DNA from: a virus
Virus record (IMG/VR): IMGVR_UViG_3300031553_000021
Coordinates: 1 to 32,598 of that record
Direction: 5' to 3' (one strand)
DNA: 32,598 nt
How positions within the stretch are numbered: position 1 is the stretch's first letter; every line of letters starts with the position of its first letter. The notes below the pieces were generated by a model. The model was not told the DNA's origin and ran no database searches. It saw only the letters and a list, made by a program, of their open reading frames with translations. Position numbers and translations under genes: made by a program. Positions 1 to 32,598 of this stretch are shown piece by piece.

Positions 1-53
1 TAGATCCGAACATATTATCAAATACCATCCCAACATAGGAGTAGCAACAAGAT

Positions 54-722
54 TTGGAAACAACTTGGCCACCTAAAGGTATTGATTGGTATTACTACGA
101 TAACTACACGGCAATAGCATGTGATGACTGCTTGCGTGTCATGCCCCACCTTGAGCCTGTTGATTTGGTGCTGACAGACCCGCCGTATGGGATAGATTAT
201 CAATCCGCCAGGCGGATTGAGTGGCAAAGAAAACCAAAAATTGCAGGTGATGATGGTGAATACCCTGGATGGTTATTCTCATTAAATCCAGCAATAGCTT
301 TAATGGTTTGGTGTAGGTGGGATATTCTACCAAAACTTCCTTTACCAAAGTCTTTTATTGTATGGGATAAAATGAATCATTCTATGGGTGATTTAAAACA
401 TGAATTTGGAAGGCAATGGGAAGCGTGTGCCTTTTATCCTGGTCAAAACCACCGATTCATAAAAAGACCTACAGATATTATACGCTGTCCACGAGTTCCC
501 CCCGAACAATTATTACACCCTAATGAAAAACCTGTTGGAGCAGTCCTACCATTAATAAAAGCACACCCAGATTGCACCATCCTTGACCCCTTCATGGGCA
601 GTGGCACTACCCTTGTAGCAGCTAAACAGCTTAGACGTAAAAGCATAGGCATAGAGATAGAACAGAAATACTGCGACATTGCAATCCAACGTCTTAAACA
701 GGAGCCAATACCGTTTAAATGA
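54..722 (+). CDS. DNA methyltransferase (N4-cytosine/N6-adenine type)
   Basis: This 222-residue protein would transfer a methyl group from S-adenosylmethionine to an exocyclic amino group in DNA. The catalytic motif TDPPYGIDY lies near residue 41. The AdoMet-binding motif ILDPFMGSGTTLVAA lies near residue 175, followed by IGIEIE. This order (catalytic motif first) is that of beta-class enzymes of the N6_N4_Mtase family. I use the TTG at 54, because an in-frame stop lies at 36-38 and AGGAG ends about 11 bases upstream of it. The next gene follows within about 20 bases. No restriction partner is visible, so it is probably an orphan phage enzyme that protects or marks phage DNA. The target sequence cannot be read from the protein. 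Confidence 0.9.
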   Translation: METTWPPKGIDWYYYDNYTAIACDDCLRVMPHLEPVDLVLTDPPYGIDYQSARRIEWQRKPKIAGDDGEYPGWLFSLNPAIALMVWCRWDILPKLPLPKSFIVWDKMNHSMGDLKHEFGRQWEACAFYPGQNHRFIKRPTDIIRCPRVPPEQLLHPNEKPVGAVLPLIKAHPDCTILDPFMGSGTTLVAAKQLRRKSIGIEIEQKYCDIAIQRLKQEPIPFK

Positions 723-742
723 CGAGCAGCGAGGCTAATAAA

Positions 743-1054
743 ATGAAAGAATATCCAACAGCTAAAGAATTAGAAACAATTAAAAACTGGGATTTTACTA
801 AACAATCACTTGATGATTTTTTGTGTTTTGTTGAATCAATTTGGAAATATGCCGATATAGGATTTTTTAAATTAACTGGAACCCGAGTTTTAAAATTGGA
901 ACTTCACACAGGCGGTTGGTCAGGGAATGAAGATACCATCTCAATAATACAAGATAATGATATTTTCTGGATGATGTGTTGGGAAAAATCCCTTCGTGGA
1001 GGCCATTATTATTTTAAAATCAGAAGGAAATTATTTAAATGGACCCAACCTTAA
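743..1054 (+). CDS. Hypothetical phage protein
   Basis: A protein of about 103 residues that I do not recognise. It is rich in aromatic residues and lysine, with several Trp in its second half, and looks soluble. I chose the ATG at 743 because GAGG sits 8 bases upstream. An ATG at 719 in the same frame overlaps the methyltransferase stop (ATGA) and would add eight residues, but it has no close ribosome site. It belongs to the same tightly packed, AT-rich rightward run as its neighbours. Confidence 0.6.
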   Translation: MKEYPTAKELETIKNWDFTKQSLDDFLCFVESIWKYADIGFFKLTGTRVLKLELHTGGWSGNEDTISIIQDNDIFWMMCWEKSLRGGHYYFKIRRKLFKWTQP

Positions 1055-1067
1055 AAGGAAATCAACC

Positions 1068-1322
1068 ATGAGAACATGTCAGAGATGTAGAAACGAATTG
1101 CCTGAATCAGCTTTCATATCCGAAGGCACTAATTATTATCTGCACCATGTATGCAATCGGTGCAGGGACCTTATGAATCAGAGAATGGATTACTTGATCG
1201 GCGCCGATAAAGCATTTCATCATTCAGTGGGGGCGGATTATGAAACCACAGTATTATATAGGGATTTTCTCTTAGGCGAGCATGTAAATGCAGAGAATTT
1301 ATTTTATAAGGAGACCTCATGA
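1068..1322 (+). CDS. Small four-cysteine zinc-finger-like protein
   Basis: An 84-residue protein starting MRTCQRCRNELPESAF, with a second CNRC motif near residue 27. The spacing C-x2-C ... C-x2-C is that of a small zinc ribbon, usual in phage-encoded nucleic-acid or protein-binding accessory proteins. The start at 1068 is preceded by AAAAGGAA and gives a protein beginning at the first cysteine motif. A longer frame from 996 would lie within the upstream gene. The stop overlaps the next start (ATGA), implying translational coupling. The function is unknown. Confidence 0.6.
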   Translation: MRTCQRCRNELPESAFISEGTNYYLHHVCNRCRDLMNQRMDYLIGADKAFHHSVGADYETTVLYRDFLLGEHVNAENLFYKETS

Positions 1323-1432
1323 CCATAAACGCAATACTATTCTTGATTGGCATCTTGCTTACCCCTTTTGCTTTTTTATATTATGGTATTAAGGGAACTT
1401 TGACTTGGTGGAAAGGATTTTTGTGGAGATGA
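1319..1432 (+). CDS. 37-residue membrane peptide
   Basis: A very short frame, beginning at the ATG that overlaps the previous stop. The first half is strongly hydrophobic (AILFLIGILLTPFAFLYYG), enough for one membrane helix. It ends in a short basic, Trp-rich tail. Both ends overlap neighbouring genes by four bases, which fits a real coupled gene rather than chance. The role is unknown. Confidence 0.5.
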   Translation: MTINAILFLIGILLTPFAFLYYGIKGTLTWWKGFLWR

Positions 1433-1968
1433 ATATTAATCTTGTAACCGATGCCAAACCAAAGCTTGGAGATAAAAAAAGAGGTCAAGAAATTGGCAAA
1501 ACTCGTGGTCAATTATATTTTTGGTTAGCATGTAAAAATTGTGGAAAAGAACGTTGGGTAGCCAGAAGCCAAATACAAGACAAAAGATATATAGGTTGGT
1601 GTCGTAAATGTGGAAATTACAGAAATGGCGTACTTCAAGGGCGTAAAAATAAAAAGACAGGAAGAAGGATAAACACTACTGGATATGTTGAAATCTTAAT
1701 TAATAAAGATAATCCTTATTATTTAATGGCCGAGAAATCAGGATATATTAAAGAACATAGATTAGTTATGGCTCAAAAACTTGGTAGATTATTAAAATCA
1801 AATGAACTTGTTCACCATATAAACGGAAATAAACAAAATAACAATATAGATAATTTAACCTTAGAAAACAAAAATACACATGGCTTGAGATATGCTGATG
1901 CTTATAAAGATGGATACTTAAAGGGTTATATAGATGCGATTGAAGGAAAAAAATGCGAATTAATTTAA
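1429..1968 (+). CDS. HNH endonuclease-like protein with N-terminal zinc ribbon
   Basis: A protein of 179 residues. Near residues 35-60 it has two cysteine pairs (CKNCG and CRKCG), a DNA-binding zinc ribbon. The C-terminal half has an HNH_3-type core, EHRLVMA followed by LVHHINGNKQNNNIDNL, giving the paired His and Asn of the beta-beta-alpha metal fold. Such proteins in phages are free-standing homing nucleases or packaging-associated nickases. A position between early genes fits a homing nuclease. The ATG at 1429 overlaps the previous stop, and AAAGGA lies upstream. It overlaps the next gene by 16 bases. Confidence 0.8.
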   Translation: MNINLVTDAKPKLGDKKRGQEIGKTRGQLYFWLACKNCGKERWVARSQIQDKRYIGWCRKCGNYRNGVLQGRKNKKTGRRINTTGYVEILINKDNPYYLMAEKSGYIKEHRLVMAQKLGRLLKSNELVHHINGNKQNNNIDNLTLENKNTHGLRYADAYKDGYLKGYIDAIEGKKCELI

Positions 1969-2789
1969 TTTCTGATTGCAAGTACCATAATTTAGCGCTA
2001 ATGAAATTTTCTACTTATTATAAAGAAAGAGGCGATCAAATCTATCTCAATGGTACTGGGTTTTTTGATATGACAATAGGTTCATGGCTCTTTACTTGGA
2101 GCCAAAAACAACCAACTGATTTAGAGGGAGGCCCTGGAATAAATCCAACTATAAAAAATGAATGGTGTGACACATTAAAACCCGATTATGATTTATTTCC
2201 TATTGATTATTCTTTGGGCTTTACATGGTCATATTGCCCTCGTAAATGTCCCTTTTGTATAGTACCCCTTCAGAATAATCCCAAAGAACATCATTCAATA
2301 TGGGATTTTCACGACTCCAAATTTAAAAAGATATGCCTGCTTAACAATAATACCTTTTCAGATCCCCAATGGAGACAAACCTTTGAGGAAATATGGGATG
2401 CTAATTTGATTGTGAGAGATGAAAATGGATATGATTTAAGATTATTAGATGATGAGAAAGCAAAGGCATTACATAAAACTAAATGGTCAACACCATTACA
2501 TTTTGCCTGGGATTTAATGAAAGATGAAAAGGAGATCCGGCGAGGTCTTGATTTATTAACAAAACATAATCTTCGAACTACAAGCAACGGTGTTTATGTG
2601 CTAATTGGATTTAATACTACAGTGGAAAATGACATTTATAGATGCCAAGTGATTGATGATTTTGGTTTAACACCTTACCCAATGCCTTTTAATCGAACGT
2701 CCCAAGAAATGAAATTTAAACGGTTTATAAATCTCCATTATTATAGGCAATATCCAACCATTAAAGCGGCATGGGAAAATTATAAATGA
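1953..2789 (+). CDS. Radical SAM-like protein
   Basis: A protein of 278 residues with a CPRKCPFC motif near residue 97, matching the C-x3-C-x2-C ligands for the 4Fe-4S cluster of radical S-adenosylmethionine enzymes. The N-terminal 90 residues resemble the region that precedes the radical domain in the B12-binding group. The remainder is shorter than a full TIM barrel and only loosely conserved to my eye. The start is supported by GAAGGA just upstream. Phages carry such enzymes for nucleotide or DNA base modification, or as unexplained metabolic genes. The substrate cannot be told. The family call rests mainly on the cysteine motif. Confidence 0.65.
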   Translation: MRINLISDCKYHNLALMKFSTYYKERGDQIYLNGTGFFDMTIGSWLFTWSQKQPTDLEGGPGINPTIKNEWCDTLKPDYDLFPIDYSLGFTWSYCPRKCPFCIVPLQNNPKEHHSIWDFHDSKFKKICLLNNNTFSDPQWRQTFEEIWDANLIVRDENGYDLRLLDDEKAKALHKTKWSTPLHFAWDLMKDEKEIRRGLDLLTKHNLRTTSNGVYVLIGFNTTVENDIYRCQVIDDFGLTPYPMPFNRTSQEMKFKRFINLHYYRQYPTIKAAWENYK

Positions 2790-2823
2790 TAAGCGGCGAG
2801 GTTAAAATGAGGAGGAGGTTAAT

Positions 2824-3246
2824 ATGAGTATTTATTTTACAATCCCAGGTAAGCCGATAGCCAAGAAAAGGCCACGCTTTTATCGGAGAGGCAATTATGT
2901 AGGTGTCTATAATGACCAGCAAACAGAAGAAGGCCGTTGGCTATGGGAAGCGAAACAAGAACTAATTAAGCAAGGTATTTCAAAATTAATTGAAGGGCCT
3001 GTCATCTTAAAAGTCTCTTTTATTATGCCTATTCCTAAAAATACACCTAAGAAGATATTAAAAGAATTAAAGGATAGCAAAGTAATGTGGCATGACAAAC
3101 GTCCTGATTTGGATAATCTAATCAAATTTGTAAAAGATTGTTTAAATAATCTCTTATATAAAGATGATAGCCAGGTTTGTTATATTGCAGCCATGAAAGT
3201 ATATGGATTAGAAGCAGCTACCCAAGTCGAAATTGAGGAGATATGA
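2824..3246 (+). CDS. rusA: RusA-family Holliday junction resolvase
   Basis: A protein of 140 residues, the usual length for RusA. It cuts four-way DNA junctions formed during recombination or replication of phage DNA, as a homodimer needing magnesium. The N-terminal IPGKPIAKKRPRF and the acidic signature KRPDLDNLIKFVKDCLN (around residues 93-110, with the metal-binding aspartates) are diagnostic, followed by a second acidic KDDSQV. A strong AGGAGGAGG precedes the ATG. In transposable phages it may help resolve branched products. It closes the AT-rich early run. Confidence 0.9.
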   Translation: MSIYFTIPGKPIAKKRPRFYRRGNYVGVYNDQQTEEGRWLWEAKQELIKQGISKLIEGPVILKVSFIMPIPKNTPKKILKELKDSKVMWHDKRPDLDNLIKFVKDCLNNLLYKDDSQVCYIAAMKVYGLEAATQVEIEEI

Positions 3247-3317
3247 AAATATACATTGCTTCAAGTTGGAAAAACCACCTAAACGGGTACATCTTGGTAG
3301 AGAGTTTGAGCCGGTAA
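3243..3317 (+). pseudogene. Deoxyribosyltransferase-like gene stub
   Basis: A 24-residue frame overlaps the rusA stop (ATGA). It starts MKIYIASSWKN, the characteristic opening of phage nucleoside 2-deoxyribosyltransferase-like proteins. The rest of that domain is missing: after residue 11 the sequence no longer resembles the family and soon stops. It looks like the 5' end of a gene whose body was lost when the downstream leftward module arrived. A short match of this kind could be chance. Confidence 0.4.
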
Positions 3318-3404
3318 GACGGAAAGTTAGAACGATCTTTGAAAACTGAATATTTGGTTTTACGAAATCTCTCTCACGGTAAAGATTTGAGAGAGTAATG
3401 AGGT
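3277..3404. other. Unexplained non-coding stretch
   Basis: No convincing gene. It holds a short inverted repeat (CTCTCTC at 3370-3376 with GAGAGAG at 3389-3395) around a 12-base loop, and several purine-rich turns. It separates the deoxyribosyltransferase stub from the leftward unit and may be the scar of an insertion or a small structured RNA. I cannot assign it. Confidence 0.3.
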
Positions 3405-3436
3405 AAAAAAAGCCCCCAGGTTGGGAGGCCTGGGGG
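3405..3436 (-). terminator. Rho-independent terminator of the leftward pair
   Basis: On the minus strand a GC stem (CCCCCAGG with CCTGGGGG around a short loop) is followed by a run of seven T. It lies 10 bases beyond the stop of the leftward gene ending at 3446, exactly where its terminator is expected. Confidence 0.85.
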
Positions 3437-3445
3437 TGATGGGGG

Positions 3446-3754
3446 TTAGGCAACATACTTAGTGATTAACTCTAATATAATGCCCTGCATCGATTTGTTT
3501 TCTTGTGCTGCTTTGATTTTAAGGGCTTGGCGAATAGATAAGGGTACAATCCGGATTATGATTGCAGACTCTTTTTCGTCACCTTCCTCCTTGTGGGTTT
3601 TGGCGGCCCAGTCCTGGGGGCAGCTCATGATTGATGCTCCAACTCGCAAGGCATATACGCCCGCGGTCGACAAACAAACATTGCCATATACCCCGGCCTG
3701 GTGTTTGGCCGGGTGCTCATACAAGCCTATCGATTTCCATTTGTCGTGTGCCAT
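3446..3754 (-). CDS. Small protein with C-terminal ribbon-helix-helix-like domain
   Basis: A protein of 102 residues. The last 40 residues (ESAIIIRIVPLSIRQALKI onward, then SMQGIILELITKYVA) have the strand-helix-helix pattern of Arc/MetJ ribbon-helix-helix DNA-binding proteins. The N-terminal 60 residues are not recognised. I use the ATG at 3754, which has AAAGGA nine bases upstream. An ATG at 3817 overlapping the upstream gene is the alternative. It is the second gene of a leftward pair with its own promoter and terminator, so it may autoregulate the pair. Toxin-antitoxin or moron function is possible but not shown. Confidence 0.6.
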   Translation of the reverse strand: MAHDKWKSIGLYEHPAKHQAGVYGNVCLSTAGVYALRVGASIMSCPQDWAAKTHKEEGDEKESAIIIRIVPLSIRQALKIKAAQENKSMQGIILELITKYVA

Positions 3755-3800
3755 GACATTAAGTCCTTTCCCGCGTGTCGGATGCGCGGCCCCCAGTGAA

Positions 3801-4148
3801 TTAATATATTGTATCATCTCTATCCATCTCTTCGGTGAGCGTGAGGCCTCTAGGGCTTCTCCACTCGTTAATATGGACGTCCGTATTTATAGGGGCGGGT
3901 GGGGGGGCTGCTCCAAATTTACCGTTAATTTTGGCGTCAGCTATCAGGGCATCACAATCGATACCGTCTAGCATACCACAATCACACCGCCCACCCATCT
4001 TGGTGACTTGGCTGCAACCATCAGCATGCTTGCCGAGCGGGGCACACATGCCATATTGCGTATCAACACTAATCCTGCGACCATCATCTATAATAGCGAT
4101 TGTCTCGTTGTATTGTCCGGTCATTGTGTGCTCGTATTTAATTTCCAT
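3801..4148 (-). CDS. Hypothetical protein, first gene of leftward pair
   Basis: A protein of 115 residues that I do not recognise. It has a cysteine cluster in its middle (YGMCAPLG, ADGCSQ and GRCDCGMLDGIDC), which could bind a metal. The start at 4148 follows AAGGAG by a few bases and lies behind a clear promoter. Codons further upstream in frame fall within the promoter and are not coding. It is followed by the ribbon-helix-helix gene. The same promoter and leader type drives the first gene of the two leftward pairs in the cassette array. Confidence 0.6.
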   Translation of the reverse strand: MEIKYEHTMTGQYNETIAIIDDGRRISVDTQYGMCAPLGKHADGCSQVTKMGGRCDCGMLDGIDCDALIADAKINGKFGAAPPPAPINTDVHINEWRSPRGLTLTEEMDRDDTIY

Positions 4149-4194
4149 TTTGCTCTCCTTGTTATATGTTTGTTTTGTTATCATCTTGATTACT

Positions 4195-4222
4195 ATTATA
4201 ATCATTACAATCAACTTGTCAA
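4195..4222 (-). promoter_or_regulatory. Sigma70-type promoter of leftward pair
   Basis: Minus strand TTGACA (4222-4217), 16-base spacer, TATAAT (4200-4195): both hexamers are perfect. It sits about 50 bases upstream of the start at 4148. It is one of three related promoters in the window (others at 5975 and 6670). Confidence 0.85.
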
Positions 4223-4302
4223 GAAAAAAATGCACTTTTTTTTAAAAAAGTGAAAAAAGATTGCAGTGATTTCAATAGGCTACAAAGGGGTAAAAAATAA
4301 TT
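4215..4302. repeat. AT-rich leader repeat, copy 1
   Basis: The stretch upstream of the promoter (GTCAAGAAAAAAATGCA, then T- and A-runs, ending GTAAAAAATAATT) is closely matched at 5996-6085 and in part at 6691-6735. Each copy sits directly behind a leftward promoter. It may carry an UP-element or a transcription-blocking A/T tract. It marks the three leftward units as related although their genes differ. Confidence 0.6.
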
Positions 4303-4316
4303 GATGATTACAATGA

Positions 4317-4331
4317 TTACAATGATTGTAA
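4317..4331. promoter_or_regulatory. Operator-like palindrome TTACAA-TGA-TTGTAA
   Basis: A perfect six-base dyad with a three-base centre, in a stretch where ATTACAATG is also repeated. It lies between the leftward promoter and the rightward gene starting at 4369. A related TTGTAA also lies in the promoter at 4195-4222. It is a plausible repressor site for divergent control. No binding protein can be named. Confidence 0.4.
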
Positions 4332-4368
4332 CAAAGCACAGACATCTAATAAAAGTAGGGGTCTATAA

Positions 4369-4665
4369 GTGATTGATATTGTTGATAAAATAAAGGCAGG
4401 AAAAAAGATCGAGGCAAAGAATGGGCATTTTGAGCAAAAAGCCCATAATATCAATAATATCAATAACTTACATAAGGACATGGAGCGTTTTAAAAAAATC
4501 ACAGGTAGGAATACAAAGGCCCCTCAACGATCGTTGATTGTGGGGCAAATATGGGACTCCATAAAAATTAAAGAAGGTTCACTGTTTAAGGTTCACCGTT
4601 CAAAGCCCTTCGACTCCGCTCAAGGCCATGAGCATGTCGAATGGGTTAAAACCGTGAACCTCTGA
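4369..4665 (+). CDS. Hypothetical phage protein with repeat-derived C-terminus
   Basis: A protein of 98 residues starting at GTG, with TAGGGG about eight bases upstream. Residues 1-68 look like a normal, lysine-rich soluble phage protein. From about residue 69 the frame runs into an intergenic repeat: the tail FKVHRSKPFDSAQGHEHVEW is the translation of a genome-wide repeat family, not a conserved domain. The original stop was probably lost. Function is unknown. Confidence 0.45.
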   Translation: MIDIVDKIKAGKKIEAKNGHFEQKAHNINNINNLHKDMERFKKITGRNTKAPQRSLIVGQIWDSIKIKEGSLFKVHRSKPFDSAQGHEHVEWVKTVNL

Positions 4666-4717
4666 ACGTTGCCCGCCAAAGGCGGGTAAAAACCCTGAAC
4701 CTGCCGACTGAAAGGAG
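4574..4717. repeat. GTTCA/TGAAC repeat with nested TCGACTCCGCTCA element
   Basis: Alternating GGTTCACCGTTCA-type and GTGAACCTCTGAAC-type units form a long imperfect palindrome. Nested inside (4606-4644) is the element from CCCTTCGACTCCG to GTCGAATGGG, with inverted ends. A small CCCGCC-AAA-GGCGGG hairpin follows near 4671. The unit ends in a strong AAAGGAGG that serves the gene at 4724. Confidence 0.8.
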
Positions 4718-4723
4718 GCATAC

Positions 4724-5395
4724 ATGAAAATCGAAGACATGGGCATAGACCCGCACACAGGCGAGCATACCTGGGAGCTGACAAAGGCGGAGGCATCGAT
4801 GATGGCGGCTCTTTTGCAACACCATATGGAGAATAGGATTTCTGCAGAGGAGCTGGCGGTGCAATGGCGAGAGCGCATCGGGTACCTGAGACCCTCGTAT
4901 AATGAGTACCAGCGACGAATTGAGATATGGAAGCGGGAGGTGCGATCTATGGTGAATCATCTGGTGATCGATCACGACCAGCCGATCTTGAGCGCGGCCG
5001 GGCCCGGCGGGGGATACTGGATTGAGGAGAATGAGGCAGAGGCCGATGTGTTCTACGAGACCTTCAGGCGCCGGGCCATGACCGGTCTCACCAAGGCGGC
5101 GAGAGGCAAACAGGCCGTGCTGGCAGATATGGTCAAGCAGCTCACATTCGAGTTTGAGGATCTCAAAATGCCGAGACCTGCCCTGGCGGCAAAGATCAGA
5201 CCCGGAATGGACTCAGCGCCGGTGGTGATGGTTTCGACCTTCCTCGATAAAATGACAAAGGAGCCTGAAAAGTATGCCAATGAGCTGAAACTTTTGCGTG
5301 ACAAATTCGGGAAAGTATTGTTACCTAAAGAGATGTTCGGGGAGATCCAGGAGCTGTCACATAAATTGAGCGGACTCCTTGAAAAAGTGGCATAA
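4724..5395 (+). CDS. Phage winged-helix-like replication/regulatory protein
   Basis: A protein of 223 residues. Residues 40-110 contain a stretch seen in phage proteins next to RusA: SMVNHLVIDHDQPILSAAG, then GGYWIEENEAEADVFYETFR and RRAMTGL. This fits a small winged-helix domain, in which an N-terminal helix is followed by a beta hairpin with GGGYW. The C-terminal half is helical, predicted coiled coil, rich in Lys, Glu and Leu. It may be a replication or regulatory DNA-binding protein. The ATG at 4724 follows AAAGGAGG supplied by the repeat. It is the last rightward gene before the cassette array. Confidence 0.55.
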   Translation: MKIEDMGIDPHTGEHTWELTKAEASMMAALLQHHMENRISAEELAVQWRERIGYLRPSYNEYQRRIEIWKREVRSMVNHLVIDHDQPILSAAGPGGGYWIEENEAEADVFYETFRRRAMTGLTKAARGKQAVLADMVKQLTFEFEDLKMPRPALAAKIRPGMDSAPVVMVSTFLDKMTKEPEKYANELKLLRDKFGKVLLPKEMFGEIQELSHKLSGLLEKVA

Positions 5396-5422
5396 AAAAG
5401 ATTTTCCATATATCATAGCTGC

Positions 5423-5496
5423 TAATATACAGAATATTTTCTGGTTAATACTATGCGTTAATATACAGATTCTTTCCTGCTTAATACTATGCGTTA
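5423..5496. repeat. 36-bp tandem direct repeat at the start of the cassette array
   Basis: Two 38-base units with 36-base period (5423-5460 and 5459-5496) both begin TAATATACAGA and end TTAATACTATGCGTTA. They differ at a few central positions. The second unit runs straight into GTTAGGC at 5493-5499, which is a core crossover box and the left edge of the first cassette. Repeated sites next to a single GTTRRRY core recall an integron attI, or a secondary insertion site. That is inference. Confidence 0.6.
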
Positions 5497-5673
5497 GGCC
5501 GCTTTTTTGGGACGGCCAGGTTTTCGAGAGGAAACTAATTTGAGATCAGATTTTAAAATAATCCAGTCCCTGCCGACCTTGACGGCCGGTAGGCGACCGG
5601 ATTTGATAATGGCAAGCACCCGACGTGGGGAGACGCCGAGTGCTTTGGCGGCTTGGGTGGAATTAACAATCAT
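5494..5673 (-). CDS. Excisionase-like helix-turn-helix protein, copy A
   Basis: A protein of 59 residues. STQAAKALGVSPRRVLAI, then KSGRLPAVKVGRDWII, is the compact MerR/excisionase helix-turn-helix with wing, which binds DNA. A basic tail ends PGRPKKAA. I use the ATG at 5673, overlapping the end of the upstream gene with GGGGA before it. A longer upstream frame lies over that gene. Its stop codon TAA is TTA at 5494-5496 on the plus strand, inside the GTTAGGC core box. About 117 bases (5540-5656) are identical to the copy at 6208-6324. It may be a regulator of the pair or an excision accessory factor. Confidence 0.75.
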   Translation of the reverse strand: MIVNSTQAAKALGVSPRRVLAIIKSGRLPAVKVGRDWIILKSDLKLVSSRKPGRPKKAA

Positions 5674-5941
5674 AATAATCCCCAGCATCTGGAGCATTAT
5701 GATTAAAAGTTCCATCCTTTTTCCGTGGGGTAAGATCAAAATCAGCATCAGAACGGATGTTAAAATGTTTTTCACGAAACTGGTCAAGAGCAATATGCTG
5801 AGATCGGGGGACAATCCAAAATCGATTAATTCTATCCCATCTCGCTCCAGGTATTGTTCTGATATCATCAACAGCCTCTTTCCGATATGGGAAAATAACT
5901 CGAAAATTTCCATTTTCATCTTCCTTGATTGTTATATGCAT
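5663..5941 (-). CDS. HARP-like small protein
   Basis: A protein of 92 residues. It begins MHITIKEDENGNFRVIFPYR, and the segment IPGARWDRINRFWIVP matches the core of HARP-type domains (as at the N-terminus of SMARCAL1-like annealing helicases and in small stand-alone proteins), which bind forked DNA. No helicase follows here. A strong GGAGG precedes the ATG at 5941. A perfect-spacing promoter lies 34 bases further on. It is the first gene of the leftward pair in cassette A and is followed, overlapping, by the helix-turn-helix gene. Function in the cassette is unknown. Confidence 0.65.
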   Translation of the reverse strand: MHITIKEDENGNFRVIFPYRKEAVDDIRTIPGARWDRINRFWIVPRSQHIALDQFREKHFNIRSDADFDLTPRKKDGTFNHNAPDAGDYYDC

Positions 5942-5974
5942 TTTTTCCTCCTTTTTGATTGTTTGTTTGATTAT

Positions 5975-6003
5975 AATATACACCATGCGGACTAGTTTGT
6001 CAA
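5975..6003 (-). promoter_or_regulatory. Sigma70-type promoter of cassette A
   Basis: Minus strand TTGACA (6003-5998), 17-base spacer, TATATT (5980-5975). It drives the HARP-like gene from inside the cassette. The hexamers and flanks are nearly identical to the copy at 6670-6698. Reverse-oriented cassette genes with their own promoter are typical of sedentary integrons. Confidence 0.85.
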
Positions 6004-6085
6004 GAAAAAAATGCATGTTTTTTAAAAAAAATGAAAAAAACATTGTAATAATATCAACCACTTACAAGGTGCTAAAAAATAATTT
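5996..6085. repeat. AT-rich leader repeat, copy 2
   Basis: Matches the leader at 4215-4302, including GTCAAGAAAAAAATGCA and the closing CTAAAAAATAATT. It lies between the cassette A promoter and attC1. Confidence 0.6.
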
Positions 6086-6090
6086 AAAGC

Positions 6091-6164
6091 GGCCTAACAA
6101 AAGCATTCACTCTGACCTGTCAGGGGCTTCGCCCCTTCCAGGCAGGTGATGCTTAACGTTAGCC
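6091..6164 (+). repeat. attC site 1 (integron cassette recombination site)
   Basis: Left core GCCTAAC (6092-6098) and right core GTTAGCC (6158-6164). Inside them AAGCATTCAC pairs with GTGATGCTT with one extra unpaired base, the asymmetry used by integron integrases to choose the strand. A central AGGGGC-TTC-GCCCCT hairpin completes the cruciform. The stop codon of the leftward gene ending at 6159 lies in the right core. Confidence 0.85.
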
Positions 6165-6341
6165 TTTCTTCTTCGGGGGGCGACCGGGGACACGAATGGA
6201 AACTTTTTTGAGATCAGATTTTAAAATAATCCAGTCCCTGCCGACCTTGACGGCCGGTAGGCGACCGGATTTGATAATGGCAAGCACCCGACGTGGGGAG
6301 ACGCCGAGTGCTTTGGCGGCTTGGCATGAATTAAGAATCAT
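6159..6341 (-). CDS. Excisionase-like helix-turn-helix protein, copy B
   Basis: A protein of 60 residues. Its core (QAAKALGVSPRRVLAI onward) is encoded by DNA identical to copy A over about 117 bases. The N-terminal seven residues and the tail (VSIRVPGRPPKKKG) differ. I use the ATG at 6341, which overlaps the end of the upstream gene as in copy A. Its ribosome site is weak, so coupling is likely. TAA is formed by TTA inside the attC1 right core, as in copy A. Role: DNA-binding regulator or excision factor, inferred from the fold. Confidence 0.7.
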   Translation of the reverse strand: MILNSCQAAKALGVSPRRVLAIIKSGRLPAVKVGRDWIILKSDLKKVSIRVPGRPPKKKG

Positions 6342-6636
6342 CAGAAGGGTATCCGATTGTGGCTGATTTTTCATATATCTCATCTTTTCGGTATGCAGTA
6401 TATGGCCCATTACCAACCAGAACGATTATCTCCGGGTCTGATTCAGATTCAATAAGATACCAATCATTATTTGCGCTGGAGAACCATTCAGACAGTGAGA
6501 TTTCTTTTTCAGGACAATCTGATTGTTTTTTTGTGCCGAAATCAGTATACTGGTCGTGGGCATACTCGATTAAATCTTCAATCCCCTCTAATCCATTTTC
6601 AATAGTCTGCTCTTTCGCCCATATTGTTGTTTTCAT
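6331..6636 (-). CDS. Hypothetical acidic protein of cassette B
   Basis: A protein of 101 residues, strongly acidic, beginning MKTTIWAKEQTIENGLEGIE and ending IGYPSDDS. I recognise no family. The start at 6636 follows GGAGG and the same promoter type as cassette A. It takes the position occupied by the HARP-like gene in cassette A, with an unrelated sequence, while the following helix-turn-helix gene is conserved. This suggests exchange of the first gene of the pair. An acidic DNA-mimic or antitoxin-like role is possible but unsupported. Confidence 0.6.
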   Translation of the reverse strand: MKTTIWAKEQTIENGLEGIEDLIEYAHDQYTDFGTKKQSDCPEKEISLSEWFSSANNDWYLIESESDPEIIVLVGNGPYTAYRKDEIYEKSATIGYPSDDS

Positions 6637-6669
6637 GTTTTCCTCCTTTTTGATTGTTTGTTTGATTAT

Positions 6670-6698
6670 AATATACACCATGCGGAATAGTTTGTCAA
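6670..6698 (-). promoter_or_regulatory. Sigma70-type promoter of cassette B
   Basis: Minus strand TTGACA (6698-6693), 17-base spacer, TATATT (6675-6670). The region from this promoter to the start codon is almost identical to that of cassette A. Confidence 0.85.
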
Positions 6699-6735
6699 GT
6701 GTTTTTTTAATATTTTTTCACTTTTTTTCAATAAA
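6691..6735. repeat. AT-rich leader repeat, copy 3 (partial)
   Basis: Shares TTTGTCAAG and the following T/A runs with the copies at 4215 and 5996 but is shorter and more diverged. It lies behind the cassette B promoter. Confidence 0.4.
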
Positions 6736-6786
6736 TCGTAATTTAGCAGGTAAATCAACGGATTGGGCTATTTGGCAAGATAATTC

Positions 6787-6844
6787 GCCTAACAAAAGCA
6801 TGCACTCGACCTGCTCCGCAGGCGAGTGATGCTTGGCGTTATGA
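6787..6844 (+). repeat. attC site 2 (integron cassette recombination site)
   Basis: The clearest site of the set, 58 bases long. Left core GCCTAAC, right core GTTATGA. AAGCATGCACTCG pairs with CGAGTGATGCTT except for one extrahelical G, exactly as in integron attC sites. The tip is a CCTGC-TCC-GCAGG hairpin. The next cassette gene starts 11 bases after the site. Confidence 0.9.
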
Positions 6845-6854
6845 GGTGAAATAT

Positions 6855-7169
6855 ATGCGAGACACGGGCGTACCAGATAAAAATGGAACAATAATACATG
6901 AGGGAGATATTGTCGAAGGCTGGTGTAATTCTCACAAATTAAAAGGACAAGTTTTTTATAACGGATCATCTTTTAAAATACATGAATTATATAGATGGGG
7001 TAATGGGACGTGGATCAAATCAGGCGATCTAAATGAATTTGAATATTACGGATTACAGTTGGATTATCACAAGAACGGAAAATCAGACTATGAGATTGTT
7101 GGGAATATTTCTCATAACAAATCACTGAACTCAGACCTGATTCAGGCTACGCCTGATCAGGCTGGTTAG
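6855..7169 (+). CDS. YopX-family protein (cassette C)
   Basis: A protein of 104 residues. DKNGTIIHEGDIVEG near the N-terminus and YEIVGNI near residue 84 are the two hallmarks of the YopX family, small beta-rich phage proteins of unknown function. GAGGTG lies six bases before the ATG at 6855. The last 58 bases run into attC3, so the tail SLNSDLIQATPDQAG is partly the translation of the recombination site, as in many integron cassettes. Confidence 0.8.
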   Translation: MRDTGVPDKNGTIIHEGDIVEGWCNSHKLKGQVFYNGSSFKIHELYRWGNGTWIKSGDLNEFEYYGLQLDYHKNGKSDYEIVGNISHNKSLNSDLIQATPDQAG

Positions 7170-7183
7170 TTCAGGCGTTATCT
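7112..7183 (+). repeat. attC site 3
   Basis: Left core TCATAAC, right core GTTATCT. CTGAACT pairs with AGTTCAG. An inner CCTGATTCAGGC pairs with GCCTGATCAGG, again with one unpaired base, around a TAC loop. It lies in the same orientation as the other sites, overlaps the YopX gene end and is followed by the next cassette gene 14 bases later. Confidence 0.8.
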
Positions 7184-7196
7184 GTAAGGAGTAAAT

Positions 7197-7391
7197 ATGC
7201 CAATACCAGAATCATGGGAAGTTGAAATCAGGATGTCCGGTGAAACAATATTAACAATAGGGTCGTGGGGGCTTTCTGGAATCGAAAACATTTCAGATCA
7301 TGCCGATTTAGTGAGGCATTGCGCTGATCATCTTAATGCTTTCATCGGTGCAGAAGAAACAGATAACCAGGCCCCTGAAGCCGACCACTAA
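7197..7391 (+). CDS. Small hypothetical protein (cassette D)
   Basis: A protein of 64 residues, MPIPESWEVEIRMSGETILT onward, with no family I know. AAGGAG precedes the ATG. The C-terminus overlaps attC4. Length and placement between two attC sites make it a typical integron cassette gene. The beta-rich start and helical His/Cys segment (LVRHCADHLNAF) may form a small globular domain. Confidence 0.65.
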   Translation: MPIPESWEVEIRMSGETILTIGSWGLSGIENISDHADLVRHCADHLNAFIGAEETDNQAPEADH

Positions 7392-7421
7392 GAAGCGGCG
7401 GCTTATTACCAAGCGTTAGCC
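7361..7421 (+). repeat. attC site 4
   Basis: Left core AGATAAC, right core GTTAGCC. AAGCCG pairs with CGGCTT in the inner part. The outer pairing is weaker than in sites 1-3 and 5. Orientation and spacing fit the array. Confidence 0.65.
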
Positions 7422-7434
7422 CCTTGGAGGTTTT

Positions 7435-7605
7435 ATGAGATTTACACTAAAGCAAGCTCAAGATTTAGTAGCTTTTTTCGGTGGTGATGAAGAAACCGAA
7501 ATTACTGTAGTAGAAGTTGGAAGTGATGAACCAAGTCATTCAGGCTCAGGATTATATGCCTATCTCACAGAATATCCAGATGAAGGGTCAATGTTGTTGG
7601 GTTAA
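7435..7605 (+). CDS. 56-residue hypothetical protein (cassette E)
   Basis: An acidic protein starting MRFTLKQAQDLVAFFGGDEE and ending DEGSMLLG. I do not recognise it. TTGGAGG lies eight bases before the ATG at 7435. Its stop TAA is part of the left core (GGTTAAC) of attC5, and the gene starts 14 bases after attC4. It fills the whole cassette, which supports it being real despite its size. Confidence 0.6.
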   Translation: MRFTLKQAQDLVAFFGGDEETEITVVEVGSDEPSHSGSGLYAYLTEYPDEGSMLLG

Positions 7606-7660
7606 CAAGAGCATGCACTCGACCCTCGGGGACTCGGGTGTGTGATGCTTGGCGTTATAT
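7600..7660 (+). repeat. attC site 5
   Basis: Left core GGTTAAC, right core GTTATAT. AGCATGCAC pairs with GTGATGCT except for one extrahelical G, as in attC2. ACCC and GGGT form the inner arm. It is the last site of the array. Confidence 0.85.
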
Positions 7661-7676
7661 TTCTTGAGGTAAAAAA

Positions 7677-7877
7677 ATGACAAAGGACCAGGCCATTAAA
7701 TGCATAGGAAAAATCCAGAACGGAAAATTTGACCGAAACGAAATTGTTGATCAAATTCCGCGCGGAAAAGTCGCCATTGCAAAATGGAATGACACAGTGT
7801 TCGCGTATGGGATGGAGTATGGCGCCATCATGGCCTTGATGAAGGCCTTCGGCATAAAAAAGAGCGAGCTGCATTGA
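7677..7877 (+). CDS. Small hypothetical protein (cassette F, array end)
   Basis: A protein of 66 residues, MTKDQAIKCIGKIQNGKFDR onward, with a central FAYGMEYGAIMALMKAFG. No family is recognised. GAGGT precedes the ATG. It begins 17 bases after attC5, but no attC follows it. It is therefore either the last cassette with its site lost, or the resident phage gene at the array's right edge. Confidence 0.6.
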   Translation: MTKDQAIKCIGKIQNGKFDRNEIVDQIPRGKVAIAKWNDTVFAYGMEYGAIMALMKAFGIKKSELH

Positions 7878-7888
7878 TTAAAAAAAGA

Positions 7889-7917
7889 TTGACATCCCTT
7901 AATTAAGGATGTAATGA
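7889..7917 (+). promoter_or_regulatory. Promoter with palindromic operator in the spacer
   Basis: TTGACA (7889-7894), 17-base spacer, TAATGA (7912-7917). The stretch 7892-7912 is a near-perfect dyad (ACATCC ... GGATGT around TTAATTAA with one extra C), so a dimeric repressor could sit directly on the promoter. It points at the folded region that follows and perhaps at the lysis and head genes beyond. Confidence 0.75.
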
Positions 7918-7921
7918 TAGA

Positions 7922-8085
7922 CAAAAACTGAAAAACTTATTCCGCCGCAGTAATCATGCGGCGGGATCAGGGGCGTACGAAGCCTGATTCATAGTCCCGC
8001 CTCCGATCCAGAGGCAGTGGCATAACGGCTCATCAAAGCCCGGCATTCGATTCTCAAAAGAGGACCGAACAGCCGGGCTTTTTTT
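7922..8085 (+). ncRNA. Candidate phage non-coding RNA
   Basis: Between a strong promoter and a terminator there is no coding frame but several inverted repeats. CCGCCGCA pairs with TGCGGCGG (around 7942). ATCAGG pairs with CCTGAT (around 7965-7990), itself enclosed by GGCGGGA/TCCCGCC as an alternative. GCCTC pairs with GAGGC near 8010. A transcript of about 160 bases would result. It matches no RNA family I know. It could also be a leader of the lysis operon. Confidence 0.5.
8035..8085 (+). terminator. Rho-independent terminator
   Basis: AAAGCCCGGC (8035-8044) pairs with GCCGGGCTTT (8072-8081), followed by further T. The 27-base loop contains its own small hairpin. It ends the transcript begun at about 7924. 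Confidence 0.8.
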
Positions 8086-8097
8086 ATGGGTAAATTG

Positions 8098-8161
8098 GAC
8101 GCAGATGACGCAGATAAAAACGGATATTTAAAATCCTAAAAATCCTGAAAATCTGCGTACC
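8098..8161. repeat. ACGCAGAT-type palindromic repeat
   Basis: Starts GGACGCAGAT and ends AAATCTGCGTACC, giving inverted ends around an AT-rich middle with AATCCTGAAAATC. Same family as 17892-17973 and related to 8862, 23787 and 29719. Confidence 0.75.
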
Positions 8162-8174
8162 AAAAAAGGGCATT

Positions 8175-8300
8175 ATGATTTGGCGGTTTTTAAAATTGAT
8201 ACGGCCCACGGTTTTGATTCCAAAAGATGGAATTCCGCCGGGAGCCTGGTTACGCATATCATGCGAGCCGCTCGTCTATGTATTTGTAAGCCTAAACTGA
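8175..8300 (+). CDS. 41-residue hypothetical protein
   Basis: MIWRFLKLIRPTVLIPKDGI and on, ending YVFVSLN. The sequence is basic and aliphatic at its start. AAGGG lies four bases before the ATG, and the endolysin gene starts 10 bases after its stop. I know no relative. Its place before the endolysin is suggestive of a lysis or virion accessory peptide, but that is a guess. Confidence 0.4.
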   Translation: MIWRFLKLIRPTVLIPKDGIPPGAWLRISCEPLVYVFVSLN

Positions 8301-8310
8301 AGGTTTTTAT

Positions 8311-8883
8311 ATGAAGCCTTTCCGAATTTTTATCGATGCGGGACACGGCGGCCCATCAGACAATGGCGCGAGCTGGGGTGAGAAATTTGACTACGTCGAG
8401 GAGGATGACCTGAATCTTATTATCGCGTTTCTTCTCCGCTATGAGCTGCTCCTTGCGGATTTCGATGTGCGGATGAGCCGGGAGAAAGACGAGCCGGTCA
8501 CCCTGGGGCGGAGGGTGGCGCTGGCCAATTACTGGCCTGCGGATATCTTTGTCTCCATCCATGCCGACGCCTTTCACAAAATTACCGCCAAAGGGATCTC
8601 AACACATATCTATACCCATCCCTCGCAGAATTCATTAATACTTGCCGCCTGGATCCAGGGCGGGCTTATCAAAAAATTTATCGATCATACAAATCGGGGC
8701 TTGAAAAAATCCGATTTTTACGTTTTGCATCATACCGCCATGCCGGCGGTCTTGGTGGAGTGCGAGTTTATCAGTAATCCTGAAACCAGGCGGTTTTTAA
8801 AGGAGCCCGAGCATCAGATAGAGATCGCCAGGGCCATCGGCGGAGGGATAAAGAAATATTTAGCCACGGATTCACACAGATAA
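8311..8883 (+). CDS. Endolysin: N-acetylmuramoyl-L-alanine amidase (Amidase_3)
   Basis: A protein of 190 residues that cuts the bond between N-acetylmuramic acid and L-alanine in peptidoglycan to release phage. DAGHGG (His 12) and the glutamate in EEDDLNL (about residue 31) are zinc ligands. FVSIHADA (about residue 90) gives the third ligand. LVECEFISN (about residue 150) carries the catalytic Glu. There is no signal peptide, so a holin or similar is needed. The last residues LATDSHR are read from an intergenic repeat beginning at 8862. The native end was about KKYL. Confidence 0.92.
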   Translation: MKPFRIFIDAGHGGPSDNGASWGEKFDYVEEDDLNLIIAFLLRYELLLADFDVRMSREKDEPVTLGRRVALANYWPADIFVSIHADAFHKITAKGISTHIYTHPSQNSLILAAWIQGGLIKKFIDHTNRGLKKSDFYVLHHTAMPAVLVECEFISNPETRRFLKEPEHQIEIARAIGGGIKKYLATDSHR

Positions 8884-8898
8884 ACGCGGATAAAAAAA
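8862..8898. repeat. CCACGGATTCAC-type repeat (partial)
   Basis: AGCCACGGATTCACACAGAT followed by AAACGCGGAT. It lies across the endolysin stop codon (8881-8883). The same start recurs at 23790. Only the left half of the palindrome is present here. GGGGAGG just beyond serves the next gene. Confidence 0.75.
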
Positions 8899-8911
8899 GG
8901 GGAGGTAGGAC

Positions 8912-9298
8912 ATGGGAGCAATAGCATTAGGTATAATAGGACAGTTAGTGATCCCGAGTGCGGCGGCGGCGGTTTCCATTGCAGTCGGACTAGGCGTCAA
9001 ATGGCTCAAGCGCAAGGTCCAGTTCGAGGAGGGCAAACAGGCCTTGGATGCGCTGGATCAGATTGTGCAGACTACCGTCGGCAACATTGCGCAGACCACG
9101 GCCAAGGAGATGAAACGGACAACCAAAAAGGCAAATCTGACTGGCAGCCAGAAAACCTCGCTCAAGCTTATAGCGCTGAAGGATGTCAAGGCCATTGCGT
9201 CTGCGGAGCTTCAGAGGGCCGCGACCAGGACGCTCGATGACCTGGACGGGTATATCGGGCGAAAGATCGAGGATAGCGTTTTGAAACTGGGAGGATAA
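8912..9298 (+). CDS. Holin-like protein (LLH type)
   Basis: A protein of 128 residues. Residues 3-30 form one alanine-rich membrane helix. VKWLKRKVQFEEGKQALDAL and the following helical stretch resemble the LLH (phage_holin_6) group, which have one N-terminal helix and a long charged cytoplasmic part. It lies directly after the endolysin and before further small membrane proteins, the usual place for a holin. GGGGAGG precedes the ATG. A head or scaffold role is the alternative. Confidence 0.6.
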   Translation: MGAIALGIIGQLVIPSAAAAVSIAVGLGVKWLKRKVQFEEGKQALDALDQIVQTTVGNIAQTTAKEMKRTTKKANLTGSQKTSLKLIALKDVKAIASAELQRAATRTLDDLDGYIGRKIEDSVLKLGG

Positions 9299-9333
9299 TA
9301 TCCCGATACAACTGACCAAACCGGAGGTTTAGC

Positions 9334-9747
9334 GTGGCTAATGATAGTGAGGCTGAAGTATACAAGGCAAAAGTTTATACGCTTAAGCGGGCGTTGCTGG
9401 GATTCCTGGGCTCCAATGGCAGGCATTATACGGACATGGACAGGATGGAGCAATCCATCGAGGATCTGGCTCAGGCGCTGAACACCAGGCTTGATCAGCA
9501 ATTGATGAAGATGGAGCAGGGTGTGGTGGATCCCGAGGCCGTGCAGAGTCCAAAGGAGCGACTGGCCAGCAGATTTATGGACACGGCTGTCAAGCTTGCC
9601 AATGGCGGCAGGGTGGATAAGGAGATGGCGGATCAATTTGAGCAAGCTATCGATATGTTCGATATCGCGGCCGACCTAAAGCGCCAGGCCATGACGGCCA
9701 AGGATGCGGCAGAGACGGCGGCCATCAAACATAAGCGCGAAAGATGA
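9334..9747 (+). CDS. Hypothetical helical phage protein
   Basis: A protein of 137 residues starting at GTG after CCGGAGG. It is almost all helix by composition (many Ala, Glu, Lys, Met), with QALNTRLDQQLMKMEQGVVD as a probable coiled coil. I recognise no family. Its stop overlaps the next start (ATGA). Similar helical proteins sit between lysis and terminase genes in Mu-like phages, but their roles are not known. Confidence 0.6.
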   Translation: MANDSEAEVYKAKVYTLKRALLGFLGSNGRHYTDMDRMEQSIEDLAQALNTRLDQQLMKMEQGVVDPEAVQSPKERLASRFMDTAVKLANGGRVDKEMADQFEQAIDMFDIAADLKRQAMTAKDAAETAAIKHKRER

Positions 9748-9953
9748 GCCCGTACCTGATCAAGATGATTGCGGCGTCAAAGGATGTCGCCCTGGTGCTG
9801 AGCCTGGTATTCAATTTGATTGCATGCGCCGCTATATATAAGCTCTGGAAGAGCCGCGAGACGCTCCAGGACAAAGTGACGGCGCTGCTTACCCAGGTGA
9901 TCGAGGAATTAAATCGCCGTTATTGGAGCGAGCGGCCAAGGAGTCGGAAATGA
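9744..9953 (+). CDS. Small single-span membrane protein (spanin- or holin-like)
   Basis: A protein of 69 residues with a membrane helix at about residues 14-33 (VALVLSLVFNLIACAAIY) and a charged helical tail (SRETLQDKVTALLTQVIEEL). One N-terminal span plus a coiled coil is the plan of inner-membrane spanins and small holins. The position in the lysis module agrees. A separate outer-membrane lipoprotein partner is not seen. Confidence 0.55.
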   Translation: MSPYLIKMIAASKDVALVLSLVFNLIACAAIYKLWKSRETLQDKVTALLTQVIEELNRRYWSERPRSRK

Positions 9954-10060
9954 GAGTGCAAAAAAGATTCAGGCGTGCGCTCAAACAGCTCATGTTGTTT
10001 CTGAGCCTGCGTGCGCTGGAACAGCGTATCCAGCTACTGAGGGAGCAGAATGCGGGGTAA
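9950..10060 (+). CDS. 36-residue basic peptide
   Basis: MRVQKRFRRALKQLMLFLSL then RALEQRIQLLREQNAG: a basic amphipathic helix continuing as a leucine-zipper-like stretch. The start overlaps the previous stop (ATGA). Its own stop overlaps the next gene by 11 bases. Such double overlap argues for a real coupled gene. It could be an outer lysis partner embedded between genes, but it has no lipobox. Confidence 0.45.
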   Translation: MRVQKRFRRALKQLMLFLSLRALEQRIQLLREQNAG

Positions 10061-10535
10061 AAGCTACAGCCCGGAGATCAGACAGGATGCCGAGGACCTC
10101 TATGTGGAGGACGGCATTACCTATGAGGAGGTGGCCGGGAGAACCGGGATATCCGAGCATACGATCAAACACTGGGGCGGCGAGGACGACTGGCCGGGGC
10201 TTAGGCGTGAGTATTTACAGGCACACCGGGAGATTAACCGGAACCTGAGAAAACTCCGGCAGAGCATGATGAAAAAGGCAGTAGACAGCGACAGGCCCGA
10301 CCCGCAGGATATCTATGCAATTATCAGACTAGAGCAGCTCGCACACGTCCGGGAGCGCAAGGCCGAATCCCACCAGGGTGGGACCGACATCGACCGGCCA
10401 CGGCTGTTTCTGGAAGACATGGAGTTTGTAGCGGAAATTTTGAAAGAGATCGACCCGGAGGGACTAAAGACCCTGGCAAAGAATTTTGAAATAATTGTGC
10501 ATCGCTTTAAGGAGAAGTATGAAAAAGCGGCCTAA
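10050..10535 (+). CDS. Terminase small subunit, DUF1804 (Mu gp27-like)
   Basis: A protein of 161 residues. The N-terminal RQDAEDLYVEDGITYEEVAG and TGISEHTIKHW form a helix-turn-helix. The C-terminal FLEDMEFVAEILKEIDPEGL and LAKNFEIIVHRFKEKY are typical of the DUF1804 family found upstream of the Mu-type large terminase. It recognises phage DNA ends and recruits the motor. It overlaps the large subunit gene by 17 bases, implying coupled synthesis. Confidence 0.85.
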   Translation: MRGKSYSPEIRQDAEDLYVEDGITYEEVAGRTGISEHTIKHWGGEDDWPGLRREYLQAHREINRNLRKLRQSMMKKAVDSDRPDPQDIYAIIRLEQLAHVRERKAESHQGGTDIDRPRLFLEDMEFVAEILKEIDPEGLKTLAKNFEIIVHRFKEKYEKAA

Positions 10536-12048
10536 AATCACCGAGTATCGATTCGATCAGTGGGCCGAGGATCTGAAATCCTGGATCCAGGAATCCGTCT
10601 CACCGTTCAAGGACGACACCCCGGAGAAACAGAAGGAGCGAATCGCACAGGGAAAGTGGGACAAACTCTTCTTTATGGAGACATACCTGCCCCATTATTT
10701 TTTCAAGCCCTTTGGTGAGTTTCATGAGGAATGGGCTGGCCTCGGAGATCTGCGGAATGAATGCGCCTTTTTGGCCGCGCCGCGGGAGTATGGGAAATCC
10801 ACATTTTTCAGCTTTGGCGATCCTATCCATGATTTCGTATATGAGCTCAGGCATTTCATTGAGTTTATATCCGATACCCACGAGCAGGCTACTATGTTCA
10901 CGCTGGCAATCAAAGTCGAGCTTGAGGATAATCCCAGGATTCGTCACGATTTCAGTCATCTCAAAGGCCGCATCTGGAAAGAAGATGAATTGTTAGGGTC
11001 GAATAATGTTTATATTCTTGCGAGAGGGAAAAGGGATAAATTCAGGGGATTAAAAAACCGTCAGTGGCGGCCGGATAAAATTATTCCGGATGATTTTGAA
11101 AACGATGAGAATGTGGATAATCCCAAGCTGGTAACAAAAGGAAAAAAGCTTTTGCAAGGCGCAGTCATGGGCTCGGCTGGTGAAGGATTTTGTTTCATCA
11201 TGGTGGGCAATATTTTTCATCCAAAGAGCGTGCTGGCCCAGTTTATGGCGGATAAAGACGAAGAGGGCAACCCGCTCTATGTCTCAAAAATCTACAGGGC
11301 TATAGTCGATCAGGGCAAACCCACCGAGCGCTCCTTATGGCCTGAATTGTGGCCCCTTGAAAGACTCTATCAAAAACGCCGCATGATGAGCACGATGATT
11401 TTCAATGTCGAAATGATGAATCTCACCGGCGCAGAGGATAGCCCGTTCAAGGAGGGGTGGTTCAAGTATTATCGCCGGGAGGAAATCGATTTTACAAATC
11501 ATCGGGTAGCCACGGGCGTGGATCCATCTGCGAAACAGGGCGAGGCGAATGACTTTAAGGCGAATATCACCGTGAGCCTGGACCCGGAAAAAATGCTTTT
11601 CTATTGCCGGCATGCGTGGATTCGCCATGCATCCCCTGGCGGGATGTTCGATGCGGCATATAATCAGGCGGATGACTATGGAGGCAGGGTCGGAATCGAG
11701 GAGAATATGCTCGAGGATTTCCTGCACGAGGCAATATACAATTACGCAAAGGACGTGGGCCGATATCTGGCCTGGCAGCCTATTAAACATACCACAAACA
11801 AAGAGCAGCGTATTATCGGCACACTCCAATATCTGGTAGAACACGGCAAAATCTTTTTTGAAAAGGGCCATTCCGATCAGGATCTCCTGGTGGAGCAGCT
11901 CATATATATCCTGAATAAAAACATTCATGATGATGGCCCGGATGCCCTGGAGATGGCGGTGAGCATGCTGCAGGGTGGGGCATTCGGGCCGGTGGAATAT
12001 ACAACCGTCACACCCCGCAGATTCGCGGCAGGGCAGGGAGCTTATTAG
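10519..12048 (+). CDS. terL: Terminase large subunit (Mu gp28-like)
   Basis: A 509-residue packaging motor, an ATPase plus nuclease. The Walker A variant APREYGKST is at residues 87-95. The Walker B PDKIIPDDFEND is near residue 195, with the acidic pair after four hydrophobic residues. The C-terminal RNaseH-like nuclease begins VATGVDPSAKQGEANDFKAN (about residue 333) and ends with DDGPDALEMAV, which supplies further metal ligands. I use the ATG at 10519, with AAGGAG eight bases upstream. The TAG stop is the first codon of an intergenic repeat. Confidence 0.93.
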   Translation: MKKRPKITEYRFDQWAEDLKSWIQESVSPFKDDTPEKQKERIAQGKWDKLFFMETYLPHYFFKPFGEFHEEWAGLGDLRNECAFLAAPREYGKSTFFSFGDPIHDFVYELRHFIEFISDTHEQATMFTLAIKVELEDNPRIRHDFSHLKGRIWKEDELLGSNNVYILARGKRDKFRGLKNRQWRPDKIIPDDFENDENVDNPKLVTKGKKLLQGAVMGSAGEGFCFIMVGNIFHPKSVLAQFMADKDEEGNPLYVSKIYRAIVDQGKPTERSLWPELWPLERLYQKRRMMSTMIFNVEMMNLTGAEDSPFKEGWFKYYRREEIDFTNHRVATGVDPSAKQGEANDFKANITVSLDPEKMLFYCRHAWIRHASPGGMFDAAYNQADDYGGRVGIEENMLEDFLHEAIYNYAKDVGRYLAWQPIKHTTNKEQRIIGTLQYLVEHGKIFFEKGHSDQDLLVEQLIYILNKNIHDDGPDALEMAVSMLQGGAFGPVEYTTVTPRRFAAGQGAY

Positions 12049-12108
12049 CCACGAATAGGCACGAATCAACACGAAGTTTAAGAAAAAATAAGTGAAAATT
12101 CGTGGTAA
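12046..12108. repeat. CCACGAAT-type palindromic repeat
   Basis: AGCCACGAATAGGCACGAAT near the start and AAAATTCGTGG near the end are inverted. The repeat begins at the stop codon of the large terminase gene. Confidence 0.75.
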
Positions 12109-12126
12109 GAAATTGGTAATTGAGAG

Positions 12127-13695
12127 ATGATCCTAGATCAATTCGGAAGAGAGATTAAGATCGAGAAAAAGCCCGAGACCAGGGAGATTGCGGTCACTAC
12201 TATCCGGGACAGATGGTCCAGCTATCCCAGCCAGGGCCTTACCCCGCAGAGCCTGGCCACGATATTCAAGGAGGCGGATGTCGGCAATGTTTATCGCCAG
12301 GCAGAGCTTTTTGAGGAGATGGAGGAGAAAGACACGCATATCTTTTCCGTGTTTCAGACACGGAAAAACGCGGTGCTGGGCCTGGAGTACGAGATCCTTC
12401 CCTATTCCGAGAGCGCCGAGGATAAAAAGATCCGGGATTTTGTCGCCGATGCCATCTCCTCCATACCAAAATTTGACGATGCCATGCTGGATCTGCTGGA
12501 TGCCATATCCAAAGGGTTCGCCCTTTCGGAGATCAACTGGGATGTGCAGGGAAAGCAGGCCGTGATCAAGGGCCTTACCTGGATCCACCAGAAACGGGCG
12601 CTCTTTTATTCAGATTACGCCAAGGGCCTCTGGGAAAAAGATTTCGAGATGCCCCGGATCATTACGGAGGCCGAGCAGATCAAGGGCGAGGAGATGCCGC
12701 CGTTTAAACTTATCTATCACAGGTACAAGGCGCGGTCCGGGTATGACACCCGCGCAGGGATACTTAGAACCTGCGCCTGGATGTACCTTTTTAAAAATTA
12801 TGCGATCAAAGACTGGGTTGCCTTTGCCGAGGTCTTCGGTATGCCGCTCAGGCTGGGAAAATACGACACCGGGGCCAACAAGGATGATAAAGATGCCCTT
12901 GTTTCCGCCATACGGAGCCTGGGGAGCGATGCAGCCGGGATCATCTCGAAAAGCACCGAGATCGAATTCATTGAGACGGTCAAATCAGCCGCAAAGGACA
13001 ACATATATAACACGTTAGCGGACTTTTGCAACAAAGAGATGTCCAAGGCCGGTCTGGGGCAGACGGCAACCACAGAGGGAACGCCCGGCAAGCTGGGCAA
13101 TGAAAAGGCGCAGGATCTGGTCAGGCACGACCTGATCAAGGCGGACAATGAATCGCTGGCCACGACCTACCGGGGTCAATTATTCCGTCCCCTGGTGGGC
13201 TATAACGTTGGATGGGATAAGCCCCTGCCCTGGTTCAAATTTCATTTCGAGGCGCCGGAGGATTTAAAGATGCTCTCAGAGGTATATAAAAACCTTCACG
13301 GGATCAACCAGCCCATTTCAGCGGAGCACGTATCCGAGCGATTCAAAATACCAATGCCGAAAAAAGGCGAGACGGCCCTGGAAAAATCCTCCGGGCCATT
13401 CGCGATGAAAAGGACTATTGCAAAAACGGACAGCCCGCCCGAGGCGGGTAATTTTACGCCTGAACAGGAGAAGATAGAGGGATTGATCGGGGAGAGCGTG
13501 GATCTTGCAGCCCGAGCGATGTCTGGCCTCCAGGAGCCGGTAAAAGCATTAATCACAGAGGCCACATCCCTCGAGGAAATCAGGGATGGCCTGTATTCGC
13601 TCTATGGGGCGATGGACCAGAAAGACCTGGAAGAATTAATTGCGCGGGCCATGTATGTGGCGGAGCTTTACGGGCGGAGCACGGCGAAGAGATAA
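12127..13695 (+). CDS. Portal protein, DUF935 (Mu gp29-like)
   Basis: The 522-residue portal forms the dodecameric ring at the capsid vertex through which DNA passes. The start MILDQFGREI is the classic opening of DUF935 portals, and segments such as IFKEADVGNVYRQAELFEEM and FSVFQTRKNAVLGLEYEIL fit the family along its length. A short palindromic insert codes for SPPEAG near residue 440. GAGAG lies just before the ATG. It is followed by a repeat rather than directly by the F-like gene as in Mu. Confidence 0.92.
   Translation: MILDQFGREIKIEKKPETREIAVTTIRDRWSSYPSQGLTPQSLATIFKEADVGNVYRQAELFEEMEEKDTHIFSVFQTRKNAVLGLEYEILPYSESAEDKKIRDFVADAISSIPKFDDAMLDLLDAISKGFALSEINWDVQGKQAVIKGLTWIHQKRALFYSDYAKGLWEKDFEMPRIITEAEQIKGEEMPPFKLIYHRYKARSGYDTRAGILRTCAWMYLFKNYAIKDWVAFAEVFGMPLRLGKYDTGANKDDKDALVSAIRSLGSDAAGIISKSTEIEFIETVKSAAKDNIYNTLADFCNKEMSKAGLGQTATTEGTPGKLGNEKAQDLVRHDLIKADNESLATTYRGQLFRPLVGYNVGWDKPLPWFKFHFEAPEDLKMLSEVYKNLHGINQPISAEHVSERFKIPMPKKGETALEKSSGPFAMKRTIAKTDSPPEAGNFTPEQEKIEGLIGESVDLAARAMSGLQEPVKALITEATSLEEIRDGLYSLYGAMDQKDLEELIARAMYVAELYGRSTAKR
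13434..13448. repeat. CCCGCC-CGA-GGCGGG palindrome inside the portal gene
   Basis: A perfect 6-bp inverted repeat read in frame as part of SPPEAG. It resembles palindromic elements elsewhere in the window (4671 and 30908). It falls in a weakly conserved linker of the portal. Confidence 0.5.
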
Positions 13696-13698
13696 TGC

Positions 13699-13845
13699 CT
13701 TTCGACTTTGCCATTCGGCCTCGAACTCATGGCCGAGAGGCTCAAGGCCATGAGCGTGTCGAATGGCAAAATTATCAATTTAAAATTATCAATTCAAAAT
13801 TAACAATTTAAAATTGAGAGCTGCTAATTGACAATTGAGAATTTA
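13699..13845. repeat. TCGAATGGC palindrome plus CAATTTAAAATT repeats
   Basis: The first part (to about 13770) has GCCATTCG inverted as CGAATGGC, with CATGGCC and GGCCATGAG between. It is related to the element at 4606-4644. The second part is a run of AATTATCAATTTAAAATT-like units that reaches over the start codon of the next gene at 13828. Confidence 0.75.
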
Positions 13846-14553
13846 CAGCCACTGCCGTTTGAGGAGGCCATCGAGGCCTTTAAGGGCTTATTGCCTATGA
13901 CGGCGGATGAGTTTTACGCCCTCACAAAGGAGGCGCAGGCAGCGGCCTTTACCGTGGCGGGTGTTGCCCGGATGGATGTTTTAGTTGATTTGCATAAGGC
14001 AATCGAGAAGGCGATATCCGGGGGTGAAACCCTGGCGGATTTCCGAAATAGATTTGATGACATCATGGAGACACGGGGCTGGGCAGCCCCGGCGGATATG
14101 ACGCCGTGGCGATTAGAGACGATCTTTCGCACAAATGTGCAAACATCATATTTAACCGGGCGCTATAAACAGATGGCAGAGCAGAAAGATGCATTTCCCT
14201 TCTGGGAATATGACGCGGTCAATGATTCCAGGACACGGCCGAGCCATGCAGCCCTGGACGGCAAGATATTTCCGGCGGATGATCCCTTCTGGGATACCTG
14301 GTATCCGCCCAATGGCTACAATTGCCGGTGCGGCGTGAACCCGGTGAGCAAACATGAAGCGGATAATGAGACGATAGAAACTCAGGATCCCACTAATTCC
14401 TTGATCGAGCCTATCGATCCGATCACAGGCGAGAAGATGCCGGCAAGGCAACTGATACCCGATCCAGGCTGGGATCATAATCCGGCCAAGGAAAGATGGC
14501 AGCCGGATCTGAGTAAGTATCCGGAAGAATTGCGGGAACAATTTGAGGCGTAA
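13828..14553 (+). CDS. Head morphogenesis protein (Mu F-like, SPP1 gp7-like)
   Basis: A protein of 241 residues needed for capsid assembly and DNA ejection. The core SRTRPSHAALDGKIFPADD then PPNGYNCRCGV near residues 135-170 is diagnostic of the phage Mu protein F / SPP1 gp7 family. It is shorter than Mu F (over 400 residues), as in many relatives. The start is TTG at 13828 inside an AATT repeat: MTIENLQP may therefore be repeat-derived. The ribosome site is weak, so the true start is uncertain. Confidence 0.87.
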   Translation: MTIENLQPLPFEEAIEAFKGLLPMTADEFYALTKEAQAAAFTVAGVARMDVLVDLHKAIEKAISGGETLADFRNRFDDIMETRGWAAPADMTPWRLETIFRTNVQTSYLTGRYKQMAEQKDAFPFWEYDAVNDSRTRPSHAALDGKIFPADDPFWDTWYPPNGYNCRCGVNPVSKHEADNETIETQDPTNSLIEPIDPITGEKMPARQLIPDPGWDHNPAKERWQPDLSKYPEELREQFEA

Positions 14554-14634
14554 AGGTTCAAGGTTCAAGGTTCAGAGGTTCAAAGGTTAACCCTGAACGG
14601 TGAACGGTGAACCTGGAACCCCGACTAAAAGGAG
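14554..14634. repeat. GGTTCA/TGAAC palindromic repeat
   Basis: GGTTCAAGGTTCA-type units are followed by CCTGAACGGTGAAC-type units, ending CGACTAAAAGGAGGCA, which provides the ribosome site for the next gene. Confidence 0.8.
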
Positions 14635-14638
14635 GCAC

Positions 14639-15718
14639 ATGAAAGCATATCTCATTTTAAAGCAGATCGAAGGAGCGCCGGGTGAATTCCAGGCGCTGCC
14701 CTTTGGCAAGGTGGAGATCGAAGGCGAAGAGGATGCCTTTGTGGATGAGGAGGCAATGGATGCCATCATAGCCGAGTTTGAGCGCAGGGGAAACGATATA
14801 GTGATCGACTATGAACATCAAACCCTCACAGGAGAAGAGGCCCCTGCCGCGGGTTGGCTGCGTAAGTTTGTGAAAAAAGGCCAGGAAGGGCTCTGGGCCG
14901 TAGTGGAATGGACGGAAAAGGCAAAAGACTATCTCACAAAAAAGGAATATCGATACTTTTCGCCGGTCTTTTGGGTAAGAGAATCAGACCGGAAAGTCGT
15001 TTCGATCGAGAATATAGCGCTTACGAATTTCCCGAAGATCAACAATCTGCACCCAATTATGGCGAAGATAAATAGCGACCTGTCGAGAGCCTCTAGGTCG
15101 AACGATTTTAATAACCTAAATAATCCGGCTCATGAAGAGCGGGAGCAAAAGGAGGGAATGATGTTAGAAAAACTTAAAAAGTTATTTAAGTTGGCAGCGG
15201 ATGCCGACGAGGCAAAGGTGGTTGGGGCCGTGGAAGCGGTCGTGGCCAAAAACACAGAGCTTGAGAAGGCTAAGAAAGGCAGCGCCGAAGTGGTTGCCTG
15301 CAAAGAGGTTCTGGAGGCGCTCACACTGAAAGAAGACGCTACAAAAGAGGCTGTGATCACGGCAATCGGTGGCCTGAAATCGACCGATACCGCAGCGCAG
15401 GTACTCAGCCAGCAGGTGGCAACGCTCACCAAGGAAATCGCCAAAATGAAGCAGGACGACCTGGTAGAAGTGGCGCTCCTGGAAGGCAAAACTTCCCCGG
15501 ATGAGCTGGACAAATGGGCGCGTGATCTGGCCCTGAAAAGCCCGGAGCAGTTCAAGTTGATCGTGCTCTCGCGGCCCAAAGGCAGCGTCGTTCCCGTGAG
15601 CGACATACCACCCGGACCAGGACCACAAGGCGAGGTTCTCAACGACGACGTCCTCAATGTGGCTAAGCTCATGAATGTGAGCAAAGAGGATCTCAAGAAA
15701 TATGGGGGACTTCAATAA
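14639..15718 (+). CDS. Prohead protease and scaffold (Mu I/Z-like)
   Basis: A protein of 359 residues. Residues 1-140 form the I-like serine protease (IVIDYEHQT, GWLRKFVKKG, YRYFSPVFW and LTNFPKINN), in which H57 and the serine of the FSP motif are candidates for the active site. It processes the capsid during maturation. Residues 175-359 are helical scaffold (MLEKLKKLFKLAADADEAKV onward). A linker at about 145-172 is poorly conserved. AAAGGAGG precedes the ATG at 14639. A second AAAGGAGGG lies inside, directly before two Met codons. Confidence 0.88.
   Translation: MKAYLILKQIEGAPGEFQALPFGKVEIEGEEDAFVDEEAMDAIIAEFERRGNDIVIDYEHQTLTGEEAPAAGWLRKFVKKGQEGLWAVVEWTEKAKDYLTKKEYRYFSPVFWVRESDRKVVSIENIALTNFPKINNLHPIMAKINSDLSRASRSNDFNNLNNPAHEEREQKEGMMLEKLKKLFKLAADADEAKVVGAVEAVVAKNTELEKAKKGSAEVVACKEVLEALTLKEDATKEAVITAIGGLKSTDTAAQVLSQQVATLTKEIAKMKQDDLVEVALLEGKTSPDELDKWARDLALKSPEQFKLIVLSRPKGSVVPVSDIPPGPGPQGEVLNDDVLNVAKLMNVSKEDLKKYGGLQ
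15146..15163 (+). promoter_or_regulatory. Internal ribosome site for a separate scaffold
   Basis: AAAAGGAGGGAATGATG lies in frame in the protease gene. The two ATGs (15158 and 15161) would start a scaffold of about 185 residues, MLEKLKKLFKL onward. Mu makes its scaffold Z in this way from within I. The Shine-Dalgarno is as good as that of the gene's own start. Confidence 0.7.
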
Positions 15719-15720
15719 CA

Positions 15721-15795
15721 TCGCCACAAAGACACCAAGACACCAAGAAGAGAATAATAAATAAAAAACTTCGTGCCTTTGTGACTTAGTGGCAA
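15721..15795. repeat. GCCACAAAG/GTGGC palindromic repeat
   Basis: GCCACAAAGACACCAAGACA at the left, and CTTTGTGACTTAGTGGC at the right, are inverted around an AT-rich centre. AAAGGAG follows directly for the next gene. Confidence 0.8.
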
Positions 15796-15811
15796 AAAAA
15801 GGAGATTTAAA

Positions 15812-16855
15812 ATGACAGCATTAACGGAAGACAAAAAAATGCAGTACACCGAAGGGGTGGAACTGCCCTATGAAATATACCAGGCTATCGAGATTTTCGC
15901 AGGCAGCTTCGTCTGTGTGCGGGCCGATGGGTATGCCACGCCCGGCAATGACGCCTCCGGGCTCATCTTTCAGGGCGTGGCCGTCGAGTATGTGGATAAC
16001 TCCGATGGCAGCAGCGGCGATAAGACCGTGGTCCTGCGAAGGCGCGGTCTGTTCAAGGCGATTCTGGGTACGGCCATCACCATCGCGAACGTGGGAGACA
16101 GCGTCTACCTGGTGGACGATCAGACCGTGGATGTGGTGGGCGAAACAACGCATGACATTTTTGCCGGCATTATTGCGGGATATATCGATACCACCCACGC
16201 GTGGATTGACATCGAGCCGGCCATACGCCAGTCCGATGCGGCGGCCCATATCGCAGACGGCACCGCGGCGCATGCGGCATCCGCCATCAGCATCGCGGAT
16301 GCGGGCACGTTCACAAGCGAGACCGAGGTGGAAGCGGCCCTGCAGGAGATCTACCAGCACCTGATCAGCATACAGAAATTCATACCGATCCCCCTGACAT
16401 CCTGGATGCTCAGCGACGGAACAAACACGGTTACTTTCGGAGGGCCTGCAACCGATCCGATCCTGGATATGGTCAACGGCGATACGGACAGCGCACTCAG
16501 GTGGGCATGGGTGGCTACCAGCGTGGTGGCGATTATCGTTCAAGTGCCGCTGCCACCGGATGTAGACGTCACGAAAGACCTGGTTCTGCACCTGCTCACC
16601 AAGAAGGATGCAGATGCCAATACAGTGACCCTGGCATCGGATGTCTACTTTATGGACGGGGACACCAAGGTGGAAGACGTCACGGCTACGATTGCTCAAG
16701 CATTCGGAGAGACCATAATCACGATTGCGGCCGCGGATATCCCGGCAGGGGCACAGACGGTTACCATCGAGCTGACCCCGAGCGCGCATGCGGGTGATGC
16801 GCTCTATGTGCAGGGGTCCTGGCTTGAGTATGCGTCCAAGCTCCTGGCATCGTAA
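15812..16855 (+). CDS. Capsid decoration-like protein (DUF2190-like N-terminus)
   Basis: A protein of 347 residues. The N-terminal 140 (GSFVCVRADGYATPG, LIFQGVAVEYVDNSDG and GDSVYLVDDQTV) match the small beta-barrel of DUF2190 capsid cement proteins, which stabilise the head from outside. A helical linker with ALQEIYQHLISIQKF (about residue 180) leads to a second beta-rich domain of about 150 residues, perhaps a jelly roll, exposed on the capsid. AAAGGAG precedes the ATG. It sits between scaffold and major capsid genes, as cement genes do. The C-terminal domain is not recognised. Confidence 0.7.
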   Translation: MTALTEDKKMQYTEGVELPYEIYQAIEIFAGSFVCVRADGYATPGNDASGLIFQGVAVEYVDNSDGSSGDKTVVLRRRGLFKAILGTAITIANVGDSVYLVDDQTVDVVGETTHDIFAGIIAGYIDTTHAWIDIEPAIRQSDAAAHIADGTAAHAASAISIADAGTFTSETEVEAALQEIYQHLISIQKFIPIPLTSWMLSDGTNTVTFGGPATDPILDMVNGDTDSALRWAWVATSVVAIIVQVPLPPDVDVTKDLVLHLLTKKDADANTVTLASDVYFMDGDTKVEDVTATIAQAFGETIITIAAADIPAGAQTVTIELTPSAHAGDALYVQGSWLEYASKLLAS

Positions 16856-16856
16856 A

Positions 16857-16963
16857 TTAATGCCACAAAGGCACAAAGGCACAAAGTTTAATATATAATT
16901 TTATCTTCTTAGTGTTTTAGTCTACCTGCGCCGTTGGCGCGGCAGGCAGGTGTCTTAGTGGCG
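16857..16963. repeat. GCCACAAAG/GTGGC repeat with nested GC hairpin
   Basis: Same family as 15721. Near the right end a CCTGCGCC-GTT-GGCGC element with GGCAGGCAGG is inserted between GTCTAC and TGTCTTAGTGGC, showing one repeat nested in another. Confidence 0.8.
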
Positions 16964-16984
16964 AATAAAAAAGGAGGTTTTATC

Positions 16985-17890
16985 ATGTTAGTAAACAAAG
17001 CATCACTCACAGCGGTTTTCATCACGTTGATGACTACCTTCAACAAGGCATTCGATGCGGCCCCGGCTATATGGCAGCAGACCACTATGCTGGTGCCCAG
17101 CGGATCGAGCCAGAATGATTACACCTGGCTTTCCCGCTTCCCGAAGATGCGCCAATGGCTGGGCGATAAGGTCGTCAAGGCCCTGGAGGCATTTCAATAC
17201 ACGGTGGTCAACAACGACTGGGAGGCAACCGTAGAGGTGGACCGCAACGATATCGAGGACGATAATCTGGGTATCTATGCGCCACAGGCCCAGGAGGCAG
17301 GGTTCAGCGCCAAGCAATTACCGGATGAGCTCGATGCGGATCTCAAAAACAATGCCTTTACCAATGTGTGCTATGACGGCCAGTTTTTCTATGACGATGA
17401 TCACGATGTGGCCGGCTCGAGCGTGAGCAACCTGGGCACCGCGGCTCTTTCAGCAGCCACTACTGCCCTGGCAGCCGCGAGTTACGGCGCCGCCCGATTA
17501 GCGATTATGAGCTTCACGGACGACGATAGCAGACCTCTCGGCCTGATCCCTGATCTGCTCGAGGTTGGGCCTGCGTTGGAGACCACGGCAAAGCTGCTAC
17601 TCGAGAGCGACAAACTCACCGACGAGAGCCCGAACCCATACAAAGGCACTGCAAAACTGCTTCTCAATCCACGATTGACCAGCACAACCCAGTGGATGCT
17701 CCACGTGACCAATAGGCCGTTAAAGCCCTTTGTGTACCAGGAACGGAAAAAGCCGGTTTTCGTGCAACAGACCAGCGAGGAATCCGATAACGTTTTCATG
17801 CGGAAAAAGTTCCGTTTCGGCACAGAGGCACGGGCAGCCGGGGGTTATGGATTGTGGCAGATGAGCTACGGAAATAAGGGTGAAGCGTAA
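16985..17890 (+). CDS. Major capsid protein (Mu gpT-like)
   Basis: A protein of 301 residues that builds the icosahedral head. The opening MLVNKASLTAVFITLMTTFN and the stretch WLSRFPKMRQWLGDKVVKAL and VEVDRNDIEDDNLGIYAP are hallmarks of the T family of HK97-fold capsids. RAAGGYGLWQMSYGNKG closes it. GGAGG lies just before the ATG at 16985. Codons further upstream belong to the repeat. It has the expected length for the family. Confidence 0.93.
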   Translation: MLVNKASLTAVFITLMTTFNKAFDAAPAIWQQTTMLVPSGSSQNDYTWLSRFPKMRQWLGDKVVKALEAFQYTVVNNDWEATVEVDRNDIEDDNLGIYAPQAQEAGFSAKQLPDELDADLKNNAFTNVCYDGQFFYDDDHDVAGSSVSNLGTAALSAATTALAAASYGAARLAIMSFTDDDSRPLGLIPDLLEVGPALETTAKLLLESDKLTDESPNPYKGTAKLLLNPRLTSTTQWMLHVTNRPLKPFVYQERKKPVFVQQTSEESDNVFMRKKFRFGTEARAAGGYGLWQMSYGNKGEA

Positions 17891-17891
17891 T

Positions 17892-17973
17892 TAATCTGGA
17901 CGCAGATTTACACAGATAACGCAGATAATTTTTTTTAAAATCCTGAAAATCATGAAAATCTGCGTCCTATAGG
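17892..17973. repeat. ACGCAGAT-type palindromic repeat
   Basis: GGACGCAGATTTACACAGAT at the left is inverted as AAATCTGCGTCC at the right. TAGGAGGG follows for the next gene. It belongs to the family of 8098-8161. Confidence 0.85.
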
Positions 17974-17984
17974 AGGGTTTTATC

Positions 17985-18347
17985 ATGATCCGAATACGGA
18001 GTAAACGGCATAATTTTCGCCGGTGTGGTGTGCCACATCCAAAGCAGCCGGTTGAATATTCCGATGATCGATTTTCAAAAAAAGAGCTTGAGATCCTGCA
18101 GGCAGAATCTATGCTCATTGTGGAATTGATTTCCGATGAGGTAGAGCCAGAGCCAGAACCGGAGCCCATAATTATCAGATATGATCCCGATGAAGACGAT
18201 ATTATGATTGCGGCGAAATATGCCATTGCAGCGGGCAAAGTAACCAAAGATGGCAAGCCACTTGTAGACGCGATGGAGGCAAAGCTCGGCAGGGATATCA
18301 ACGCGGCTGAGCGGGATGAGGCCTGGGAGAAGATAAGCAGGCAGTAG
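17985..18347 (+). CDS. HI1506/Mu gp35-like protein
   Basis: A protein of 120 residues. The N-terminus IRSKRHNFRRCGVPHPKQPV and FSKKELEILQAESMLIVE is that of the HI1506 family, the gene following the major capsid in FluMu and relatives. An acidic linker EPEPEPEP (about residues 58-66) leads to a small helical domain. The family is thought to act in head completion, but its role is not established. AGGAGGG precedes the ATG. Confidence 0.82.
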   Translation: MIRIRSKRHNFRRCGVPHPKQPVEYSDDRFSKKELEILQAESMLIVELISDEVEPEPEPEPIIIRYDPDEDDIMIAAKYAIAAGKVTKDGKPLVDAMEAKLGRDINAAERDEAWEKISRQ

Positions 18348-18394
18348 ACGACAAAAAGTAGGACAGGCGTCCCGCCTGTCATAAAGGAGCGTGT

Positions 18395-18820
18395 ATGTCT
18401 TATTCCACTGAAGCCGATATCCTGGAGCAGTTGGATGAGGATATCCTTATCCAGCTTACCGATGATGCGGATGCAGGGACAGTCGATGATGACGCGGTAA
18501 CCCGGGCCATTGCGGATGCGGACTCTGAGATCGATGCATATTGTGGCAAGCGATATAGCGTCCCATTCAGCACTGTGCCGCCCAGGGTTAGAAAATTGTC
18601 CGTGGATATTGCCATCTATGATCTCTATGCACGCAGAAAAGGGGCGCCGGAAGACCGGAAGACACGGTATGAGAATGCGATACGATTCCTCAAGGACGTG
18701 GCCAAAGGCGTGGCTACCCTGGGCGAAGATGACCCGGACGGAAGCCCTGCCGAGGCCAATACGCCTGATATCGATCAATCGGACCGGATCTTTACCAGGG
18801 ATAAGATGAAAGGGTTTTAG
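18395..18820 (+). CDS. Head-tail connector, DUF1320 (Mu gp36-like)
   Basis: A protein of 141 residues. YSTEADILEQLDEDILIQLT, ITDADSEIDAYCGKRYSVPF-like (ADADSEIDAYCGKRYSVPF) and LSVDIAIYDLYARR are the signature of DUF1320, the adaptor that binds below the portal. Length agrees with the family. AAAGGAG is upstream of the ATG. It overlaps nothing and stands after a short GC-rich gap (GGACAGGCGTCCCGCCTGTC). Confidence 0.88.
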   Translation: MSYSTEADILEQLDEDILIQLTDDADAGTVDDDAVTRAIADADSEIDAYCGKRYSVPFSTVPPRVRKLSVDIAIYDLYARRKGAPEDRKTRYENAIRFLKDVAKGVATLGEDDPDGSPAEANTPDIDQSDRIFTRDKMKGF

Positions 18821-18824
18821 CTGC

Positions 18825-18959
18825 ATGAATGGAAAAGTGGCGAAAAAGATCAGGAAAGTCGCCAACAAAAGATATATGGCGATGATACGGGCGATCGGGA
18901 AACTGCCCTTCAGAAGGCGGCTCTGGTTTGCCTGGCGGATCGTGCGAGGATTGAAATGA
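18825..18959 (+). CDS. 44-residue very basic protein
   Basis: MNGKVAKKIRKVANKRYMAM followed by KLPFRRRLWFAWRIVRGLK. It is rich in Arg/Lys, with a Trp-containing amphipathic end. It starts four bases after the gp36 stop and overlaps the next start (ATGA). Tiny basic frames with this RRRLWFAWRI ending are known to me from other Mu-like phages between gp36 and G-type genes. Function is unknown. Confidence 0.6.
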   Translation: MNGKVAKKIRKVANKRYMAMIRAIGKLPFRRRLWFAWRIVRGLK

Positions 18960-19459
18960 TTACCCTCAAAATCAGCATCAAGGATATTGAAATGAAGACT
19001 GCGCTCAAGGGTCTGTCCACACGGCTCAGCCAACCCAGGAAGGCGCTGAGCGAATGCGGGCTTGTCCTATTGAGGTCGATTGCCAAAACATTCAAGGCAG
19101 GCGGCAGGCCGGTACGATGGAAGCCCAGCAAGCGGGCGTTATCTGGCGGGAAAACCCTGATCGACACGGCCCGGCTTTTGCGCTCGATCACCACGAAAGT
19201 GTCGGGCAAAACACTGGCGGTCGGGACCAACGTCAAATATGCTGCCATGCATCAGCTCGGCGGAAAGGTCGCGGGAAGGACTATTTTTCCAAAGCGCGCA
19301 AAGGCCCTGCGCTGGATCGACAGGGGCGGAAATGTGCGATTTGCAAAGAAGGTCACGATTCCGGCTTTTGATATGCCAGCCCGGCCATTTCTGGTAATTC
19401 AGGATGAGGATTGGCGGGTGTTCGGGAAGATATTCGGAGAATATCTTACCAGTAGCTAA
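18956..19459 (+). CDS. Virion morphogenesis / tail completion protein (Mu gpG-like)
   Basis: A protein of 167 residues. YAAMHQLGGKV near residue 97 and the end MPARPFLVIQDEDW are conserved in the phage virion morphogenesis family (Mu gpG; HK97 gp10-like fold), which completes the head-tail joint. The N-terminal helix pair (LKGLSTRLSQPRKALSECGL) fits. It overlaps the preceding small gene. Confidence 0.82.
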   Translation: MITLKISIKDIEMKTALKGLSTRLSQPRKALSECGLVLLRSIAKTFKAGGRPVRWKPSKRALSGGKTLIDTARLLRSITTKVSGKTLAVGTNVKYAAMHQLGGKVAGRTIFPKRAKALRWIDRGGNVRFAKKVTIPAFDMPARPFLVIQDEDWRVFGKIFGEYLTSS

Positions 19460-19501
19460 TAGCCATTTGCTTATGGCTGCAAGTATTCGCGGAGCCAATC
19501 T

Positions 19502-19936
19502 ATGAAAGCCTTATTAACAGCCATTAAAACACAGCTTAAGACGGATTTAACGTACGTCCGTGACAGCGATATATATGTCACCGAAGATGAGCGCATGATC
19601 CCGGAGGCGGTCAAGTTCCCGGCGGTGGGCATCAAAGATGGCGCGATCAGCTATAAACAGGCCACCAAATCGCAGGAAGACCAGGAGCTGCAGGTGAAGA
19701 TCATCACGTACCAGGAATTAAGAAAACCCGAGGCATCCATTATGGGGGATACGGCAACCAGTAAAAAAGGCGTATTGGATATTATCGATGGCGTGATTAC
19801 AGCCCTGAAAAATAATTTGCTCTCCGGGATAGTGGATAGCGCCTTTCCCATTGCGGAGTCAGAGAGTGAGCTCCTTGCGGATGAGGAAACCGCCATCGTA
19901 ATGAAGAGCGTAACCATGCAATATTTTAGATATTAG
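19502..19936 (+). CDS. Tail terminator-like protein (Mu gp37/DUF1834-like)
   Basis: A protein of 144 residues. The opening MKALLTAIKTQLKTDLTYVR and the alternating beta pattern in the middle (ELQVKIITYQE) fit the DUF1834 / tail terminator fold that caps the tail tube at the head side. The position before the tail tube gene supports this. GGAG is seven bases before the ATG. A small AGCCAT/ATGGCT hairpin is in the gap upstream. Confidence 0.65.
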   Translation: MKALLTAIKTQLKTDLTYVRDSDIYVTEDERMIPEAVKFPAVGIKDGAISYKQATKSQEDQELQVKIITYQELRKPEASIMGDTATSKKGVLDIIDGVITALKNNLLSGIVDSAFPIAESESELLADEETAIVMKSVTMQYFRY

Positions 19937-19945
19937 GAGGCAATC

Positions 19946-20950
19946 ATGACAATAGGAAAAGGATTTGAAGGGATTTTGGGGGTCATAATGGAGGCAGCCT
20001 GGGGGACGGTGCTCGAGGTGGATGAGGCGATTCCATTCGTGAGCGAATCATTCGGCCGGGAGATCGAAAAACACGCGGACGAGGTATTGCGGGGCATGGC
20101 GGGCGCAGGCGCGAGCATTGCGGGAAACAAGACATTTCCGTTTACCATCCCGGCGAAATTGACATATGAGGATCTCGATCTCTTGATTGCCATTGCGATG
20201 GGCGCGGCAGGCTCGCCGAGCGCAAACGGTGCGCTCTATGACAACACCTATTCCCTGGCGGAAAATCTGAGCTATTTTTTCACGGCGGCGGTCTACAAAG
20301 GTGTGAGCGTGTGGGAGTATGCGGGCTGCAAGCTCGACACCATGAAGATCTCGGGGGAGGCAAACAAGCCCCTGGATATCGAGTTTGGCGGGGTATCCAA
20401 GGATCTGGACCTCTCATCGGCCACCAACACAGCCGGTGTTTTACAGGCGCTCTCCACAGAGGATGCGGCCGCCAAGATCATGTTTTCCGACCTGGAATTC
20501 AAGATTGCGGCCCAGGCAACTGCTTTAGCTGGCGAAAGCGAAAAAGGCATCAAATCCTTTGAGCTGAGCCTGGCCAACAACATGGCCCTGGACCAGTTTG
20601 ATAATACGGGTGAGGTGATTCTTGAGCCCCAGAGAAACGGGTTTCGAGAGATCAAATTCACCTTTGCAGTGCCTCGATATGAGGCGGATACATATCTCGA
20701 CTGGCGTGATGCGGATACGGCCCTGCACGCATGGCTTAAGTTCACATCGGGCGATTATGTGTTCGACATTCATCTGCCGAAAATCAAAATCGATAAGGCG
20801 GACGCGCCGGTGGGGGGCCCCGGACTGATTGAGCAAAGCATCGAGTGCACATGTTTTAGAGATCCCGGGTCCGTGTCTGAAAGTTTCACGCTGACCGATG
20901 AGATGGAGATCGATGTCACCAACGCGCGGAGCGCAAGCCCGCTGGCGTAA
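19946..20950 (+). CDS. Tail tube protein, first copy
   Basis: A protein of 334 residues. Its sequence is related to the following long gene: VPRYEADTYLDWRDAD and KIDKADAPVGGPGLI here match IPRYENDTFLDDYDAQ and KFDKVDAPMGGPGII there. The beta-rich make-up, position after the terminator and before chaperone and tape measure genes indicate a siphovirus major tail (tube) protein forming hexamer rings. AGGAGG precedes the ATG. Confidence 0.75.
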   Translation: MTIGKGFEGILGVIMEAAWGTVLEVDEAIPFVSESFGREIEKHADEVLRGMAGAGASIAGNKTFPFTIPAKLTYEDLDLLIAIAMGAAGSPSANGALYDNTYSLAENLSYFFTAAVYKGVSVWEYAGCKLDTMKISGEANKPLDIEFGGVSKDLDLSSATNTAGVLQALSTEDAAAKIMFSDLEFKIAAQATALAGESEKGIKSFELSLANNMALDQFDNTGEVILEPQRNGFREIKFTFAVPRYEADTYLDWRDADTALHAWLKFTSGDYVFDIHLPKIKIDKADAPVGGPGLIEQSIECTCFRDPGSVSESFTLTDEMEIDVTNARSASPLA

Positions 20951-20952
20951 GG

Positions 20953-21092
20953 ACAGGCCTCACGCAAAGGCGCTAAGGTTAAAAACAATACAGGCCTCAC
21001 GCGAAGGCGCCTGTCTGCGCCTGCCTGTGCGTTGCACGCAGACAGGTGCAACGCACAGGCAGGCAAAGGCGCTAAGGTTAAAAAAATTGAGG
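20953..21092. repeat. CGCAAAGGCGCTAAGG repeat with 18-bp inverted repeat
   Basis: AGGCCTCACGCAAAGGCGCT begins both a first and, with an insert, a second copy. The insert has CCTGCCTGTGCGTTGCAC (21020-21037) perfectly inverted at 21046-21063, with 8-base loop. A second pairing, CCTGTCTGCG (21010-21019) with CGCAGACAGG (21037-21046), uses the loop and excludes the first. It lies between the two tail tube genes. Confidence 0.8.
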
Positions 21093-21099
21093 TAAAACG

Positions 21100-22224
21100 A
21101 TGGCACAAGGAGCAGGTTTTTTATCAAAGACGGCCTGGAAGAAGGAAGATAAACAGGGAGCATATGCCACGCCTATCGAGTGCGGGGCTAATGAGCAGCA
21201 ACCCCTGATCACCGAGGGATTATCCAGGGATATCGAAAAGGAGCTGGATAATGTCATCCGCTACAAGGCGGGGTATGGCCAGAGCGATGTGATTGGCAAG
21301 CTCATTAACGGCCCGATTACGATTGAGGCGGTCTATAGAGGCATCGAGTCCATGATTATTGCGGCAATGGGGTTTTCCAATTATTCAGCCAGCCCGGAGA
21401 CCGTGGACACGGGCGTATACAAACACACAATCGAATTGGCCGAAAATCTGCACACACAATCCTGGGCCGCAGGCGACGGCATCCTGGGAGGATCGGGCTA
21501 CCTGGCAGGGGATAACAAGATCAGAAGAGGCACTCTATGTATCGACAAAAGCGTTTCGATCTGGGAATTAATCTCCTCTATGATCAACAGCATGACTATC
21601 CACGGGGACTCAAAGGGCGTGCGAATCGATTTCGACCTGCTGCCTTATAACCTGGACCGTGCATCCGCGGTCAATACCTCCTCGGCCGCATGGTCGATCA
21701 TCAATGATGACTGGCTCTCAATTATATTCCAAGATCTGGTGTTATGGATCGATGATTATTCGGATTCCGTGGCCCTCACATCCGGGGATGCAATCGGTAT
21801 CTCCGCGTTTGAGATCAAGCTGGAAAATAATCTGAAGATGGAAAAAGACAGCCTTTCCGGCCTGTATATCGCGGAGCCCAGGCGGGAGGCAAAGCGCATC
21901 GTCACCGGTAGCTTTACAATTCCGAGATACGAAAACGACACCTTCCTGGACGACTACGACGCCCAGAACGCCTTGATGGCCGTGCTCAAATTCACCGGCT
22001 CCCAGATAGGGGCCACCGGCTACTACCGGACATTCTGGATCTGGCTGCCGACACTTAAATTCGATAAGGTGGACGCCCCTATGGGAGGCCCAGGAATTAT
22101 CCCGGTGGAGCATACCTTCACCGCAGAGATCCCCGCGGCATGTCCCGCTGGATTTCCAACCCAGGCCACAAAGGAAATGGTGATCCAGATGCAGAATGAT
22201 TTAAATAGCAACCCATTGATTTAG
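21100..22224 (+). CDS. Tail tube protein, second copy
   Basis: A protein of 374 residues, a diverged paralogue of the preceding gene (shared C-terminal PRYE..T.LD and DAPMGGPGII motifs and a common N-terminal plan with REIEK/RDIEKEL). Both may be part of the tube, or one forms the tube and the other a decorated ring or a minor segment, as in phages with two tube proteins. TTGAGGT is just before the ATG. The longer size is due to an extra segment around residues 120-160. Confidence 0.7.
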   Translation: MAQGAGFLSKTAWKKEDKQGAYATPIECGANEQQPLITEGLSRDIEKELDNVIRYKAGYGQSDVIGKLINGPITIEAVYRGIESMIIAAMGFSNYSASPETVDTGVYKHTIELAENLHTQSWAAGDGILGGSGYLAGDNKIRRGTLCIDKSVSIWELISSMINSMTIHGDSKGVRIDFDLLPYNLDRASAVNTSSAAWSIINDDWLSIIFQDLVLWIDDYSDSVALTSGDAIGISAFEIKLENNLKMEKDSLSGLYIAEPRREAKRIVTGSFTIPRYENDTFLDDYDAQNALMAVLKFTGSQIGATGYYRTFWIWLPTLKFDKVDAPMGGPGIIPVEHTFTAEIPAACPAGFPTQATKEMVIQMQNDLNSNPLI

Positions 22225-22312
22225 GTTCAACGGTTCAACGGTTCAACTGTTCAACGGTTTTAATTTTGTTTTAACCGTGAACCTCTGAACCGTGAACCTC
22301 TGAACCCCAACT
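22225..22312. repeat. GGTTCAACGGTTCA/TGAAC palindromic repeat
   Basis: Four GGTTCAAC-like units to the left and CGTGAACCTCTGAAC units to the right, around an AT-rich centre. It ends CAACTAAAAGGAGC, the ribosome site of the next gene. Confidence 0.8.
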
Positions 22313-22325
22313 AAAAGGAGCGACA

Positions 22326-22676
22326 ATGCCTATAGAACTGACGAAGGATGTGGAACGCCTCGTATACACGCACGAGGACTCCGAAATATACTATAAACGC
22401 ATGAGCAAAACCCGGAACAACTTCATCCAGAAAAAACACACCAAGCGAGGTGTGCCGGATTGGAATGAGGTGACCGATGAAATCATGAAGGAATCCATCC
22501 TCGGGTGGAAAAATGTTAATGATGGACACAAACCGGTTCCCTTCAGCCCCGAACTAATCGCGAAGCTGCCCCTTGTAGTCCATAACGATATGATTGATCT
22601 GATCCTGGGCGAAGGCGCATATCAGGGGGAGGACTCCCCTGAAAAAAACTCCGGGACTTCCTCGTCTGGCAAATAA
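22326..22676 (+). CDS. Tail assembly chaperone, short form
   Basis: A protein of 116 residues from the zero frame, comparable with lambda gpG. MPIELTKDVERLVYTHEDSE and DEIMKESILGWKNVNDG fit small tail chaperones. It guides tape measure folding and tail tube assembly and is not part of the virion. The end EDSPEKNSGTSSSGK lies after a slippery site. A fraction of ribosomes would shift there to make a longer product. GGAG is close before the ATG. Confidence 0.72.
   Translation: MPIELTKDVERLVYTHEDSEIYYKRMSKTRNNFIQKKHTKRGVPDWNEVTDEIMKESILGWKNVNDGHKPVPFSPELIAKLPLVVHNDMIDLILGEGAYQGEDSPEKNSGTSSSGK
22643..22649 (+). promoter_or_regulatory. Programmed -1 frameshift site A AAA AAC
   Basis: The heptamer A AAA AAC is in register with the zero frame (GAA AAA AAC). 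A one-base slip leads into an open frame from 22649 to 22969. The place, between a tail tube gene and the tape measure gene, is where double-tailed phages have the conserved G/GT frameshift. Confidence 0.82.
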
Positions 22677-22969
22677 CGCACAAAACAAACTGCATCGAAT
22701 GCAGGGCCGCCTACGAGGAAGATGACAGGGATCCGCCGTGTGAAGAAAAAGCCACAGGCATCTGCCCTATAGGGGCGGTCGATCTTTTGCCCGAGAATCA
22801 ATTGGCAGTAGATTTATGGAATAAAATCCAGGCCGTCGGCACGGAGTTAACATTTCGGATGATGAGCCTGACGCTCACACATCGGGAGGCAGAGGACCTG
22901 CTTGAGAAACTGACCCTCATAGCAGGCGTGATCGCAGAGATGAGGGAAGAGAAGGAAGGAGCACAGTAA
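22649..22969 (+). CDS. Tail assembly chaperone, -1 frame extension (GT-like)
   Basis: A 106-residue continuation in the -1 frame, giving a fusion of about 214 residues with the upstream gene. It has no good start of its own: the first candidate, TTG at 22787, lacks a ribosome site, and the frame is open back to the slippery heptamer. NCIECRAAYEEDDRDPPCEE could bind a metal. The C-terminus is helical (HREAEDLLEKLTLIAG). In lambda the longer GT form binds the tape measure. The same is inferred here. Confidence 0.75.
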   Translation, partial: LRDFLVWQITHKTNCIECRAAYEEDDRDPPCEEKATGICPIGAVDLLPENQLAVDLWNKIQAVGTELTFRMMSLTLTHREAEDLLEKLTLIAGVIAEMREEKEGAQ

Positions 22970-23037
22970 GCAGTAGGCAGTAAGCAGTAGGCAGTAAGCA
23001 TGGGTGCTTACTCCATACTCCATACTCCATACTGCCT
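22970..23037. repeat. GCAGTAAGCAGTAG / TACTCCATACTCC repeat
   Basis: Tandem GCAGTAGGCAGTAA units, then a centre TAAGCATGGGTGCTTA, then tandem TCCATAC units ending ACTGCC. As a whole it is an imperfect palindrome. GGGAGG follows for the next gene. Confidence 0.75.
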
Positions 23038-23056
23038 TTAGACGGGAGGTTTTATC

Positions 23057-23350
23057 ATGACTCACTTAACATGGGCAAATGACACCGCAGTCAACCCGAC
23101 GAACCTGAACAAACTGACGCAGGAGGATGACCTGAAGCCGCCTGCGGCGAAGGCATTTGCCGGGAGCACAGGATATACTATCACGCATAATTATGGCCAC
23201 ACGGATTACCAGGTGATTATTAATCCGGTGGCGGACCCTGCGGGATTCCTGGGCGAGATATGGATAAACAAGGCGGCGAATACGGCCGTGGTTTATAACA
23301 GCGGATCTGCAACCGGCAATTTTGATTACGTGATAATACCACATGCATAA
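23057..23350 (+). CDS. Small virion-type hypothetical protein
   Basis: A protein of 97 residues, MTHLTWANDTAVNPTNLNKL onward. The C-terminal 60 residues (GYTITHNYGHTDYQVIINP, then GEIWINKAANTAVVYNSG) form a beta-sandwich-like pattern often seen in phage tail or decoration proteins that end in such a GS-rich strand. There is no specific family that I can name. GGGAGG precedes the ATG. It lies between chaperone and tape measure genes. Confidence 0.6.
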   Translation: MTHLTWANDTAVNPTNLNKLTQEDDLKPPAAKAFAGSTGYTITHNYGHTDYQVIINPVADPAGFLGEIWINKAANTAVVYNSGSATGNFDYVIIPHA

Positions 23351-23355
23351 AAAGC

Positions 23356-23434
23356 AAGGTTCACCGTTCACGGTTCACCGTTCAAAGTTAAAACCCCTGA
23401 ACCTTGAACCCCTGAACCTTGAACCCCGACCAAA
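23356..23434. repeat. GGTTCACCGTTCA/CCTTGAACCCC repeat
   Basis: Another copy of the GTTCA palindrome family. It ends GAACCCCGACCAAAGGGAGG, again merging with the next ribosome site. Confidence 0.8.
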
Positions 23435-23444
23435 GGGAGGCAAT

Positions 23445-23786
23445 ATGAAAGCAAAAATCACAAAAAAGGGCGCTAAACTTACCATCGCCGGATTCACCTT
23501 CTCAGGGGGAGAAGGAATAGGCGCTGCGAAGATCAGCGGCAAGAGCATAGACCTGACGCCATACGCGGGCCAGTATGTGCGGATCTGGCTGGACTATGAC
23601 GGGGGATTTTCCCTGGATCCCAGGAAAGATCACTTCTGGCAACTCGCTGAGTTCCAGGTACCCGAGCAGGTCTATAAGGAAGTTAAAGGCACGGATCCTG
23701 AAACAAAGGAAGTGGCTATTACTCTTGAGGCTCTGCCCCTGGATTTGAGCGCAACAGAGATCAGGACCTGGGAATTACCGGCGTAA
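23445..23786 (+). CDS. Hypothetical tail-region protein
   Basis: A protein of 113 residues from the ATG at 23445, which follows GGGAGG. The same frame is open upstream, but those codons are repeat. The first 50 residues (KITKKGAKLTIAGFTFSGGE) are basic and beta-rich. The second half contains FWQLAEFQVPEQVYKEVKG. I do not recognise a family. Expression between chaperone and tape measure suggests a minor tail role. Confidence 0.6.
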   Translation: MKAKITKKGAKLTIAGFTFSGGEGIGAAKISGKSIDLTPYAGQYVRIWLDYDGGFSLDPRKDHFWQLAEFQVPEQVYKEVKGTDPETKEVAITLEALPLDLSATEIRTWELPA

Positions 23787-23866
23787 GATTTAGCCACGGA
23801 TTCACGCAGATAAGCGCGGATTAAAAAAAATAATATCCGTGGAAATCTGTGCGGATCCGCGGCAAA
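23787..23866. repeat. CCACGGATTCACGCAGAT palindromic repeat
   Basis: AGCCACGGATTCACGCAGAT at the left is inverted by ATATCCGTGG and GATCCGCGGC at the right. It lies directly before the ribosome site of the tape measure gene. Confidence 0.8.
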
Positions 23867-23877
23867 AGGTTTTTATT

Positions 23878-26250
23878 ATGGGCAATAAAGTAAGCATAGA
23901 ACTCACGGTCGATGACAAGGGATCAGCCGTTGTCAAAAAATTCAGCGACACCGCAGCCAATAAAGTCAAGTCGATGTCCGACAGGTCTGTGGGGCATTTG
24001 AAAAAGCTAAGCCTGCAATTCTCCAAAGGTCTCGGTGGGGCATTGTCGAAAATTGGGCGCTCGTTGACCAGCCTTAAAGGGATCGCTATCGGCGCATTAA
24101 TGGGCTGGGGCATCACAAGGTTGATAGGCAGTTTCGAGCGGCTCTCCGCGACCCAGGAAAAGGCCGAGGCGGGGATGGTTGCCGCCATGAAATCTATGGG
24201 CCGCTATAGTGAAGGCTTTGAAACAAAGATCAAGGGCACGGCCTCCGCCTTGCAGGGTATGTCCACATTCGGAGATGAGGCAATCCTGATGGGGACAAAA
24301 TTTTTAATGACTTATAAGGATATCGGCAATGATGTTATGCCGCAGGTAATGGCGACCATGACAGATCTCGCAGCCCTTATGAAGGGGGATTTCGTCTCCG
24401 CTGCTAACATGTTGGGCAAGGCTTCTATGGGGATGACCGGCGAATTGCGGCGTGTGGGTATTACCGTCGATCAAGCTACATTCGAATCGGAAGGGTTTAT
24501 CGGCGTTTTAAGGCAGATACAAGAGCAGGTTCATGGCCAGGCCGGGGCCCTGCGGGCAACGAAATCAGGCGGTCTCGAGGCATTTGGTAATGTGGTCGGC
24601 GATGTGAAAGAAAAGATCGGATATCTAACAACAAGCGTGAAGACATTTATTGCTAATGCGCTATTACCGGGCGTTAAGGACATAAACACTGCTCTGAATC
24701 AGCTTAAAGAAACAGGCAAACTGGACGAATGGGCCAAAGAGATGGGCCTAAAAGTGCTTAATGTGTTTCAAACGATAGCCCTTGGAGCGGCTGGAATTGC
24801 CGATACGATTGGGGGTGCAATGCGGTCCATCTGGGCGGAAATAAATACTCTCTGGACAGGATTCCAGAGTTTGCCAGGTTGGATACAGGGAGCAGGACTT
24901 ATAGGCGCTTTTCTATATGGGAAAAAAGGCGCAGTGATTTTAGGCGGGGGCTTACATTTGGTGACGGCGTTCAAAAATACGTACCAGGGGCTGAGCCAGG
25001 TGCTCCAGGGAAATATAACCCTGACAGAAATGGCCTCGATGAACTTTGACCAATTAAGGAATAAACTCCAGGAACTTAGAGATCAAGGCATTATACCAGC
25101 GCAAAATGCGCTTGCAGGGACCTTGCCGACGCTTGCAGAAACTGGGAAATATACCAATCAAGTAGCTCTATTTTTTGGAAAACTGCGCGATACAATAGGA
25201 AAGGCCGTCCCAACTATCCTCAACGACCTTGCAAATGTTAAGAACAACGCAAAAGATACAGTGGCGGCATTAGCCGGTGTGGCCAATGAGGCCCTGGGAT
25301 TGTATCAAAAACTGTATGCGCAAACAGGCATGGAAGAGTATGCGGAAAAGGCTGTAGAGATATACAGCAAGATATTAGATGCCGATGAAAGACACTGGAC
25401 TCAAATCCTTGGGAATGCGGATGACGCTAATATCCTGAGGCTCCAGAAGGAACAGGAATTTTTGGAGGGCCTCTATGGTGTTAATGACGACATCTTGCAA
25501 GCGGAGAGCGAGCTTGCCAGCGCCCGGGTCACTATTGCGGAAAATGGAGCGCAGCAACGATTAGAGACGGAACGGAACCTTGCCTCTCAAACACAAGACC
25601 TCTTAGGGAACAGCTCCCTCGGCGGCTCCGGGGGCGGGAGCTCCGGATATTATGATTGGGGGCCAACCGGTGGCAGCACCGGCATGTCGTATCCATTCGG
25701 CGACACAGGCGTCCCGGCACACCAACTGGGCGGCCCTATCCCTGGGGTAGGTACAGGAGATAAGGTGCCCCTAATGGCGGAGCCCGGTGAATACATGATC
25801 AACAGGCCAGCCGTTCAGAAATATGGTCCTGATATTTTTGAGGCGCTTAACAAAAAACAAATTGAATTCCTCTCAGGCGGAAAAATTGTAGAGCGCATCT
25901 CAAGCCATGAAATAAATGCCCGGAATACTGAAAACATCATCACCAGACAACTGGGCGGCCCTGTGGCGCTTAGGGGATCAGCCGGGGCAATGGATGAATC
26001 CTATGGCAACGCATCTTCCCCTGTCACCCCAACTCCTATCCCTCGCCTTAGATTTCAAAGTGGGGGGATTATACCATCTGCTTCATATTCGTTTGCAACG
26101 CCGAGAACCGAGTCAAAACAGATTAAAATCGAAGGTGATATTATTATCAATGTACCCGAATCCGCGGCCCCGCAGCGGCCCGAGGATTGGCGCTATATTA
26201 CCAGGGAGTTTATTATCCCTGAAATAGAAAAGGCGGGCGGGCATGCCTAA
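23878..26250 (+). CDS. Tape measure protein
   Basis: A 790-residue protein that sets tail length and leaves with the DNA. The N-terminus is helical (VKSMSDRSVGHLKKLSLQFS). Hydrophobic segments lie near residues 57-73 (GIAIGALMGWGITRL) and 335-360 (GAGLIGAFLYG). A Gly/Ser linker near residue 585 precedes the typical C-terminal motif HQLGGPIPGVGTGDKVPLMA then EPGEYMINRPAVQKYG. The ATG at 23878 has AAAGG 9 bases upstream. By 1.5 A per residue the tail would be about 120 nm, an estimate only. Confidence 0.9.
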   Translation: MGNKVSIELTVDDKGSAVVKKFSDTAANKVKSMSDRSVGHLKKLSLQFSKGLGGALSKIGRSLTSLKGIAIGALMGWGITRLIGSFERLSATQEKAEAGMVAAMKSMGRYSEGFETKIKGTASALQGMSTFGDEAILMGTKFLMTYKDIGNDVMPQVMATMTDLAALMKGDFVSAANMLGKASMGMTGELRRVGITVDQATFESEGFIGVLRQIQEQVHGQAGALRATKSGGLEAFGNVVGDVKEKIGYLTTSVKTFIANALLPGVKDINTALNQLKETGKLDEWAKEMGLKVLNVFQTIALGAAGIADTIGGAMRSIWAEINTLWTGFQSLPGWIQGAGLIGAFLYGKKGAVILGGGLHLVTAFKNTYQGLSQVLQGNITLTEMASMNFDQLRNKLQELRDQGIIPAQNALAGTLPTLAETGKYTNQVALFFGKLRDTIGKAVPTILNDLANVKNNAKDTVAALAGVANEALGLYQKLYAQTGMEEYAEKAVEIYSKILDADERHWTQILGNADDANILRLQKEQEFLEGLYGVNDDILQAESELASARVTIAENGAQQRLETERNLASQTQDLLGNSSLGGSGGGSSGYYDWGPTGGSTGMSYPFGDTGVPAHQLGGPIPGVGTGDKVPLMAEPGEYMINRPAVQKYGPDIFEALNKKQIEFLSGGKIVERISSHEINARNTENIITRQLGGPVALRGSAGAMDESYGNASSPVTPTPIPRLRFQSGGIIPSASYSFATPRTESKQIKIEGDIIINVPESAAPQRPEDWRYITREFIIPEIEKAGGHA

Positions 26251-26297
26251 ATACAACGGACAATTATCAATAGTCAATACTCAATAGTCAATACAAA
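26251..26297. repeat. AATTATCAATAGTCAATACTC repeat
   Basis: Tandem CAATAGTCAATA units fill the gap between the tape measure and the next gene. No ribosome site of usual strength is present before the ATG at 26298. Confidence 0.65.
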
Positions 26298-26666
26298 ATG
26301 CCTAATATCAAATTCACAAAAGGCGGCGACGATTTCACATTCTCTAAAGGCCGGAGTTATCCCCTGGATGACCCGATCCAGGTGAACGTGCCGGTGGATT
26401 ATTCCGAGGGCGGCCAGCTCTACGCCTATGACAAAGGCATCGAGGAGCAATTCTTCAACATTGTATTCGAGCGGATTCCACAGGTGGATTTTGATAATTT
26501 TGAAGACTGGCTTAAAAACATCGCAGTGGGTCCGAAGAACACCTTCACCTATACCGATGAGGACGCAAACGATCATACCGTGCGCCTGATGAATACACAA
26601 AATTCACTCAAGGGCGTGGCGGCGGAAATGTTCAGTGGAACCATAAATCTGCGAAAGGAAATCTAA
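26298..26666 (+). CDS. Minor tail protein (distal tail-like)
   Basis: A protein of 122 residues: MPNIKFTKGGDDFTFSKGRS at the start, then a beta-rich body with FDNFEDWLKNIAVGPKNTFT and TVRLMNTQNSLKG. It comes directly after the tape measure, where distal tail or hub genes lie, and has the look of that short beta-sandwich class. The family is not certain. Its stop overlaps the next start (TAATG). Confidence 0.55.
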   Translation: MPNIKFTKGGDDFTFSKGRSYPLDDPIQVNVPVDYSEGGQLYAYDKGIEEQFFNIVFERIPQVDFDNFEDWLKNIAVGPKNTFTYTDEDANDHTVRLMNTQNSLKGVAAEMFSGTINLRKEI

Positions 26667-26830
26667 TGGACACTATGAAATTATATCGCCTGTTGCAGGC
26701 GCATGTCGGCAAACTCAATCATCTGGTAGTCGGCCTGTATAAAGGGGAGATCACAGTTGACGAGGCCCTGAAAGAGGCCAGGCCCGAGATAGAGAAGCTG
26801 CGCAATGAGATAAATCCGGATCAGGAATGA
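26666..26830 (+). CDS. 54-residue helical protein
   Basis: MDTMKLYRLLQAHVGKLNHL followed by an acidic helix (EALKEARPEIEKLRNEI). Start and stop are squeezed between neighbours (TAATG overlap before, one base gap after). It is probably a small tail accessory protein. No family is recognised. Confidence 0.55.
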   Translation: MDTMKLYRLLQAHVGKLNHLVVGLYKGEITVDEALKEARPEIEKLRNEINPDQE

Positions 26831-26831
26831 T

Positions 26832-29438
26832 ATGCGATCTTTTAACGCAAATTTTAACACGGAAAAAAACAAGCGGGCCGATGGGCCGACCCCTATAAAT
26901 TTGCTGAAATTCAATTTTGCAACGCCGGTATATCTTTCGGACAGGGATATAACCCCATCCGGCGGCCCGGCGCACCAGGGCCTGATTAAGAACTGGGGAT
27001 TCGTAGACACGGCGGCAACGCAGACCCCTGGCCGGAGTATTTTAGGCCGGATTGATATAGCGGATTTACAGCTTCAGGTGATCAACACGGAATCGCCTCG
27101 TTTTAGCGATAATTTCACAAGCGAGGATCCACCGGAGAATGTGCTCGTTGAGCTGTGCCAATGGTTTGAGGGCACTATATACAGCGAAAGAGAGCCGCTC
27201 TTCAAGGGTTATGCCAGGCAGAATGAATACACCGAATATGTCACAAATCTCACCGTCCAAACGATCTTCGTCAAGTACAATATAAAAATCGGGGATGACC
27301 GGGTTCTCAATGGCGCCAATTTTCCGAATATCGACCCGGACGATAGCGGCAAGATGCAAAATATCTTGTATGGCTCCTCCCTGGATGTGCCCTGCCTTGC
27401 CCTGGCCGCAGGCGCTGTGGATTATATCCAGAATGATATCACCTCATCCCAGACGACCATTGAATTAGCCGATGCCTCGGAATTCCCCGCATCCGGGGTA
27501 GCGGGCATCGATGCGGAAAAGATACAATACACGGGAAAGACAGGCAATACGCTCACTGGAATCACACGAGGATATGACGGCACAGACGCAGCGGCCCATG
27601 TCGCGTATCGGGCATGCTGGGAAGAATTGACCCAGATTGTGTATCAGGTGGCGTCCCATCCGGTCAAGACCATAGGCGATGTCTTTTTGAAGATGGAAAG
27701 CGGCTACAGGCGCGGGTTTAAGGTGACCTCGATTGTCACCACATACACAGGCCAAACCGGGCATGAACTCGCAGGATATGAAGGAATGGCGGTATTTACC
27801 GTGCCCGCGAAACTCACAAAACAACAGGCCATCGATCTGCTGGTTGATGACGGCATGACAGTCGACGACGCAACCGATGTTGTGGATACCATAGGCGTGA
27901 ATGACGGCATTGGCGTGAATGACGGGATAAGCGTCATAGATGGCATCACAATAGCGGACACCATTGGGGTGTACGAGGGGCTTCATACCCATACTTACTC
28001 AGGCAGCTCTAAAGTGACCCGATCCGGCATAAGCAGCGCTGATCCGACAGGCAGGTGGAATAATGATGCCAATGCCTATGACAGCAATGAAACGACCTAT
28101 GCATATAATTCGGCGTTCGCTGACAACGATTTTTTTACGATATATTTTGACGAGACAAACCTTGGCGCGGTTACATCCAGACGGGTCAAGATCGTATATT
28201 CCGGTGGAGGACCAACCTATTATAATGATCTTAAGGTCAGGATTGGTTCGGAGGCCTATCAATCTTTCCCGGGCACGGGAGGCGTCGCAAACAAAGAGAC
28301 TATTTATAGGACCTTTGGCGGCGCTTCCTGGGACCTCGATGTGCGTTTCATGAACGATGATGTGCATGGAGCGCCGACTACCCGCATCTATGAATGCAGC
28401 GTAGAGGTGACATATGGCCCGGGGATTAGCACCGACCCGGCGGATGGGGTTGTAAAAACAGGCGCTGCCAGCAAATCCGGCAATGCCACAAAAGACGGGA
28501 GCGCCACAAAAACAGGCGCTGCCACAAAAGATGGAGCTGCCACAAAGTCGGGGACCGTCACCAGACAGGGAGCTATTACGCTGGAGGGAAATTCCATTGC
28601 GGATGTGATCATCGGGAAGGCGGTGGTTTGTGAGGCGGACGGCTACCAAGACGATGGCGCAGGCACATACACCGGCACGCCCGCTGCCCTGATAGAGCGC
28701 CCTGATCATGTATTCAAGCATCTCTGGTGTGTGATCCTGGGGGCGCCCAGCGGGGATATCGACGCTGCAACTTTTGCCAGCGCCGGCGTTTTTTATGCCG
28801 CCAACAGCTATGCCTTTTCATTGCTTATCAATGAGCCGGTTGTGGCGGAGGATCTTCTTGTGAGGCTGGCCCTTCAATGCCGCTCGCGCTTTCTTGTAAG
28901 CGCTTATGGCAAGGCCAGGCTTATTGTGCGGCGGCTCAGCCAGGCGAGCGGGCATGCTATTCCGAAAAACGAAATAAAGCGGGATTCTATGTCTATACAC
29001 CGGAGTGACATTGCAGACCTGATCAACTATTTTAATATTTACTATAACCTCAACCATAGCGGCAGTTCAAAAAACCCGGAGGATTATAAATCATCGAAAG
29101 AATTTAATGATGGAACATCCGTGGCTAAATACGGCAAGCAGACCTGGAATGGCAGCCAGGATCTGTTTTTGTTTAATGCTGTCACCCTGGATGCAATGGC
29201 ATTGGATGTTGGCAACTTTCTGCGGCAATATCACTCCACCGTGCGCAAAATCCCTAAATTCGGGGTATTTCTGGATAACCTGGAGATCGAGCCGGGCGAC
29301 ATTATCGATGTGACGCACGATCTGGATTCCATGAGTGGGTTTAAGTGTGAGGCGCTAAAGTGCCTGCATCACCTGGGATCCCGCAAGGCCATAGATTATC
29401 AGGAAGTGATTGCAGTGGAAAACCGGTGGGGGGAGTAA
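26832..29438 (+). CDS. Tail tip / hub protein with host-facing insert
   Basis: An 868-residue protein. Residues 1-130 (FNANFNTEKNKRADGPTPIN onward) and the C-terminal 250 (AEDLLVRLALQCRSRFLVSA, then LEIEPGDIIDVTHDLDSMSG) resemble the split tail-tip hub of siphophages. Between them are a small beta domain with TIELADASEFPASGVAGIDA, a repetitive GVNDGIGVNDGISVIDG segment (about 355-375), a sandwich-like domain (about 385-530), and six-residue repeats (542-583). The hub closes the tail and may bind the surface. The middle looks like an inserted exposed module. Confidence 0.65.
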   Translation: MRSFNANFNTEKNKRADGPTPINLLKFNFATPVYLSDRDITPSGGPAHQGLIKNWGFVDTAATQTPGRSILGRIDIADLQLQVINTESPRFSDNFTSEDPPENVLVELCQWFEGTIYSEREPLFKGYARQNEYTEYVTNLTVQTIFVKYNIKIGDDRVLNGANFPNIDPDDSGKMQNILYGSSLDVPCLALAAGAVDYIQNDITSSQTTIELADASEFPASGVAGIDAEKIQYTGKTGNTLTGITRGYDGTDAAAHVAYRACWEELTQIVYQVASHPVKTIGDVFLKMESGYRRGFKVTSIVTTYTGQTGHELAGYEGMAVFTVPAKLTKQQAIDLLVDDGMTVDDATDVVDTIGVNDGIGVNDGISVIDGITIADTIGVYEGLHTHTYSGSSKVTRSGISSADPTGRWNNDANAYDSNETTYAYNSAFADNDFFTIYFDETNLGAVTSRRVKIVYSGGGPTYYNDLKVRIGSEAYQSFPGTGGVANKETIYRTFGGASWDLDVRFMNDDVHGAPTTRIYECSVEVTYGPGISTDPADGVVKTGAASKSGNATKDGSATKTGAATKDGAATKSGTVTRQGAITLEGNSIADVIIGKAVVCEADGYQDDGAGTYTGTPAALIERPDHVFKHLWCVILGAPSGDIDAATFASAGVFYAANSYAFSLLINEPVVAEDLLVRLALQCRSRFLVSAYGKARLIVRRLSQASGHAIPKNEIKRDSMSIHRSDIADLINYFNIYYNLNHSGSSKNPEDYKSSKEFNDGTSVAKYGKQTWNGSQDLFLFNAVTLDAMALDVGNFLRQYHSTVRKIPKFGVFLDNLEIEPGDIIDVTHDLDSMSGFKCEALKCLHHLGSRKAIDYQEVIAVENRWGE
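28455..28580 (+). repeat. 18-bp tandem repeats coding K-x-G-x-A-T
   Basis: Seven in-frame 18-base units: KTGAAS, KSGNAT, KDGSAT, KTGAAT, KDGAAT, KSGTVT, RQGAIT. Units share codons such as GCCACAAAA. It reads as a flexible or fibrous linker in the tail-tip protein, able to change length by slippage. Confidence 0.85.
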
Positions 29439-29479
29439 ATAACAATTAACAATTAACAATTATCAATTGAAAATTAAAA
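29439..29479. repeat. AACAATTAACAATTATCAATT repeat
   Basis: Tandem AACAATT units followed by ATTGAAAATTAAAA, an imperfect palindrome of the same family as 13770-13845. Confidence 0.7.
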
Positions 29480-29480
29480 G

Positions 29481-29720
29481 ATGGCAAAAATAATCCTTGG
29501 CATAGAGCATCTTCGATGCCCGCGCTGCGGGCGGATAAATGCGGTTGAAATCCACAGCGATCTGTCTAAAAGGGATTGGCTGATATGTAGATTCTGCGGA
29601 TACCGGGCGGTCATAAATTTTGCGCCAATCCTGGATAAATATGGCCTGTCACACGCCATGAGCAGACCCGAGCGGCGGGATTTTGGAAAACACTTACAGA
29701 AGGATTTAACAAAAATTTAG
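29481..29720 (+). CDS. Small zinc-ribbon protein
   Basis: A protein of 79 residues with two knuckles, LRCPRCGRINAVEI (about residue 13) and LICRFCGYRAVINF (about residue 35), hence a four-cysteine zinc ribbon. The arrangement recalls phage Mu Com, a small zinc protein that is also near the right end. The sequences differ, so identity with Com is not claimed. It might bind RNA, DNA or a tail protein. It overlaps the start of a repeat at its stop. Confidence 0.6.
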   Translation: MAKIILGIEHLRCPRCGRINAVEIHSDLSKRDWLICRFCGYRAVINFAPILDKYGLSHAMSRPERRDFGKHLQKDLTKI

Positions 29721-29826
29721 CCGCTGATTTACGCGGATCGGCACGGATAAGAAATAAGAAATATCCGTGAAAATCTGTGAAAATCCGTAGCCTCCGGCTC
29801 GTAGATCCTACGGCTCGGAGAGCAAA
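29719..29826. repeat. GCGGAT / ATCCGTG palindromic repeat plus TACGGCTCG element
   Basis: TAGCCGCTGATTTACGCGGAT is inverted by AAAATCCGTAGCC. It is joined by a second small palindrome, CCTCCGGCTCGTAGATCC then TACGGCTCGGAG. AGGAGG follows for the next gene. Confidence 0.75.
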
Positions 29827-29842
29827 AAAATAGGAGGCAATT

Positions 29843-30859
29843 ATGAGCTTATTAGACTTTTCATTATGGGACAACTACAAACACGCTATCGAGGCGGTGA
29901 GCGGCGGCAAAAACACCGTTATTTTCGATGACCAGAACCTGCCATCTGTGATGGTGCGGTTCCCGCGCATTAACTTCGCCGATGTGGGTCTCGCCAAGCC
30001 AGGAGGCGCCCCTGCAGGGGAATATGGCGAGGCGATGCCGGCATTTCGCTGCGATGGCGCCTTCGGGGAGACGGGCCTGGTGCCATGTATTTACGTCGGA
30101 AAATATCAGGCGTATGGATATGGCGACCGCGCCTATAGTCTGCCATTCAAAGACCCGAAAAACACCATAGATTTTGATGATTCCAAAACATACTGCACCA
30201 ACAAGGGCACAGGCTGGCATCTCATGACCAATGCTGAATGGGCGGCAATCGCCCAGTGGTCCCGGGAAAACGGCACAATGCCTCGAGGAGACAACAATTA
30301 TCTTGAAGACATCGCCGAGCCACATGAAAGCGCCATCCCAACCCAGGCAGGCATCGTAAAGGGAACCTCAGGCACAGCCCGATCGTACACCGGCAGCGGC
30401 CCGGATGCCTGGAACCACGATCATGGACCCTTTGGCATCGCCGATCTCAATGGCAATGTTTGGGAATGGACAGACGGTCTGAAAATATTGGCAGGCGTGG
30501 CAAAAATTATGCCCGACAAAGACGGCACCGATCCTGGAAATGATTTCGGAACCATCGAGGCATCTTGGATTGATACAACAGTGGATATCACAAATGGCCT
30601 GACAACTGGGCATAAAATTTTAACCCTCAAAGTGGGCGATAACTGGACGGGCCTTGCCATCCCCGCAACGAGTGATGTCACCGGATCAGCAACCTATGGG
30701 AACGATGGCTTCTCGTTCACCGCCACTGATGAGCGGGTGGCCGGTCGTGGCGGCAATTGGTACAATGTCGCGGGTGCGGGCGTGTTTGCGTTGAATCTGA
30801 ATGCTCTGCGTTCGGTTCCGGACACGACCATCGGCTTCCGTCCCGCTTACGTTGAGTAA
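29843..30859 (+). CDS. DGR-type variable protein (C-type lectin/FGE fold), putative receptor binder
   Basis: A protein of 338 residues. Residues 90-290 show formylglycine-enzyme-type lectin features (GTGWHLMTNAEWAAIAQWSR, IADLNGNVWEWTDGLK). The end RGGNWYNVAGAGVFALNLNA then TIGFRPAYVE is the hallmark C-terminus of proteins varied by diversity-generating retroelements, in which adenine-encoded positions of a template are randomised in the variable repeat. It would lie at the tip of a tail fibre and bind the host surface. It follows the tail-tip genes. AGGAGG precedes the ATG. Confidence 0.85.
   Translation: MSLLDFSLWDNYKHAIEAVSGGKNTVIFDDQNLPSVMVRFPRINFADVGLAKPGGAPAGEYGEAMPAFRCDGAFGETGLVPCIYVGKYQAYGYGDRAYSLPFKDPKNTIDFDDSKTYCTNKGTGWHLMTNAEWAAIAQWSRENGTMPRGDNNYLEDIAEPHESAIPTQAGIVKGTSGTARSYTGSGPDAWNHDHGPFGIADLNGNVWEWTDGLKILAGVAKIMPDKDGTDPGNDFGTIEASWIDTTVDITNGLTTGHKILTLKVGDNWTGLAIPATSDVTGSATYGNDGFSFTATDERVAGRGGNWYNVAGAGVFALNLNALRSVPDTTIGFRPAYVE
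30742..30853 (+). other. Putative DGR variable repeat (VR)
   Basis: Codes for RGGNW to GFRPAY. Positions that are AAC/AAT-coded (Asn, Ser) in usual templates are here TAC, GTC, GCG, GCT, CTG, GTT, CCG, GAC, in agreement with past A-to-N mutagenesis, while GVFALNLN and IGFRPA are kept. No template copy is found in the window. Confidence 0.7.
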
Positions 30860-30892
30860 TCTGACATCTGAAAACCTGTAATCTGTTCCGGC

Positions 30893-30927
30893 CCCGCGAT
30901 AGCGGGACCTGCCTACGCCGCGGCAGG
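30893..30927. promoter_or_regulatory. Two GC hairpins downstream of the VR
   Basis: CCCGC-GATA-GCGGG at 30893-30906, then CCTGCC (30908-30913) with GGCAGG (30922-30927). DGR targets often carry a short GC hairpin downstream of the VR that is needed for retargeting. The second resembles repeat elements seen elsewhere in the window (16920), so either explanation is open. Confidence 0.45.
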
Positions 30928-30939
30928 TAGGGAAGGCGC

Positions 30940-31101
30940 ATGACTGATCTACAAATCCGGCAGAAATGTGAGGATATGCTCCGATATGGATATATTGCCT
31001 TAAGGCAATTCCCAAAGGCGGAGAAATTCACCCTGTCGGCAGAGATCAAACTGACCATGTGGCGGCTTTTGCGGGATATAATTAAATGTAATGACACCTG
31101 A
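30940..31101 (+). pseudogene. avd: Truncated DGR accessory protein Avd
   Basis: A 53-residue frame, IRQKCEDMLRYGYIALRQFP then KAEKFTLSAEIKLTMWRLLR, matching the first two helices of the four-helix Avd protein, which binds the reverse transcriptase in DGRs. Full Avd is about 110-125 residues. Here the reading stops just after the second helix, and no other frame continues it. No template repeat or reverse transcriptase follows before the phage end. It is probably a remnant. Confidence 0.7.
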
Positions 31102-31278
31102 AGCATTGTAATAGTTATAAATTAAGGAAAAGGTTGTTTGAGAATTTTGTGTTGACTCATAACTCCAGGTGAAGATAGCTCCCGATTAGCGCTTTCTTCG
31201 CCGTTTAACTCGATTTAAATTGCCCTTTATTGGCCATTAAATAGGGATATTGTTCTTCATTTTTAACTGATTTTTGAC
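31102..31278. other. Non-coding stretch before the phage end
   Basis: No gene with support is seen. The DNA turns AT-rich after the avd remnant. There is no template repeat, no reverse transcriptase piece and no attC. Confidence 0.5.
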
Positions 31279-31315
31279 CTGTCGAATTCCACCCCGGAAA
31301 TCGGACAGGATTTTT
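31279..31315 (+). terminator. Terminator-like hairpin
   Basis: CTGTCGAATTCC pairs imperfectly with GGAAATCGGACAG, followed by GATTTTT. It would close the rightward late transcript just before the phage end. Mismatches reduce confidence. Confidence 0.4.
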
Positions 31316-31344
31316 GCGCCCTGACGCAGGCTGACCTTGGTTTG

Positions 31345-31390
31345 TCGCATTTTTCGATCAAACAATTCGCATTTTTCGATCAAATTGACA
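31345..31390 (+). repeat. Phage right end: putative transposase-binding repeats and terminal CA
   Basis: TCGCATTTTTCGATCAAA occurs at 31345-31362 and again at 31367-31384, a period of 22 bases like the repeated transposase sites at Mu-type phage ends. TTGACA follows, ending in CA at 31389-31390. The host gene resumes exactly at 31391. The expected host-target duplication (5 bases in this group) would be GTATG. Confidence 0.75.
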
Positions 31391-32598
31391 GTATGTAGCC
31401 ATCCTTGTATGGATGTATGTATAAGGGCCCAGACAGACGCGCCCATCAATATTCCAAAGATAAAGAGGTATGCTGCTGATATGGCCCGTGAGATAGGGGT
31501 TGTTGTAGAATTTAAAAAGGCAAAAAAAAATAGCGAAAAGATTGCAGTAATAGGTGGTGGACCCAGCGGATTAGGCGCAGCTTATTATCTCAGTCTCATG
31601 GGATATAATGTGACCATATTTGAGGAATTACCAAAGCTTGGAGGAATGCTCAGGTATGGGATTCCTGCCTACAGGCTTCCACGAGATATCTTAGATGAAG
31701 AGATTAACTATATTATAGATACAGGTATAACCGTAAGGACAGGTGTAAGAGTTGGAAGAGAGATTTCAATGGAAGAGCTGCAAAAAGATTTTGATGCTAT
31801 CTTTCTCGGTATTGGCGCTCACAGGAGTCAAATCATGGGTATTCCCGGGGAGGATATAGATGGGGTTTATGGAGGAGCAGAGTTTTTGCGCCAGGTAGAA
31901 CTGGGAAATACACCGAATATTGGTAAAAAAGTAGCAGTAATCGGCGGGGGTAATACTGCAATTGATGTGGCACGGACATGCAGGAGAATGGGAGCAGATG
32001 TCACAATATTATACAGGCGAGAGCAAAAAGATATGCCTGCAAGCGCTGAAGAGATAGAAGATGGTATAGACGAAGGGATCAAGTTAAAAACATTTATGAT
32101 GCCAGGATCTATTAATAAAGACAATGGAAGGCTTAACATTACATTACATAAATGTGAGCCAGGAGAATTTGATAGAGATGGAAGAAGAACACCGGTTCCC
32201 ATACCTGATGCGGTTGTAAGGGAAGAATATGATACCATCTTTGCTGCTATCGGACAGGTTTCTGATACAAGTTTTATAAGTAGTTTCGATTTAAAAAGAG
32301 GACGGATTGAAATAGACAGGCTGACACTCAAGACAAATCTGGATAATATCTATGCTGGTGGTGATGCAGTAACCGGCCCAGCCCTGGTAGTAGATGCACT
32401 TGCAGCAGGAAAAAGGGCAGCTATCGCTATTGACAGGGATCTTTCAGCAAAAAAGGGAGGGAAACCCTATGAAGATCAGTATGATAAGATATTTATAACC
32501 ATGAAGGTGCCAGGTGATACCATTAAGCAAGATATGGCCAGGGCTCCTAAAATTTCCGCTAAGGAAAGGATCAAAGATTTCAGAGAGGTGGAACATGG
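31391..32598 (+). pseudogene. Host GltD-like NAD(P)H/FAD oxidoreductase, cut by the prophage
   Basis: The frame is open from the junction and past the right edge (over 400 residues). It starts in mid-domain: VCSHPCMDVC then NIPKIKRYAAD is the second half of the N-terminal Fe-S domain of glutamate synthase small-subunit-like proteins. FAD-binding AVIGGGPSGLGAAYYLSLMG, NAD(P)-binding VAVIGGGNTAIDVARTCRRM and YAGGDAVTGPALVVDALAAG follow. The end RIKDFREVEHG precedes a C-terminal ferredoxin part in relatives. The first Fe-S half is missing, so the gene is split at codon V. An internal ATG at 31481 could give a flavoprotein lacking the cluster. Confidence 0.85.

Follow-up and report, generated by a model that had tools for sequence, protein, structure and literature searches.

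Clusters of attC sites lacking an integrase (CALINs) are already known from phages. In the main text of Qi et al. 2023 (PMC9892861), 17 CALINs are described in phages including TJE1, PH101 and P12002L, and five of six tested phage attC sites were recombined by IntI1 in experiments. The same text reports that M16-3, a Shewanella P2-like cryptic prophage, has a CALIN with its own attI. M16-3 was placed near P2-like phages and regarded as inactive by Bujak et al. 2021 (PMC8541194).

The locus analysed here resembles the CALINs of that main text in being an attC array without an integrase in a phage genome, but differs in that the array is headed by an attI, the phages are Mu-like and relatives carry different cassettes at the same locus. 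Like M16-3, as described there, it is a CALIN in a phage genome that also has an attI of host type. In contrast, M16-3 is P2-like, inactive and also has a complete integron with IntI, whereas the present phage is Mu-like, has no IntI and has several relatives. The sedentary chromosomal integrons of Desulfobacteria have the same attC type and a homologous attI, but they lie on the chromosome, often beside intI, which the phage array lacks. Mu-like transposable phages share Mu-type head genes with the window and GemA and the Mu transposase with its relatives, but the literature searched describes no integron array in such phages, and GemA is missing from the window locus. The preliminary description stated that few such arrays were known from transposable phages; phage-borne CALINs have in fact been described, but we found none reported for a Mu-like phage in the part of the literature covered, which for Qi et al. 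2023 was the main text, and a Mu-like phage may be among the CALIN carriers of that study. What is new is therefore not a phage CALIN as such but a platform headed by attI, borne by a lineage of transposable phages among which cassette replacement can be seen.

The stretch of DNA analysed (the window) spans the entire length, 32.6 kb, of an IMG/VR virus record. The late region encodes an endolysin, the large terminase subunit, a Mu-type portal, a minor head protein and a head protease, and the last three identify the phage as Mu-like. The portal matches those of Mu-type phages, for example D108 and SfMu at about 31 % and FP_Mushu at 42 %. Relatives of the terminase are frequent among viral contigs and also occur in Desulfobacterota genomes (for example an uncultured Desulfobacterium and Desulfosarcina widdelii). 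There is no match to a Mu transposase in the 32.6-kb record although the relatives L001, L044, L057 and L059 have one, suggesting that the record is probably truncated. The Mu-like genes agree with the preliminary description, but the prophage state given there is putative for what is a viral contig, and no Mu transposase lies in the record. About 1.1 kb at 3247-4368 is without a clear gene, and the longer plus-strand open reading frame tested there (3462-3971) had no Pfam match. The array is flanked by two phage genes:

4724-5395, plus strand, conserved early phage gene on the left flank (223 aa, phrog_2113)
8311-8883, plus strand, endolysin on the right flank of the locus (phrog_435, 9.2e-38)

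The early gene product is 71-78 % identical to its counterparts in L001, L044 and L057, and the endolysin 77-89 % identical to those of L001, L002 and L044. These flanking genes agree with the placement first proposed, with an early gene of a Mu-like phage on one side and its lysis module on the other. The stretch before the endolysin is also conserved (window 7885-8096; L001 6780-6986; L044 6926-7120; L002 440-640; L057 6100-6290), beginning with a TTGACA box and ending in an inverted repeat with a T run behind it. It is a candidate small RNA on these sequence features, and an Rfam search gave no match.

The array contains five attC sites, numbered from left to right. R2 is a covariance model described below, and the fold z-scores refer to each site on its own:

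6091-6164, plus strand, attC site 1 (R2 57.1 bits, E 2.9e-10; fold z -6.5)
6786-6844, plus strand, attC site 2 (R2 E 1e-9; fold z -5.7)
7111-7183, plus strand, attC site 3 (R2 E 3.5e-10; fold z -6.35)
7360-7421, plus strand, attC site 4, the weakest (R2 E 1.2e-3; lone fold marginal, z -1.6)
7599-7660, plus strand, attC site 5 (R2 E 1.3e-4; fold z -1.8)

In all five, an imperfect stem is enclosed by an R'' box (YAAC) and an R' box (GTTR). When the bottom strands were folded as single-strand DNA, extrahelical bases were seen on the L'' side of the stem, with the same polarity, in sites 1, 2 and 3 and weakly in site 5, in keeping with the preliminary description, which had claimed them for these four sites. 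A purpose-written scan for YAAC, a symmetric stem and GTTR at a strict threshold gave four matches in the whole window, all on the plus strand and corresponding to sites 1, 2, 3 and 5 only, against a mean of 0.005 matches per window in 200 dinucleotide shuffles. Ten phage attC sites align with one another through their AAC...GTTA boxes and a GACC/GG core; the window supplies five of them, L001 and L044 two apiece and L002 one.

A covariance model, R1, was built from these ten sites. R1 found 26 sites at E values up to 1 in 40 host loci; where the position of intI was tabulated these were mostly 5' of intI and pointing away from it, with the exception of L163, where the array lies behind intI. 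Site 4 also scores 43.2 bits with R1, but this site helped to build the model. A second model, R2, was made from 19 of the host attC sites that R1 had found beside intI in Desulfobacteria and contains no phage site. R2 recovered all five window sites on the plus strand (E 2.9e-10 to 1.2e-3) and every attC of the relatives, with no further match in the window or elsewhere in the 629 kb searched. Neither model gave a match when applied to 44 other phage loci (445 kb). The E values of both models are rough, and the models are not fully independent since the training sites of R2 were picked with R1; the purpose-written scan, which uses no model, found host attC sites of the same plan near intI by itself. 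The boxes and the models identify all five as integron attC sites, at the coordinates and in the common orientation originally claimed.

The attC sites divide the array into five cassettes, followed by one further gene:

5494-6158, plus strand, cassette 1, with minus-strand genes for an HTH_17 protein (about 5494-5673) and a small protein (about 5663-5941)
6159-6838, plus strand, cassette 2, with minus-strand genes for an HTH_17 protein (about 6159-6341) and a small protein unlike that of cassette 1 (about 6331-6636)
6839-7177, plus strand, cassette 3, with a YopX-like protein at 6846-7169
7178-7415, plus strand, cassette 4, with a 64-aa protein at 7197-7391, an open reading frame between attC sites
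7416-7654, plus strand, cassette 5, with a 56-aa protein at 7435-7605 (phrog_5217, 7.3e-7)
7677-7877, plus strand, gene for a 66-aa protein after the last attC site, for which no homologue or family was found

The HTH_17 proteins of cassettes 1 and 2 match the Pfam family at 3.7e-10 and 8e-11, respectively, and each cassette has its own promoter-like site, TTGACA-17-TATATT (6003-5975 in cassette 1, 11/12 positions; 6698-6670 in cassette 2). The HTH_17 gene and promoter are 93.5-95.8 % identical in DNA sequence between the two cassettes but the middle genes differ, a pattern as though the middle gene had been swapped. The two cassettes possibly represent a regulator with a variable partner, resembling a toxin-antitoxin system. 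Cassettes 3 to 5 each have one small forward gene. The cassette 3 protein matches YopX at 7.1e-5, over the cut-off, and belongs to phrog_98, while the cassette 4 protein has no family match. The cassette 5 protein has a 66 % match at L220 3554-3715, in a locus of another Mu-like phage in which no attC was found. The gene at 7677-7877 is either a terminal cassette that has lost its attC or a phage gene. No shared cassette was found when the cassette genes were sought in Desulfobacteria genomes and phages, and none was found to be common to the phage and a chromosomal integron.

There is an attI element at the left end of the array, at 5400-5493, arranged as three tandem units of which the last two have a 36 bp period:

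5400-5421, plus strand, attI unit A, degenerate, resembling what L001 and L044 have at this position
5422-5457, plus strand, attI unit B, 36 bp, ending ATGCG^TTA and homologous to host attI
5458-5493, plus strand, attI unit C, 36 bp, meeting the first cassette at the crossover point G5493^TTAGG

The local alignment score of unit A with the L001 and L044 sequences is 17, compared with 6.8 +/- 1.4 in shuffles. The chromosomal integron of genome G057 has the sequence GGTTAATATGCAGATTTTTTTCTGCTTAATACAATACGTTA between intI and its first cassette, and the left end of the array aligns with host attI with a local score of 40.5, against 13.0 +/- 2.3 in shuffles. Unit C and the TTA behind it share 33-35 of 39 bases with host attI elements (34/39 for G057 and 35/39 for the copy in G271). 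A pattern search of 389 genomes found the host-type attI at 20 places, spread over 11 of the genomes, and a reversed control pattern gave no match. Conservation among the host copies ends at CG^TT and the sequences beyond differ between loci, as expected for an attI crossover. The element at 5400-5493 thus lies at the start of the array, has the G^TT crossover point and is homologous to an attI adjacent to intI (L154) as well as to 19 other host places. The attI-like sequences of L001 and L044 do not themselves match host attI above chance. Pattern scans of the viral contigs gave no exact match, so the host-type attI was not found in the other viruses sampled.

The host-type attI (about 90 bp, ending CG^TT) is dispersed in the genomes that have it (G057, G087, G018, G263, G117, G030, G081 and others), which have as many as five copies each, most of them with no intI alongside (L166-L185). 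Several copies are followed by attC sites and some retain a short remnant resembling the start of intI.

Related phages carry different cassettes in the same locus. On either flank L001 and L044 share 78-82 % identity; the homology between them breaks off at the attI R box (L001 5043; L044 5606) and returns at the R' box of the last attC (L001 5950; L044 6063). Between these borders are unrelated cassettes, of 906 bp in L001, with three small genes including one for a Dam-like methyltransferase, and of 456 bp in L044, with two other genes. Only the right part of the last L001 attC remains. L002 has another cassette, closed by an attC near-identical to site 1 of the window (94 % identity over 71 bp). 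In L057 and L059 the early gene leads on to the next phage gene, with neither attI nor array. The locus is thus present or absent, and variable where present, within one phage lineage; the four array-bearing contigs are a small sample and mostly fragments. The preliminary description had proposed a search for related prophages with other cassettes at this locus, and L001, L044 and L002 are such relatives; the same genes are not fixed in all of them.

GemA follows the array in L001 and L044 and is also found in L057, but it is absent at this place from the window (7655-8300) and from L002 (430-900), where the arrays run straight into the pre-endolysin region. An attC pattern with GCAT arms matched nine viral contigs, with a real attC only in the L002 record, and a search through relatives of the endolysin gave no additional arrays.

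No tyrosine recombinase was found in the records of the window, L001, L002, L044, L057 or L059, which may be incomplete, and there is no match to TIGR02249 or PF00589 in the window. The array therefore has at least two attC sites (five) with no integron integrase nearby, as expected of the CALIN first proposed, and there is no intI adjoining the attI as there would be in a complete integron. It is, however, more than a plain CALIN because it begins, on the left, with an attI element that has homology to the attI sites of host integrons; by its sequence the array is attI-headed and integrase-less. IntI is present above the curated cut-off in 100 of the 192 genomes sampled from the class of D. 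widdelii (Desulfobacteria), and in several genomes carrying related prophages. The first host loci with TIGR02249 matches were mostly without recognisable arrays, and arrays were then obtained from a wider sample of the class. One relative, L186 (from the record of L040), has both a Mu transposase and a tyrosine recombinase (an open frame of 343 aa), which is unusual for a Mu-like phage.

We consider it likely that the locus is an integrase-less integron platform in a lineage of Mu-like transposable phages of Desulfobacterota, which are sulfate-reducing bacteria, served in trans by the IntI of the host. The attI downstream of the conserved early gene would act as a dock for the cassettes lined up behind it, each of which ends in an attC, and a chromosomal host IntI would act on both kinds of site, which from their sequence are predicted to be active in recombination. 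The bottom strand of attC would fold and be cut by IntI at G^TTRRRY, so that cassettes could be inserted, excised and shuffled in the phage or prophage. A different history would be a one-time capture of a piece of a host integron (attI and cassettes), illegitimate or homologous, with later recombination between phages and an inert platform. Desulfobacteria chromosomes do hold attI-headed arrays without a nearby intI that could be captured, and the truncated last attC of L001 and the duplication of cassettes 1 and 2 with swapped middle genes suggest ordinary recombination inside the arrays. The replacement borders between L001 and L044, however, are the attI R box and the R' box of the last attC, as site-specific recombination predicts, and on account of these breakpoints we regard a single capture as unlikely, though deserving of serious attention.

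It is very improbable that the phage lineage has an integron integrase of its own outside the sequenced fragments and so carries a complete mobile integron. The window, L001 and L002 are indeed fragments without known ends, but no tyrosine recombinase was found in the 39-kb record of L044 or in any other record with an array, and the gene adjoining attI in the phages is the early gene rather than intI. Least credible of all is that the hairpins are transcription terminators or other regulatory stems of the phage. They are stable stems located behind genes, but none of the five has a terminator-like match, and the conserved boxes, the asymmetric extrahelical bases, the independent model matches, the silence of the attC models in the other phage loci and the adjoining attI all argue against this.

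If the platform is served by host IntI in trans, transposition and infection would carry its cassettes into new cells and cassettes could thereby spread between hosts. The chances seem about even that a lineage of transposable phages has kept a host-type attI as a dock, borrows the IntI of successive hosts in trans to gain and swap accessory genes, and so shuttles cassettes between the chromosomal integrons of different Desulfobacterota. How the cassettes of sedentary chromosomal integrons are exchanged between cells is a long-standing question, and a phage with its own attI, no integrase and variable cassettes in its relatives is a concrete vehicle and a testable system. The locus is also a possible route for phages to gain small accessory genes, such as the Dam-like methyltransferase cassette of L001, and the differing cassettes in related phages point to cassette traffic between bacteria and viruses.

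Follow-up and report, generated by a model that had tools for sequence, protein, structure and literature searches.

The question raised by this locus is what kind of unit closes two neighbouring reverse genes for small helix-turn-helix (HTH) proteins exactly at integron-type core boxes inside a phage, and how such a unit would travel. The window, that is, the whole stretch of DNA analysed, is a virus record of 32.6 kb whose Mu-type portal, F-like, protease and major head and tail proteins identify it as a Mu-like prophage. Near the phage end, an FGE-sulfatase-domain protein is encoded at 29843-30859, a type that diversity-generating retroelements employ as their variable protein, and an open frame at the right end (31337-32596; similarity from about 31.4 kb) reads as a fragment of an FAD/NAD oxidoreductase of bacterial type and is probably host DNA next to the prophage. 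An array of five cassettes, two reverse (A and B) and three forward (C, D and E), lies between an early gene (4724-5395) and an amidase gene (8311-8883), with core boxes at 5493, 6158, 6838, 7177, 7415 and 7654. The features are the following.

5423-5494, no strand assigned: two 36-bp direct repeats (D8), each ending in GCGTTA; array entry point
5494-6158, minus strand: cassette A, with promoter, partner gene and HTH gene; starts at G^TTAGGC, its last base being the G of GTTAGCC
5494-5673, minus strand: HTH_17 gene A, 59 aa (Pfam HTH_17, E 8e-11); stop codon TAA formed by TTA of the core box
5663-5941, minus strand: partner gene A, 92 aa, with a weak likeness to HARP/DUF5710; 11-nt overlap with the start of the HTH gene
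5975-6003, minus strand: promoter A, TTGACA, 17-nt spacer with TCCGCATGG, TATATT
6092-6164, plus strand: attC of cassette A, R'' GCCTAAC and R' GTTAGCC; bottom-strand hairpin of -22.5 kcal/mol, z -6.8
6159-6838, minus strand: cassette B, layout as in cassette A
6159-6341, minus strand: HTH_17 gene B, 60 aa (Pfam, E 3e-11); stop codon TAA formed by TTA of the core box
6331-6636, minus strand: partner gene B, 101 aa, of no known family
6670-6698, minus strand: promoter B, the conserved cassette promoter
6787-6844, plus strand: attC of cassette B, bottom-strand hairpin with z -5.5
6839-7177, plus strand: cassette C; gene 6855-7169 YopX-like (YopX, E 9e-5); attC 7112-7183, fold z -6.6
7178-7415, plus strand: cassette D; gene 7197-7391; degenerate attC, fold z -2.3
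7416-7654, plus strand: cassette E; gene 7435-7605 with its stop in the core GGTTAAC; attC 7600-7660, fold z -2.0

Cassettes A and B both possess attC sites with R' and R'' boxes and a bottom-strand hairpin, and their folds were neither beaten nor equalled by any shuffled sequence. The attC sites of A, B and C fold far better than shuffles, those of D and E being weaker. The 36-bp repeats were rejected as an attC site (fold z -0.1), and Rfam gave no match in the window. A further reverse operon at 3446-4148 (minus strand) consists of a variable gene and a gene for an RHH (FitA-like) protein, the stop codon TAA of which lies inside a GTTAGGC box at 3445; its upstream promoter block (4236-4302) and that of cassette A are 73% alike (repeat D5). 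Because a possible remnant of an attC behind this operon, at 4322-4394, folds no better than shuffles, we did not include the operon among the cassettes.

An earlier, sequence-only reading had taken the stop codons of the two HTH genes to be made by the core boxes. This is exactly the case, with the minus-strand reading frames ending at 5494 and 6159 in the boxes GTTAGGC (5493-5499) and GTTAGCC (6158-6164); the interval given for it, 5494-6341, is too short, the full feature extending from 5494 to 6838. Its proposal that integration always supplies the gene end has to be abandoned. Comparison of empty with filled sites (see below) places the crossover at G^TTA, so that TTA belongs to the cassette, as its first three bases; it is present in the circle as well as at any target, and the HTH stop is thus independent of the target. 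The coincidence of core box and HTH stop is found in all five HTH copies, despite the differing tails KKAA, KKKG, RKAA and PKDG; since the copies are homologous, this is one inherited feature and not five independent ones. Nor is it peculiar to reverse genes, as four of seven forward cassette genes in these phages end likewise, and the detail is ordinary compactness. A core-box stop is known for ORF-11 of attI1 (PMC8876359), where the stop codon is also formed by GTTRRRY; there, the core box of the inserted cassette ends an ORF of the platform, whereas in the present case it is the cassette's own reverse gene that is closed.

The cassette nature and the mobility of the module are directly observable in a related phage. 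The contig of the IMG/VR relative L003, termed L044, was compared with empty-site contigs found by searching with the helicase adjoining the L003 cassette. Three contigs of the same phage (L043, L045 and L046) carry the uninterrupted site GATATTGGGTAG^TTAGATAACAAAAAA, i.e., G^TTAGAT, a junction that is also given as GATATTGGGTAG^TTAGATAAC; in L044, a cassette of 604 bp sits exactly at this junction, between GGGTAG and TTAGATAAC. The left flank differs from those of the empty-site contigs by 0, 1 or 4 mismatches in 1.2-1.9 kb, and the right flank is 99.7-99.8% identical over 3.6-5.4 kb. The unit, which begins with the bases TTA, comprises promoter, partner gene, HTH gene and attC, and its exact position at the empty site means that the whole module moved as one, by precise G^TT insertion with the attC as part of the unit. 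In this pair of empty and filled sites, nature provides direct evidence of phage genomes being edited by recombination of the integron type, by which phages become cassette carriers. The contig of relative L004, L017, shares the left flank of L044; here, after GATATTGGGTAG^TTAGCC, there come in turn a reversed operon containing genes for an RHH protein and a homing-type endonuclease, a variant of the HTH cassette, and TTAGATAAC. The first occupant of this site, a large, cassette-like reversed unit at 30-1452 of L017 with a third gene besides these two, is a homologue of the RHH operon of the window; its promoter end seems to be deleted and fused to the HTH cassette.

The site occupied in the window is also used elsewhere. 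Different cassette arrays are found in L030 (8719-9190) and L032 (7738-8665) at one shared backbone site after the 4724-type gene, with the junctions TAGCTG^TTAG... and TAGTTG^TTAG..., respectively, and both arrays stop at one and the same base ahead of the following backbone gene. The backbone position of the 36-bp repeats corresponds to the array entry in these two records, from which the repeats themselves are absent. One cassette of L032 encodes a Dam methyltransferase domain, and L031 and L033 have no cassette array at the site. The different arrays at one site suggest a lasting docking site for cassettes in related Mu-like phages. A search of ten records from these phages and their relatives detected no integron integrase, and the three contigs with the empty site yielded no tyrosine recombinase. 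All of these records are fragments; the integrase would presumably come from the host.

A and B have two blocks of similarity in common. For the two HTH genes, about 117 identical bases had been claimed, and the longest identical run is indeed 118 bp (5539-5656 in A, 6207-6324 in B); all 17 mismatches of the surrounding 170-bp repeat lie outside this run, for which the chance, given the run and random placement, is about 2e-10. The second block, promoter plus leader, extends over 77 bp with 94% identity, including an identical run of 49 bp that ends at the ribosome-binding site. Similarity breaks off where the first gene begins, at its start codon, and returns with the beginning of the HTH gene; between the first genes themselves (5663-5941 and 6331-6636), there is no DNA similarity. 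In L003 and L004, the partner gene is identical, and the HTH core shows nine synonymous and no nonsynonymous differences in a short tract. The suggested local recombination of the HTH block is borne out by both patterns, that is, identity of A and B over the 118 bp with divergence on both sides and the synonymous-only tract, and these mosaic copies support gene conversion or recombination between HTH copies as the probable cause. The HTH gene itself is under purifying selection (dS 0.25 and dN 0 for L003-L004; dS 0.50 and dN 0.08 for A-L018).

If the partner were the exchangeable component, relatives should retain promoter and HTH gene while the partner varies, which was the check named in the sequence-only reading. 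This is what the IMG/VR relatives L003/L004 and L018 show, with the core-box stop retained. They contribute two further unrelated first genes, MNQKQSRQSAK... (76 aa) in L003/L004 and MSRNGFETDD... (85 aa) in L018, to give four unrelated partner types in all, each overlapping the HTH gene by 4-14 nt. In L018, the -35 end of the promoter is lost; the HTH cassette at 5640-6180, in which an attC follows the HTH stop, is linked to an operon of the phage and is possibly a domesticated cassette. L015 has the promoter at a contig end. The match in L005 was rejected for its broken reading frame, and L007 and L020-L022 were rejected for not sharing the layout. A search of phages and plasmids with the HTH protein gave nothing at E 1e-5, and a search of genome contigs gave distant HTH genes only, located beside recombinases or unrelated genes.

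None of the four partner types could be assigned with confidence to a family in Pfam, NCBIfam or PADLOC, nor did they match known anti-CRISPR, defence or toxin families therein. Partner A reaches E 0.03 against Pfam HARP, which is below the cut-off, and its predicted structure (mean pLDDT 61) has the HARP domain of SMARCAL1 (4o66) as top Foldseek match at E 0.1; the structure predicted for partner B was rejected, with a pLDDT of 42. The first genes probably belong to the accessory genes of the phage and may encode factors for anti-defence or host takeover, an anti-defence function being what we infer for them. Two small overlapping genes under their own promoter, the HTH gene in second position, would likewise be expected of toxin-antitoxin cassettes in the HigBA or MqsRA order, toxin gene first and HTH antitoxin second, serving to stabilise the array or the prophage. 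Integrons commonly contain toxin-antitoxin cassettes that have their own promoters, and in Vibrio cholerae the orientation of parDE3 is reverse (PMC8876359, PMC11014356). However, the partners are related neither to one another nor to toxin families, and the HTH protein is conserved over its whole length, without a variable region for toxin binding that would match each partner, which renders this explanation unlikely.

The conserved promoter bears on the role of the HTH protein. It is kept in A, B, L003, L004 and L015; the intact HTH-cassette promoters have TTGACA-N7-CCGNATGG in common, the promoter pattern being ATGGNGTATATTATRATCAAA. The spacer pattern is in register with that of the distant HTH relatives L006 (49%) and L019 (58%), which are located at the end of phage early operons without attC and have CCGNAT in the same register. 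CCGNAT at +7 occurs in 7 of 238 TTGAC[AT] sites in 219 kb, 0.2 being expected, and all seven precede this HTH family; since the motif was noticed by eye before counting, the count is optimistic. By a similarity score over the whole spacer, which was not chosen on CCGNAT, L006 and L019 rank seventh and eighth of the 238, each within the top 1% of all 17-mers. The candidate operator is a weak palindrome in the cassettes and a clear one (TTACCG/CGGTAA) in L006 only. In published Aca systems, the inverted repeats always lie within the core promoter (PMC9410906), with which a conserved spacer in register agrees. Autoregulation of its own promoter by the HTH protein, via an operator-like spacer common to distant relatives, is supported at the level of sequence.

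An ordinary phage early operon might also have become cassette-borne together with its regulator, which would act elsewhere, e.g., on phage lysogeny genes, the partner swap being neutral drift by phage mosaicism. The resemblance of the cassette promoter blocks to the phage's own reverse promoter upstream of the RHH operon would fit this, as would the early operons of L019 and L006; yet the conserved spacer in register with the HTH gene points to self-regulation, and we regard such an origin as distinctly unlikely. It is very improbable that the HTH protein is an excisionase-like factor aiding cassette movement, as its matches to TIGR01764 'excise' and to PHROG excisionases are labels generic for HTH_17, integron integrases are not known to depend on such a factor, and the relatives in L006 and L019 stand in phage early operons without attC.

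The reading we prefer, to which we give a probability of roughly two in three, is that of a module resembling acr-aca operons, in which a variable accessory gene and an autoregulator travel together as a reverse cassette by means of a host integron integrase. Both reverse cassettes would be copies of one mobile module consisting of an operator-like promoter, a slot with an exchangeable small gene, a conserved HTH_17 regulator and a closing attC. Acting in trans on the folded attC, the host integron integrase would excise the module and insert it at G^TTRRRY-like sites, including those in phage genomes without integrase; the insertion in L044 is exact, and it is the identity of the integrase that we infer. 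Once inserted, the module would be transcribed from its own promoter, whatever its orientation, without need of a Pc promoter. The HTH protein would most likely bind the spacer between -35 and -10 and lower expression of the operon after an early burst, as Aca does on anti-CRISPR genes. To judge from the similarity boundaries, homologous recombination between the two conserved blocks, promoter and HTH, would bring in new first genes. These blocks would also provide the ribosome site, the stop codon for the first gene (usually TTAATTC, within the 5' end of the HTH gene) and, through the core box, the HTH stop. The wider notion that integron cassettes are a phage swap platform for regulated anti-defence genes, with fixed promoter, Aca-like autorepressor and exchangeable first gene, whose transfer from one phage to another, unrelated one would be the work of host integron integrases at phage GTT sites, is a tentative and as yet rather doubtful one.

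Several known systems share features with this arrangement. CALINs, i.e., attC clusters lacking an integrase, are known in phages (Qi et al. 2023, PMC9892861), and the window, itself a fragment, has five candidate attC sites and no TIGR02249 match, where at least two attC sites and no intI nearby define a CALIN. Phage attC arrays without intI and small phage-like or methyltransferase cargo, here the Dam cassette of L032, are common to both, whereas the reverse module of two genes, which has its own promoter and in which the first gene is swapped, and the natural empty/filled pair are particular to the present case. Toxin-antitoxin integron cassettes (PMC8876359, PMC11014356) likewise have their own promoter, can be reverse and consist of two overlapping genes; in contrast, the present module has no member of a toxin family, as a type II system would, and its HTH gene is conserved while the partner changes wholly. 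Cassette insertion outside integrons at non-classical attG sites is reported by Loot et al. 2024, as cited in PMC11389934 and PMC12901181. According to these citations, the likeness consists in a single cassette at a GTT-type site outside an integron, while the target here is a phage genome and the site is likened by its GTT type, not by the attG definition. Of the papers retrieved on anti-CRISPRs together with integron cassettes, none describes this arrangement, to judge by titles and abstract openings. The new part is a regulated, swappable module borne as a reverse cassette between phages.

In layout, the module resembles acr-aca operons (PMC9410906), the likeness comprising a strong early-type promoter, a variable small first gene, a conserved 60-aa HTH gene in last position and a candidate operator inside the core promoter; as with aca genes, the small HTH gene immediately follows variable small genes of the same operon, here with four unrelated partners. 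The present module differs in that HTH_17 is not among the domains tabulated for Aca families (PMC9410906), that no partner matches a known Acr, and that it takes the form of an integron cassette. It thereby connects integron cassettes with phage accessory genes under aca-like regulation, two systems that are rarely met side by side. The conserved promoter and HTH gene mark a slot whose contents can be collected as candidate anti-defence genes, just as aca genes led to acr genes.
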